Of a stretch of DNA of 38,127 nucleotides, positions 1-38,127 are shown piece by piece. Both the position numbers and the translations under genes were made by a program. Origin of the DNA: Syntrophobacteraceae bacterium (lineage in GTDB: Bacteria; Desulfobacterota; Syntrophobacteria; Syntrophobacterales; Syntrophobacteraceae). The DNA lies in NCBI GenBank assembly GCA_013314815.1, contig JABUEY010000023.1, positions 1 to 38,127 of the forward strand, written 5' to 3'. Under the pieces are notes generated by a model. That model did no database searches. It saw nothing but the letters and a program-made list of their open reading frames with translations, and had not been told where the DNA came from. Each line of letters starts with the position of its first letter. The first letter of the stretch is position 1.

Positions 1-2
1 TC

Positions 3-320
3 GGGAGCCAGGGGGTCATCATTCCCACCAAGAACATGCGCAACCTGATGCTCGACCAGGAAGTCCTCGATGCGGTACAGGATGGCAAATTCCACATCTG
101 GCCGGTATCGACCATCGAGGAAGGGATCGAGATCCTGACAGGCATGGAAGCCGGAAAGCTCCAGGCAGACGGCACCTATCCCGAGGGAACCCTCTTCAGG
201 AAGGTGGACGACCGGCTGCGACAGATCGCCGAAATCGTCAAGGCCTTCGGCAAGGATTCCGAAAACGGGAAAAAGCGGGAGGAAAACGAAGGCGGCGGCT
301 GTCCCCATTGCGGCGGCTGA
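3..320 (+). CDS. Lon-family ATP-dependent protease, C-terminal fragment
   Basis: This is the open 3' end of a gene that begins before the window; about 105 residues remain. They match the tail of the Lon (S16) proteolytic domain in the Lon-like proteins with an AAA_32-type ATPase region: GVIIPTKN, NLMLDQEV, then FHIWPVSTIEEGIEILTG and a Y-P-E-G-T segment. The catalytic Ser/Lys dyad lies upstream and cannot be checked. After the conserved domain the chain runs into a charged Lys/Glu stretch and ends in a Cys-Pro-His-Cys-Gly-Gly tail, which could bind metal; that is only inference. A terminator follows at 386-416, so the gene ends its transcription unit. Confidence 0.85.
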   Translation, partial: GSQGVIIPTKNMRNLMLDQEVLDAVQDGKFHIWPVSTIEEGIEILTGMEAGKLQADGTYPEGTLFRKVDDRLRQIAEIVKAFGKDSENGKKREENEGGGCPHCGG

Positions 321-385
321 CGATCCGACCAGGTCATCCCAACAGATCCGCCCGATCCGGTGCGTCTCCAGGTCGGGTTCGTTCC

Positions 386-416
386 AGGGGGAAGCCCGCA
401 GGGGCCTCCCCCTTTT
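386..416 (+). terminator. Rho-independent terminator after the Lon-like gene
   Basis: A 7-bp stem (AGGGGGA pairing with TCCCCCT), one A/C mismatch and a further 4-bp GC stem enclose a GCAG loop. The T-run is short (TTTT, 413-416, its first T being the last paired base). It lies 66 bp after the stop codon at 320. Confidence 0.8.
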
Positions 417-802
417 GCATCCCCGGTCAATGCAATTGCATCCCCCTCCAGCACCCCCCCGCATTCGCTGCCTCATCCCATACCTCGCCCCCCGGGCAAA
501 ATGACGAATTCATCCCAGGCGTGAGTCGGAGTTCCACGCGTTCAACTCACATGCATTCATAAGCCATCAGGCAGTGCCACCCGGATATGAAACGATTTCT
601 TCATTCCCCTGCTTTTTTGGGTTCACAATGTGCTGGTTTGAGAGGTTCAAACCACAGGAGAAATCATCCAGTTGCCCGATCATCCCCTTTAAATCGGCAG
701 CATGTTCGTAATCGCTGGATACAGGAATCCCAATTTCACGACACCCCCCCTGAAAAATATACGTTAACTGAGAATCAGCGTTGGATCAGTTCAACAAACT
801 GC
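417..802. other. Intergenic region without a recognisable gene
   Basis: Short open frames occur here (for example 308-562 and 587-859), but their translations have no family resemblance, no good ribosome site and odd composition. The only structure seen is a small hairpin at 634-654, TGGTTTGA pairing with TCAAACCA around a 5-nt loop, with no T-run after it. The stretch probably separates the Lon-like gene from the kor-hdr promoter. Confidence 0.5.
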
Positions 803-830
803 TTGACATGCTCATCCAATGACTTACAAT
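803..830 (+). promoter_or_regulatory. Sigma-70-type promoter of the kor-hdr operon
   Basis: TTGACA at 803-808, a 16-bp spacer, and TACAAT at 825-830. The -35 box is perfect and the -10 box matches 5 of 6. It lies about 160 bp upstream of the first ATG of the operon and points towards it. Confidence 0.65.
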
Positions 831-832
831 AC

Positions 833-883
833 CCGAGCCTGAGCCGCTTTACCCTGTAATCCCGGTCTTGTATCGAGGCTCGG
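833..883 (+). promoter_or_regulatory. Inverted repeat in the kor-hdr leader
   Basis: CCGAGCCT (833-840) and AGGCTCGG (876-883) are perfect 8-bp inverted repeats 35 nt apart, beginning two bases after the -10 box at 825-830. They could be a leader hairpin or a pair of operator half-sites. Position is the only support for a regulatory role. Confidence 0.3.
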
Positions 884-991
884 CAACAGGCGGATCCGTC
901 GACGGCAGGGCAGTGTCATTTGGGTTCGCCTGTTATCCGGCATCCCCGGGTTTGAATGGATTCCGCTGATAAGCAACCAGGACGGGAAAAG

Positions 992-1270
992 ATGAAATAC
1001 TGGCGTGTTCCTCTGGATATGGAAGAGATCGAGGTATCGAGGGGTATTGTTCACATCGTAGAAGAGCGATGCAAGGGGTGCGGCTACTGCATTGAGTACT
1101 GCCCGAGGGATGTGCTGGAATTCTCCCCGAAGTACAATGCCAGGGGTTACCACCCGCCGCGGGTGAAAAGGCCCGAGGCGTGCGTGAACTGCCATTACTG
1201 TGAAACCATCTGCCCCGACTTTGCGATTTATTCCGTCGAGGCGCCTCCGGATGCAGATCCCGCGGCATAG
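992..1270 (+). CDS. korD: 2-oxoacid:ferredoxin oxidoreductase, delta (ferredoxin) subunit
   Basis: A 92-residue double [4Fe-4S] ferredoxin. Cluster ligands are CxxCxxCxxxCP at residues 27-37 and a second CxxCxxCxxxCP at residues 64-74. Followed by alpha, beta and gamma genes, it fits the delta subunit that carries electrons from the thiamine-diphosphate centre of a 2-oxoglutarate-type oxidoreductase to ferredoxin or, here, perhaps to the Hdr proteins. I chose the ATG at 992 because AGGA lies about 9 nt upstream. An in-frame ATG at 956 would add 12 residues but has no clear ribosome site. First gene of the operon. Confidence 0.85.
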   Translation: MKYWRVPLDMEEIEVSRGIVHIVEERCKGCGYCIEYCPRDVLEFSPKYNARGYHPPRVKRPEACVNCHYCETICPDFAIYSVEAPPDADPAA

Positions 1271-1348
1271 CGGCACATTGAAACCTTTCACCGCGGCCCC
1301 ATATCTAGAGGGGTTCCGGTGAATTCACCTTAACCTGGAAATGTGGAA

Positions 1349-2509
1349 ATGAAACCAGCAGTCTTGACCGGCGAACATTTTATCACGGGAGACGTCGCGT
1401 GTGCCGAGGGGGCTCTTGCTGCCGGGTGCAGGTTTTTTGCGGGCTACCCCATCACTCCGGCCACGGAGATTGCCGAACACATGGCTTCCAGGCTTCCTCA
1501 TGTATGCGGTACATTCATCCAGATGGAGGATGAAATTGCCGCCATGGCGGCGGTCCTCGGTGCATCCAACGCGGGGGTGAAGAGCATGACGGCGACATCG
1601 GGCCCGGGGTTCAGCCTCATCATGGAAAACCTGGGCCTGGGCATATGCACGGAAACCCCGTGCGTGGTGGTGAACGTACAGAGAGCCGGGCCCTCGACCG
1701 GTCTGCCCACCCTGGGTGCCCAGGGGGACATGATGCAGGCACGCTGGGGTTCGCACGGCCACTACGAGATCATCACCCTGGCTCCGTCTTCGCCCCAGGA
1801 ACTTTTCTACCAGACCATCACCGCTTTCAACATGAGTGAGACCTACCGGCTGCCGGTGCTGATCATGACCGACGAGGTCACCGGGCATCTGAGCGAAAGA
1901 GTGGTCATACCCGAGCCCGGTGCCATCCAGCTGCAGACCAGGCCGGTTCCCAAGGGGAGGAAAGACCGGTTCAAACCTTTCCAGCCGGGTCCGAACGGCG
2001 TGGCGCCCATGGGGATCGCGGGCGGAGGCTACGGGCTTCACGTGACCGGCCTCACGCACGACGAACGCGGGTACCCCTGCATGAATCCGGAAACCCAGGC
2101 GGAGATGCTCGACCGATTGACGGGCAAGATCCGCAGGAATCTCAAAGACATCCTGCTCACCGAAAGCTACAGGCTCGACGACGCCGACATCGCGCTGGTG
2201 TCCTACGGAGTCTCGTCGCGCAGCAGCCTGGCGGCAGTGGATGAAGCGAGGCAGGCGGGAATCAAGGCGGGGCTCCTTCGCCTCATCACCGTGTGGCCCT
2301 TTCCGGAGGAGCGGATACGCGAACTGTCCAGGAAGGTGAAATGCCTGGTTACGGTCGAGATCAACCTGGGCCAGATACATCTCGAAGTTCAACGATGTTC
2401 GGAAGGAAGAATCCCCGTCTGCCTGGTCGGCCACGCCGGCGGTACGGTGATCTCGCCGGACACCATTGTCGACAGGCTCAAGGGACTTCTCCAGTCTCTT
2501 CACGCGTAG
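1349..2509 (+). CDS. korA: 2-oxoglutarate-type ferredoxin oxidoreductase, alpha subunit
   Basis: Carries the pyrimidine-binding half-domain of 2-oxoacid:ferredoxin oxidoreductases. The N-terminal GYPITPATEIAEHMA segment is the family hallmark of the KorA group; QMEDEIAAMAAVLGASNAG and TATSGPGFSLI follow, and the C-terminal transketolase-like domain ends near VTVEINLGQIHLEV. At 386 residues the length is normal. With KorB it would oxidatively decarboxylate a 2-oxoacid to an acyl-CoA, or run in the reductive direction. The exact substrate cannot be read from sequence; 2-oxoglutarate is the usual assignment. An in-frame GTG at 1343 is an alternative start. A perfect 12-bp palindrome, GGTGAATTCACC (1318-1329), sits just upstream. 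Confidence 0.88.
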   Translation: MKPAVLTGEHFITGDVACAEGALAAGCRFFAGYPITPATEIAEHMASRLPHVCGTFIQMEDEIAAMAAVLGASNAGVKSMTATSGPGFSLIMENLGLGICTETPCVVVNVQRAGPSTGLPTLGAQGDMMQARWGSHGHYEIITLAPSSPQELFYQTITAFNMSETYRLPVLIMTDEVTGHLSERVVIPEPGAIQLQTRPVPKGRKDRFKPFQPGPNGVAPMGIAGGGYGLHVTGLTHDERGYPCMNPETQAEMLDRLTGKIRRNLKDILLTESYRLDDADIALVSYGVSSRSSLAAVDEARQAGIKAGLLRLITVWPFPEERIRELSRKVKCLVTVEINLGQIHLEVQRCSEGRIPVCLVGHAGGTVISPDTIVDRLKGLLQSLHA

Positions 2510-2657
2510 ATTCCGCTGCTGTGGGACCCGGCGGAAGATTTCCGCCTTGCGAAAATAAAGAAACCTGCCTTTCGACGATTTTCTCAGCATCCTGTCAAGG
2601 CAGAATGCGGGTGGACCTCAGGAGCTCTGGGGACTCCATGCAACACCAGGAGCACAA

Positions 2658-3488
2658 ATGGAAAAAACGAGGACCCGGTCGGAACACCCTTTGAACGACC
2701 TGCTGCGCACGGACCGCATTCCCCACATCTGGTGCCCCGGCTGCGGTATCGGCACGGCGTTTTCGTCCTGCCTGGTAGCCGTCAAGGCCGCCGGGCTGGA
2801 CCTCAGAAAAACCGTCATGGTTTCGGGAATCGGCTGTTCCGGCCGTGGAGCCGGCTACACCAAGCTCGATTCCTATCACACCACGCATGGGAGAGCCATC
2901 CCTTTTGCAACGGGCATGAAGCTTGCCAACCCGGAACTCAACGTCGTGGTCTTCAGTGGAGACGGAGACCTCTTCGCCATCGGGGGGAACCACTTCATCC
3001 ACGCAGCCAGGCGAAACGTGGATCTCACCGTCGTATGCGTGAACAACCTCAACTACGGCATGACGGGCGGCCAGGCTGCCGCCACTACTCCCAGCATGGC
3101 GAAGACCACCACCACTCCTCTCGGCAACCCGGAACCCCCCTTCAATCTTCCGCTCCTCGCTTTCGCGGCGGGGGCGACCTACGTCGCGAGATGGACCATC
3201 CTGCATACGCGCGACCTGACCAAGTCCATCGAGGAAGCCCTGACGAGACGGGGTTTCTCCTTCGTCGAGGTTCTTGCTCCCTGCCCCACCGGGTATGGGA
3301 GGCGAAACAGGGAAAAGCCCCTCGATTCACTCAAGATCTACCAGGAACGCACCATCACCAGGAACGGAGCGAACCCCGCCGAGGTGACTCTGGATTTCCA
3401 TCGAGGAATCACACTCGGCAAATTCGTCGACCTGGAAAGGCCAACCTTCCTTGACGCTTACGAAAAGGTCTGCAGCCTCACTCAGTGA
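2658..3488 (+). CDS. korB: 2-oxoglutarate-type ferredoxin oxidoreductase, beta (TPP-binding) subunit
   Basis: A 276-residue thiamine-diphosphate subunit. The WCPGCG motif (Cys26 and Cys29) and a further Cys in GIGCSGRG are the usual ligands of the [4Fe-4S] cluster near TPP. The TPP/Mg motif follows as GDGDLFAIGGNH ... NNLNYGMTGGQ at about residues 100-140. The C-terminal APCPTGYGRRN segment is also typical. AGGAG lies 7 nt before the ATG. It is separated from korA by 148 bp without a gene, in the same direction. Family known; substrate inferred. Confidence 0.9.
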   Translation: MEKTRTRSEHPLNDLLRTDRIPHIWCPGCGIGTAFSSCLVAVKAAGLDLRKTVMVSGIGCSGRGAGYTKLDSYHTTHGRAIPFATGMKLANPELNVVVFSGDGDLFAIGGNHFIHAARRNVDLTVVCVNNLNYGMTGGQAAATTPSMAKTTTTPLGNPEPPFNLPLLAFAAGATYVARWTILHTRDLTKSIEEALTRRGFSFVEVLAPCPTGYGRRNREKPLDSLKIYQERTITRNGANPAEVTLDFHRGITLGKFVDLERPTFLDAYEKVCSLTQ

Positions 3489-3538
3489 GTCCCCCGGGAC
3501 CTCCCGTTTACTCAAGGAACCGACAGGAATAGCGCACG

Positions 3539-4141
3539 ATGAACCGGAAAACCGAACCAGCTTCTCCGAAGGAAATTCTCATTACGGGATTCGGAGGCCA
3601 GGGCATTGTGCTTGCCGGCCAGATAGTGGGCAAGGCGGCAAGCCTTCTGGACAAGAAAGAAAGTACTCTGACCCAGTCCTACGGTCCGGAGGCCAGGGGA
3701 GGCGCCTGCAGTGCCCAGGTCATCATTTCCGACCGGACGATCCATTATCCTTACGTGAGGCGTCCCGACATCCTGGTCTGCATGTCCCAGGGAGGCTATG
3801 ACAGATTCGCGGACACCCTCAAAGGTGACGGCACCCTGATTATCGACCAGGACCTGGTGCAGCCCGCGGCGGCAAGAGGTAGCGGCTTTTTCGCCATCCC
3901 CGCCACGCGGATCGCCGAAGAACTGGGAAGGAGAATGATGGCCAACATTGTCATACTCGGCTTTTTCACTTCCGTGACGGAGGCCGTTACTGCGGACGCC
4001 ATGCGCCGCACGGTATCTGAATCCGTTCCGAGAGGGACCGGAGAAGCGAACATCGGGGCATTCAACAAGGGATACGAATTCGGCCTCGCCACTCTGAAGG
4101 GACGTCAGAAGAAGGCCGAGGGAAAGAAGGGAGTCAGGTGA
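3539..4141 (+). CDS. korC: 2-oxoacid:ferredoxin oxidoreductase, gamma subunit
   Basis: A 200-residue protein of the gamma/catalytic domain family of 2-oxoacid oxidoreductases. The glycine-rich GFGGQGIVLAGQIVGKAA near residue 18 and the SYGPEARGGACSAQVIIS segment are diagnostic. This domain completes the alpha-beta-gamma-delta set. Its TGA stop shares one base with the ATG of the next gene (4141), so translation of the Hdr-type protein is probably coupled to korC. That is good evidence that both act in one complex or pathway. Confidence 0.88.
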   Translation: MNRKTEPASPKEILITGFGGQGIVLAGQIVGKAASLLDKKESTLTQSYGPEARGGACSAQVIISDRTIHYPYVRRPDILVCMSQGGYDRFADTLKGDGTLIIDQDLVQPAAARGSGFFAIPATRIAEELGRRMMANIVILGFFTSVTEAVTADAMRRTVSESVPRGTGEANIGAFNKGYEFGLATLKGRQKKAEGKKGVR

Positions 4142-7100
4142 TGCGAACTCCCAAGGATAGGCTTCACAGGGTCCTGGTAATCGGCGCGAATCCGGCCGGG
4201 CTTGCGGCGACAAACAAATTGGGAGAAATGGGCATTCCGGTGACACTCATGGACCGCGACCCGGATCTCAATGAAAAACTCGCCTCCGAACAATGGCGAC
4301 TTTCCTCGGGCCTGACCCTCAACTACGCTCAACGGCCCGGTCTTCTCCGCATACTGAGAAACCCCAGGATTCGTTGCCTCATACCCGGTGAAGTTGTGTC
4401 CCTCAAGCACACTCCCCAGGGCTTTTGCGCCAGGTACAGGACCACTGCCACTTACGTGGATCCCGACCGCTGCATCCTCTGCGGCCGGTGTGCCGACGTG
4501 TGCCCGTCTGTCGGGCCCGACGGATCACGGCCCATCCGGTTTAACGGCAGGCAGAGTCTGCCCGGGCGCCCCGTCATCGACAAACGCCGGCAGCCTCTCT
4601 GCCAGGAAAGCTGCCCGTTGGGAGTCAACGCGCAGGGGTATATCGCTTTGGCAAGAGCAGGCCTGTATGACGAGGCTCTCGATCTCATCCGGAAAGACAA
4701 CATTTTGCCCGGCATCTGCGGCCGGATATGCACTCACCCGTGCGAAGAAGCCTGCAGGCGGGGCACCCTCGACGAACCCGTCGCCATAAGAGACATCAAG
4801 CGCTTCCTTGCCGATCGCCAACGGACGGAATCGGCGGAAAATCCAACTTCTGTTGTCTTCAGATCCGAGAAGGTGGCCGTTATCGGATCCGGCCCGGCGG
4901 GACTTGCCGCCGCTGCGGATCTTGCCCGGTTCGGTTACCCGGTGACGGTATTCGAGAAGGAAGAAAAGGCGGGCGGCATGCTCCGGTACGGCATCGGTCC
5001 CTGGCGCCTGCCCAGGGATGTACTCGACCACGAGATCCATTATATCGAAAGGCTCGGAGTTGAATTCAGAACGGGGTGTTCCATCGATCTGACGGACGGC
5101 ATCCGGGAACTGAGAAAGGAGTTTTCTTCGGTAATCCTGGCCACGGGCACCTGGAAAGACAGGAGACTCGGTGTACCCGGGGAAGACCTCGATGGTGTCC
5201 AGGGCTGTCTGTCTTTTCTCGAAAAGCTATACAAAGGGGAAGTCGGCAGCACGGAGGAGCGAATCGCCGTGGTCGGTGACGGAAACGCAGCATTCGACGT
5301 CGCCCGTGCGTGCGTGCGTCTTGGAGCCCGGGTGACCGTTCTTTCCTGGTTCCCGGAGGAACTCATCCCCGCTGATCCGGCGGAGGTCGTTGCGGCTCGC
5401 GAGGAAGGCATAGGGATCACGGACAGCCTGAAGGTTGTGGAGTTCATCGGGCAGGACGGAAGACTTGCTGCACTGCGCTGCGCCGCCACCAAACCGGGTG
5501 AACCCGACGCCAGGGGCATTCCCTGGCCGGTGATCATCCCGGGCGGACCCATAAGGGAACTTCCCTTCGACAGGGCCATCGTTGCCATCGGTCAAAAGGG
5601 AGACTCTTCGCTTTGCCACCCGAAGAGCGGAATCTCTTTCACTCCCGCAGGCCATATTCAAGTCGACGCAGGGTGCAGAACCGGTGTGGACGGGGTTTTC
5701 GCCGCCGGGGACGCCGCAACCGGCCCGTCGTCGGTGGTGAGGGCCATGGCATCGGGCAGGCATGCGGCCCGGGCTGTTCATGCAACACTGAGCGGAGAAG
5801 CATTGCCTGACCCGATAACGCACAGGCCCTTTGACAGGGACTTCCCTGAAATCACCACCGATCTGCCGTCACTTGCCCGGGCGGACATGCCTGAACGGCA
5901 GCCTGCCGCAAGAAAGGAAGGTTTTGCGGAAGTGGCTCTCGGACTCAGTGAAACGCAGGTTTCTTCCGAAGCGGGCCGCTGCCTGCAGTGCGGAGTCTGC
6001 GCCGAATGCCTGCAGTGCGCCGGGGTCTGTGTTTCTCCCGGAACGATCCGGCACGACGAAATGCCGGCCGAGGGAGTCGAACATGCGGGAGTGGTGATCA
6101 TCGCCGACCCCGATTCGGCGCCTTCCGTAAAAGGGGAGGACGTACTGAGGGCCTACAGCACCAGGTCGTCGAAGGACGACGTCTACGCGATGATGCTTCG
6201 CGGCTTCGCGGCCGCCGCTGAGGCCATGATCCTGCTTGGCGGCACATCTCAGCGCATGAAAGGCCACGGCCTTTCCTTCTCCCCGCCGGGCCCGCAGCTC
6301 TCCAGTGAACTGCGCATCGGCGTATTCGTCTGCCGGTGTAACAATTCGCTCGGCTGGATCGAGAAACTCGACCGTTACGTGGAAGGACTCACGAATCTCA
6401 AGGATGTCGAACACACGGAAGTGACCGCATCGGCCTGTTCGCCCGAGGGTTCGGCATCCATTCTTCGGACCATTCGCGAAAAAGGACTCTCTCGCATCGT
6501 ACTCGCCTCCTGCGTGTGCTGTCCGCTGGACTTTATCTGCAGCGCCTGCACGGACCAGAGAAGCCGCCTGAAGGACGCCCTGTTCCATGGAACGGGAGTC
6601 AGCCGGGCCATGGCGGAAACCTGCAACGTACGAGGCGAAGTGCTTCGGCTGCTTGAAGAAGACCCCGAACTCGCCTGCAGGAGATTCACCGGCCTGATCG
6701 AACGGTCCATAGGCCGTGCCCGCAAGCTGAAGGCGCTCCCCGCGCCGGCTCGGCCCTACAATTTCACCACGGCGGTCATCGGTGATTCCGAGGCGGCGAT
6801 GAAGAGCGCGCTCACACTGGCCGAGACCGGCATGGAGGTCTTTCTGTTCGGGGCTCCCGAGCGGCCCCTGTCCGAGCCGGTGGATCACCCGAACATCCAT
6901 TCCTTCAACGGCTCCCTTGTGAAGGGACTCCGCGGCACCGTGGGCAACTTCCAGGTGATAGCCGACATCAGCGGCTTTCAGCAGGTGTTCCAGGTGGGAG
7001 CCGTGATCCTCGGTGACTCTTCCAGAAAGCAGATCCCTTACCTGCCCATGGAGGACCTGTCTCACCACAAGCTGCAGGCGTCCATGCAGCGGCGCGGCGT

Positions 7101-7497
7101 TACGGGGATACCTTTCTTCAGTCCCGGAGCCACCTCCATACCGGGACTTTTCCTGGCAAGTCCTGGAGGCATCCGGGTATCGGAAAGAATCAAGGGTACA
7201 GCGGCAGCGATTCTGGCCGCGTCGGTTATGCCCAGAAGTCCGCGGCAGAACAAGGGTTACACGGTGGTTGTGGACGAAAGCCACTGCCGGGGCTGCGGAC
7301 GGTGTGTCGAGGTCTGTCCTTACCAGGCCGTCAACTACAGGAAGAACGACATCGGCGGCTGGTACGCCGTGGTGGACGAGGCCCTGTGCAAGGGGTGTGG
7401 CAGCTGCATCGCCGTCTGCCCCACCAATGCCGCCGACAGCCCGTACCGCGACCGCAGGTATCTCGAACAGATGATCGAAGAAATAATGTGCCGATGA
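4141..7497 (+). CDS. HdrA-like iron-sulfur flavoprotein with inserted GltD-like module
   Basis: 1118 residues, multi-domain. (1) Residues about 10-100: FAD Rossmann region, GANPAG. (2) About 106-122: CxxCxxCxxxCP cluster motif. (3) About 153-230: GltD-type N-terminal Fe-S domain (CQESCP, CGRICTHPCEEACRRG). (4) About 245-553: NAD(P)H/FAD oxidoreductase core of GltD type (GSGPAGLAAAADLARFGYPV, GDGNAAFDVARA, FAAGDAATGPSSV). (5) About 615-640: Cys-rich linker. (6) About 725-870: HdrA N-terminal-like domain (GVFVCRCNNSLGW) with a second Rossmann region after it. (7) About 1045-1100: two [4Fe-4S] motifs. A likely role is passing electrons between pyridine nucleotide, flavin, ferredoxin and the partner Hdr subunits; this is inferred. 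GTG at 4138 is a possible start one codon earlier. Confidence 0.75.
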   Translation: MRTPKDRLHRVLVIGANPAGLAATNKLGEMGIPVTLMDRDPDLNEKLASEQWRLSSGLTLNYAQRPGLLRILRNPRIRCLIPGEVVSLKHTPQGFCARYRTTATYVDPDRCILCGRCADVCPSVGPDGSRPIRFNGRQSLPGRPVIDKRRQPLCQESCPLGVNAQGYIALARAGLYDEALDLIRKDNILPGICGRICTHPCEEACRRGTLDEPVAIRDIKRFLADRQRTESAENPTSVVFRSEKVAVIGSGPAGLAAAADLARFGYPVTVFEKEEKAGGMLRYGIGPWRLPRDVLDHEIHYIERLGVEFRTGCSIDLTDGIRELRKEFSSVILATGTWKDRRLGVPGEDLDGVQGCLSFLEKLYKGEVGSTEERIAVVGDGNAAFDVARACVRLGARVTVLSWFPEELIPADPAEVVAAREEGIGITDSLKVVEFIGQDGRLAALRCAATKPGEPDARGIPWPVIIPGGPIRELPFDRAIVAIGQKGDSSLCHPKSGISFTPAGHIQVDAGCRTGVDGVFAAGDAATGPSSVVRAMASGRHAARAVHATLSGEALPDPITHRPFDRDFPEITTDLPSLARADMPERQPAARKEGFAEVALGLSETQVSSEAGRCLQCGVCAECLQCAGVCVSPGTIRHDEMPAEGVEHAGVVIIADPDSAPSVKGEDVLRAYSTRSSKDDVYAMMLRGFAAAAEAMILLGGTSQRMKGHGLSFSPPGPQLSSELRIGVFVCRCNNSLGWIEKLDRYVEGLTNLKDVEHTEVTASACSPEGSASILRTIREKGLSRIVLASCVCCPLDFICSACTDQRSRLKDALFHGTGVSRAMAETCNVRGEVLRLLEEDPELACRRFTGLIERSIGRARKLKALPAPARPYNFTTAVIGDSEAAMKSALTLAETGMEVFLFGAPERPLSEPVDHPNIHSFNGSLVKGLRGTVGNFQVIADISGFQQVFQVGAVILGDSSRKQIPYLPMEDLSHHKLQASMQRRGVTGIPFFSPGATSIPGLFLASPGGIRVSERIKGTAAAILAASVMPRSPRQNKGYTVVVDESHCRGCGRCVEVCPYQAVNYRKNDIGGWYAVVDEALCKGCGSCIAVCPTNAADSPYRDRRYLEQMIEEIMCR

Positions 7498-7517
7498 CGA
7501 AACGGTGGACATGAAGA

Positions 7518-9101
7518 ATGAATGATTTAAAGATCGTATTGTTTATCTGCAACTGGGGACCTCACGCCGCGTTCCAGATGCTTCAGGACAGCTGCCGGCA
7601 TATGCCTCACCAGGTCAGGATGATACGCATTCCCTGCAGCGGCCGCATGAGCAGGGCGCTGCTGTTCAAGGCGTTCGAAACGGGCGCCGACGGTGTGGCT
7701 CTCGTGGGCTGCGAACCCGGTTCCTGCAGGTACGGAAGCGGCACGGGCATCGCGGAACGCAACGTCCAGGATACCCGCGGCATACTCGAACTGCTCGGAC
7801 TCGGAAAGGACCGCCTGCGCCTGGCCACCTTCCTCCCCGAACAGTCCGAGGCCCTGCTCGAATTCCTCCAGCAGTTCCATGCGGATGTGGAAAGAATGGG
7901 GAAAAGCCCCGTTATACCCGTCCCCAAGACGCAGCCGGGGGAATCGGGAAGGGACCTGGCCGCCCGTATCCTCACCTCCCATGACATTTATGCGTGCCAG
8001 GACTGCGGGAAGTGCTCCTCCGCCTGCCCCATGAGCCTCTGTGGAAAGCCCTTTTCTCCCCGGGCCATGGCGGGTTCCATTATCGGAGGCAACATCGGTT
8101 CGGCGTCGGTGGTCAGCGACGTATGGTCCTGCCTCACCTGCGGGATCTGCTACGACCGTTGTCCTTCGGCCGTGGATTTCCCCAGGTTCATCCGGGATAT
8201 GCGCCAGGTTCACCGCAGGGCGGGAACGGCGGGGCAGGAGGCCCATGAAGGCTTCTTCCAGGCACTCATGCGCACCATGACTTCACCCGACCTCGACATC
8301 AGGCACTGGGACTGGCTTCCCGAAGACATCCAGGTGGACGGGCAGAGCAAAACGCTCTTCTTCGGAGGCTGTGCGCCTTATTTCGATACCTTCTTCGGCC
8401 GCACGCTCGGAGTCAAAACCTGTGACATACTCATCGACAGTCTTCGTCTCTTGAACTTCTTCGATATCTTTCCGGCCCTGCTTCCGGGTGAAAGATGCTG
8501 CGGCCACGACCTGTTGTGGACCGGAGACAGGGATAGTTTCATCCGGCTTGCACGCCTGAACGTGGACGCCATCGAGGAGCGCGGGATCGAGGAGGTCGTC
8601 ACGTCTTGTCCCGAGTGTTATCGTACTCTTGCCATCGACTACCCTGAACACGGAATTCCCATAAGCTTCAAGGTGACCCACATTTTCGATCTCGCAGAAA
8701 AAGAGATCGACAAGGGTGCCATCGGGTTCGAGAAACTGAACCGCACGCTGACCTTCCAGGACCCATGCCGCCTGGCCAGGCTCGGCGGACCGGGCGAGCT
8801 TCCGCGAAAGCTCATCAGCCGACTCAAACCGAGGGGATTCGAGGAAATGAGGGACCGGGGCAACTCGGCACTGTGCTGCGGCAACTGCGCCTGGACCGGG
8901 TGCGACAGCTACACCAAGGCCCTCCAGGTGAAACGGCTCCGCCAGGCCAGGGAAACGGGAAGCAACCTCCTGGTCACGGCCTGCCCCAAGTGCCAGATCC
9001 ACCTGCGGTGCGCCATGGAAGACCCGTTTCTGGGAGACGAAATCAGGATGGAGATGATGGATCTCACGTCCATCGTAGCCAGGACTATCAGATGGGAATA
9101 G
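7518..9101 (+). CDS. MvhD-HdrC-HdrB fusion (hydrogenase delta/Hdr Fe-S protein)
   Basis: 527 residues in three modules. Residues 1-130 resemble MvhD/FlpD, the [2Fe-2S] electron entry subunit of Hdr complexes (CNW, IPCSGR, GCEPGSC). Residues about 155-235 are HdrC-like with two [4Fe-4S] motifs (CQDCGKCSSACP, CLTCGICYDRCP). The rest is HdrB-like with two CCG repeats: C-X41-CC-X35-CPEC, then C-X35-CC-X34-CPKC, as needed for non-cubane [4Fe-4S] clusters. HdrB reduces disulfides in methanogens; the substrate here is unknown. The CNWC motif of MvhD reads CNWG here, so one usual ligand is missing. It lies 20 bp after the HdrA-like gene and 12 bp before the HdrA selenoprotein. Confidence 0.8.
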   Translation: MNDLKIVLFICNWGPHAAFQMLQDSCRHMPHQVRMIRIPCSGRMSRALLFKAFETGADGVALVGCEPGSCRYGSGTGIAERNVQDTRGILELLGLGKDRLRLATFLPEQSEALLEFLQQFHADVERMGKSPVIPVPKTQPGESGRDLAARILTSHDIYACQDCGKCSSACPMSLCGKPFSPRAMAGSIIGGNIGSASVVSDVWSCLTCGICYDRCPSAVDFPRFIRDMRQVHRRAGTAGQEAHEGFFQALMRTMTSPDLDIRHWDWLPEDIQVDGQSKTLFFGGCAPYFDTFFGRTLGVKTCDILIDSLRLLNFFDIFPALLPGERCCGHDLLWTGDRDSFIRLARLNVDAIEERGIEEVVTSCPECYRTLAIDYPEHGIPISFKVTHIFDLAEKEIDKGAIGFEKLNRTLTFQDPCRLARLGGPGELPRKLISRLKPRGFEEMRDRGNSALCCGNCAWTGCDSYTKALQVKRLRQARETGSNLLVTACPKCQIHLRCAMEDPFLGDEIRMEMMDLTSIVARTIRWE

Positions 9102-9113
9102 GGAGCAGGGACT

Positions 9114-11564
9114 TTGATCGTGGAAAAGCAGGAAAACAGGACAACCGGCCGCCGTGTCGGCGTATACGTCTGCCACTGCGGGCTGAATATCGCCAGGACC
9201 GTCGACTGCAGGAAGGTCGCCGAGGCCGTCGCGGAAATGGAAGATGTCGCCGTGGCGAGGGACATCCCCTACGCCTGTTCCGAACCGGGGCAGCACAGCA
9301 TTAAGGAAGACATCGCCGAACACCGGCTCGACCGGATCGTCGTGGCATCCTGTTCGCCGAGGCTTCATGAACCGACGTTTCGCCAGATGGTGCAGTCGGC
9401 GGGGCTCAACCCGTACCTCCTCGAGATGGCGAACCTCAGGGAGCACTGCAGCTGGGTGCATATGAACGAGCCGGAGGAAGCGACCCGCAAGGCTGTCGAC
9501 CTGACCAGAATGGCCGTGGCCCGCGTGCGCAACCTGGTGCCTCTCGAACCGGAGGTTCTTCCTCTTACGAAGAGGACCCTGGTCATCGGCGGGGGCGTGG
9601 CAGGCATCCAGGCGGCCCTGGACCTGGCAGACAACGGCTACGACGTCGTCCTGGTGGAAAAAAAGCCTTCCGTCGGCGGAACAATGGCCAAGCTCGACAA
9701 GACGTTCCCGACCATGGACTGCTCCATCTGAATACTCGGTCCGAAAATGACGGATGTCGGTCGACATCCCCGAATCAAGCTGCTCACTCTGAGTGAAGTC
9801 GTGGACGTAAAGGGCTACGTGGGCAACTTCGACGTGAAGATACTCAAGAAGTCCCGGTACGTGTCAGAGAACGAATGCACGGCCTGCGGCGAATGCGCCA
9901 AGGTCTGCCCGGTGGTGCGTCCCGATGAATTCAATTTCGGACTGTCTTCGCGCAAGGCCATCTATTCACCCTTTCCCCAGGCTGTTCCTTCAGCCTACGT
10001 GATCAATGTGAACGAGTGCCTCGGCCATAATCCCGTCGTGTGCGCCAAGTGCGTGGAGGTCTGCGACAAGGGCTGCATCAACTTCCACATGTCGGATGAG
10101 GAGATCACGGAGCGGGTGGGGACTATCGTTGTGGCAACCGGGATGGAGCCGTACGACCCGACGGAACTCGATGAATACGGTTATACGCGGTTCGAGAACG
10201 TGCTGACGAGTCTCGAATTCGAGCGGCTGGTCAATGCAGGCGGCCCGACCCGCGGCAGGCTGGTGAGGCCCACCGATCGACGGACTCCCGGATCCATCGG
10301 CTTCATCCAGTGCGTCGGGTCGCGTTCCGCCAGGAAGGGTGCCTCTTACTGCTCCAACGTCTGCTGCATGAATACCGTGAAGAGCACTCTCGTGCTGAAG
10401 GAACACTACCCGGACATGGACGTCAAGGTCTTCTACATCGATATTCGTGCCTTCGGCAAAGGATTCGAAGATCTTTACACGAGAAGCAGGCGTCTGGGAG
10501 TGAAATATATCCGTGGGCTGCCGGGAACGGTGGAAGAACGCGCCGATGCGGGCTTGAGGGTGGCCGTGGAAAACAGCGCCACGAACTCCATCGAATTCCA
10601 CGATCTGGACATGCTGGTCCTGGCCGTGGGAGTCAAACCATCCGCCGCCACGCAGAGACTCCAGGAAATGCTCGGCCTGCAGCTCACACCCGACGGCTTC
10701 TTTCTCGAAGCGCATCCCAAGCTGCAGCCGGTGGACGCGGCCACACGCGGCATTTTTTATGCCGGGTGCGCCGAGGGGCCCAAGGACATCAAGGACAGCG
10801 TGACGCAGGCTTCCGCGGCGGCGGCAAGGGCCATACGGCTGATGCACAGGGGGGAGATCCTCACGGAGCCGATCACTTCCGAGGTGATCGCGGAGCATTG
10901 CAGGGCATGCGGCAAGTGCGCGGAAGTCTGCCCCTACAACGCCATTACGGTGGATACGAAGAAGAAAACCCCGGCCGTCGTGAATACCGCCGCCTGTGCG
11001 GGCTGCGGCACCTGTGCCGCCGAATGTCCGTTCGGGGCCATCACGATGAACCATTTCACCGATGTTCAGATCCTCGACCAGATCGATACTTTGCTCGAAG
11101 AAGACCCTCAGGACAAGATCCTGGCCTTCGCGTGCAACTGGTGCTCCTACGCCGGCGCCGACTATGCCGGTGTCTCCCGGCTTCAGTACCCGCCCAATGT
11201 TCGGCTCATCCGCACCATGTGCTCCGGACGGGTGGACGAATCCTTCATCCGGCACGGGTTCGCCCGGCGGGCTCCCATCATTCTCGTCAGCGGATGTCAC
11301 ATCGGCGACTGCCACTACATCCATGCCAACCACTGGACGGAGAAGCGGGTGGCCAGGTTCCGCAAGAAGATGGAAAAGCTCGGCATCCGCCCGGAAAGAC
11401 TGCAGCTCGAATGGATCAGCGCCGCCGAGGGGACCCGTTTTTCATCGATCATGCACAGACTGGAGGAATTGAGGAAAGAAGTCAGCCTGGAGGAAATCGA
11501 GGAAACCGTCAGGATTCTTGAAAATGGAGCCGGGGTTCGCAGGGACTCGCCAGGATCGGAATAA
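9114..11564 (+). CDS. hdrA: HdrA-MvhD fusion, selenocysteine-containing (TGA at 9729-9731 read as Sec)
   Basis: Two reading frames, 9114-9731 and 9732-11564, are in the same phase and are separated only by one TGA. Read through, they give an 816-residue HdrA: N-terminal domain (GVYVCHCGLNIA), FAD fold (GGGVAGIQAALDLA, about residue 159), the motif TMDCSI-U-ILGPKM with Sec at residue 206, an inserted ferredoxin region (CTACGECAKVCP), two C-terminal [4Fe-4S] motifs (about 594-640), and an MvhD domain from about 663 with intact CNWC, CSGR and GCHIGDC. HdrA proteins have Cys where the TGA lies, and Sec-HdrA is known in methanogens. HdrA is the flavin bifurcation subunit. The start is TTG 9114 or GTG 9120. 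Confidence 0.88.
9732..9773 (+). promoter_or_regulatory. SECIS-like hairpin for selenocysteine insertion in hdrA
   Basis: GGATGTC (9752-9758) pairs perfectly with GACATCC (9763-9769) around the loop GGTC (9759-9762). A lower stem, TCGG (9736-9739) with CCGA (9770-9773), extends it after a 5'-side bulge. The loop begins 27 nt after the TGA. Bacterial SECIS elements lie in the coding sequence just after the UGA and present a small apical loop with G residues; GGUC also occurs in the E. coli fdhF loop. Folding was done by eye. Confidence 0.65.
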
Positions 11565-11574
11565 ACGCCCGGCA

Positions 11575-13902
11575 TCAGGTTCCGACGGCGTCTTCTCCGG
11601 CATGGGCGAAATATCCCATCCCTTTCTGTTCCCGTTCGTTCTGAAGAATGTGGAGCAGTCGGCCGCCGGTGTTTGACGGCACGTGCAGCACATGCACCAC
11701 GGCGGTGTACTGCCCCAGGTCGGGAGCAAGGGAGACAAGGAGGTTCGGGGCATCCAGCAGAAATCTCTCGTTGAAGGCGTTTTCCCTGTCGTCGGGGTAG
11801 ATGGCTACAGGAATGATCCCAGTTTCGAGCAAATCATTGAAGAAGTGGGTGCCGCATGAGACCTCGGGAGTCAGCCCCTGCTCCTCGAACGCAATTTCCG
11901 CAAGAGCCAGGCACCGATTGATGTCCTGGTAGCCGACTCTTACTCCGAGGTTGATGTCGTTGCTTCCCCAGCGGCCGGGACCGAACAGGACAAACCGCCT
12001 GTCCTGGAGCGCCCTGTTCATTCGACTCACGACCCGCCCGACGGCCGTCTTCTCCTCGTATTCCCTTATCCTTCCATATGCTCTCGGATCCACGTATACC
12101 ACGTATTCAATGTCGGGGATGACGGCGTTGAACAGGCACAGGTTGTTTCTGAAAAGGATCCTGTCGGCAGGGACGTCCCGGGGCAGCACAACGCCGGCCG
12201 TCTCGCGCACGGGCAGCGAACGGCACTGGAGGAGGTACAGCCTGTTTTCGTCCCAGGCGAATTCGACGTCCACCGGGTTTCCGTAGGCTTGTTCGAGCTT
12301 GCGCAGGATCTTTTTCATGAGCGGGACAATCGGCGTCTTTGTCAGAAAGTTCTCGAAGGTAATGCAACTCCGCCGCAGATCGATTTTCATCCCTTTGAAC
12401 AGCGGTGCGGAAACAAATCCGTCCTCGTCCACGGACACCGCGTAAAAGAGATCCGGGTGATCGATCTTGTGAAGGAGTTCCATGGAGGCTGCCGTCTCCA
12501 CGCTGTTGGTCGAGAGGTTCAGGACATCGATCATCTTCTGGGAGTATTTCATGATCTGCCTGGCCTCGATTTGCGGGCGGAGAAGAGGGTTCCCGAGAGG
12601 GACCATTCTCGGGTAGTCGCCGCCCACCCGGTCCACGGCCCGGGTGCCCAGACCCATCACGATTCGCAGGAGTCCGTCTTCTTTCCTGATGCGTGGAGTC
12701 CAGGCGAAGGGATTGCGGGAAAAGGCCACTCCTGCGGCAAAGGGGAAGAAATAGTCGCCGAATCGCCGCCCGATCACCTTCTGCACCAGGACACCCATCT
12801 GTTCGTCGAAGTCGAGAAGGCTGTGATCCCGCCTGTAAAGGATGGGAGCCGGCCCGAAGGTGCTCATGTGCACCCGTTTCAAACCCCACATGAATTCTTC
12901 CAGCCTTGTTTCCAAGCTCCCCTGGTTGGCCAGGAAGATGGAATCGTACTTGCCCGAGAAGGAATGGCCGAAATTGTCTTCGAGCAGGCTCGAGGACCTG
13001 AGAATGATCGGGTGCTCCCCCAGTCTTTCCAGAAACGCCCTGAAGTCGTTCACGCTGTCGGGAGGAAAGGAAGCCTTCCTGAAGAGTTCGGCGATGTTGC
13101 GATATTCCGCTTCGATGCTTTCCCGCGTCTTGTACTTCTGGCTGCGGAAGTAGTGCAGTCCGTTGTAGTCGATGAAATCCGAAAAGATGCCGGAACTGAA
13201 ATAGTACGATTCCGGCAGCCGAACGTACTCCTCCAGGTCCGGCTCCCGATCCTGGAGCCTGGGAAGGATGATCTTGGCGGCAAGCAGCATTCCGGCCGCC
13301 TTGCCTCCGATTTTGCCGGGCCTGCGGCGGTTGAGGTAGACGTGGTCGAGCATCTCGTCGATGTCTCGGATAGTGAGGTGCTGCTTGGCAATTCCGATAA
13401 AAGGCAGCTGGTTTGATATGAAGCGGTCGATGAGGGCCACTCGAACCCCCTCCGCTTCGCTGGGGGAGATATAGAGGTCCCCCTGAGGTATGTTGCAGAA
13501 ATCCCTCAAAGCCCGTATGACTCGCCCGGGCTGGATTCTTTCCTCGTTGACGACCCTGTGCAGCTCTCTGAACCGATCCCGTTTGCGTGCCAGGTTGATG
13601 TGCGCCTCGATCTCGTCCGTCGTAAAGTGAACGGCGAAGAGCAAGTCCACCAGGGCTTCTTTCAGGATCTTCCTGTCTTCAGGCGACTCGTGCCCCGACT
13701 GCTCACCGAGAAACTCGACCACCTTCCTCTCGATTTCCTCCTCGCCGGCTATCCCTTTCTTTTCGAGAGCCGCAATGAATATCCCGCGCATCTCGTCGAC
13801 AAGATGCGGGTACTGCATCATTTTTCGATGCATTAAATAGGTGCGGACCAGATCCGGCAATACCCGCCGGACAGTCTGATCTTCTTTATGGGAATCGGTC
13901 AT
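11575..13902 (-). CDS. PEP/pyruvate-binding (PPDK_N) domain protein
   Basis: 775 residues. The centre has the ATP-grasp-like nucleotide-binding domain of PEP synthase and pyruvate phosphate dikinase: GKIGGKAAGMLLA, then PIILRSSSLLEDNFGHSFSG, and FAAGVAFSRNPFAW. I see neither the mobile phosphohistidine domain nor the PEP-utilising TIM barrel, so it is not a full PpsA or PPDK. The C-terminal half (FVLFGPGRWGSNDINLGVRV) is unfamiliar. Function unknown; possibly a phosphotransferase or regulator. I took the ATG at 13902 because AGGAGG lies about 10 nt upstream; the frame is open to 14118 but that part has no family character. It lies 97 bp after glnE and converges on hdrA with a 10-bp gap. Confidence 0.7.
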   Translation of the reverse strand: MTDSHKEDQTVRRVLPDLVRTYLMHRKMMQYPHLVDEMRGIFIAALEKKGIAGEEEIERKVVEFLGEQSGHESPEDRKILKEALVDLLFAVHFTTDEIEAHINLARKRDRFRELHRVVNEERIQPGRVIRALRDFCNIPQGDLYISPSEAEGVRVALIDRFISNQLPFIGIAKQHLTIRDIDEMLDHVYLNRRRPGKIGGKAAGMLLAAKIILPRLQDREPDLEEYVRLPESYYFSSGIFSDFIDYNGLHYFRSQKYKTRESIEAEYRNIAELFRKASFPPDSVNDFRAFLERLGEHPIILRSSSLLEDNFGHSFSGKYDSIFLANQGSLETRLEEFMWGLKRVHMSTFGPAPILYRRDHSLLDFDEQMGVLVQKVIGRRFGDYFFPFAAGVAFSRNPFAWTPRIRKEDGLLRIVMGLGTRAVDRVGGDYPRMVPLGNPLLRPQIEARQIMKYSQKMIDVLNLSTNSVETAASMELLHKIDHPDLFYAVSVDEDGFVSAPLFKGMKIDLRRSCITFENFLTKTPIVPLMKKILRKLEQAYGNPVDVEFAWDENRLYLLQCRSLPVRETAGVVLPRDVPADRILFRNNLCLFNAVIPDIEYVVYVDPRAYGRIREYEEKTAVGRVVSRMNRALQDRRFVLFGPGRWGSNDINLGVRVGYQDINRCLALAEIAFEEQGLTPEVSCGTHFFNDLLETGIIPVAIYPDDRENAFNERFLLDAPNLLVSLAPDLGQYTAVVHVLHVPSNTGGRLLHILQNEREQKGMGYFAHAGEDAVGT

Positions 13903-13999
13903 GGCCTGCGCAGCCTCCTGTGTTGAGCCATACCAAGATTCAGACGCGGTCGGCAGGAAGAACCGGTGTTCATTGCGCCGGTCTGCCGTGTGCGCGTTG

Positions 14000-16747
14000 T
14001 CAGATTTCGGGGCAGAAATGCTGCAGCGAAGACCGTACGACTCTGCGCAGACGCAGAATGTCTTCCCAGCTCTCGATGGAGCCGCCTTCCCGAGCGGGAG
14101 GCCAGAGGCGGAAGGCAACCATGGATTCGAAGAGGCCGGGAGAAAGCCGGGCGGAGCTGTGATTCACGTGGAGCCGCAGCCGGTGGTCCAGGGACCTCAG
14201 CGCATCGTAGGCGGCCTGGACTCCGCGGACCTGCCCCTGCAGTTCAGGCAGATGCTTCAATGCGGCGGGCAGCGCGATTCGTACGGATCCCTTCTGGAGA
14301 TCCGGGTCCATGTGCCCCAGGATCAACTGGATCCCCTGGACAAGAAACTCGACGTCCGCAAGGCCCCCGACTCCCAGCTTAAGGTCTATCATGTCCCCTC
14401 TTTCGTCGCTGCGCTCCCGCTGCATTCGGCCTCTCAGGTGGCAGAGCCTCTGCCGGACATCCTCCGAATTCCTTTCACAATAACAGATTTCAAAAGCCTT
14501 CGCTTCGATCCACCTGCCGAGATCTTCGTCCCCGGCAACATGCCTGACCCGGAGCAGGGCCTGCACTTCCCACAGGTCCGCCCGGCCCGTGAAGTACTCC
14601 ATCCAGGCGCCTCGAGTGACGATCAGAGGTCCGTACGTCCCGGTGGGTCTCAGGCGTGCATCCACTGCGTAACCCGGCCCTTCATGGAGCGGAGTACTCA
14701 GCATGCGCATGAATCTCTGGACGAACCGGACGACTTCCCCCGGAATCTGTTCTTCAGACTCTCCCCTGCCCGGCTGATATACGAAAACCAGGTCCAGATC
14801 CGAGAGATAGCTCATCTCCCTGCTCCCAAGCTTTCCGAGAGCAAGGACCGAGAGGGGAAGGTTCTTCCCGAGGCCCAGGCTGTCTCTTATACGATCATAG
14901 GTCATGCGAAGGACGAAATCGGCAAGAAAGGTGAGCTCCCCTTCTATCTTCTCGTACGGAAACTCCCCTTTCAGATCGCTGAGCACAAGCTGGAGGAGCC
15001 TCTCATTTTTCAGGCGGCGTATCCATTCGAGTCCCTCCTCATAACTCTTCACCTTCCTGAGCAGGCGGGTGCTCGCCGCCTCCCACGACTGTGAATCGCC
15101 AAGTACACCGCCGGCGGTGGCGATCCCTTCGACCAGGCCGGGATGATGCCCGAGCAGATCCGCCACGAGCTCGCTTCGGCACAGTGCCCTGCATACATCC
15201 TGTACCCAGGGGGACGAGGACCGGAACACCCTCATGAGGCCAGGCCGCTTGGTGACCTTGCCGAAGTACCTCTCCAGGCGAAGCAGGATCCTTTCGGCAA
15301 GCTCCCCGTCCTCGAGACGCGAGAAACTCTCCAGGGACTCCCTCACCACCTGCCTGAGAGAAGGTGGATAACGCTCCAGGCATTCCTGGAGCCGAATCAG
15401 GGTCTGAGGAGGATAATTCCTCAGTGGGTCTTCGTCTTTTACCGCTTCCGATTCACCGCTGCGCCCCGCCGTCTTCGAGCTCGACTCTTCAGATTCGAAG
15501 AGGGCAAGAAAGTGCTTGTGCACGGTGCCGCAGCAGTCTTTCAGCCTCTCCTGGAAGGCCTGCTCGTCGCCGTCAAAACCAAGAGCCCTGCAGAGGCGTC
15601 TCCTGGCTTCTTCCGACTGTGGAAGCTTCTGTGTCTGCCGGTTCTGGTCCAGCTGAATCCAGTGCTCGACGCGCCTGAGAAACACGTAGGATTCCTTGAG
15701 TTCAGCAACCACATCCGCTGAAAGCAGGTTCAAATCCCGCAGCCGGTCCAGGCAGCGAAGCGTATTGGGCTCATCCAACTCCGGCATGCGTCCGCCGTAG
15801 ATCAACTGCAGCGACTGGACAAGAAACTCGATCTCCCGGATTCCTCCTATTCCCAGCTTGACATCGAACTTCTGCCGGTCAAGACTCAGCCGACGGCCCT
15901 CGGCAATGATCCTGTCCCTCATGGACCGAAGTTCATCAAGGGCCTGAAAATCCAGGAAGCGCCTGAAAACAAAGGGGCGAACATCCTGGACGAAGGCGGC
16001 ACCCGGAGAGCGCGCACCTGCAACGGGGCGTGCTTTCAGGAGCATCTGCCGCTCCCAGGCATGCCCGTGAAGCAGGTAATGATCGGCGGCGGCGGCAAGA
16101 GAGGTGATCACGGGACCGTCCTTTCCCTGAGGTCTCAGGCGGAGATCCACTTCAAAAACCCGGTCGCCGTTCACCCGGTCCGCCAGGAGACGTGTGAGAA
16201 AATGGCAGAGGCGGCTGAGGAGGTTTAAAGCCTCAGGGGAACGATAGGCTTCTTCCTTTTTGGGCGAGTGGATGAATATGAGGTCCACATCGGAAACGAA
16301 GTTCAGTTCCTGGCCTCCGAGCTTGCCGAGCCCCAGCACGGTGATATCGAACTCCCTGGAAACGGTGGACCAGGGGCCGCCTTCCCCCTCTCCGACCCAC
16401 CAGTGCGGGTGGAGAGAGAGCGCCTCGAGGCCCGCCTGCAGAGCCACGCATGCCAAGTCGCTCAACTGGGAAGTCGTTTCGACCAGGTCGGCCAGCCCGA
16501 GCCGGTCTCTGCCCGCAATCCTCAGGAAATGCCGTTGCTTGAATTCCCTGTAGGCAACGAGAAGATCTCCGAACGACCGAACCGGGCTCACACATTGTTG
16601 AAGATCCCGGTAGAGTTCGGTCAGCGGATAGCGACGATAGAGATTCTTTCGGTCCTGGAGCCATTCAACATATGGAGGCCGGTTACGAAGCAGTGTGGCC
16701 AGATAGTTCGATGACGAGCCGATCAGTTCGATTTCCGTATTGCCCAT
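14000..16747 (-). CDS. glnE: Glutamine synthetase adenylyltransferase/deadenylyltransferase
   Basis: Bifunctional enzyme that adds AMP to, and removes it from, glutamine synthetase in response to nitrogen status. Both nucleotidyltransferase domains are present: GKLGGQELNFVSDVD near residue 134 (adenylyl-removing half) and GKLGSREMSYLSDLD near residue 635 (adenylylating half). Each is followed by an R-L-R-P motif and a helical GIGGIREIEFLVQ or GVGGLADVEFLVQ segment. With the ATG at 16747 the protein has 915 residues, close to the usual size; GGGAG lies 12 nt upstream. A GTG at 16810 would add 21 residues but has no ribosome site. Divergent from kdsB. Confidence 0.92.
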   Translation of the reverse strand: MGNTEIELIGSSSNYLATLLRNRPPYVEWLQDRKNLYRRYPLTELYRDLQQCVSPVRSFGDLLVAYREFKQRHFLRIAGRDRLGLADLVETTSQLSDLACVALQAGLEALSLHPHWWVGEGEGGPWSTVSREFDITVLGLGKLGGQELNFVSDVDLIFIHSPKKEEAYRSPEALNLLSRLCHFLTRLLADRVNGDRVFEVDLRLRPQGKDGPVITSLAAAADHYLLHGHAWERQMLLKARPVAGARSPGAAFVQDVRPFVFRRFLDFQALDELRSMRDRIIAEGRRLSLDRQKFDVKLGIGGIREIEFLVQSLQLIYGGRMPELDEPNTLRCLDRLRDLNLLSADVVAELKESYVFLRRVEHWIQLDQNRQTQKLPQSEEARRRLCRALGFDGDEQAFQERLKDCCGTVHKHFLALFESEESSSKTAGRSGESEAVKDEDPLRNYPPQTLIRLQECLERYPPSLRQVVRESLESFSRLEDGELAERILLRLERYFGKVTKRPGLMRVFRSSSPWVQDVCRALCRSELVADLLGHHPGLVEGIATAGGVLGDSQSWEAASTRLLRKVKSYEEGLEWIRRLKNERLLQLVLSDLKGEFPYEKIEGELTFLADFVLRMTYDRIRDSLGLGKNLPLSVLALGKLGSREMSYLSDLDLVFVYQPGRGESEEQIPGEVVRFVQRFMRMLSTPLHEGPGYAVDARLRPTGTYGPLIVTRGAWMEYFTGRADLWEVQALLRVRHVAGDEDLGRWIEAKAFEICYCERNSEDVRQRLCHLRGRMQRERSDERGDMIDLKLGVGGLADVEFLVQGIQLILGHMDPDLQKGSVRIALPAALKHLPELQGQVRGVQAAYDALRSLDHRLRLHVNHSSARLSPGLFESMVAFRLWPPAREGGSIESWEDILRLRRVVRSSLQHFCPEI

Positions 16748-16849
16748 GAATTTCGTATGCTCCCGCGTGAGAATGTGGAACCGTGCGATTCTAATGTTTA
16801 AATTTATCACAATACCCGTTTGTCAGGAAGAACTCTCGGGATTTCTTGT

Positions 16850-16878
16850 TTGGAAGCAGGATTGCACAATTGTACAAT
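16850..16878 (+). promoter_or_regulatory. Candidate sigma-70 promoter of kdsB
   Basis: TTGGAA at 16850-16855, a 17-bp spacer, and TACAAT at 16873-16878. It lies about 140 bp upstream of the kdsB ATG in the divergent glnE-kdsB region. The -35 box matches 4 of 6 and the -10 box 5 of 6. Confidence 0.45.
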
Positions 16879-16884
16879 GAATCC
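16859..16884. promoter_or_regulatory. Imperfect palindrome over the kdsB -10 box (candidate operator)
   Basis: A 26-bp imperfect dyad runs from GGATT at its left end to AATCC at its right end, with ATTGTACAAT (16869-16878) as a perfect core. It overlaps the -10 hexamer of the kdsB promoter and lies between divergent genes, a common place for a dimeric repressor site. No regulator is identified. Confidence 0.3.
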
Positions 16885-17018
16885 GTCGACCGGCGTCACC
16901 TGCGGGCACTGATCCGTCCCAAGGTTGTCGGGACAGCCCCTTGCCCGGAAATCACCGCGCATGTTCACAGAGAGGTTCCTTGACTCCCTTCACCGTTCTT
17001 GACGAGGAAAGTTTGAGT

Positions 17019-17753
17019 ATGGCGACTATAGGCATTATCCCGGCCCGCTATGAATCCGTCCGGTTCCCGGGCAAACCCCTTGCCGATATCCTGGGCAAGC
17101 CCATGATTCAACACGTATTCGAGCGATCCCGGCTCACTCCGGGCCTCGACCGGCTCGTCGTCGCAACGGACGACTTGCGCATCGCGCGTACCGTCGAGTC
17201 TTTCGGCGGCGAATCGGTTCTTACCCGCGCCGACCATCCCAGCGGGTCCGACCGCCTGGCCGAAGCGTGCACCCTGCTCGGCCTGGCCGATGACGACATA
17301 GTGGTCAATATCCAGGGAGACGAACCTCTTGTCGAGCCCGTAATGATTGTCCGTCTCGTGGAAGCCCTCGATAATCACCCTGCCTGCCCCATGGCCACCC
17401 TTGCCTTTGAAAGCCGAAACGAAGCGGAATACTTCAATCCAAACGTGGTCAAGGTGGTTGTGGACCGGAACTGGAGGGCACTCTATTTTTCCCGATCACC
17501 TCTCCCCTTCTGGAGAGACCGTGGCGATGCGATCCCTCCCTTCTTGAAACACCTGGGCTTCTACGCTTACAGAACGGGCTTTCTGCTGAAATTTACTCTC
17601 CTGGCACCCGGGGACCTCGAGAACACGGAAAAGCTCGAACAACTGCGTGCTCTCGAACACGGCTACTCCATCCAGGTCGGCCTCTCTCCCATGGAAACAT
17701 CCGGCGTGGATACGCCGGATGATCTGCGGGCAGTCGCAAGACGGCTTTCCTGA
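17019..17753 (+). CDS. kdsB: 3-deoxy-manno-octulosonate cytidylyltransferase (CMP-KDO synthetase)
   Basis: 244 residues. Activates KDO as CMP-KDO for lipopolysaccharide inner-core synthesis in the cytoplasm. The family start IIPARYESVRFPGKPLADI with GKPMIQHVFERS is present, followed by VVATDDLRIA, HPSGSDRLAEA, VNIQGDEPLVEP, and the C-terminal KLEQLRALEHGYSIQV and SGVDTPDDL. I chose the ATG at 17019, with GAGG 11 nt upstream. The frame is open to 16941, but that extension has no family character. The gene kdsD, an earlier step of the same pathway, lies 6.5 kb downstream. Confidence 0.93.
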   Translation: MATIGIIPARYESVRFPGKPLADILGKPMIQHVFERSRLTPGLDRLVVATDDLRIARTVESFGGESVLTRADHPSGSDRLAEACTLLGLADDDIVVNIQGDEPLVEPVMIVRLVEALDNHPACPMATLAFESRNEAEYFNPNVVKVVVDRNWRALYFSRSPLPFWRDRGDAIPPFLKHLGFYAYRTGFLLKFTLLAPGDLENTEKLEQLRALEHGYSIQVGLSPMETSGVDTPDDLRAVARRLS

Positions 17754-18282
17754 ATGCTGACAGCACTCGCTTTCCGATGCGCCTCCGCACGGCCGCCGTT
17801 GCCGGCATGGAACAACAGAACCCTTTCCGCTATGAATTTGCTATGAATTTTGCTTGCCATTCTCCGGCGGATCGTTAGAATTCATTGGTTTAATTCCAGG
17901 GTTCACCAAGGAAACACCACGGGCGGGAGCCGTCATCACGGCGGGATGGACTTGCCCCTGCGAGAATGGTTCGGTTTGGCACAAATCTTGATTAGCAATC
18001 TGTATCCTGCGGGTACGACGTTCGACCGACCCATAAAGGGAACCAGCCCGGGGTGGTGCCGCAGCGCTTTGCGGGTAGTAACCGGGGTGGGACATCTTTT
18101 TTTCGACGGCACCAAATTGTGCCGCCGACACTGGAAGTGTGCCCATAAATCGGCAGGATGAGTCGCGCAGGGTTTGGGAAAGCGACTTATTGACAACCCG
18201 CCGCACCCTGTCCGGGCGTTGAACCTTCGGTTGGAAGCGGGGAAACCGCACGGGCAGGAACGGGAAGCATCGAGGAAGGGAC
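17754..18282. other. 529-bp intergenic region with several dyads, upstream of carA
   Basis: No coding frame here looks real. After the sigma-54-like site at 17977-17991 come closely spaced dyads: a 16-bp palindrome ACCAGCCCGGGGTGGT with one mismatched pair (18042-18057), CCGCA pairing with TGCGG just after it, CGGCAC/GTGCCG (18107-18124) and ACACT/AGTGT (about 18128-18140). A T7 run at about 18097-18103 is not preceded by a clear terminator stem. The region could be a long structured carA leader or a small RNA. It matches no riboswitch class I recognise. Confidence 0.4.
17977..17991 (+). promoter_or_regulatory. Candidate sigma-54 promoter
   Basis: TGGCACAAATCTTGA aligns with the -24/-12 consensus TGGCAC-N5-TTGC. 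It has GG and the G of the -12 element at the correct spacing, with A in place of the final C. It points towards carA, 290 bp downstream. A nitrogen-linked sigma factor would suit a glutamine-using enzyme, but one near-match is modest evidence. Confidence 0.35.
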
Positions 18283-19431
18283 ATGATTTCTCCATGGAAG
18301 CGGGCGAGGGCTTTTCTCCTGCTCGAAGACGGCACTCTTTTCAGAGGCTACACGTTTGCCGGACAAGGACGGGCACTGGGAGAAGTGGTCTTCAACACGG
18401 GAATGACCGGGTACCAGGAAGTACTCACGGACCCCTCCTACAAGGGGCAGATTGTGGCGATGACTTATCCTTTGACGGGCAATTACGGCATCAACGACGA
18501 GGACATGGAATCGGCCGCTGTCCAGGTGGAGGCTTTCATTGTGAGGGAATACCAGGATTTTCCCAGCAACTGGCGCTCGAACAGGACTTTGGCCGATTTC
18601 CTGAACGAGCACGGCAAGATCGGCATTGAAGGCATCGACACCCGGGCACTCACGCGCCACATACGGCTGGCGGGGGCGATGCGGGGGATTGTCGCCACGG
18701 ATACGGACGACACGGGAAGGCTCATGGACCAGGTCATGGGCTTTCCGGGGCTGAACGGAGTAGACCTGGTTCAGCATGTAACCTGTGCCCGCCCTTACCT
18801 CTGGGATCGATCGTCACAGCCGGGTTCATTTCCGCCCGCACAATGGAAGGAAGGCCCGGGATTCCGCGTGGCGGCCATCGATTGCGGAATCAAATTCAAC
18901 ATCCTGCGCAAACTGGAAGACGAAGGATGCCAGATCATGGTATTTCCCGCCCATGCCTGCGCCGAAGAAATCATGGCCTGCGATCCGGACGGGATTTTCC
19001 TTTCCAACGGTCCCGGGGACCCCGCCGCCGTGCACTACGTGATTGACACGGTGCGAAATCTGCTCGGCAAGCGCCCCATGTTCGGTATCTGCCTCGGCCA
19101 CCAGATCATGGGGCTGGCTTTGGGCGGCCGAACGTTCAAGCTCAAGTTCGGGCACCGCGGCGTCAACCAGCCGGTCAAGGACCTTACCACCGGAAAGGTG
19201 GAAATCACCTCTCAGAACCACGGCTTCTGCGTGGACCCGGAATCCATGAAGAACATGCCGCTGCGTATGACCCATTTCAACCTGAACGACAATACCCTGG
19301 AGGGAATGGAACACCTGGAGATTCCCGCGTTCAGTGTGCAGTATCATCCCGAAGCCTCACCCGGTCCCCACGATGCGTCCTACCTCTTCAAACGGTTCAT
19401 CGAACGGATGGAAGGGGGGCATCGAGAATAG
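18283..19431 (+). CDS. carA: Carbamoyl-phosphate synthase, small (glutaminase) subunit
   Basis: 382 residues. Hydrolyses glutamine and passes ammonia to CarB for carbamoyl phosphate, used in pyrimidine and arginine synthesis. The N-terminal CarA domain (FNTGMTGYQEVLTDPSY) is followed by a class I amidotransferase domain. Its nucleophile is Cys270 in GICLGHQIMGLALGG, with His355 and Glu357 in QYHPEASPGP completing the triad. GAGGAAGGGA precedes the ATG closely. It lies 79 bp upstream of carB and is preceded by the long structured region and a possible sigma-54 site. Confidence 0.95.
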   Translation: MISPWKRARAFLLLEDGTLFRGYTFAGQGRALGEVVFNTGMTGYQEVLTDPSYKGQIVAMTYPLTGNYGINDEDMESAAVQVEAFIVREYQDFPSNWRSNRTLADFLNEHGKIGIEGIDTRALTRHIRLAGAMRGIVATDTDDTGRLMDQVMGFPGLNGVDLVQHVTCARPYLWDRSSQPGSFPPAQWKEGPGFRVAAIDCGIKFNILRKLEDEGCQIMVFPAHACAEEIMACDPDGIFLSNGPGDPAAVHYVIDTVRNLLGKRPMFGICLGHQIMGLALGGRTFKLKFGHRGVNQPVKDLTTGKVEITSQNHGFCVDPESMKNMPLRMTHFNLNDNTLEGMEHLEIPAFSVQYHPEASPGPHDASYLFKRFIERMEGGHRE

Positions 19432-19510
19432 AGGCATCGAAAAAGAAAGGATTGCGCCCCGGTTGAACAACCTATTCTTTCATGCGGGAGAGTAAAGAGA
19501 ACGGACACCC

Positions 19511-22500
19511 ATGCCCAGGCGAACAGACATCAGAAAGATACTCATCATCGGCTCCGGCCCCATCATCATCAGCCAGGCCTGTGAGTTCGACTACTCGGGA
19601 ACACAGGCGTGCAAGGCACTCCGTGAAGAAGGGTACGAAATTGTACTCATCAACAGCAATCCGGCCACGATCATGACTGACCCGGAGACCGCTCACCGCA
19701 CCTACATCGAACCCATTATCCCCGAGGCTGTGGCCAGGGTCATCGAACGGGAGCGGCCTGATGCGCTTCTTCCGACGCTGGGAGGCCAGACGGCGCTGAA
19801 TGTTGCCGTGCGAGTTGCGGAGATGGGTGTGCTCGACCGTTTCGGCGTGGAAATGATCGGGGCCAGAGTCGACGTTATCAAGAAGGCCGAAGACCGGGAG
19901 TTGTTCCGCGAGGCCATGAGGCGTATCGGGCTGCGTGTTCCGGAGAGCGGGATAGCCAGGAGCATGGCTGAAGTGGAAGCCATTGCCCGGAAGATCGGGT
20001 ATCCCGTCATCGTGAGGCCGTCTTTTACACTCGGCGGCACGGGAGGCGGGGTCGCATACAATCGCGAGGAGCTGGTCGAACTGGCCCAGGGAGGCCTGGA
20101 TGCCAGTTTCATTCATGCGGTCATGCTGGAAGAATCGGTACTGGGGTGGAAAGAGTTCGAACTCGAACTCATGCGCGACTGCATGGACAATGTGGTGATC
20201 ATCTGTTCCATCGAAAACATGGATGCCATGGGAGTCCACACGGGGGATTCCATCACCGTGGCCCCCGCCCAGACGCTCACCGATCTCGAATACCAGAAGA
20301 TGCGCGATGCGTCCATTGCCATTCTTCGGGAAATAGGAGTGGAGACCGGTGGTTCGAATGTACAGTTTGCCGTGAACCCTGCAAACGGGGATATCGTGGT
20401 GATCGAGATGAATCCCCGAGTATCCAGATCTTCGGCCCTGGCTTCCAAGGCCACGGGATTCCCCATCGCAAAGATTGCCGCAAAACTGGCTGTAGGGTAT
20501 TCTCTTGACGAACTGGCCAACGACATTACCCGGGAGACTCGTGCTTCCTTCGAACCCACCATCGATTACTGCGTGGTCAAGGTACCGCGTTTCACCTTTG
20601 AAAAATTCCCTGCAACGGAAGACGTGCTTTCCACGTCGATGAAGTCCGTGGGGGAAACCATGGCGATAGGCCGCACTTTCAAGGAGGCGCTCCAAAAGGC
20701 GATCCGTTCTCTCGAAATCAACCGGTTCGGCTTCGGAGAACCTCCACCAGATCCGAACGGTGACTACCTCGAACAACTCAAGCAGAAGCTGCGACGCCCC
20801 AATTCGATGCGGCTCTTCCAGATCGGCGAGGCGATCCGCCTCGGGCTCTCCATCGAAGAAATCAGCAGTCTCACCTGGGTGGATCCCTGGTTTCTTCATC
20901 ACATCAAGCAGATCCTCGATTTCGAAAAGGAGTTGATGGAATCGTCATCCGTCGAGAATCTCCTCGAAGATGCCGACAGGCTCAGTTTTGCCAAGTCATG
21001 GGGATTTTCCGACATTCGGCTGGCTCATCTCACCGGAACGGATGAGGAGACCGTCCGCCGGGCACGGTTGCGCCATGCCGTCAGGCCGGTCTACAAGCTC
21101 GTCGACACCTGTGCGGCGGAATTCGAGGCCTATACCCCCTACTACTATTCGACCTATGAGACGGAGGACGAAGCCAGGCCTTCCGACCGTGACAAGGTAG
21201 TCATTTTGGGTGGAGGCCCCAACCGGACCGGGCAGGGCATCGAATTCGACTACTGCTGTGTGCACGCATCCTTGTCACTGCGGGATGAAGGCTGCGAATC
21301 CATCATGGTGAATTCCAACCCCGAAACGGTTTCCACGGACTATGACACTTCGGACAAGCTTTACTTCGAACCGCTCACCCGGGAGGACGTGCTCCACATC
21401 CTCGACACCGAAAGACCCAGGGGCGTGATCGTACAGTTCGGCGGCCAGACCCCCTTGAATCTTGCGGTGCCGCTCGAGAAAGCCGGCGCGAGGATCCTGG
21501 GCACATCTCCCGATGCCATCGATCTCGCCGAGGACCGCAAGCGCTTTCAGCAGATGCTGCTCAAGCTCGGCCTCAAACAGCCCCGGAACGCGACAGCGTT
21601 CACGTTTGAAGAAGCCCTCGATGCCGCGAAATCCATCGGCTATCCCGTGGTGGTACGCCCGTCGTATGTTCTCGGCGGCCGTGCCATGGAAATCATCCAT
21701 GACGGGGACACCCTGAAGGAATTCATGAAGACGGCCGTTCACGTATCACCGGGCCATCCCATTCTGATCGACCAGTTTCTCGAAGACGCCGTCGAACTCG
21801 ATGTCGATGCGCTGAGCGACGGGAACCTTACGGTAGTCGGCGGCATCATGGAACACATCGAGCAGGCGGGAATCCATTCGGGGGACAGTGCGTGCGTTCT
21901 GCCTCCCATCAGCATATCGCGGGATGTTCAGAAGGAAATCATGAGGCAGACCAAGCTCATGGCTGCCGAACTCGGCGTGGTCGGACTCATGAACGTCCAG
22001 TTCGCCATCCAGAACGGGGAGATCTATATTCTGGAAGTCAACCCGAGGGCTTCGCGGACGGTTCCCTTTGTAAGCAAGGCGATCGGTTTCCCCTTGGCAA
22101 AACTCGCCACCAGGGTTATGCTGGGAAAGTCATTGAAAGAACTGGGATTCGTCACTGAAGTGGAGCCCCGGCACATCTCCGTCAAGGAAGCCGTCTTCCC
22201 CTTCTCCCGCTTCCCCAACGTCGATACGCTTCTCGGCCCGGAAATGAAGTCGACGGGCGAGGTCATGGGCATCGGGGAAAGCTTCGGCATCGCTTTCGCC
22301 AAGGCGCAGGCGGGGGCGGGCTACGAACTGCCCGTCCGCGGTTCTGTGTTCATCAGCGTGCACGACCTGGACAAACCGAAGGTGCTTCCGGTGGCGGAGA
22401 AGTTCAGGGATATGGGATTTCGCCTGATCGCCACGTCTGGAACAGCAGGATTTCTGAGGAGTCACGGCATCCAGGCGGACAGTGTGTTCAAACTGCGGGA

Positions 22501-22750
22501 AGGCCGTCCTCATGTGGTGGACCGCATCAAGAACGGCGAAATCCAGCTGGTCGTCAACACCAGCCTGGGGAAGAAGACCACGTCCGATTCCTACGAGATA
22601 CGGCGCACCACTCTCGAATACAACATCCCCTATGCGACCACCATATCCGGAGCAAGAGCCATGGCTGAAGCCGTAAGCGAACTTCAGAAGGGCAACTGGG
22701 ATGTGAAAACCATTCAGGAGTATCATGCCGCGCACGCATTCGATCTGTAA
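19511..22750 (+). CDS. carB: Carbamoyl-phosphate synthase, large subunit
   Basis: 1079 residues, the normal full length. Two homologous ATP-grasp halves are visible: the first starts with [20 protein letters not shown], the second with [20 protein letters not shown] near residue 562. Each has the GGQT motif ([22 protein letters not shown]) and a VRPS(F/Y)xLGG loop. The C-terminal MGS-like allosteric domain begins near residue 940 ([21 protein letters not shown]) and contains [13 protein letters not shown]. The first half makes carboxyphosphate and carbamate; the second phosphorylates carbamate. Confidence 0.96.
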
Positions 22751-22789
22751 GGCAGGTTTTTCCGGTGGCATTGGAGGCAGACTGAACCC

Positions 22790-24235
22790 ATGAATCGTCG
22801 TTCGTTACTCACCGCACTCGCCCCTTTCACTCCCCGCAAGCGGGAAGAATGCGGTATCTTTGGAGTCTATGGAAACCCCGACGCAGCCAAGCTGACCTAC
22901 TTCGGTCTTTACGCTCTGCAGCACCGCGGTCAGGAGAGCGCCGGGATAGCTGTTTCGGACGGCTGCCAAGTGCGGGAATACAAGCACATGGGGCTGGTCC
23001 ACGACGTCTTCAGGGAAGACATTCTGAAGATCCTGCAAGGGCACATCTCCGTCGGCCATGTGCGTTATTCCACCACGGGATCCTCTCTTCTGGCCAATGC
23101 CCAACCCTTCGTCGTCTTTCATGACAACCAGTACTATGCCATCGGCCACAACGGGAACCTGGTCAACGCGGTTGAACTGCGTCGTGAGATGGAGGCTCAG
23201 GGAGCCATATTTCAGTCCACCATGGACACCGAGATCATCATGCATCTCATCACCAGGAACCTGATCTACGGCCTCGAAGAAGCCCTCGTACAGGCACTCA
23301 CCCAGATTGAAGGCGCCTACTCTTTGATCATGTGCACCAAGGACAAACTCATCGGTGTGCGAGACCCGCGGGGATTTCGGCCGCTGTGCCTGGGTGAACT
23401 GAACGGCAGCTACGTCCTGGCATCGGAAACCTGTGCTTTCGACCTTATCGAAGCCACCTACATCCGTGATGTGGAACCGGGTGAAATCCTGATCATCGAC
23501 CACAACGGATTCCGCTCCCTCCATCCTTTTCCCAGGATGCGGCAGGCGTACTGCATTTTTGAATTCATCTATTTCGCGCGCCCCGACAGCAACATCTTCA
23601 CGCAGAATGTGTATCTTTGCAGGAAGCGGCTGGGACGACTCATGGCCCGCGAGAATTACAGTCTTACCGGCGATTTCGTCATGCCTTTCCCCGATTCCGG
23701 CAACTATGCGGCTCTGGGTTTTGCCGAAGCCTCGGAGATTCCCCTCGAAATGGGAGTAATCCGGAACCACTACGTAGGGAGGACTTTCATTCAGCCCAGC
23801 CAGGCCATGCGGGATTTTGGAGTTCGAGTGAAACTGAACCCGGTGCGGGAGCTTCTGTACGACAAGAGAGTCATCCTGGTGGAGGATTCCATCATCCGGG
23901 GCACGACCACGCGCACTCGAATCAGTGCCCTTCGACAGGCGGGAGCCAAAGAGGTGCACATGCTGGTGAGCTGCCCCCCTCACCGCTTTCCATGCCCTTA
24001 CGGGATAGACTTCTCGACCAAGGGGGAACTCATTGCCGCTTCTCATTCCGTTGAAGAAATCCGGGATTTCATCGGGCTCGATTCGCTGAATTACCTGAGC
24101 CTCGAAGGACTGCTTGAAGGGGCAGGCGCATCCCTGGAGGACCACCCTTTCTGCCTGGCCTGTTTCACGGGTGACTATGCCGTACCCTTCGAGGAACAAG
24201 TGCGAAAGGATTGCTTTGAACACCAAAGGCGGTAA
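22790..24235 (+). CDS. purF: Amidophosphoribosyltransferase
   Basis: 481 residues. Commits PRPP and glutamine to purine synthesis. The class II glutaminase domain follows a 20-residue propeptide: Cys21 in EECGIFGVYG should become the N-terminal nucleophile after cleavage. The phosphoribosyltransferase domain carries the PRPP loop VILVEDSIIRGTTTRTRI. Cysteines in the B. subtilis-type positions (CAFDLI, FPCPYGID, CLACFTGDY) point to the [4Fe-4S], processed form of the enzyme. GGAGG lies upstream of the ATG. It lies 39 bp after carB, so carA, carB and purF are probably one transcript, joining two glutamine-consuming nucleotide pathways. Confidence 0.95.
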   Translation: MNRRSLLTALAPFTPRKREECGIFGVYGNPDAAKLTYFGLYALQHRGQESAGIAVSDGCQVREYKHMGLVHDVFREDILKILQGHISVGHVRYSTTGSSLLANAQPFVVFHDNQYYAIGHNGNLVNAVELRREMEAQGAIFQSTMDTEIIMHLITRNLIYGLEEALVQALTQIEGAYSLIMCTKDKLIGVRDPRGFRPLCLGELNGSYVLASETCAFDLIEATYIRDVEPGEILIIDHNGFRSLHPFPRMRQAYCIFEFIYFARPDSNIFTQNVYLCRKRLGRLMARENYSLTGDFVMPFPDSGNYAALGFAEASEIPLEMGVIRNHYVGRTFIQPSQAMRDFGVRVKLNPVRELLYDKRVILVEDSIIRGTTTRTRISALRQAGAKEVHMLVSCPPHRFPCPYGIDFSTKGELIAASHSVEEIRDFIGLDSLNYLSLEGLLEGAGASLEDHPFCLACFTGDYAVPFEEQVRKDCFEHQRR

Positions 24236-25352
24236 GTCTCCCAAAGTGCTCCCGGACGTGCCGGGTGGAATGCGCAATTTCGACGACGCCCCGGGGCACC
24301 AAGGCCTGGAAGAACTTTCCCGTCGCCCGGGCCAAGTCGAAGACTCCGCCCGGGCGATGATAAACGGCACGAGGAGGAGCGAAATCCTCGATATCGCCAG
24401 GGAAGTTCTTCGTGTCGAAGCCGAGGGCATTCTTCATCTGTTGGCGCGCGTGGATGAAAGGCTCGTTCAGGCGGTGCTTTGGATATACGAGTGCACCGGG
24501 CGGGTGGTCGTAACGGGGATTGGCAAATCGGGCGTCGTGGGGCGCAAGATAGTGGCCACACTCAGCAGCACGGGCACGCCCGCCATTTTTATCCACCCGG
24601 TCGAAGCCATGCACGGGGACCTCGGGATGGTGCGCGGCGAGGATATCGTGCTTGCTCTTTCCAACAGCGGAGAAACCGACGAACTGAATATCATCCTTCC
24701 TTCCCTGAAGCGCATCGGCACAAGGATCATCGCCTTTACGGGCAACCTGTCTTCTTCCCTCGCCGGATACTGCGACCTGGCGGTTTACACGGGCGTACCC
24801 AGGGAAGCCTGCCCCTTCGGCCTCGTGCCCACGGCCAGCACCACCGCCCAACTGGCCATGGGCGACGCCATGGCCGTCGCCCTGCTCACCCTGCGCCGAT
24901 TCCAGGCCAGGGATTTTCATAACCTGCACCCCGGCGGACACCTCGGCGAAAGGCTCAAGGTCGCCCTGCGTGACGTCATGCGCCAGGGAGAGCAGATCCC
25001 CCTTGTCGGGCCGGACCATACCATTGCCCAGGCCATCGAGGAGATGAGCGTCAAGAAGGTGGGAGCAACTCTCATCGTCGACGAAGGCCGGCAGCTTCTA
25101 GGCATCTTCACCGACGGAGACCTCAGAAGAGCTCTTCATGCATGCCGGAACATCCATGACAGGCCTGTCCGTTCCTTCATGTCGCACAATCCGCGCACCA
25201 TAGCGGCAAACCTCTCCGTGGCCGACGCCCTCGAAATGATGGAACACCATGAGATCACCGTTCTCCCGGTAACGGATGAGAGCGGAACCCTCCAGGGAAT
25301 TCTTCACCTTCATGACCTTCTGGGTAAGGGAAAGATACGCTTCACGCGTTGA
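24216..25352 (+). CDS. kdsD: Arabinose-5-phosphate isomerase (KdsD/KpsF type)
   Basis: Converts ribulose 5-phosphate to arabinose 5-phosphate, the first step towards KDO. The SIS domain (VVVTGIGKSGVVGRKIVATLSSTGTPAIF, split here as GIGKSGVVGRKI and STGTPAIF; SNSGETDEL; TGVPREACPFGLVPTAST) is followed by two CBS domains (from about IPLVGPDHTIAQAIEEMSV to the end). The start is uncertain. TTG at 24216 has AAGGA 5 nt upstream and overlaps the end of purF, giving 378 residues. ATG at 24357 would start at MINGTRRSEIL, where family members usually begin, but has no ribosome site. The overlap with purF suggests cotranscription. Confidence 0.88.
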   Translation: MNTKGGKSPKVLPDVPGGMRNFDDAPGHQGLEELSRRPGQVEDSARAMINGTRRSEILDIAREVLRVEAEGILHLLARVDERLVQAVLWIYECTGRVVVTGIGKSGVVGRKIVATLSSTGTPAIFIHPVEAMHGDLGMVRGEDIVLALSNSGETDELNIILPSLKRIGTRIIAFTGNLSSSLAGYCDLAVYTGVPREACPFGLVPTASTTAQLAMGDAMAVALLTLRRFQARDFHNLHPGGHLGERLKVALRDVMRQGEQIPLVGPDHTIAQAIEEMSVKKVGATLIVDEGRQLLGIFTDGDLRRALHACRNIHDRPVRSFMSHNPRTIAANLSVADALEMMEHHEITVLPVTDESGTLQGILHLHDLLGKGKIRFTR

Positions 25353-25606
25353 ACGAACGCATGCCGCATCGAGCGGAAACCTATGGCGGTATCCTCCCCG
25401 GCCGGCTGCCAGGTCTAGAGCAGCCGCCCCATGTCTCCTATTTTTCGGAGCATCAGGTGCACATCGCCCAGGCGTTGCTCCTGCTTACCGGGCCATTCCC
25501 TGTGCCTCGGATGCCTTCTGCCTTGTCCGCCTCGGCGGTGACACGCTCTTGACTTTGGTACAGGTAGATCTGATGATACCTTAGGAGAGGAACAGACGGT
25601 TCGTTT
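25353..25606. other. Gap between kdsD and the M48 protease gene
   Basis: No credible coding frame. A 6-bp hairpin, GGCTGC (25404-25409) with GCAGCC (25420-25425), is present but lacks a following T-run, so I do not call it a terminator. AGGAGAGG at 25583-25590 is the probable ribosome-site region for the next gene. Confidence 0.4.
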
Positions 25607-27583
25607 GTGTATTCCTCGATTCAACGCCGAGATGTCCGCAAACAGGACCCGGGACCCTATCGCATGTACAGCCAGTTTCTCTATTTCATTATTGCTCTGC
25701 TGCTCGTCACCATGCATCGGCCGGCTTCTCAAGCGGCCCTTCCTCCACTGCTGACGGCCGCCTGCAGCCTGGGGATATTTGCCGTTTACTGGCTGATCTG
25801 CCGTGGAGTCTTTCGTCGCGCGGGCAGTGCGATCTCGGCAGGTCGTTCACAGGCTCTGGCCTCTCTGAAGTATTATCGTGCTCAGACATGGCTTTCTATT
25901 CTCGCGCTCCTCTGCCTTGCCGTCTACATCTACGTCCTGGACATCAAGCACTATGTGCCGATCCTCGACCATTCCCTCACTGCCGCGGGACTGGCGGGAA
26001 CAGCCGTCTTTGTGGCCCACCTGTCGGTGATGTGGGCCTGCGGCCATTCCGTTCACCGGCATATCCACCGGTCCGATATCGGCCGGGCGGCCTTCATCAG
26101 GGCGAACATTTCCTTCAGTTCCGCCGTTCTTATTCCCTGGTTTGTCGTTTCGTTCATTTCCGACCTTCTTCAGATGGTGAGCAAGCCGGCTTTCATGGAG
26201 TCGGAGGCGGGCCAGATCGTGATGTTTGCCCTGATCCTCATTGCCTGTGTCTTCCTGGCTCCAGGGCTTGTTGTCCGCATGTGGGGGTGCAGTCCCCTTC
26301 CCTCGAATTCCATCAGGGCGGAGCTCGAGGAATTTTGCCGGGAGCACCGTTTCAAGGTCGGCGATTTCAAGCTCTGGCCGCTTCCCGGCGGCGAAACCCT
26401 TACTGCGGGGATCATCGGAATACTGCCCCGTCTGCGCTACATACTCATCACCCGAGGCCTGATCGAACTGCTCACCCTGGAGGAACTCAAGGCGGTCGTT
26501 GCTCATGAAATCGGCCACGTGAGAAGGTTTCACCTGTTGCTCTACCTGGTGTTTTTCATGTTCTATTCCTTTCTCGTCTACAACCTCGGCGATCTTCTCC
26601 TTCTCTTCCTTCTGACGCAAAGATCGATCCTTGGGTGGGCACTGTCCGGCAATGCCTTTGAAACGGCTCTGTTCTCCCTTGCCTATACCCTGCCGGTCAT
26701 TGCACTGCTCGTTATTTTTTTCAGATTTGTTTTCGGATACTTCCTGAGGAACAGCGAACGGCAGGCCGATCTGTACGCGTCGGACCTTGTGGGCCATCCT
26801 TTTACACTCATATCTTCACTGCAGAAGATCGCCTTTTCCAGCGGTCGGGTCGAGGACCTGCCCAACTGGCATCACTACAGCATACGGCAGCGGGTCGAGT
26901 TCCTGCTGGACTCTTACCGGGACAAGGATCTCGCCCTGAGGCACCACAGGAGGTTGTACGCAAGCTCCCTGCTCTATGTCCTGGGCGTGACTCTGCTGAT
27001 TCTTGGAACCACAAGCCTGGAGAACACAGCCTTGTTCAGGAAATGGAATACGGATTTGCAGATGGGCATGATCGAGCAAAGGATCAACAAACGTCCGGAG
27101 GATTTTCAGCTCCGTTCCGCATACGGAGGACTTCTCCTGGAAATGGGGCGATACGATGAAGCGGAAGAAGCACTGCTCAAGGCGCTCTCCCTGGCTCCCG
27201 AGGATGCGGGTACACTGAATAACCTGGCATGGTTCTACGCCACATCTCCTGAACCCTATGCAAACGCCGGAGAGGCCCTCGAACTTGCTTCGAAGGCCGC
27301 AAGTCTCAAACCCGATCCGTATATCCTGGACACCCTGGCCGAGGCCTATTTCGTGAACGGACGTTACAGGGAGGCTATCGAAGCAATCGACATGGCTATT
27401 GCGAAGACTTCCGAGAACCGGGACTATTATCTGAAGCAAAAACGAAAATTCGAAGAAGCACTTAGGGAAAGCGGCGGGAAATCCGGCGGACTGCCAGGGG
27501 GTGAGGAGCTCCAGGTGAGGGTTCCGGAGCGGACCGGGAATGATCCCAATCCGCTCCGGAGTCGAGAAGTTAGAGCTGGCTGA
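25607..27583 (+). CDS. Membrane M48-family zinc metalloprotease with TPR repeats
   Basis: 658 residues. The N-terminal 230 residues contain several hydrophobic segments. The zinc motif is HEIGH at residues 300-304, with Glu384 in NSERQADLYASD as the likely third ligand; two more membrane helices lie between them. After another helix near residue 460, TPR-like repeats follow (about 490-600; SAYGGLLLEMGRYDEAEEAL, split by AYFVNGRYREAIEAID further on). The family covers HtpX/Ste24-like quality-control proteases; the substrate is unknown. The start is GTG 25607, with AGGAGAGG rather far upstream (16 nt); ATG 25664 is an alternative. The 3' end overlaps the convergent DUF2333 gene by 14 bp. Confidence 0.82.
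   Translation: MYSSIQRRDVRKQDPGPYRMYSQFLYFIIALLLVTMHRPASQAALPPLLTAACSLGIFAVYWLICRGVFRRAGSAISAGRSQALASLKYYRAQTWLSILALLCLAVYIYVLDIKHYVPILDHSLTAAGLAGTAVFVAHLSVMWACGHSVHRHIHRSDIGRAAFIRANISFSSAVLIPWFVVSFISDLLQMVSKPAFMESEAGQIVMFALILIACVFLAPGLVVRMWGCSPLPSNSIRAELEEFCREHRFKVGDFKLWPLPGGETLTAGIIGILPRLRYILITRGLIELLTLEELKAVVAHEIGHVRRFHLLLYLVFFMFYSFLVYNLGDLLLLFLLTQRSILGWALSGNAFETALFSLAYTLPVIALLVIFFRFVFGYFLRNSERQADLYASDLVGHPFTLISSLQKIAFSSGRVEDLPNWHHYSIRQRVEFLLDSYRDKDLALRHHRRLYASSLLYVLGVTLLILGTTSLENTALFRKWNTDLQMGMIEQRINKRPEDFQLRSAYGGLLLEMGRYDEAEEALLKALSLAPEDAGTLNNLAWFYATSPEPYANAGEALELASKAASLKPDPYILDTLAEAYFVNGRYREAIEAIDMAIAKTSENRDYYLKQKRKFEEALRESGGKSGGLPGGEELQVRVPERTGNDPNPLRSREVRAG
27524..27559. repeat. Strong hairpin at the convergent gene ends
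   Basis: CCGGAGCGGA (27524-27533) is perfectly complementary to TCCGCTCCGG (27550-27559). Inside it, GGGA and TCCC form a second short stem around ATGA. It lies in the last codons of the M48 gene, just past the stop of the opposing gene. There is no T-run, so it may slow or end transcription from both sides only with help from Rho; that is inference. Confidence 0.55.
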
Positions 27584-28793
27584 GGATCCCCAGGAGGTGA
27601 GTCGCCTCACTCAAGGGAGCGTTGATGTTGGCTCGATGGTTGGCAAAAATGCTTCCCAGGTCGGAATCCAGGATAATCCAGGGATCGATTCCTTCGACGC
27701 GATAGAATTCATGAAGGACCGTATCCATCATGTCCAGGCCGTACATGGTCGACGCTAGCTGCGTCTGGTAACCTACCCGAACGACCCGAAGGATCTCGTA
27801 GATCACGTGGGAAACGCCCTTGGCATAATAAAAGTAGTCATCCACCTTGAACCAGCTTACGGGAGAGAAGACAAGAGACTTGTTCACGTTGCCGAGAATG
27901 TCCTTGTAGGCGGAGAGCAGGGCCACCAGGTTGTCCCGCCGGTAGTAGAAACTGCGCTGCCCGCTTTCGAGCTTTGCGAGGAACTTCTTCAGATGGTCCA
28001 CCGCCTCGCCGTATGAGGATTCCGCGGAAGGAAACCAGAAGGACGTCGACTTGTTCATGAACAGGTTCAGAGCCAGCTCCAGGTCGGGATCGTAGGTGTC
28101 GGCATCGCCCATGCGCGTCAGGCTGTCTTTCAGGCGAAGCGTCGTGAAGCGCATGGCCTCGAGGACTCCGAGTTGATAATTGTTGATGTTGTCGGTAAAC
28201 CTTCCGATGATGATGTCGTTCGGCCGCCATCCCAGTGTGCGTCCGTAGAGTTCGTGTTCCATGATCTTGATCATGGTCTCGACGAAGGTTACGCCGGGGA
28301 TGGGTGAGATTTCCGGAAGTGCAGGCCCATGATCGCCTCCATGCTCTCCGTGACCTTCAGCATGTTCGGCACCATGACCTTTATCGCTCTCACCGGCCTG
28401 AGAATGAGAAAGTCCGCCGGGAGCGGACTTCTGCTGATCAGATCTGTGAGGTGCTGGGGATGACTGGGTGTGAGTGGAGTGGCCCAGGCTCGAATCGGCA
28501 GCAGGAGCCGCCGAGTGTGACGGTTCCGGAGCGTGTTGCACCGCTGCCGCACTGTGAACCGGTACTCCTCCCTCTTGTAGTGCCGGAATTGGGGGTTGCT
28601 GTGGGGAACCGGCAGTAGGACGTGCTCCGGCCTGATCCGGGATGAGAACGTGCTGCTGCAATGCCCAGGCCGCCGAATGTGTGCTTCCAAGCGCCACGAT
28701 CAGGACCAGGAAAGGAAGCACCACAAACAGCACGAGCCGCTGCGTCACGGATCTCCCCCCTCCGCCCCCGGCTTGCTCATTAAGAACTCCCAT
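27570..28793 (-). CDS. DUF2333-family membrane-anchored protein with His-rich linker
   Basis: 407 residues. One N-terminal membrane segment (about residues 19-42, LVLFVVLPFLVLIVAL) anchors it. Residues about 50-150 are low-complexity, rich in Pro, Ala, Ser and especially His (GHGAEHAEGHGEHGGDHG). The folded C-terminal part (GWRPNDIIIGRFTDNINNYQLGVLEAMR, split as LGWRPNDIIIGRF and NNYQLGVLEAMR) resembles the DUF2333 family, whose role is unknown to me. The His-rich stretch could bind metal ions such as nickel or zinc in the periplasm; this is inference. AAGGAG lies 10 nt before the ATG. It is downstream of queD on the same strand, 39 bp away. Confidence 0.65.
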   Translation of the reverse strand: MGVLNEQAGGGGGRSVTQRLVLFVVLPFLVLIVALGSTHSAAWALQQHVLIPDQAGARPTAGSPQQPPIPALQEGGVPVHSAAAVQHAPEPSHSAAPAADSSLGHSTHTQSSPAPHRSDQQKSAPGGLSHSQAGESDKGHGAEHAEGHGEHGGDHGPALPEISPIPGVTFVETMIKIMEHELYGRTLGWRPNDIIIGRFTDNINNYQLGVLEAMRFTTLRLKDSLTRMGDADTYDPDLELALNLFMNKSTSFWFPSAESSYGEAVDHLKKFLAKLESGQRSFYYRRDNLVALLSAYKDILGNVNKSLVFSPVSWFKVDDYFYYAKGVSHVIYEILRVVRVGYQTQLASTMYGLDMMDTVLHEFYRVEGIDPWIILDSDLGSIFANHRANINAPLSEATHLLGILSQL

Positions 28794-28832
28794 GATTCGT
28801 ACTCCTTTTTGAGATCGGCTCTTTCCATCAAC

Positions 28833-29216
28833 TCACTCACGCATGAATGTCGCACAGGCATCAGCAGACTCCCAGGCCGACACTCTGTAAAGCCAAAGAT
28901 CGTCACCATCAAGCCGTTCGGAAAGCCGCTGGAACAAGAATCGAGCGATGTTCTCCGACGAAGGATTCTTGTCCCTGAAGAATGGAATATCGTTCAGGTA
29001 CCGGTGGTCGAGTTCGGAGAGGATCTGCCTGGTGAGGGCCTTGAGTTCTCCGAAGTCAAGAAGAATGCCGCTCTCGTCCAGTTTCTTGCCGCGCAGAACA
29101 ACCTCGACTTTCCAGTTGTGTCCGTGCAGATTCTCGCACTTGCCCCGAAAGTTTTCGAGATTGTGGGCCGCGGCAAAATCACTGAGGATTTTCACCTCGT
29201 AAATGGCTTCTTTCAA
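28833..29216 (-). CDS. queD: 6-carboxytetrahydropterin synthase (QueD) / 6-pyruvoyl-tetrahydropterin synthase family
   Basis: 127 residues. Makes 6-carboxytetrahydropterin from dihydroneopterin triphosphate in queuosine synthesis. Zinc ligands His18 (FAAAHNL), His31 and His33 (ENLHGHNW) are visible, with catalytic Cys27. ILLDFGELKALTRQILSELDHRYLND carries the conserved Asp-His pair, shown here as LLDFGELK and LDHRYLND. A Glu in SSENIARFLF completes the site. The start is TTG 29216; stops lie just upstream in frame, so it cannot begin earlier. No preQ1 riboswitch was seen in the leader. Confidence 0.88.
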   Translation of the reverse strand: MKEAIYEVKILSDFAAAHNLENFRGKCENLHGHNWKVEVVLRGKKLDESGILLDFGELKALTRQILSELDHRYLNDIPFFRDKNPSSENIARFLFQRLSERLDGDDLWLYRVSAWESADACATFMRE

Positions 29217-29394
29217 CCCTCATCACCCTCAAAGGCCTTCATGTTCTTCCCCGAAAGCCCTGTCGATCCATCCTCCACTCTTGGGAGAATTATCACAAAA
29301 AATCAAGCAGGATCTGCCTGAAACCTCCTGAAAAAACCAAAAAGCTCTTTGCATCAAGCAGTTACCCCACATTTAACTGAAAGGGGTTTCTTTG

Positions 29395-29541
29395 TCAATC
29401 TGAATCCCTGAAGGCCCATTCAACCGGTCGGATCATCATATAGCGCGCCAGTCCCCTGTCCACCAGCCTCTTTTCCGGTTCATTCGACATCACAACATCA
29501 TTCGGTTTCACAACGCCAGGCGCCACTGTGCGAACAGTCAT
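29395..29541 (-). CDS. Doubtful 48-residue ORF in a decayed region
   Basis: An ATG at 29541 opens a 48-residue frame containing PGVVKPNDVV and RLVDRGLARY. This resembles short phage-type proteins with a P-G-D-V and R-L-V-x-R-G-L-A pattern. The same residues could instead be the eroded C-terminal tail of the adjacent transposase remnant (ARYMMIRPVEWA against the usual YI-x-NP-x-W). No ribosome site is visible. Kept only as a low-confidence coding relic. Confidence 0.2.
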   Translation of the reverse strand: MTVRTVAPGVVKPNDVVMSNEPEKRLVDRGLARYMMIRPVEWAFRDSD

Positions 29542-29604
29542 AACCGGGCAGGCGAATGGATTGCCGTTGATGCCTGTCCAGGCGGCAGTTCATACCCGGT
29601 GATC

Positions 29605-29835
29605 TTCCTCGTATGCGCCCATCAAGCGCCCAATGGGTTTGCGCCGGCGTCCCGCAGGGGCGCTATCGCGCAGAGGCATTTCTTCCCGTGGAGGGGGTTT
29701 TTCCGGTTATGGCGGTTCTTCCGATGAGTGCGGCGATAGGGTCGGTTTGCGAACCGCCGTTACAATCGCCCGTGACTGCAGGGATTCCATGTACATGATT
29801 CGACATGATCATCCATTCATCCCCATCTTTTTGCG
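29605..29835 (-). pseudogene. Decayed IS200-like (RAYT/Y1) transposase fragment
   Basis: One frame reads DEWMIMSNHVHGI (29777-29817), close to the VMPNHVHGI histidine motif of REP-associated and IS200-like tyrosine transposases. About 50 codons on, in another frame, PIGRLMGAY (29611-29636) matches the LGRLMGAFKS block that follows in those proteins. The order and spacing fit. A frameshift separates the two motifs and an in-frame stop follows, so the gene is dead. The N-terminal half is not recognisable. Confidence 0.45.
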
Positions 29836-29917
29836 GGAATGACGATGAAGTGGGCACTGCGTTGCCGCGGGATTGACGTTGCTGTTGGAACGACGTTGTT
29901 ACGGGTATGACGTTTTT
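29833..29917 (+). repeat. Four degenerate copies of a short motif
   Basis: GCGGGAATGACGATG (29833), GCGGGATTGACGTTG (29867), TTGGAACGACGTTGTT (29885) and ACGGGTATGACGTTTTT (29901) are imperfect copies of a GGGAnTGACGTT unit at irregular spacing. Such debris is common in decayed intergenic regions. No function is assigned. Confidence 0.4.
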
Positions 29918-29922
29918 ACGGA

Positions 29923-29983
29923 TGTATTCCACCTTTGAGCGACAACCGTCCGCGTTCGCGTTTCATGAACCTGCGTTTTTCCC
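29923..29983 (-). repeat. Dispersed repeat, copy A
   Basis: About 60 bp starting TGTATTCCACCTTTG on the plus strand and ending near TTTTTCCC. It aligns with 36257-36322 over its whole length with a few mismatches and small gaps. Orientation is not certain. The minus strand reads an ATG followed by Arg/Lys-rich codons in both copies. Confidence 0.6.
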
Positions 29984-30038
29984 GGGCTCCCGCACTTGAT
30001 CACGCCGCAGCTCGAAGTCCCCTTTTCCTACTTTGGTA

Positions 30039-30066
30039 TTGACTGGCGCAGTTTTATCCTTTAAAT
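30039..30066 (+). promoter_or_regulatory. Promoter of the tRNA gene
   Basis: TTGACT at 30039-30044, a 16-bp spacer and TTAAAT at 30061-30066. The predicted start would lie just before the mature tRNA 5' end at 30081. Confidence 0.6.
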
Positions 30067-30080
30067 ATCTCAGTGCCTGA

Positions 30081-30157
30081 GGCGGTGTAGCTCAGTCGGT
30101 CAGAGCATACGGCTCATATCCGTAGTGTCCGGGGTTCGAAGCCCTGCACCGCCACCA
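30081..30157 (+). tRNA. tRNA with anticodon CAT (Met, elongator type)
   Basis: 77 nt including an encoded CCA end. Acceptor arm GGCGGTG pairs with CACCGCC; the D-arm carries AGCTCAGTCGGTCAGAGC; anticodon stem TACGG/CCGTA encloses CTCATAT, giving CAT; the T-arm contains GGGGTTCGAAGCCC. The first base pair is G-C, so it is not the initiator tRNA, which has a mismatch there. CAT could also be a tRNA-Ile read after lysidine modification. The overall sequence fits elongator Met better. Confidence 0.93.
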
Positions 30158-30169
30158 AAGAGAATAAAA

Positions 30170-30203
30170 GGGTTTCCGGTGGAGATCGGGAACCCATTTT
30201 TTT
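30170..30203 (+). terminator. Rho-independent terminator after the tRNA
   Basis: GGGTTTCC (30170-30177) pairs with GGGAACCC (30188-30195), including one G-T pair, then A and a run of seven T residues. It ends the tRNA transcript before ihfA. Confidence 0.85.
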
Positions 30204-30321
30204 ATTGAAAATCTGGGGTGTATCCTTTAATACCTTAAGAAGACTGAACAAAAGTCCAGGTGAGGCATGAACTGCCCGAAGTGTTACGATTGAACGGTTC
30301 GGCGTCAGGAAAGGAAAAGCC

Positions 30322-30618
30322 ATGACATTGACAAAGGCCCATATTGTGGAGAATCTTTTCGCCAAGAATATTTTCACCAAGACCGAGTCAGCCCAGATTA
30401 TCGAGACTCTTTTCGAGATCATCAAGCAGACATTGGAGCGAGGCGAAGACGTTCTCATCAGCGGGTTTGGAAAGTTCAGTGTCAAGGAAAAGAACCAGCG
30501 GCGGGGCCGCAACCCTCAGACAGGGGATCCGATCATGCTGTCGCCCCGCAAGGTGGTGACGTTCAAGTGTTCCGGGGTACTCAGGGAACGGATCAACCTG
30601 GGTGAAAGGGATGGGTAG
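30322..30618 (+). CDS. ihfA: Integration host factor, alpha subunit
   Basis: 98 residues, the normal size. A DNA-bending nucleoid protein that works as a heterodimer with IhfB. TLTKAHIVENLF at the start, the signature GFGKFSVKEKNQRRGRNPQTG in the DNA-binding arm (shown as GFGKFSVKEK and GRNPQTGDP) and the VTFKCSGVLRERIN tail are typical of the alpha subunit. AGGAAAGGA precedes the ATG. It is followed after 5 bp by the Mla operon and is probably cotranscribed with it. Confidence 0.9.
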   Translation: MTLTKAHIVENLFAKNIFTKTESAQIIETLFEIIKQTLERGEDVLISGFGKFSVKEKNQRRGRNPQTGDPIMLSPRKVVTFKCSGVLRERINLGERDG

Positions 30619-30623
30619 GCCTG

Positions 30624-31742
30624 TTGCATCCGGATACAGCCCGGACGCCCGATGGTGAGATCACCATCGGGTTGCCTGACTCTTTAAACTATGAACACGC
30701 GGGCCGGATCTGGGAAGAAGTCATCGATATCCTGGAGAAGGACCAGCCGCGGAAGATCAAGGTGGATTTCCGCGGTACCGGGAAAGTCGACAGTGCGGGA
30801 ATCGCTCTGCTCCGGTTGCTCCGGCGCAGGTGCCTGAAAAAAGGGATCGACCTTCAATTCGAATCCGTTCCACCTTCCTGTGAGTACTTCCTCCGTTACA
30901 TCGAATCCGAACCGCTTCCTCCCTCCGAAAGACCATCGTTCAGCCTCTCCCGCGCGATCTCGTCCCTCGGAACCTCCTCGCTCAGAGAAACCCTCGCCTT
31001 TCGAGACCTGGTACGCTTCCAGGGCGAGCTTCTGATCGCCGCACTCAAGACCGTGCGCAGCGCAAGGCATTTCCGCTGGAAGGAGGTCTACTATTATCTT
31101 CAGCTTGCCGGGGCGGAAGCCATGCCCATCGTATTTCTTCTCAGCTTCCTCATCGGCCTGGTCATGGCGTTTCAGGCCGCCGTCCAGCTTCGCCAGTTCG
31201 GGGCGAACATCTACGTTGCGGATATGCTGAGCCTGGCTCTGACCCGCGAACTCGGCCCGGTATTCACCGCGGTCATCCTGGCCGGCAGGTCGGGAGCCGC
31301 ATTCGCGGCGGAAATCGGGACCATGAAGGTCAGCGAGGAAGTCGACGCCCTGGTGGTCATGGGGTTCGACATCACGCAGTTTCTCGTGCTGCCCAAGGTG
31401 ATCGCTCTTGCCCTGTGCGGGCCTCTTCTGACCATGTGGGCCAACGCATCGGGGATCTTCGGCGGCATCGTCGTAGGCGTACTCACTCTCGATATCACCC
31501 CTGCGAGTTTCCTTCAGCAGTCCTACAACGCCCTGGTCATGACGGATATTCTCTCGGGATTGATCAAGAGCCTTGTCTTCGCTGTGCTCGTCGCACTCAT
31601 CGGCTGTTTCAGGGGCCTCCAGGCCAGCAAAGGCGCCGACAGCGTCGGTCGCCAGACCACCTCAGCGGTGGTGAGCGGGATATTTCTCATCATCCTTGCC
31701 GATGCGGTTTTTACGATCATATTTCATGTGTTTGATTGGTGA
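30624..31742 (+). CDS. mlaE: Mla-type lipid ABC transporter permease fused to an N-terminal STAS domain
   Basis: 372 residues. Residues about 10-90 form an MlaB-like STAS domain, with the D-S-A-G segment (TGKVDSAGIALLRLL). The rest is an MlaE permease: about five hydrophobic helices and the family segments GLVMAFQAAVQLRQFGAN, LTRELGPVFTAVILAGRSG and EVDALVVMGFD. In E. coli these domains are two proteins, MlaB and MlaE; the fusion is common elsewhere. It moves phospholipids between the inner membrane and the MCE protein. The start is TTG at 30624, the only in-frame start before the domain. Confidence 0.88.
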   Translation: MHPDTARTPDGEITIGLPDSLNYEHAGRIWEEVIDILEKDQPRKIKVDFRGTGKVDSAGIALLRLLRRRCLKKGIDLQFESVPPSCEYFLRYIESEPLPPSERPSFSLSRAISSLGTSSLRETLAFRDLVRFQGELLIAALKTVRSARHFRWKEVYYYLQLAGAEAMPIVFLLSFLIGLVMAFQAAVQLRQFGANIYVADMLSLALTRELGPVFTAVILAGRSGAAFAAEIGTMKVSEEVDALVVMGFDITQFLVLPKVIALALCGPLLTMWANASGIFGGIVVGVLTLDITPASFLQQSYNALVMTDILSGLIKSLVFAVLVALIGCFRGLQASKGADSVGRQTTSAVVSGIFLIILADAVFTIIFHVFDW

Positions 31743-31821
31743 TGAACCAGGCACACCCGGCGCCGGGCGGCAAAGCTTGGGCGGACCGTGGCGGGTGTGC
31801 TTTACGGCTGAAGAAAAAGGG

Positions 31822-32595
31822 ATGAACGATTCACGCGAACACAGCGGCAGACCAGAGGCCATACGAGTGGAAAACCTGTGGCTCGGGTACGGCGGCAGGG
31901 TTATATTGGAAGATGTAAGCCTGATCGTACATGCCGGCGAAATCGTCACGATCCTGGGCACCAGCGGTTGCGGCAAGAGCACCCTGATGAGAGGGATGAT
32001 AGGGCTGCTGCCACCTCGAAAGGGGCGCATTTTTTTCCAGGGAAGAGAAGTCGACCCGGAAGAAGGCCTTGACTGGGCCAGGCAGAAGATGGGGGTTCTT
32101 TTCCAGTCCGGGGCACTGATCGGTTCTCTCACCCTTTCCGAAAATGTTTCACTGCCCATCGAGGAGCACTCGGACCTCCCGGAAGAGCTTATCCGCGACA
32201 TCGTTCAGTTCAAGCTCGAACTGGTCGGGCTGGGATCTTTCGGCAGCTACCTGCCTTCGGAACTGAGCGGAGGCATGCGCAAGAGAGCCGCCCTGGCCAG
32301 AGCCATGGCACTCGACCCGGAAATCCTTTTTTGCGACGAACCTTCATCCGGCCTCGATCCGATCACTTCCGTCGAAATGGACGAACTGCTGCTCGAACTC
32401 AACAGTTCGCTCGGCATCACCATGGTGGTGATCACCCACGAGCTGCCCAGCATTGAAAAGATCTCCCACCGGTGCATCGTGCTGGACGGGCAGGCCCGCG
32501 GGATCATCGCCACCGGCAAACCGGCGGAACTGAAGGCCGATCACAGGGATCCGCGCGTGCAGGCATTCTTCCGCAGACAGACACTCGACGGGTGA
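31822..32595 (+). CDS. mlaF: Mla-type lipid ABC transporter ATP-binding protein
   Basis: 257 residues. Walker A is GTSGCGKSTL, the Q-loop lies in VLFQSGALIGSLT (typical of MlaF, with SGAL after the Gln), the signature is LSGGMRKRAALARAMA, and Walker B is ILFCDEPSSGLDP, with the switch His in VITHEL. It powers the MlaE permease. I chose ATG 31822, with AAAAGG just upstream. The frame is open to 31696, overlapping mlaE, but that extension has no family character. Confidence 0.92.
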   Translation: MNDSREHSGRPEAIRVENLWLGYGGRVILEDVSLIVHAGEIVTILGTSGCGKSTLMRGMIGLLPPRKGRIFFQGREVDPEEGLDWARQKMGVLFQSGALIGSLTLSENVSLPIEEHSDLPEELIRDIVQFKLELVGLGSFGSYLPSELSGGMRKRAALARAMALDPEILFCDEPSSGLDPITSVEMDELLLELNSSLGITMVVITHELPSIEKISHRCIVLDGQARGIIATGKPAELKADHRDPRVQAFFRRQTLDG

Positions 32596-32631
32596 TCGTC
32601 GCAGCAGCACTCGACGGAAGAGGAGGCATCT

Positions 32632-33615
32632 TTGACACGAACCATCAGTCCCTTCAGACTCGGCTTGTTCATTCTGGTCTGCGGGACCATTGCCATCATC
32701 AGTCTCATCTGGATCGGTGCCTCCCATTACTTTGAAAAAACGCACACATACGTTACCTATTTCGATGAATCGGTCAAGGGACTCCAAAAGGACGCTGTCA
32801 TCAACTACAGGGGTGTCGCCGTGGGAAGAGTCGCCTCCATCGGGCTGGCCCCCGACGGTCGCCTCATCGAAGTCCAGCTCCGACTCAGGCAGGACTTTCT
32901 CGTAGATGAATCCATCGCCGTGCAGCTGCGCGAACAGGGGCTCACGGGTCTGCGCTATCTCGAGATCGATACGGCTCCCGCCAACCTGGCCGATATCACC
33001 CCCCAGATCGATTTCATCCCACCGCACCCCCTGATCTGCTCATATCCCTCCGAACTGTTGCTGCTCAAACAGGCCCTCGAAGATATCTATGTCAAGATCT
33101 CGGAACTCGACCTGAAAAACCTCACTCGAAGCTGGACTCAAACCGCCGAGCTGTTCAATTCGATTCTTCAGGAGATTGCAGGAGGGATCGAGGGGGAAGA
33201 CTGGAAGGTCACGCTGGCAGCCGTCAGAAAAACGGCTGAAGGAGCAGCTGAACTGGCCCGGCGCCTGAACGACGCCGTTTCGAAGGAAGATATCGAGAAG
33301 GGGTTGAAGAATCTGAATGCGACCCTGTCGGCCACACGGGAAACCTCGGAGGCCCTCGCGAAACAAGTCGGCAGGCTTCCACCGGACACGATGTCCGCCT
33401 TGATCAAGAACATGCAGGAAACAGCGAGAGCGGGGGAGGAATTCCTTTCGAACTTCGACAGGGAGATGTCCACCACAAATCTTCTTCTGCAGCGAAATCT
33501 CCAGCAGGTGAGGCAGCTTCTCGACCAGATGAATGCACTCGTTCAGACCCTGAAGGACCAACCCAACCGCATCATCTTCTCCCACGATGAACCCGACCCG
33601 TTCAAGAGGAAATGA
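32632..33615 (+). CDS. mlaD: MCE/MlaD-family substrate-binding protein
   Basis: 327 residues. One N-terminal helix (LGLFILVCGTIAIISLIWIG) anchors it in the inner membrane, and the MCE domain follows (about 38-115): VTYFDESVKGLQKDAVINY, then GVAVGRVASIGL and QLREQGLTGLRYLEID. The C-terminal half is a long helical region, probably coiled coil, rich in Ala, Glu and Leu. MCE proteins form hexameric rings or tunnels that carry lipids across the periplasm. The start is TTG 32632, with AGGAGG 5 nt upstream; no ATG is available there. Confidence 0.88.
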   Translation: MTRTISPFRLGLFILVCGTIAIISLIWIGASHYFEKTHTYVTYFDESVKGLQKDAVINYRGVAVGRVASIGLAPDGRLIEVQLRLRQDFLVDESIAVQLREQGLTGLRYLEIDTAPANLADITPQIDFIPPHPLICSYPSELLLLKQALEDIYVKISELDLKNLTRSWTQTAELFNSILQEIAGGIEGEDWKVTLAAVRKTAEGAAELARRLNDAVSKEDIEKGLKNLNATLSATRETSEALAKQVGRLPPDTMSALIKNMQETARAGEEFLSNFDREMSTTNLLLQRNLQQVRQLLDQMNALVQTLKDQPNRIIFSHDEPDPFKRK

Positions 33616-33617
33616 TC

Positions 33618-34250
33618 ATGAATTTCATCAGGCTGCTCGTCACAGGGCTCCTTGTGCTGGGATCGACCTCCTGCGCAGGCCGCCTGTTTTCCTCGACACC
33701 CCCCGCGTACTTCGAGGTGAATTACCCCTTTCAGGCCGTTGACTGCGGCGGGAGCATCCGCGCACGGGTCCGTGTATGGCCCTTTTCCGCCTCGCCCCCC
33801 TTTGACCGGGATCAGATGATTGTCCTTTCACCCTCCCGGCAGGTTCACTTTTCTTCCCGCTACCGCTGGATCAGCCCTCCGGGCGACATGGTTTCCGACA
33901 GAATTCTGCGCGACATGGCGATGGACAATCTTTTCACAAAGGTGTTTGCCGCAGTGAACCCGTCGAGAGCCTCGGCGGAGATGAGCGGGCATATCTTCCG
34001 CTTTGCGGTGGAAGACTTCGGCGATCGGGCCCGCGTGGTACTCGAATCCGAAGTCACCCTGTACAGGGATAAACCCAGGGCACAAATCCTCTTCAAGAAG
34101 CACTACGTCATGGAGGGTACGCCGACGGCATCACCGGATCCACAGTACTTTGCGGAATCGGCGAGCGAACTGGTTGCCGAACTGTCGGCCCGGCTGCGCG
34201 GCGATCTCTGCACTATGTTGAAAGACAGCTCGTTTCAAGACGGCGACTGA
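33618..34250 (+). CDS. ABC-transport auxiliary lipoprotein (MCE-associated)
   Basis: 210 residues. The N-terminus is a lipoprotein signal peptide with the lipobox LGSTSC, so the mature protein begins at Cys19 or so and is lipid-anchored. The remainder fits the ABC-type transport auxiliary lipoprotein component family (YbaY/PqiC-like), often the last gene of Mce/Mla operons: [30 protein letters not shown] in the middle, shown as [10 protein letters not shown] and [13 protein letters not shown] 33618 has AGGA 7 nt upstream; ATG 33612 is also in frame but too close. The 3' end overlaps the convergent dnaA-like gene by 38 bp. Confidence 0.78.
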
Positions 34251-35565
34251 CGTATTCCACCTGCCGTTTCAGTTTGCTGCTGCTGCCCGCCATCTCCCTG
34301 GCCAGGCCGTTGACGGCGTACAGGACCGAACTGTGGCTTCGCTTGAACGACTTGCCGATGGAATTCAAAGACTCCGTCGTGTACTGGCGGGACAGGTACA
34401 TGGCTATTTTTCGAGCCATGGCCAGATCTTTCTTGCGTGACGGGGACCGGAGCTCTTCCGGTGTGATCTGAAAGCTCGCGCAGACGACCTTCTGTATGTG
34501 GTCGACCGTAATCTTGGGAAGGCGGTCCAGCATGGTTTGAGTGACGTCCCTGGCAAGGTCGATGCATATGGGCACATTCAAAATGTTTGCCTTGGCGATC
34601 ATCCCGACCAGGCAACTTTCCAGCTGACGCACATCCCCCGTGATTCGGTCCGCCAGGAATTCCATTATCTCCATGGGCAGCACCACATTTTCCGAACGCG
34701 TCTTGTGCCGGATGATCTCGATGCGCGTCTTGAAATCGGGCCGCTCGATGGGCGCCACCATAATTCCGCTCAACCTCGACTGCAGCTCCATGCTCAACCT
34801 CGGGATATCCTTCGGGCAGGTATTTCCCGTACAGAGGATCTTCTTGCCTCGATCCATCAGTTCATCGAGGGTAAATACGAGTTCGCTCTGTATCTTCTCT
34901 TTTCCGCTGAAAAATTCGATCTTTTCGAGGAGGAGCACGTCACACGCCGCGCGGAACTTGTTCTTGAACGCTTCCATGCTTCCGTTCTTGATGGAATAGA
35001 TCATTTCATTGGCGAATTGTTCAGCGGTGGCATACTGCACGCGGAGCTCAGGCCTCTGGACATGGAGATAATTGCCCACGGCATGGGTAAGATGACTCTT
35101 GCCCAGTCCCGTGTCTGAAAGCAGAAAAACCGACTGGTTGTACACCTGGCGATTGTCTGCCATCGCCAGGGCGGTGGCATAGGCAAACTGGTTGCTGGTC
35201 CCCACAACAAACCGGTCGAAAGTGAACCTCGGATTGAAGGCCGGACTGGACCTCTTGATCAGATCCGCCATACTGATCTGTCTCGGCCCCTCGGTCATTT
35301 CCTCCTCGTGCCTGTCCTGCCGGGGCTCTGAAACGATCCGGTAATCCAGCTTCTGTACCTGCGGAAAGTGTTGGCGCAATGCAGCAAGCAGTTTCAACTC
35401 GAGCTTTTCTCGCAGCCACTCAACATGGAACCGATTCCGGCAGCCCAGAACGAGGCGCCCTTCTTCGAGCCCCAGAAAATCGAGCGTGGAAACCCAGAGA
35501 TCGTATTGCCCCCTGGACAGACTCTTTTGAAGTTGATTCTTAATGGATAACCATTCTTGCTCCAT
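34213..35565 (-). CDS. DnaA-family AAA+ protein with altered Walker B motif
   Basis: 450 residues with the full DnaA layout: domain I (W-L-x-I-K-N-Q-L at the start), a short linker, AAA+ domain III and a C-terminal helix-turn-helix domain IV. Walker A is [14 protein letters not shown] near residue 152. The Walker B segment reads [14 protein letters not shown], whereas DnaA has LLIDDIQF, so both acidic residues change to Glu-Lys. Domain IV has [12 protein letters not shown] instead of RDHTTVLHA: Arg and His remain, Asp is lost. It may be the replication initiator of this organism or a specialised paralog; I cannot tell. ATG 35565 has AGGAGGGGGG upstream. A divergent form is clear, loss of ATPase activity is inferred. 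Confidence 0.75.
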
Positions 35566-35756
35566 AGTAAGACGCCATTCCCCCCTCCTCAGCATTCGGG
35601 TACCCCCAGGAATGCGTGCACCCAAGAGCCGGCACGCTTCCAACCCTTCCGCCGAAAGAAACCCCCCCTTGTTTTCGGATCGCCATCCCGGATTGAGTAA
35701 AAGATGCGAGGGCTAAGACCGATTCCGCCCTCAAAGCCCCTCTGCTAGTGGGGACT

Positions 35757-35785
35757 GTATTAGTGAAGAAAAGAGATTTGGTCAA
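35757..35785 (-). promoter_or_regulatory. Candidate promoter of the dnaA-like gene
   Basis: On the minus strand, TTGACC (35785-35780), a 17-bp spacer and TAATAC (35762-35757). The -35 box is good (5 of 6), the -10 box weak. It lies about 190 bp upstream of the start codon. Confidence 0.35.
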
Positions 35786-36256
35786 TGTTGATCTGGCGAG
35801 TTCTGAGCAAGATCGTCCGAAAGGTCCCACCCCCTGAATTTCATCACGATGAACGGATGTTAGAGGCAACGTTAACATAAGCCCTTGAGAGCATAACGTT
35901 TTTCTCTTAAATAAATTGCCATGAAATTTCAATAAGTTATTTTTCTTCGATTCGATTGTTCTCCAAACAGGTATAGGTTGAACTTCTCTTTTCTCCCTTT
36001 TTCGTACGAATTCTTTTTCCAGAAACAAGGGGGGAACCGGACAGACCCCGATCTCTGTTCATCCCGCGTCCCTCCTTTCCACCAGCCGTTTTCTGCCACG
36101 TCCACCAGCATGGATCATCGCTGCAACGAGGAATCGGCCTGAATTCTGTAGTGTCGACCCTTCCGGAGAAAGAATGCTCTTCTTCCCGCTCAAGCAGAAC
36201 CTGCAAGATGACCTGTTGCGTCAATGACGGTCTTGGCCAATGAAGTTTGTCGCGGG

Positions 36257-36322
36257 TGTATTTCACCTTTGTGTGACAAGTGTCCGGGTACGCGTTTTTT
36301 TCATGAGAACCGATTTTTTCCC
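36257..36322 (-). repeat. Dispersed repeat, copy B
   Basis: Starts TGTATTTCACCTTTG and ends near TTTTTTCCC on the plus strand. It is the partner of 29923-29983, sharing GTATTnCACCTTTG, GACAA, GTCCG, CGCG and TTTCATGA in the same order. Copies of this kind in two intergenic regions suggest a family dispersed in the genome. Confidence 0.6.
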
Positions 36323-36421
36323 TTCGTTCTTCCTTGTACCCCGGTTTTTGGATATAAAGTATTGTTGTTTTTCATCGAACCTTTCAAGGTCACGTGAAAA
36401 GGAAAGGATTCCACGGGGCGC

Positions 36422-36988
36422 ATGTCCATCCCAACCAGAAGAGAATGCCTGTTCCTGATGGAACAGATTCAGATGCCGGGCCATATAAGAAAACACAGTT
36501 TGATGGTGGCTGAAATTGCATTATACTTGAGCCGCCTTTTGAACAGGAACAGCACCAGACTGAATCTCGAACTCGTTGAAGCAGCCGCTCTTCTCCACGA
36601 CATAGCCAAGGCTCGCAGTCTGCACACCGGTGAGAACCACAGTGAACTGGGAGCCAGCATGCTGCTCGAATGGGGATTCCCGCCTCTTGCTCCGATTGTC
36701 AGAGAACATGTCAGTTTGGATCTTCAACGTCTCCGAGGACCGGTCACCGAATCGCTGGTCGTGAATTATGCCGACAAGCGCGTAAAGCATGACCAGGTCG
36801 TGACCATCGAAGATCGTTTCCATGACCTGGTGGAAAGGTATGGGAGGACACAGGACCACAGGAAATGGATCCTGCAGAAGCTCGACGTGTATCGAGCACT
36901 CGAAAGGAAGATCTTCGATCATCTAGCCATAAGTCCTTCCGGGGTGGAATTGATGTGTTTGTCCGTTCCCGGTTGGCCTGAAGATTGA
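36422..36988 (+). CDS. HD-domain phosphohydrolase-like protein
   Basis: 188 residues. An HD domain with the metal-binding pattern HSLMVAEIALYL (first His), LLHDIAKARSL (His-Asp pair near residue 58), a His-containing loop (ENHSELGASMLLEWGF), and a later Asp in NYADKRVKHD. Small HD proteins of this kind hydrolyse nucleotides or phosphoesters. The substrate cannot be inferred. ATG 36422 has only a weak upstream purine stretch. The gene ends 11 bp before ddl and is probably cotranscribed with it. Confidence 0.75.
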   Translation: MSIPTRRECLFLMEQIQMPGHIRKHSLMVAEIALYLSRLLNRNSTRLNLELVEAAALLHDIAKARSLHTGENHSELGASMLLEWGFPPLAPIVREHVSLDLQRLRGPVTESLVVNYADKRVKHDQVVTIEDRFHDLVERYGRTQDHRKWILQKLDVYRALERKIFDHLAISPSGVELMCLSVPGWPED

Positions 36989-36999
36989 GTGGGAGAGCC

Positions 37000-37938
37000 A
37001 TGAAAAACAGGAAACTTACCGTGGCGCTGCTTTCTGGAGGAACATCCGCGGAACGCGACGTGTCCCTCAAGAGCGGCAAACAGGTGTTCGATGCCCTGAA
37101 CAAGGAACGCTATGAAGTGATTCACTATGACCCTGCCCACGACCTTGTCCGCCTCGCTCAGGATTCGGCGAAGATCGACGTGGCACTCATCATTCTGCAC
37201 GGCAGGCTTGGTGAGGACGGGACCATCCAGGGGCTCCTGGAATCCCTCGGCATCCCCTACCAGGGAAGCGGCGTGCTGGGAAGCGCCCTGGCCATGAACA
37301 AGATCGTCAGCAAGCAGCTCTACCTGCAGGCCGGCCTTCCGGTAGCTCCATTCCTTGTCGCGGACAGGAAGAATCCGGAGCCGCCTGATCGCCTGATCGA
37401 CCGGCTTGGGCTTCCCGTGGTGGTGAAGCCGGAGCACGAGGGGTCAAGCATCGGGCTGAGCATAGTGAGGACGGAAGCCCGGTTGCCTTCGGCCCTGGAA
37501 GACGGCTGGAAATACGACCGGAGATGCCTGGTCGAGAAATACATCCAGGGGATGGAGGTCACCGGGGGTATTCTCGGCAATGATCACCTGCAGGCACTCC
37601 CGCTGGTAGAAATCATCCCGGGCGAGGGATATGATTTTTTCAATTACGAGGCCAAGTACACACCCGGGGCATCCAGGGAGATCTGCCCCGCCCGCCTGTC
37701 AGAGGAACTTACCGCGACAGCGCAGGATTACGCTCTGAGGGCCCACAAGGCTCTGTGCTGCAGGGGATACAGCAGAACGGACATGATCGTATCGGGCGGC
37801 GATATTTTCGTGCTCGAAACGAACACCATACCCGGCATGACTCAAACAAGCCTCTTTCCTCAGGCCGCCGCTGCCGCGGGGATTTCCTTTTCCGGGCTGA
37901 TGGACCGACTCATCGAACTGGCGATGGAAACCGCCTAA
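37000..37938 (+). CDS. ddl: D-alanine--D-alanine ligase
   Basis: 312 residues. Makes the D-Ala-D-Ala dipeptide of peptidoglycan. The N-terminal LLSGGTSAERDVSLKSG, ILHGRLGEDGTIQGLLES, the ATP-grasp VVKPEHEGSSIGL and the C-terminal RTDMIVSGGDIFVLETNTIPGMT motif (shown as YSRTDMIV and LETNTIPGMT) are the family blocks in order. ATG 37000 is preceded by GGGAG; the frame is open to TTG 36985, overlapping the HD gene, but the ATG is preferred. Its TAA stop overlaps the stop of the opposite-strand gene. Confidence 0.95.
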   Translation: MKNRKLTVALLSGGTSAERDVSLKSGKQVFDALNKERYEVIHYDPAHDLVRLAQDSAKIDVALIILHGRLGEDGTIQGLLESLGIPYQGSGVLGSALAMNKIVSKQLYLQAGLPVAPFLVADRKNPEPPDRLIDRLGLPVVVKPEHEGSSIGLSIVRTEARLPSALEDGWKYDRRCLVEKYIQGMEVTGGILGNDHLQALPLVEIIPGEGYDFFNYEAKYTPGASREICPARLSEELTATAQDYALRAHKALCCRGYSRTDMIVSGGDIFVLETNTIPGMTQTSLFPQAAAAAGISFSGLMDRLIELAMETA

Positions 37939-38127
37939 AGTCTTTCCATAAGGATTTGGACCTGCATTCTTCGGGATGCGTACGACCGGGACAGCATCGA
38001 GGTGAACGCATCCACAAAGTCCGAATCCGTATCGATTCGCAGGTGGCACTCCGGGCTGATCCCGGTTACGGGTTCGAATTCGGCTATCATGTCATCGAGA
38101 TGCCGAAGGCGAGCATCCGACAACCCC
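37935..38127 (-). CDS. C-terminal fragment of an unidentified protein
   Basis: The frame is open to the window edge, so at least 62 residues of a longer protein are seen. It ends in a basic, Met/Leu-containing tail (SYASRRMQVQILMERL). I recognise no family. Its TAG stop overlaps the ddl stop, so the two genes converge. Because the 5' part is missing, no function is proposed. Confidence 0.5.
   Translation of the reverse strand, partial: GLSDARLRHLDDMIAEFEPVTGISPECHLRIDTDSDFVDAFTSMLSRSYASRRMQVQILMERL

Follow-up and report, generated by a model that had tools for sequence, protein, structure and literature searches.

Low-potential electrons for the 2-oxoacid synthases of anaerobes are usually considered to reach these enzymes from NAD(P)H through free ferredoxin. 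The locus described here raises the question of what a protein with a GltD-type module between two HdrA-like parts would do when it is encoded between kor and hdr genes. The gene is the fifth of a conserved seven-gene operon in the window (the whole stretch of DNA that was analysed, 38,127 nt). Residues of the HdrA-GltD-HdrA protein were counted from GTG 4138. The genes of the operon and the parts of the protein are as follows.

956..1270, + strand: korD-like 2x[4Fe-4S] ferredoxin, 104 aa, first gene of the operon (Pfam Fer4/Fer4_7; NCBIfam OGOR_delta 63 bits, below cut-off)
1343..2509, + strand: korA, 2-oxoacid:acceptor oxidoreductase alpha subunit (POR_N; PRK08659 556 bits, above the cut-off of 411)
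2658..3488, + strand: korB, TPP-binding beta subunit (TPP_enzyme_C; best NCBIfam match 2-oxoglutarate ferredoxin oxidoreductase beta, 231 bits, below cut-off)
3539..4141, + strand: korC, gamma subunit (POR PF01558; PRK08537 211 bits, below the cut-off of 235), its stop overlapping the start of the next gene
4141..7497, + strand: degenerate HdrA-GltD-HdrA protein, 1118 aa (ORF, Pfam, NCBIfam, profile alignment)
4168..4437, + strand: HdrA copy 1, FAD-Rossmann remnant (residues 11-100), GATPAG/GANPAG replacing GGGxAG, Cys194/Cys197 equivalents absent
4450..4512, + strand: HdrA inserted ferredoxin domain, first cluster motif (C112, C115, C118, C122)
4591..4830, + strand: Fe-S domain of GltD (Fer4_20), with K221 (nt 4798-4800) where StnC has its ligand Lys170 and NfnB a Glu ligand
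4870..5757, + strand: GltD flavin/nucleotide core with GSGPAG, R290, GDGN[AS]A, SWF (nt 5344-5352) and GD
5980..6030, + strand: six invariant Cys (615-631), permuted RCLQC segment of GltD and HdrA inserted-ferredoxin remnant
6289..6747, + strand: HdrA copy 2, N-terminal Fe-S domain with an extra CVCCPLDFICSAC motif
6763..7227, + strand: HdrA copy 2, FAD-domain fold lacking GxGxxG, NAD-like domain deleted
7264..7437, + strand: HdrA C-terminal 2x[4Fe-4S] ferredoxin domain
7518..9101, + strand: mvhD-hdrC-hdrB fusion (FlpD, Fer4_8, 2x CCG)
9114..11564, + strand: hdrA2, full HdrA-MvhD (NF040770 1212 bits, above the cut-off of 1100)

The open reading frame starts at ATG 4141, or alternatively at GTG 4138, and ends at 7497; the ATG overlaps the korC stop and is preceded by AAGGGAG. 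Pfam placed Fer4_20 at residues 152-231, Pyr_redox_2 at 245-540 and Fer4 at 105-125 and 1043-1098. NCBIfam PRK12771 matched residues 148-640 with 465 bits (below the cut-off of 516), and the HdrA2 profile NF040770 matched several stretches of the protein. By profile alignment residues 1-152 corresponded to HdrA 116-302 (probability 99.4%) and residues 718-1119 to HdrA 6-663, a large part of whose interior is deleted (probability 99.9%). The three methods bear out the sequence-only reading of two HdrA-like parts around a complete GltD-type module with its own Fe-S domain. The GltD module lies within the inserted ferredoxin domain of HdrA, and the Fe-S domain at the N terminus of HdrA and the 2x[4Fe-4S] domain at its C terminus are both present. 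The flanking parts are remnants of two HdrA copies; two halves of one interrupted HdrA were rejected because the region of HdrA 152-255 is covered by both pieces.

Each of the 26 genomes searched within the family had an ortholog of the same architecture, at 52-73% identity. In five of these, all draft assemblies, the gene is split or truncated; one split (L026) falls where the draft sequence reads X. Across the phylum, 29 of 395 genomes contained orthologs. The architecture is neither a chance product nor an assembly artefact, since it recurs in genomes of the same family and phylum. A gene broken by deletion was likewise rejected, given the open frame, the level of identity and the invariant cysteines in dozens of genomes. 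In a tree of GltD, calculated to ask whether the insertion had one origin, the family came out as a single clade of 12 rows (100/100), separate from a set of 42 rows to which most of the HdrA-inserted and other GltDs belonged; the deep forks were weak and neither support nor rule out a single origin.

The HdrA regions proved degenerate, with the FAD glycines and the K409 segment lost. The GxGxxG of the HdrA FAD site was lost in every ortholog covered, reading GA[NT]PxG or GANPAA in copy 1 and G-x-S-x-x-x in copy 2, and the segment bearing K409, the bifurcation lysine at FAD N5, was deleted from both copies in the alignment. E667 may align with E356, which lies near the FAD, in copy 1; the E356 segment is missing from copy 2. 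In a model of the C-terminal part (pLDDT 76), ∼140 residues shared the fold of the FAD domain of HdrA (7bke_A; Z 16.2, rmsd 2.5 Å). The full-length AF2 model was mediocre (pLDDT 69, pTM 0.46) and too weak for domain packing, so that cluster distances could not be judged from it. Judged by their sequences, the degenerate HdrA parts most likely bind no bifurcating FAD.

All features of a GltD-like module were present, namely Fer4_20, the FAD GxGxxG, the nucleotide GxGxxA and the C-terminal GD. The FAD and nucleotide glycines were invariant in 38/38 sequences, and in the same set every Fe-S cysteine of GltD, of the inserted ferredoxin and of the ferredoxin domain at the C terminus was invariant wherever covered, as were nearly all of those across the protein. 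The best fold matches of the predicted module were NfnABC, StnC and NfnI, with a VIA-align Z of 40.9 and rmsd of 2.8 Å over 457 residues for 9bov_A and a Z of 34.4 and 2.3 Å over 401 residues for NADP(H)-bound NfnI 5jca. By motif and fold match NAD(P) binding is thus predicted to be retained. In NfnB the extra phosphate of NADP is held by two arginines (PMC6405883), taken here to be those of the YRR motif. SWF replaced YRR in every one of the 38 orthologs, the phosphate arginines becoming W-F, and was peculiar to this family; other close GltD relatives carried mostly YRR and some CLES. Loss of YRR bears on NADPH preference and not on membership of the GltD fold. The NAD(P)H port proposed by the sequence-only reading remains the best interpretation of motifs and fold, with the qualification that the NADP-phosphate arginines are gone and NADH is the probable donor. 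Versions of the gene in L045 and L062 carry YRR, and a preference for NADH would therefore not be common to the whole operon type.

In all 38 sequences K221 stands where NfnB has the Glu that ligates its proximal [4Fe-4S] cluster. The GltD FAD of StnC, which has Lys170, was shown to be non-bifurcating and passes electrons from NADPH to a separate bifurcating module (PMC10482914); the match of K221 to Lys170 supports the port reading. R290 was conserved at the position of the NfnB Arg that touches FAD N5.

The KorABCD complement was whole, with alpha, beta and gamma subunits and a ferredoxin identified by Pfam and NCBIfam. Profiles favoured 2-oxoglutarate, with only the general 2-oxoacid profile PRK08659 passing its cut-off, and 2-oxoglutarate is probably the substrate; a second KorAB pair in the same genome (L113) means that it need not be that of the operon's Kor. 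Neither ATP citrate lyase nor other rTCA genes were seen within the window. The host carries sulfate-reduction genes. FlpD begins the gene product after HdrA-GltD-HdrA, and the CCG cysteines of that mvhD-hdrC-hdrB fusion were kept across 37 loci as far as each could be read. In hdrA2 an in-frame TGA (9729-9731) was interpreted as a selenocysteine codon in the place of Cys197; selB was found in the genome. HdrA2 also retains E370/K423, equivalent to E356/K409, whereas the HdrA FAD glycines and the K409 segment are lost in the fused protein. The order korD-korA-korB-korC-[HdrA-GltD-HdrA]-mvhD/hdrCB-hdrA2, written across loci as kor(D)ABC-[HdrA-GltD-HdrA]-mvhD/hdrCB(-hdrA2), was observed at every Desulfobacterota ortholog locus as far as the flanks were readable, and in divergent versions from one Chloroflexota (L045) and one Krumholzibacteriota MAG (L062). 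In L062 the same slot holds only GltD, the HdrA C-terminal ferredoxin and MvhD, so that the retained core is a route from nucleotide to MvhD.

The best explanation, which we put at somewhat better than even, treats the protein as a reduced relative of the HdrL type (two HdrA copies and GltD) that has lost its bifurcating HdrA flavin sites and serves as a non-bifurcating port for NAD(P)H, probably NADH, and as Fe-S scaffold of a 2-oxoacid oxidoreductase-Hdr complex. Hydride would pass from NAD(P)H to the GltD FAD and leave as single electrons via the GltD clusters and then the HdrA-type clusters, reaching the FAD of the adjoining Sec-containing HdrA2 through a C-terminal ferredoxin/MvhD contact. 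HdrA2 would split the electrons between HdrCB, with a high-potential disulfide-like acceptor, and its inserted ferredoxin, leading to KorD and the TPP enzyme KorABC. Running reductively, the complex would use NAD(P)H to fix CO2 onto an acyl-CoA, the probable reaction being that of succinyl-CoA to 2-oxoglutarate; in reverse, electrons from 2-oxoacid and thiol would be confurcated onto NAD(P)+. A bolder and more doubtful proposal is a one-complex NADH-driven bifurcating 2-oxoacid carboxylase, from GltD port to HdrA2 to CO2 fixation by KorABC with a disulfide as second acceptor. Here the fused HdrA copies would be a flavin-free Fe-S scaffold that breaks the symmetry of the HdrA dimer, and the Sec of HdrA2 would be a trans ligand for the N-terminal cluster of the fused protein.

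The GltD FAD might itself bifurcate as in NfnB, giving a complex with two bifurcation points. R290 fits this, and Chadwick et al. proposed two sites in archaeal HdrA-NfnB fusions; we nevertheless consider it unlikely, since K221 is the StnC and not the NfnB residue, the operon has no NfnA-type partner, and a full bifurcation-competent HdrA2 adjoins. Conversely, GltD may no longer use NAD(P)H and act as an Fe-S relay, a scaffold or a site for another hydride carrier, its pocket closed or remodelled by SWF. The invariance and uniqueness of SWF and the missing phosphate arginines point this way, and SWF with GDG could mean loss of nucleotide binding; the reading is equally unlikely when set against the retained GxGxxA, both FAD motifs and fold, the canonical YRR in the same slot of L045/L062, and the strictness of SWF itself, which speaks for a working site.

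Taken literally, the sequence-only reading would make the protein a type III HdrA whose HdrA FAD is active and bifurcates, with GltD as port; this appears very improbable. GltD does sit in the inserted ferredoxin domain as described for type III and E667 may match E356, but GxGxxG is lost from both copies in every ortholog, Cys197 is lost and the K409-bearing NAD-like domain is deleted, whereas all published type III sequences keep K409 and E356. Kor and Hdr proteins could also be merely co-regulated and joined by diffusible ferredoxin, with KorD an ordinary delta-subunit ferredoxin. The identical gene order across families and three phyla, the translational overlap with korC, and the interpretation of similar korABCD/flx-hdr interleaving in Gammaproteobacteria as a complex make this quite improbable. 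With the port and scaffold reading preferred, the operon suggests a hard-wired supply of low-potential electrons from NAD(P)H to a 2-oxoacid synthase, and reveals which parts of HdrA become dispensable once a GltD port is added. The port hypothesis can be put to a direct test through SWF, K221 and the three natural versions in Desulfobacterota, Chloroflexota and Krumholzibacteriota, and SWF provides a family marker for genome data.

The architecture had been suggested to lack biochemical characterisation, and none was found for HdrL, HdrA9-11 or type III HdrA in the literature surveyed; the basic architecture has, however, already been named from genomes and is not new to science (HdrL, 2009, PMC2702500; HdrA9-11, 2022, PMC9012536; type III HdrA, 2025, PMC12054007). 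What goes beyond these papers is the kor-hdr operon context, the loss of HdrA FAD sites in both copies, and SWF and K221 in GltD. HdrL1-3 of Desulfobacterium autotrophicum HRM2, compared by description, are likewise HdrA/glutamate-synthase fusions with a predicted NADH site followed by mvhD (PMC2702500), an arrangement matched here by the FlpD that follows. HdrL1 and HdrL3 contain selenocysteine, and the neighbours described for the HdrL genes are dsrABC or formate dehydrogenase and not kor. Likely HdrL-like relatives of ∼1475-1510 aa (e.g. L021, L023-L025) keep K409, Cys197 and YRR, all of which are lost here. Type III HdrA and HdrA9-11 of ANME-1 and Bathyarchaeota (PMC12054007, PMC9012536) also carry GltD/NfnB within the inserted ferredoxin domain of HdrA; type III HdrA keeps K409/E356 (stated for all, PMC12054007), whereas the present protein has lost its HdrA flavin sites and contains, in degenerate form, a second copy of HdrA. 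StnC of Sporomusa ovata and NfnABC (8oh5, 9bov, 9n5u) are closest in the GltD itself, that of StnC likewise having a Lys cluster ligand and feeding a separate bifurcating module, but StnC is a GltD-NuoG protein that binds NADPH, in contrast to GltD-HdrA with SWF replacing YRR. In the rTCA clusters of Thioflavicoccus and of tubeworm symbionts, flxABCD-hdrABC and korABCD genes are interleaved (PMC6315080, PMC11636981). They similarly encode a putative complex of Hdr and 2-oxoglutarate:ferredoxin oxidoreductase that has an NADH port, which is FlxAB in that system and would be GltD in this one.

The ORF at 4141-7497 (+) encodes a protein of 1118 aa, Q (residues numbered from the GTG at 4138). ORF and domain searches recovered its HdrA, GltD and HdrA parts, confirming the coordinates and domain assignment of the sequence-only reading.

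Domains of Q (residues, forward strand)
11-100, HdrA FAD-Rossmann domain
105-125, single ferredoxin motif
152-231, Fer4_20
245-540, GltD flavin/nucleotide core
615-631, permuted GltD RCLQC segment and further cysteines
718-870, HdrA N-terminal domain
876-1030, degenerate HdrA FAD domain
1043-1098, two Fer4

An HdrA with a pyridine-nucleotide port had been proposed. Q is better read as a probable port for which two HdrA copies with disabled flavin sites (copy 1, which holds the GltD insertion, and copy 2 after it) form the base, and which would serve a separate HdrA2 and the 2-oxoacid oxidoreductase.

Q was aligned with ∼1475-1510-aa relatives comprising HdrA, an inserted GltD and a second HdrA (L021, a locus of the same genome, and L023-L025). 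Copy 1 lacks the N-terminal Fe-S domain, as do these relatives, and the NAD-like domain carrying the FAD N5 lysine K409; copy 2 retains the N-terminal Fe-S domain and C-terminal ferredoxin and lacks the NAD-like domain. In every covered ortholog the FAD glycines of copy 1 were GATPAG/GANPAG or near variants, GANPAA in one case, while copy 2 had G-x-S-x-x-x at this site. Where covered, no cysteine of the inserted ferredoxin, GltD, linker or C-terminal ferredoxin varied; the cysteines of the N-terminal domain were almost invariant, C829 differing in three orthologs. Over ∼140 residues the predicted C-terminal model of Q matched 7bke_A (Z 16.2, rmsd 2.5 Å) and so retains the FAD-domain fold of HdrA, which suggests that cofactor motif and partner domain were lost rather than the fold. 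An extra cysteine cluster, CVCCPLDFICSAC (residues 792-804, nt 6511-6549), lies inside the HdrA N-terminal domain, is conserved in Q orthologs and missing from ordinary HdrA, and might accommodate a further or modified cluster; the Chloroflexota locus L045 has a similar counterpart, CRCCGLDQICFSC.

In the GltD module the FAD motif GSGP[AS]G, GD and R290 were invariant among Q orthologs and the nucleotide motif GDGN[AS]A was intact. NfnB holds the extra phosphate of NADP with two arginines (PMC6405883), which by motif position would be those of YRR. S-W-F occupied this position in 38/38 Q orthologs and in no other GltD sequence sampled; most closer GltD relatives carry YRR and some CLES. NADH is likelier than NADPH on these motifs. 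The cluster-ligand position is Glu in NfnB, whereas Q has Lys221, matching StnC, whose FAD has been demonstrated not to bifurcate (PMC10482914); the module is probably a one-pathway nucleotide port.

The gene order korD-korA-korB-korC, Q (overlapping korC), mvhD-hdrC-hdrB (one protein), hdrA2 (9114..11564, +) was conserved at every Q ortholog locus for as far as its flanking sequence extended. HdrA2 is a full HdrA-MvhD (NF040770, 1212 bits) with E370 and K423, equivalents of E356 (near FAD) and K409, conserved. Its in-frame TGA (9729-9731) falls exactly on the codon of Cys197, the published trans ligand to the N-terminal cluster of the partner. Among 12 HdrA2 sequences compared, 11 keep this TGA and the remaining one has Cys; selB is present in the window's genome. 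HdrB CCG cysteines were conserved wherever readable. We infer complex formation and the direction of electron flow. Convergent with the operon, the gene at 11578-14118 (-) codes for 847 aa and its product carries a PPDK_N domain, an ATP-binding domain of PEP-synthase type. The same genome has another korAB pair, of general 2-oxoacid type, visible only in a short locus (L113, contig C10).

Within the relatives set, Q orthologs were present in 26/26 same-family genomes (five split or truncated), 3/8 f2 genomes and none of f3. Across the phylum they occurred in 29/395 genomes, spread over about ten families. Carriers with a name include Desulfatitalea sp. UBA4791, Syntrophobacterales Delta_01 and a MAG of an uncultured Desulfobacteraceae. 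In the window's genome a dsrA match exceeds its cut-off and is adjoined by a weaker match, presumably dsrB.

Outside Desulfobacterota, kor-X-hdr operons with X divergent or stripped-down were seen at L045 4537-14980 and L062 2766-11696 (Krumholzibacteriota). In L045 the Q slot holds a divergent 1186-aa version (30% identity) followed by a separate mvhD and by hdrCB; in L062 the slot is filled by an 823-aa protein that combines GltD with the HdrA C-terminal ferredoxin and MvhD and has no HdrA flavin parts. MvhD directly follows the C-terminal ferredoxin in all three versions; in methanogens, hydrogenase electrons reach HdrA via the C-terminal ferredoxin/MvhD contact (PMC9012536).

No description of a kor-HdrA/GltD-hdr operon or flavin-less variant was found in open-access literature. 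In tubeworm symbionts, korABCD and flx-hdr genes interleave and a complex feeding 2-oxoglutarate synthase was proposed (PMC6315080, PMC11636981). HdrL was named in 2009 as a 'heterodisulfide reductase/glutamate synthase fusion' with a predicted NADH site and mvhD after it (PMC2702500), the name being used again in 2025 (PMC12142623); its archaeal counterparts are HdrA9-11 with an NfnB insertion (PMC9012536) and type III HdrA (PMC12054007). No biochemistry exists for HdrA types II and III, as stated in PMC12054007. Proteins with two HdrA copies and an inserted GltD occur widely, in Desulfobacterota, Smithella, Chloroflexota, Armatimonadota and Clostridia (L021, contig C53, 7086-11636; L023, L024, L025, L039-L044, L046-L050, L052, L065). 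Four examined closely retained K409 in copy 1, Cys197 and YRR, and these proteins correspond to the published HdrA types II and III combined.
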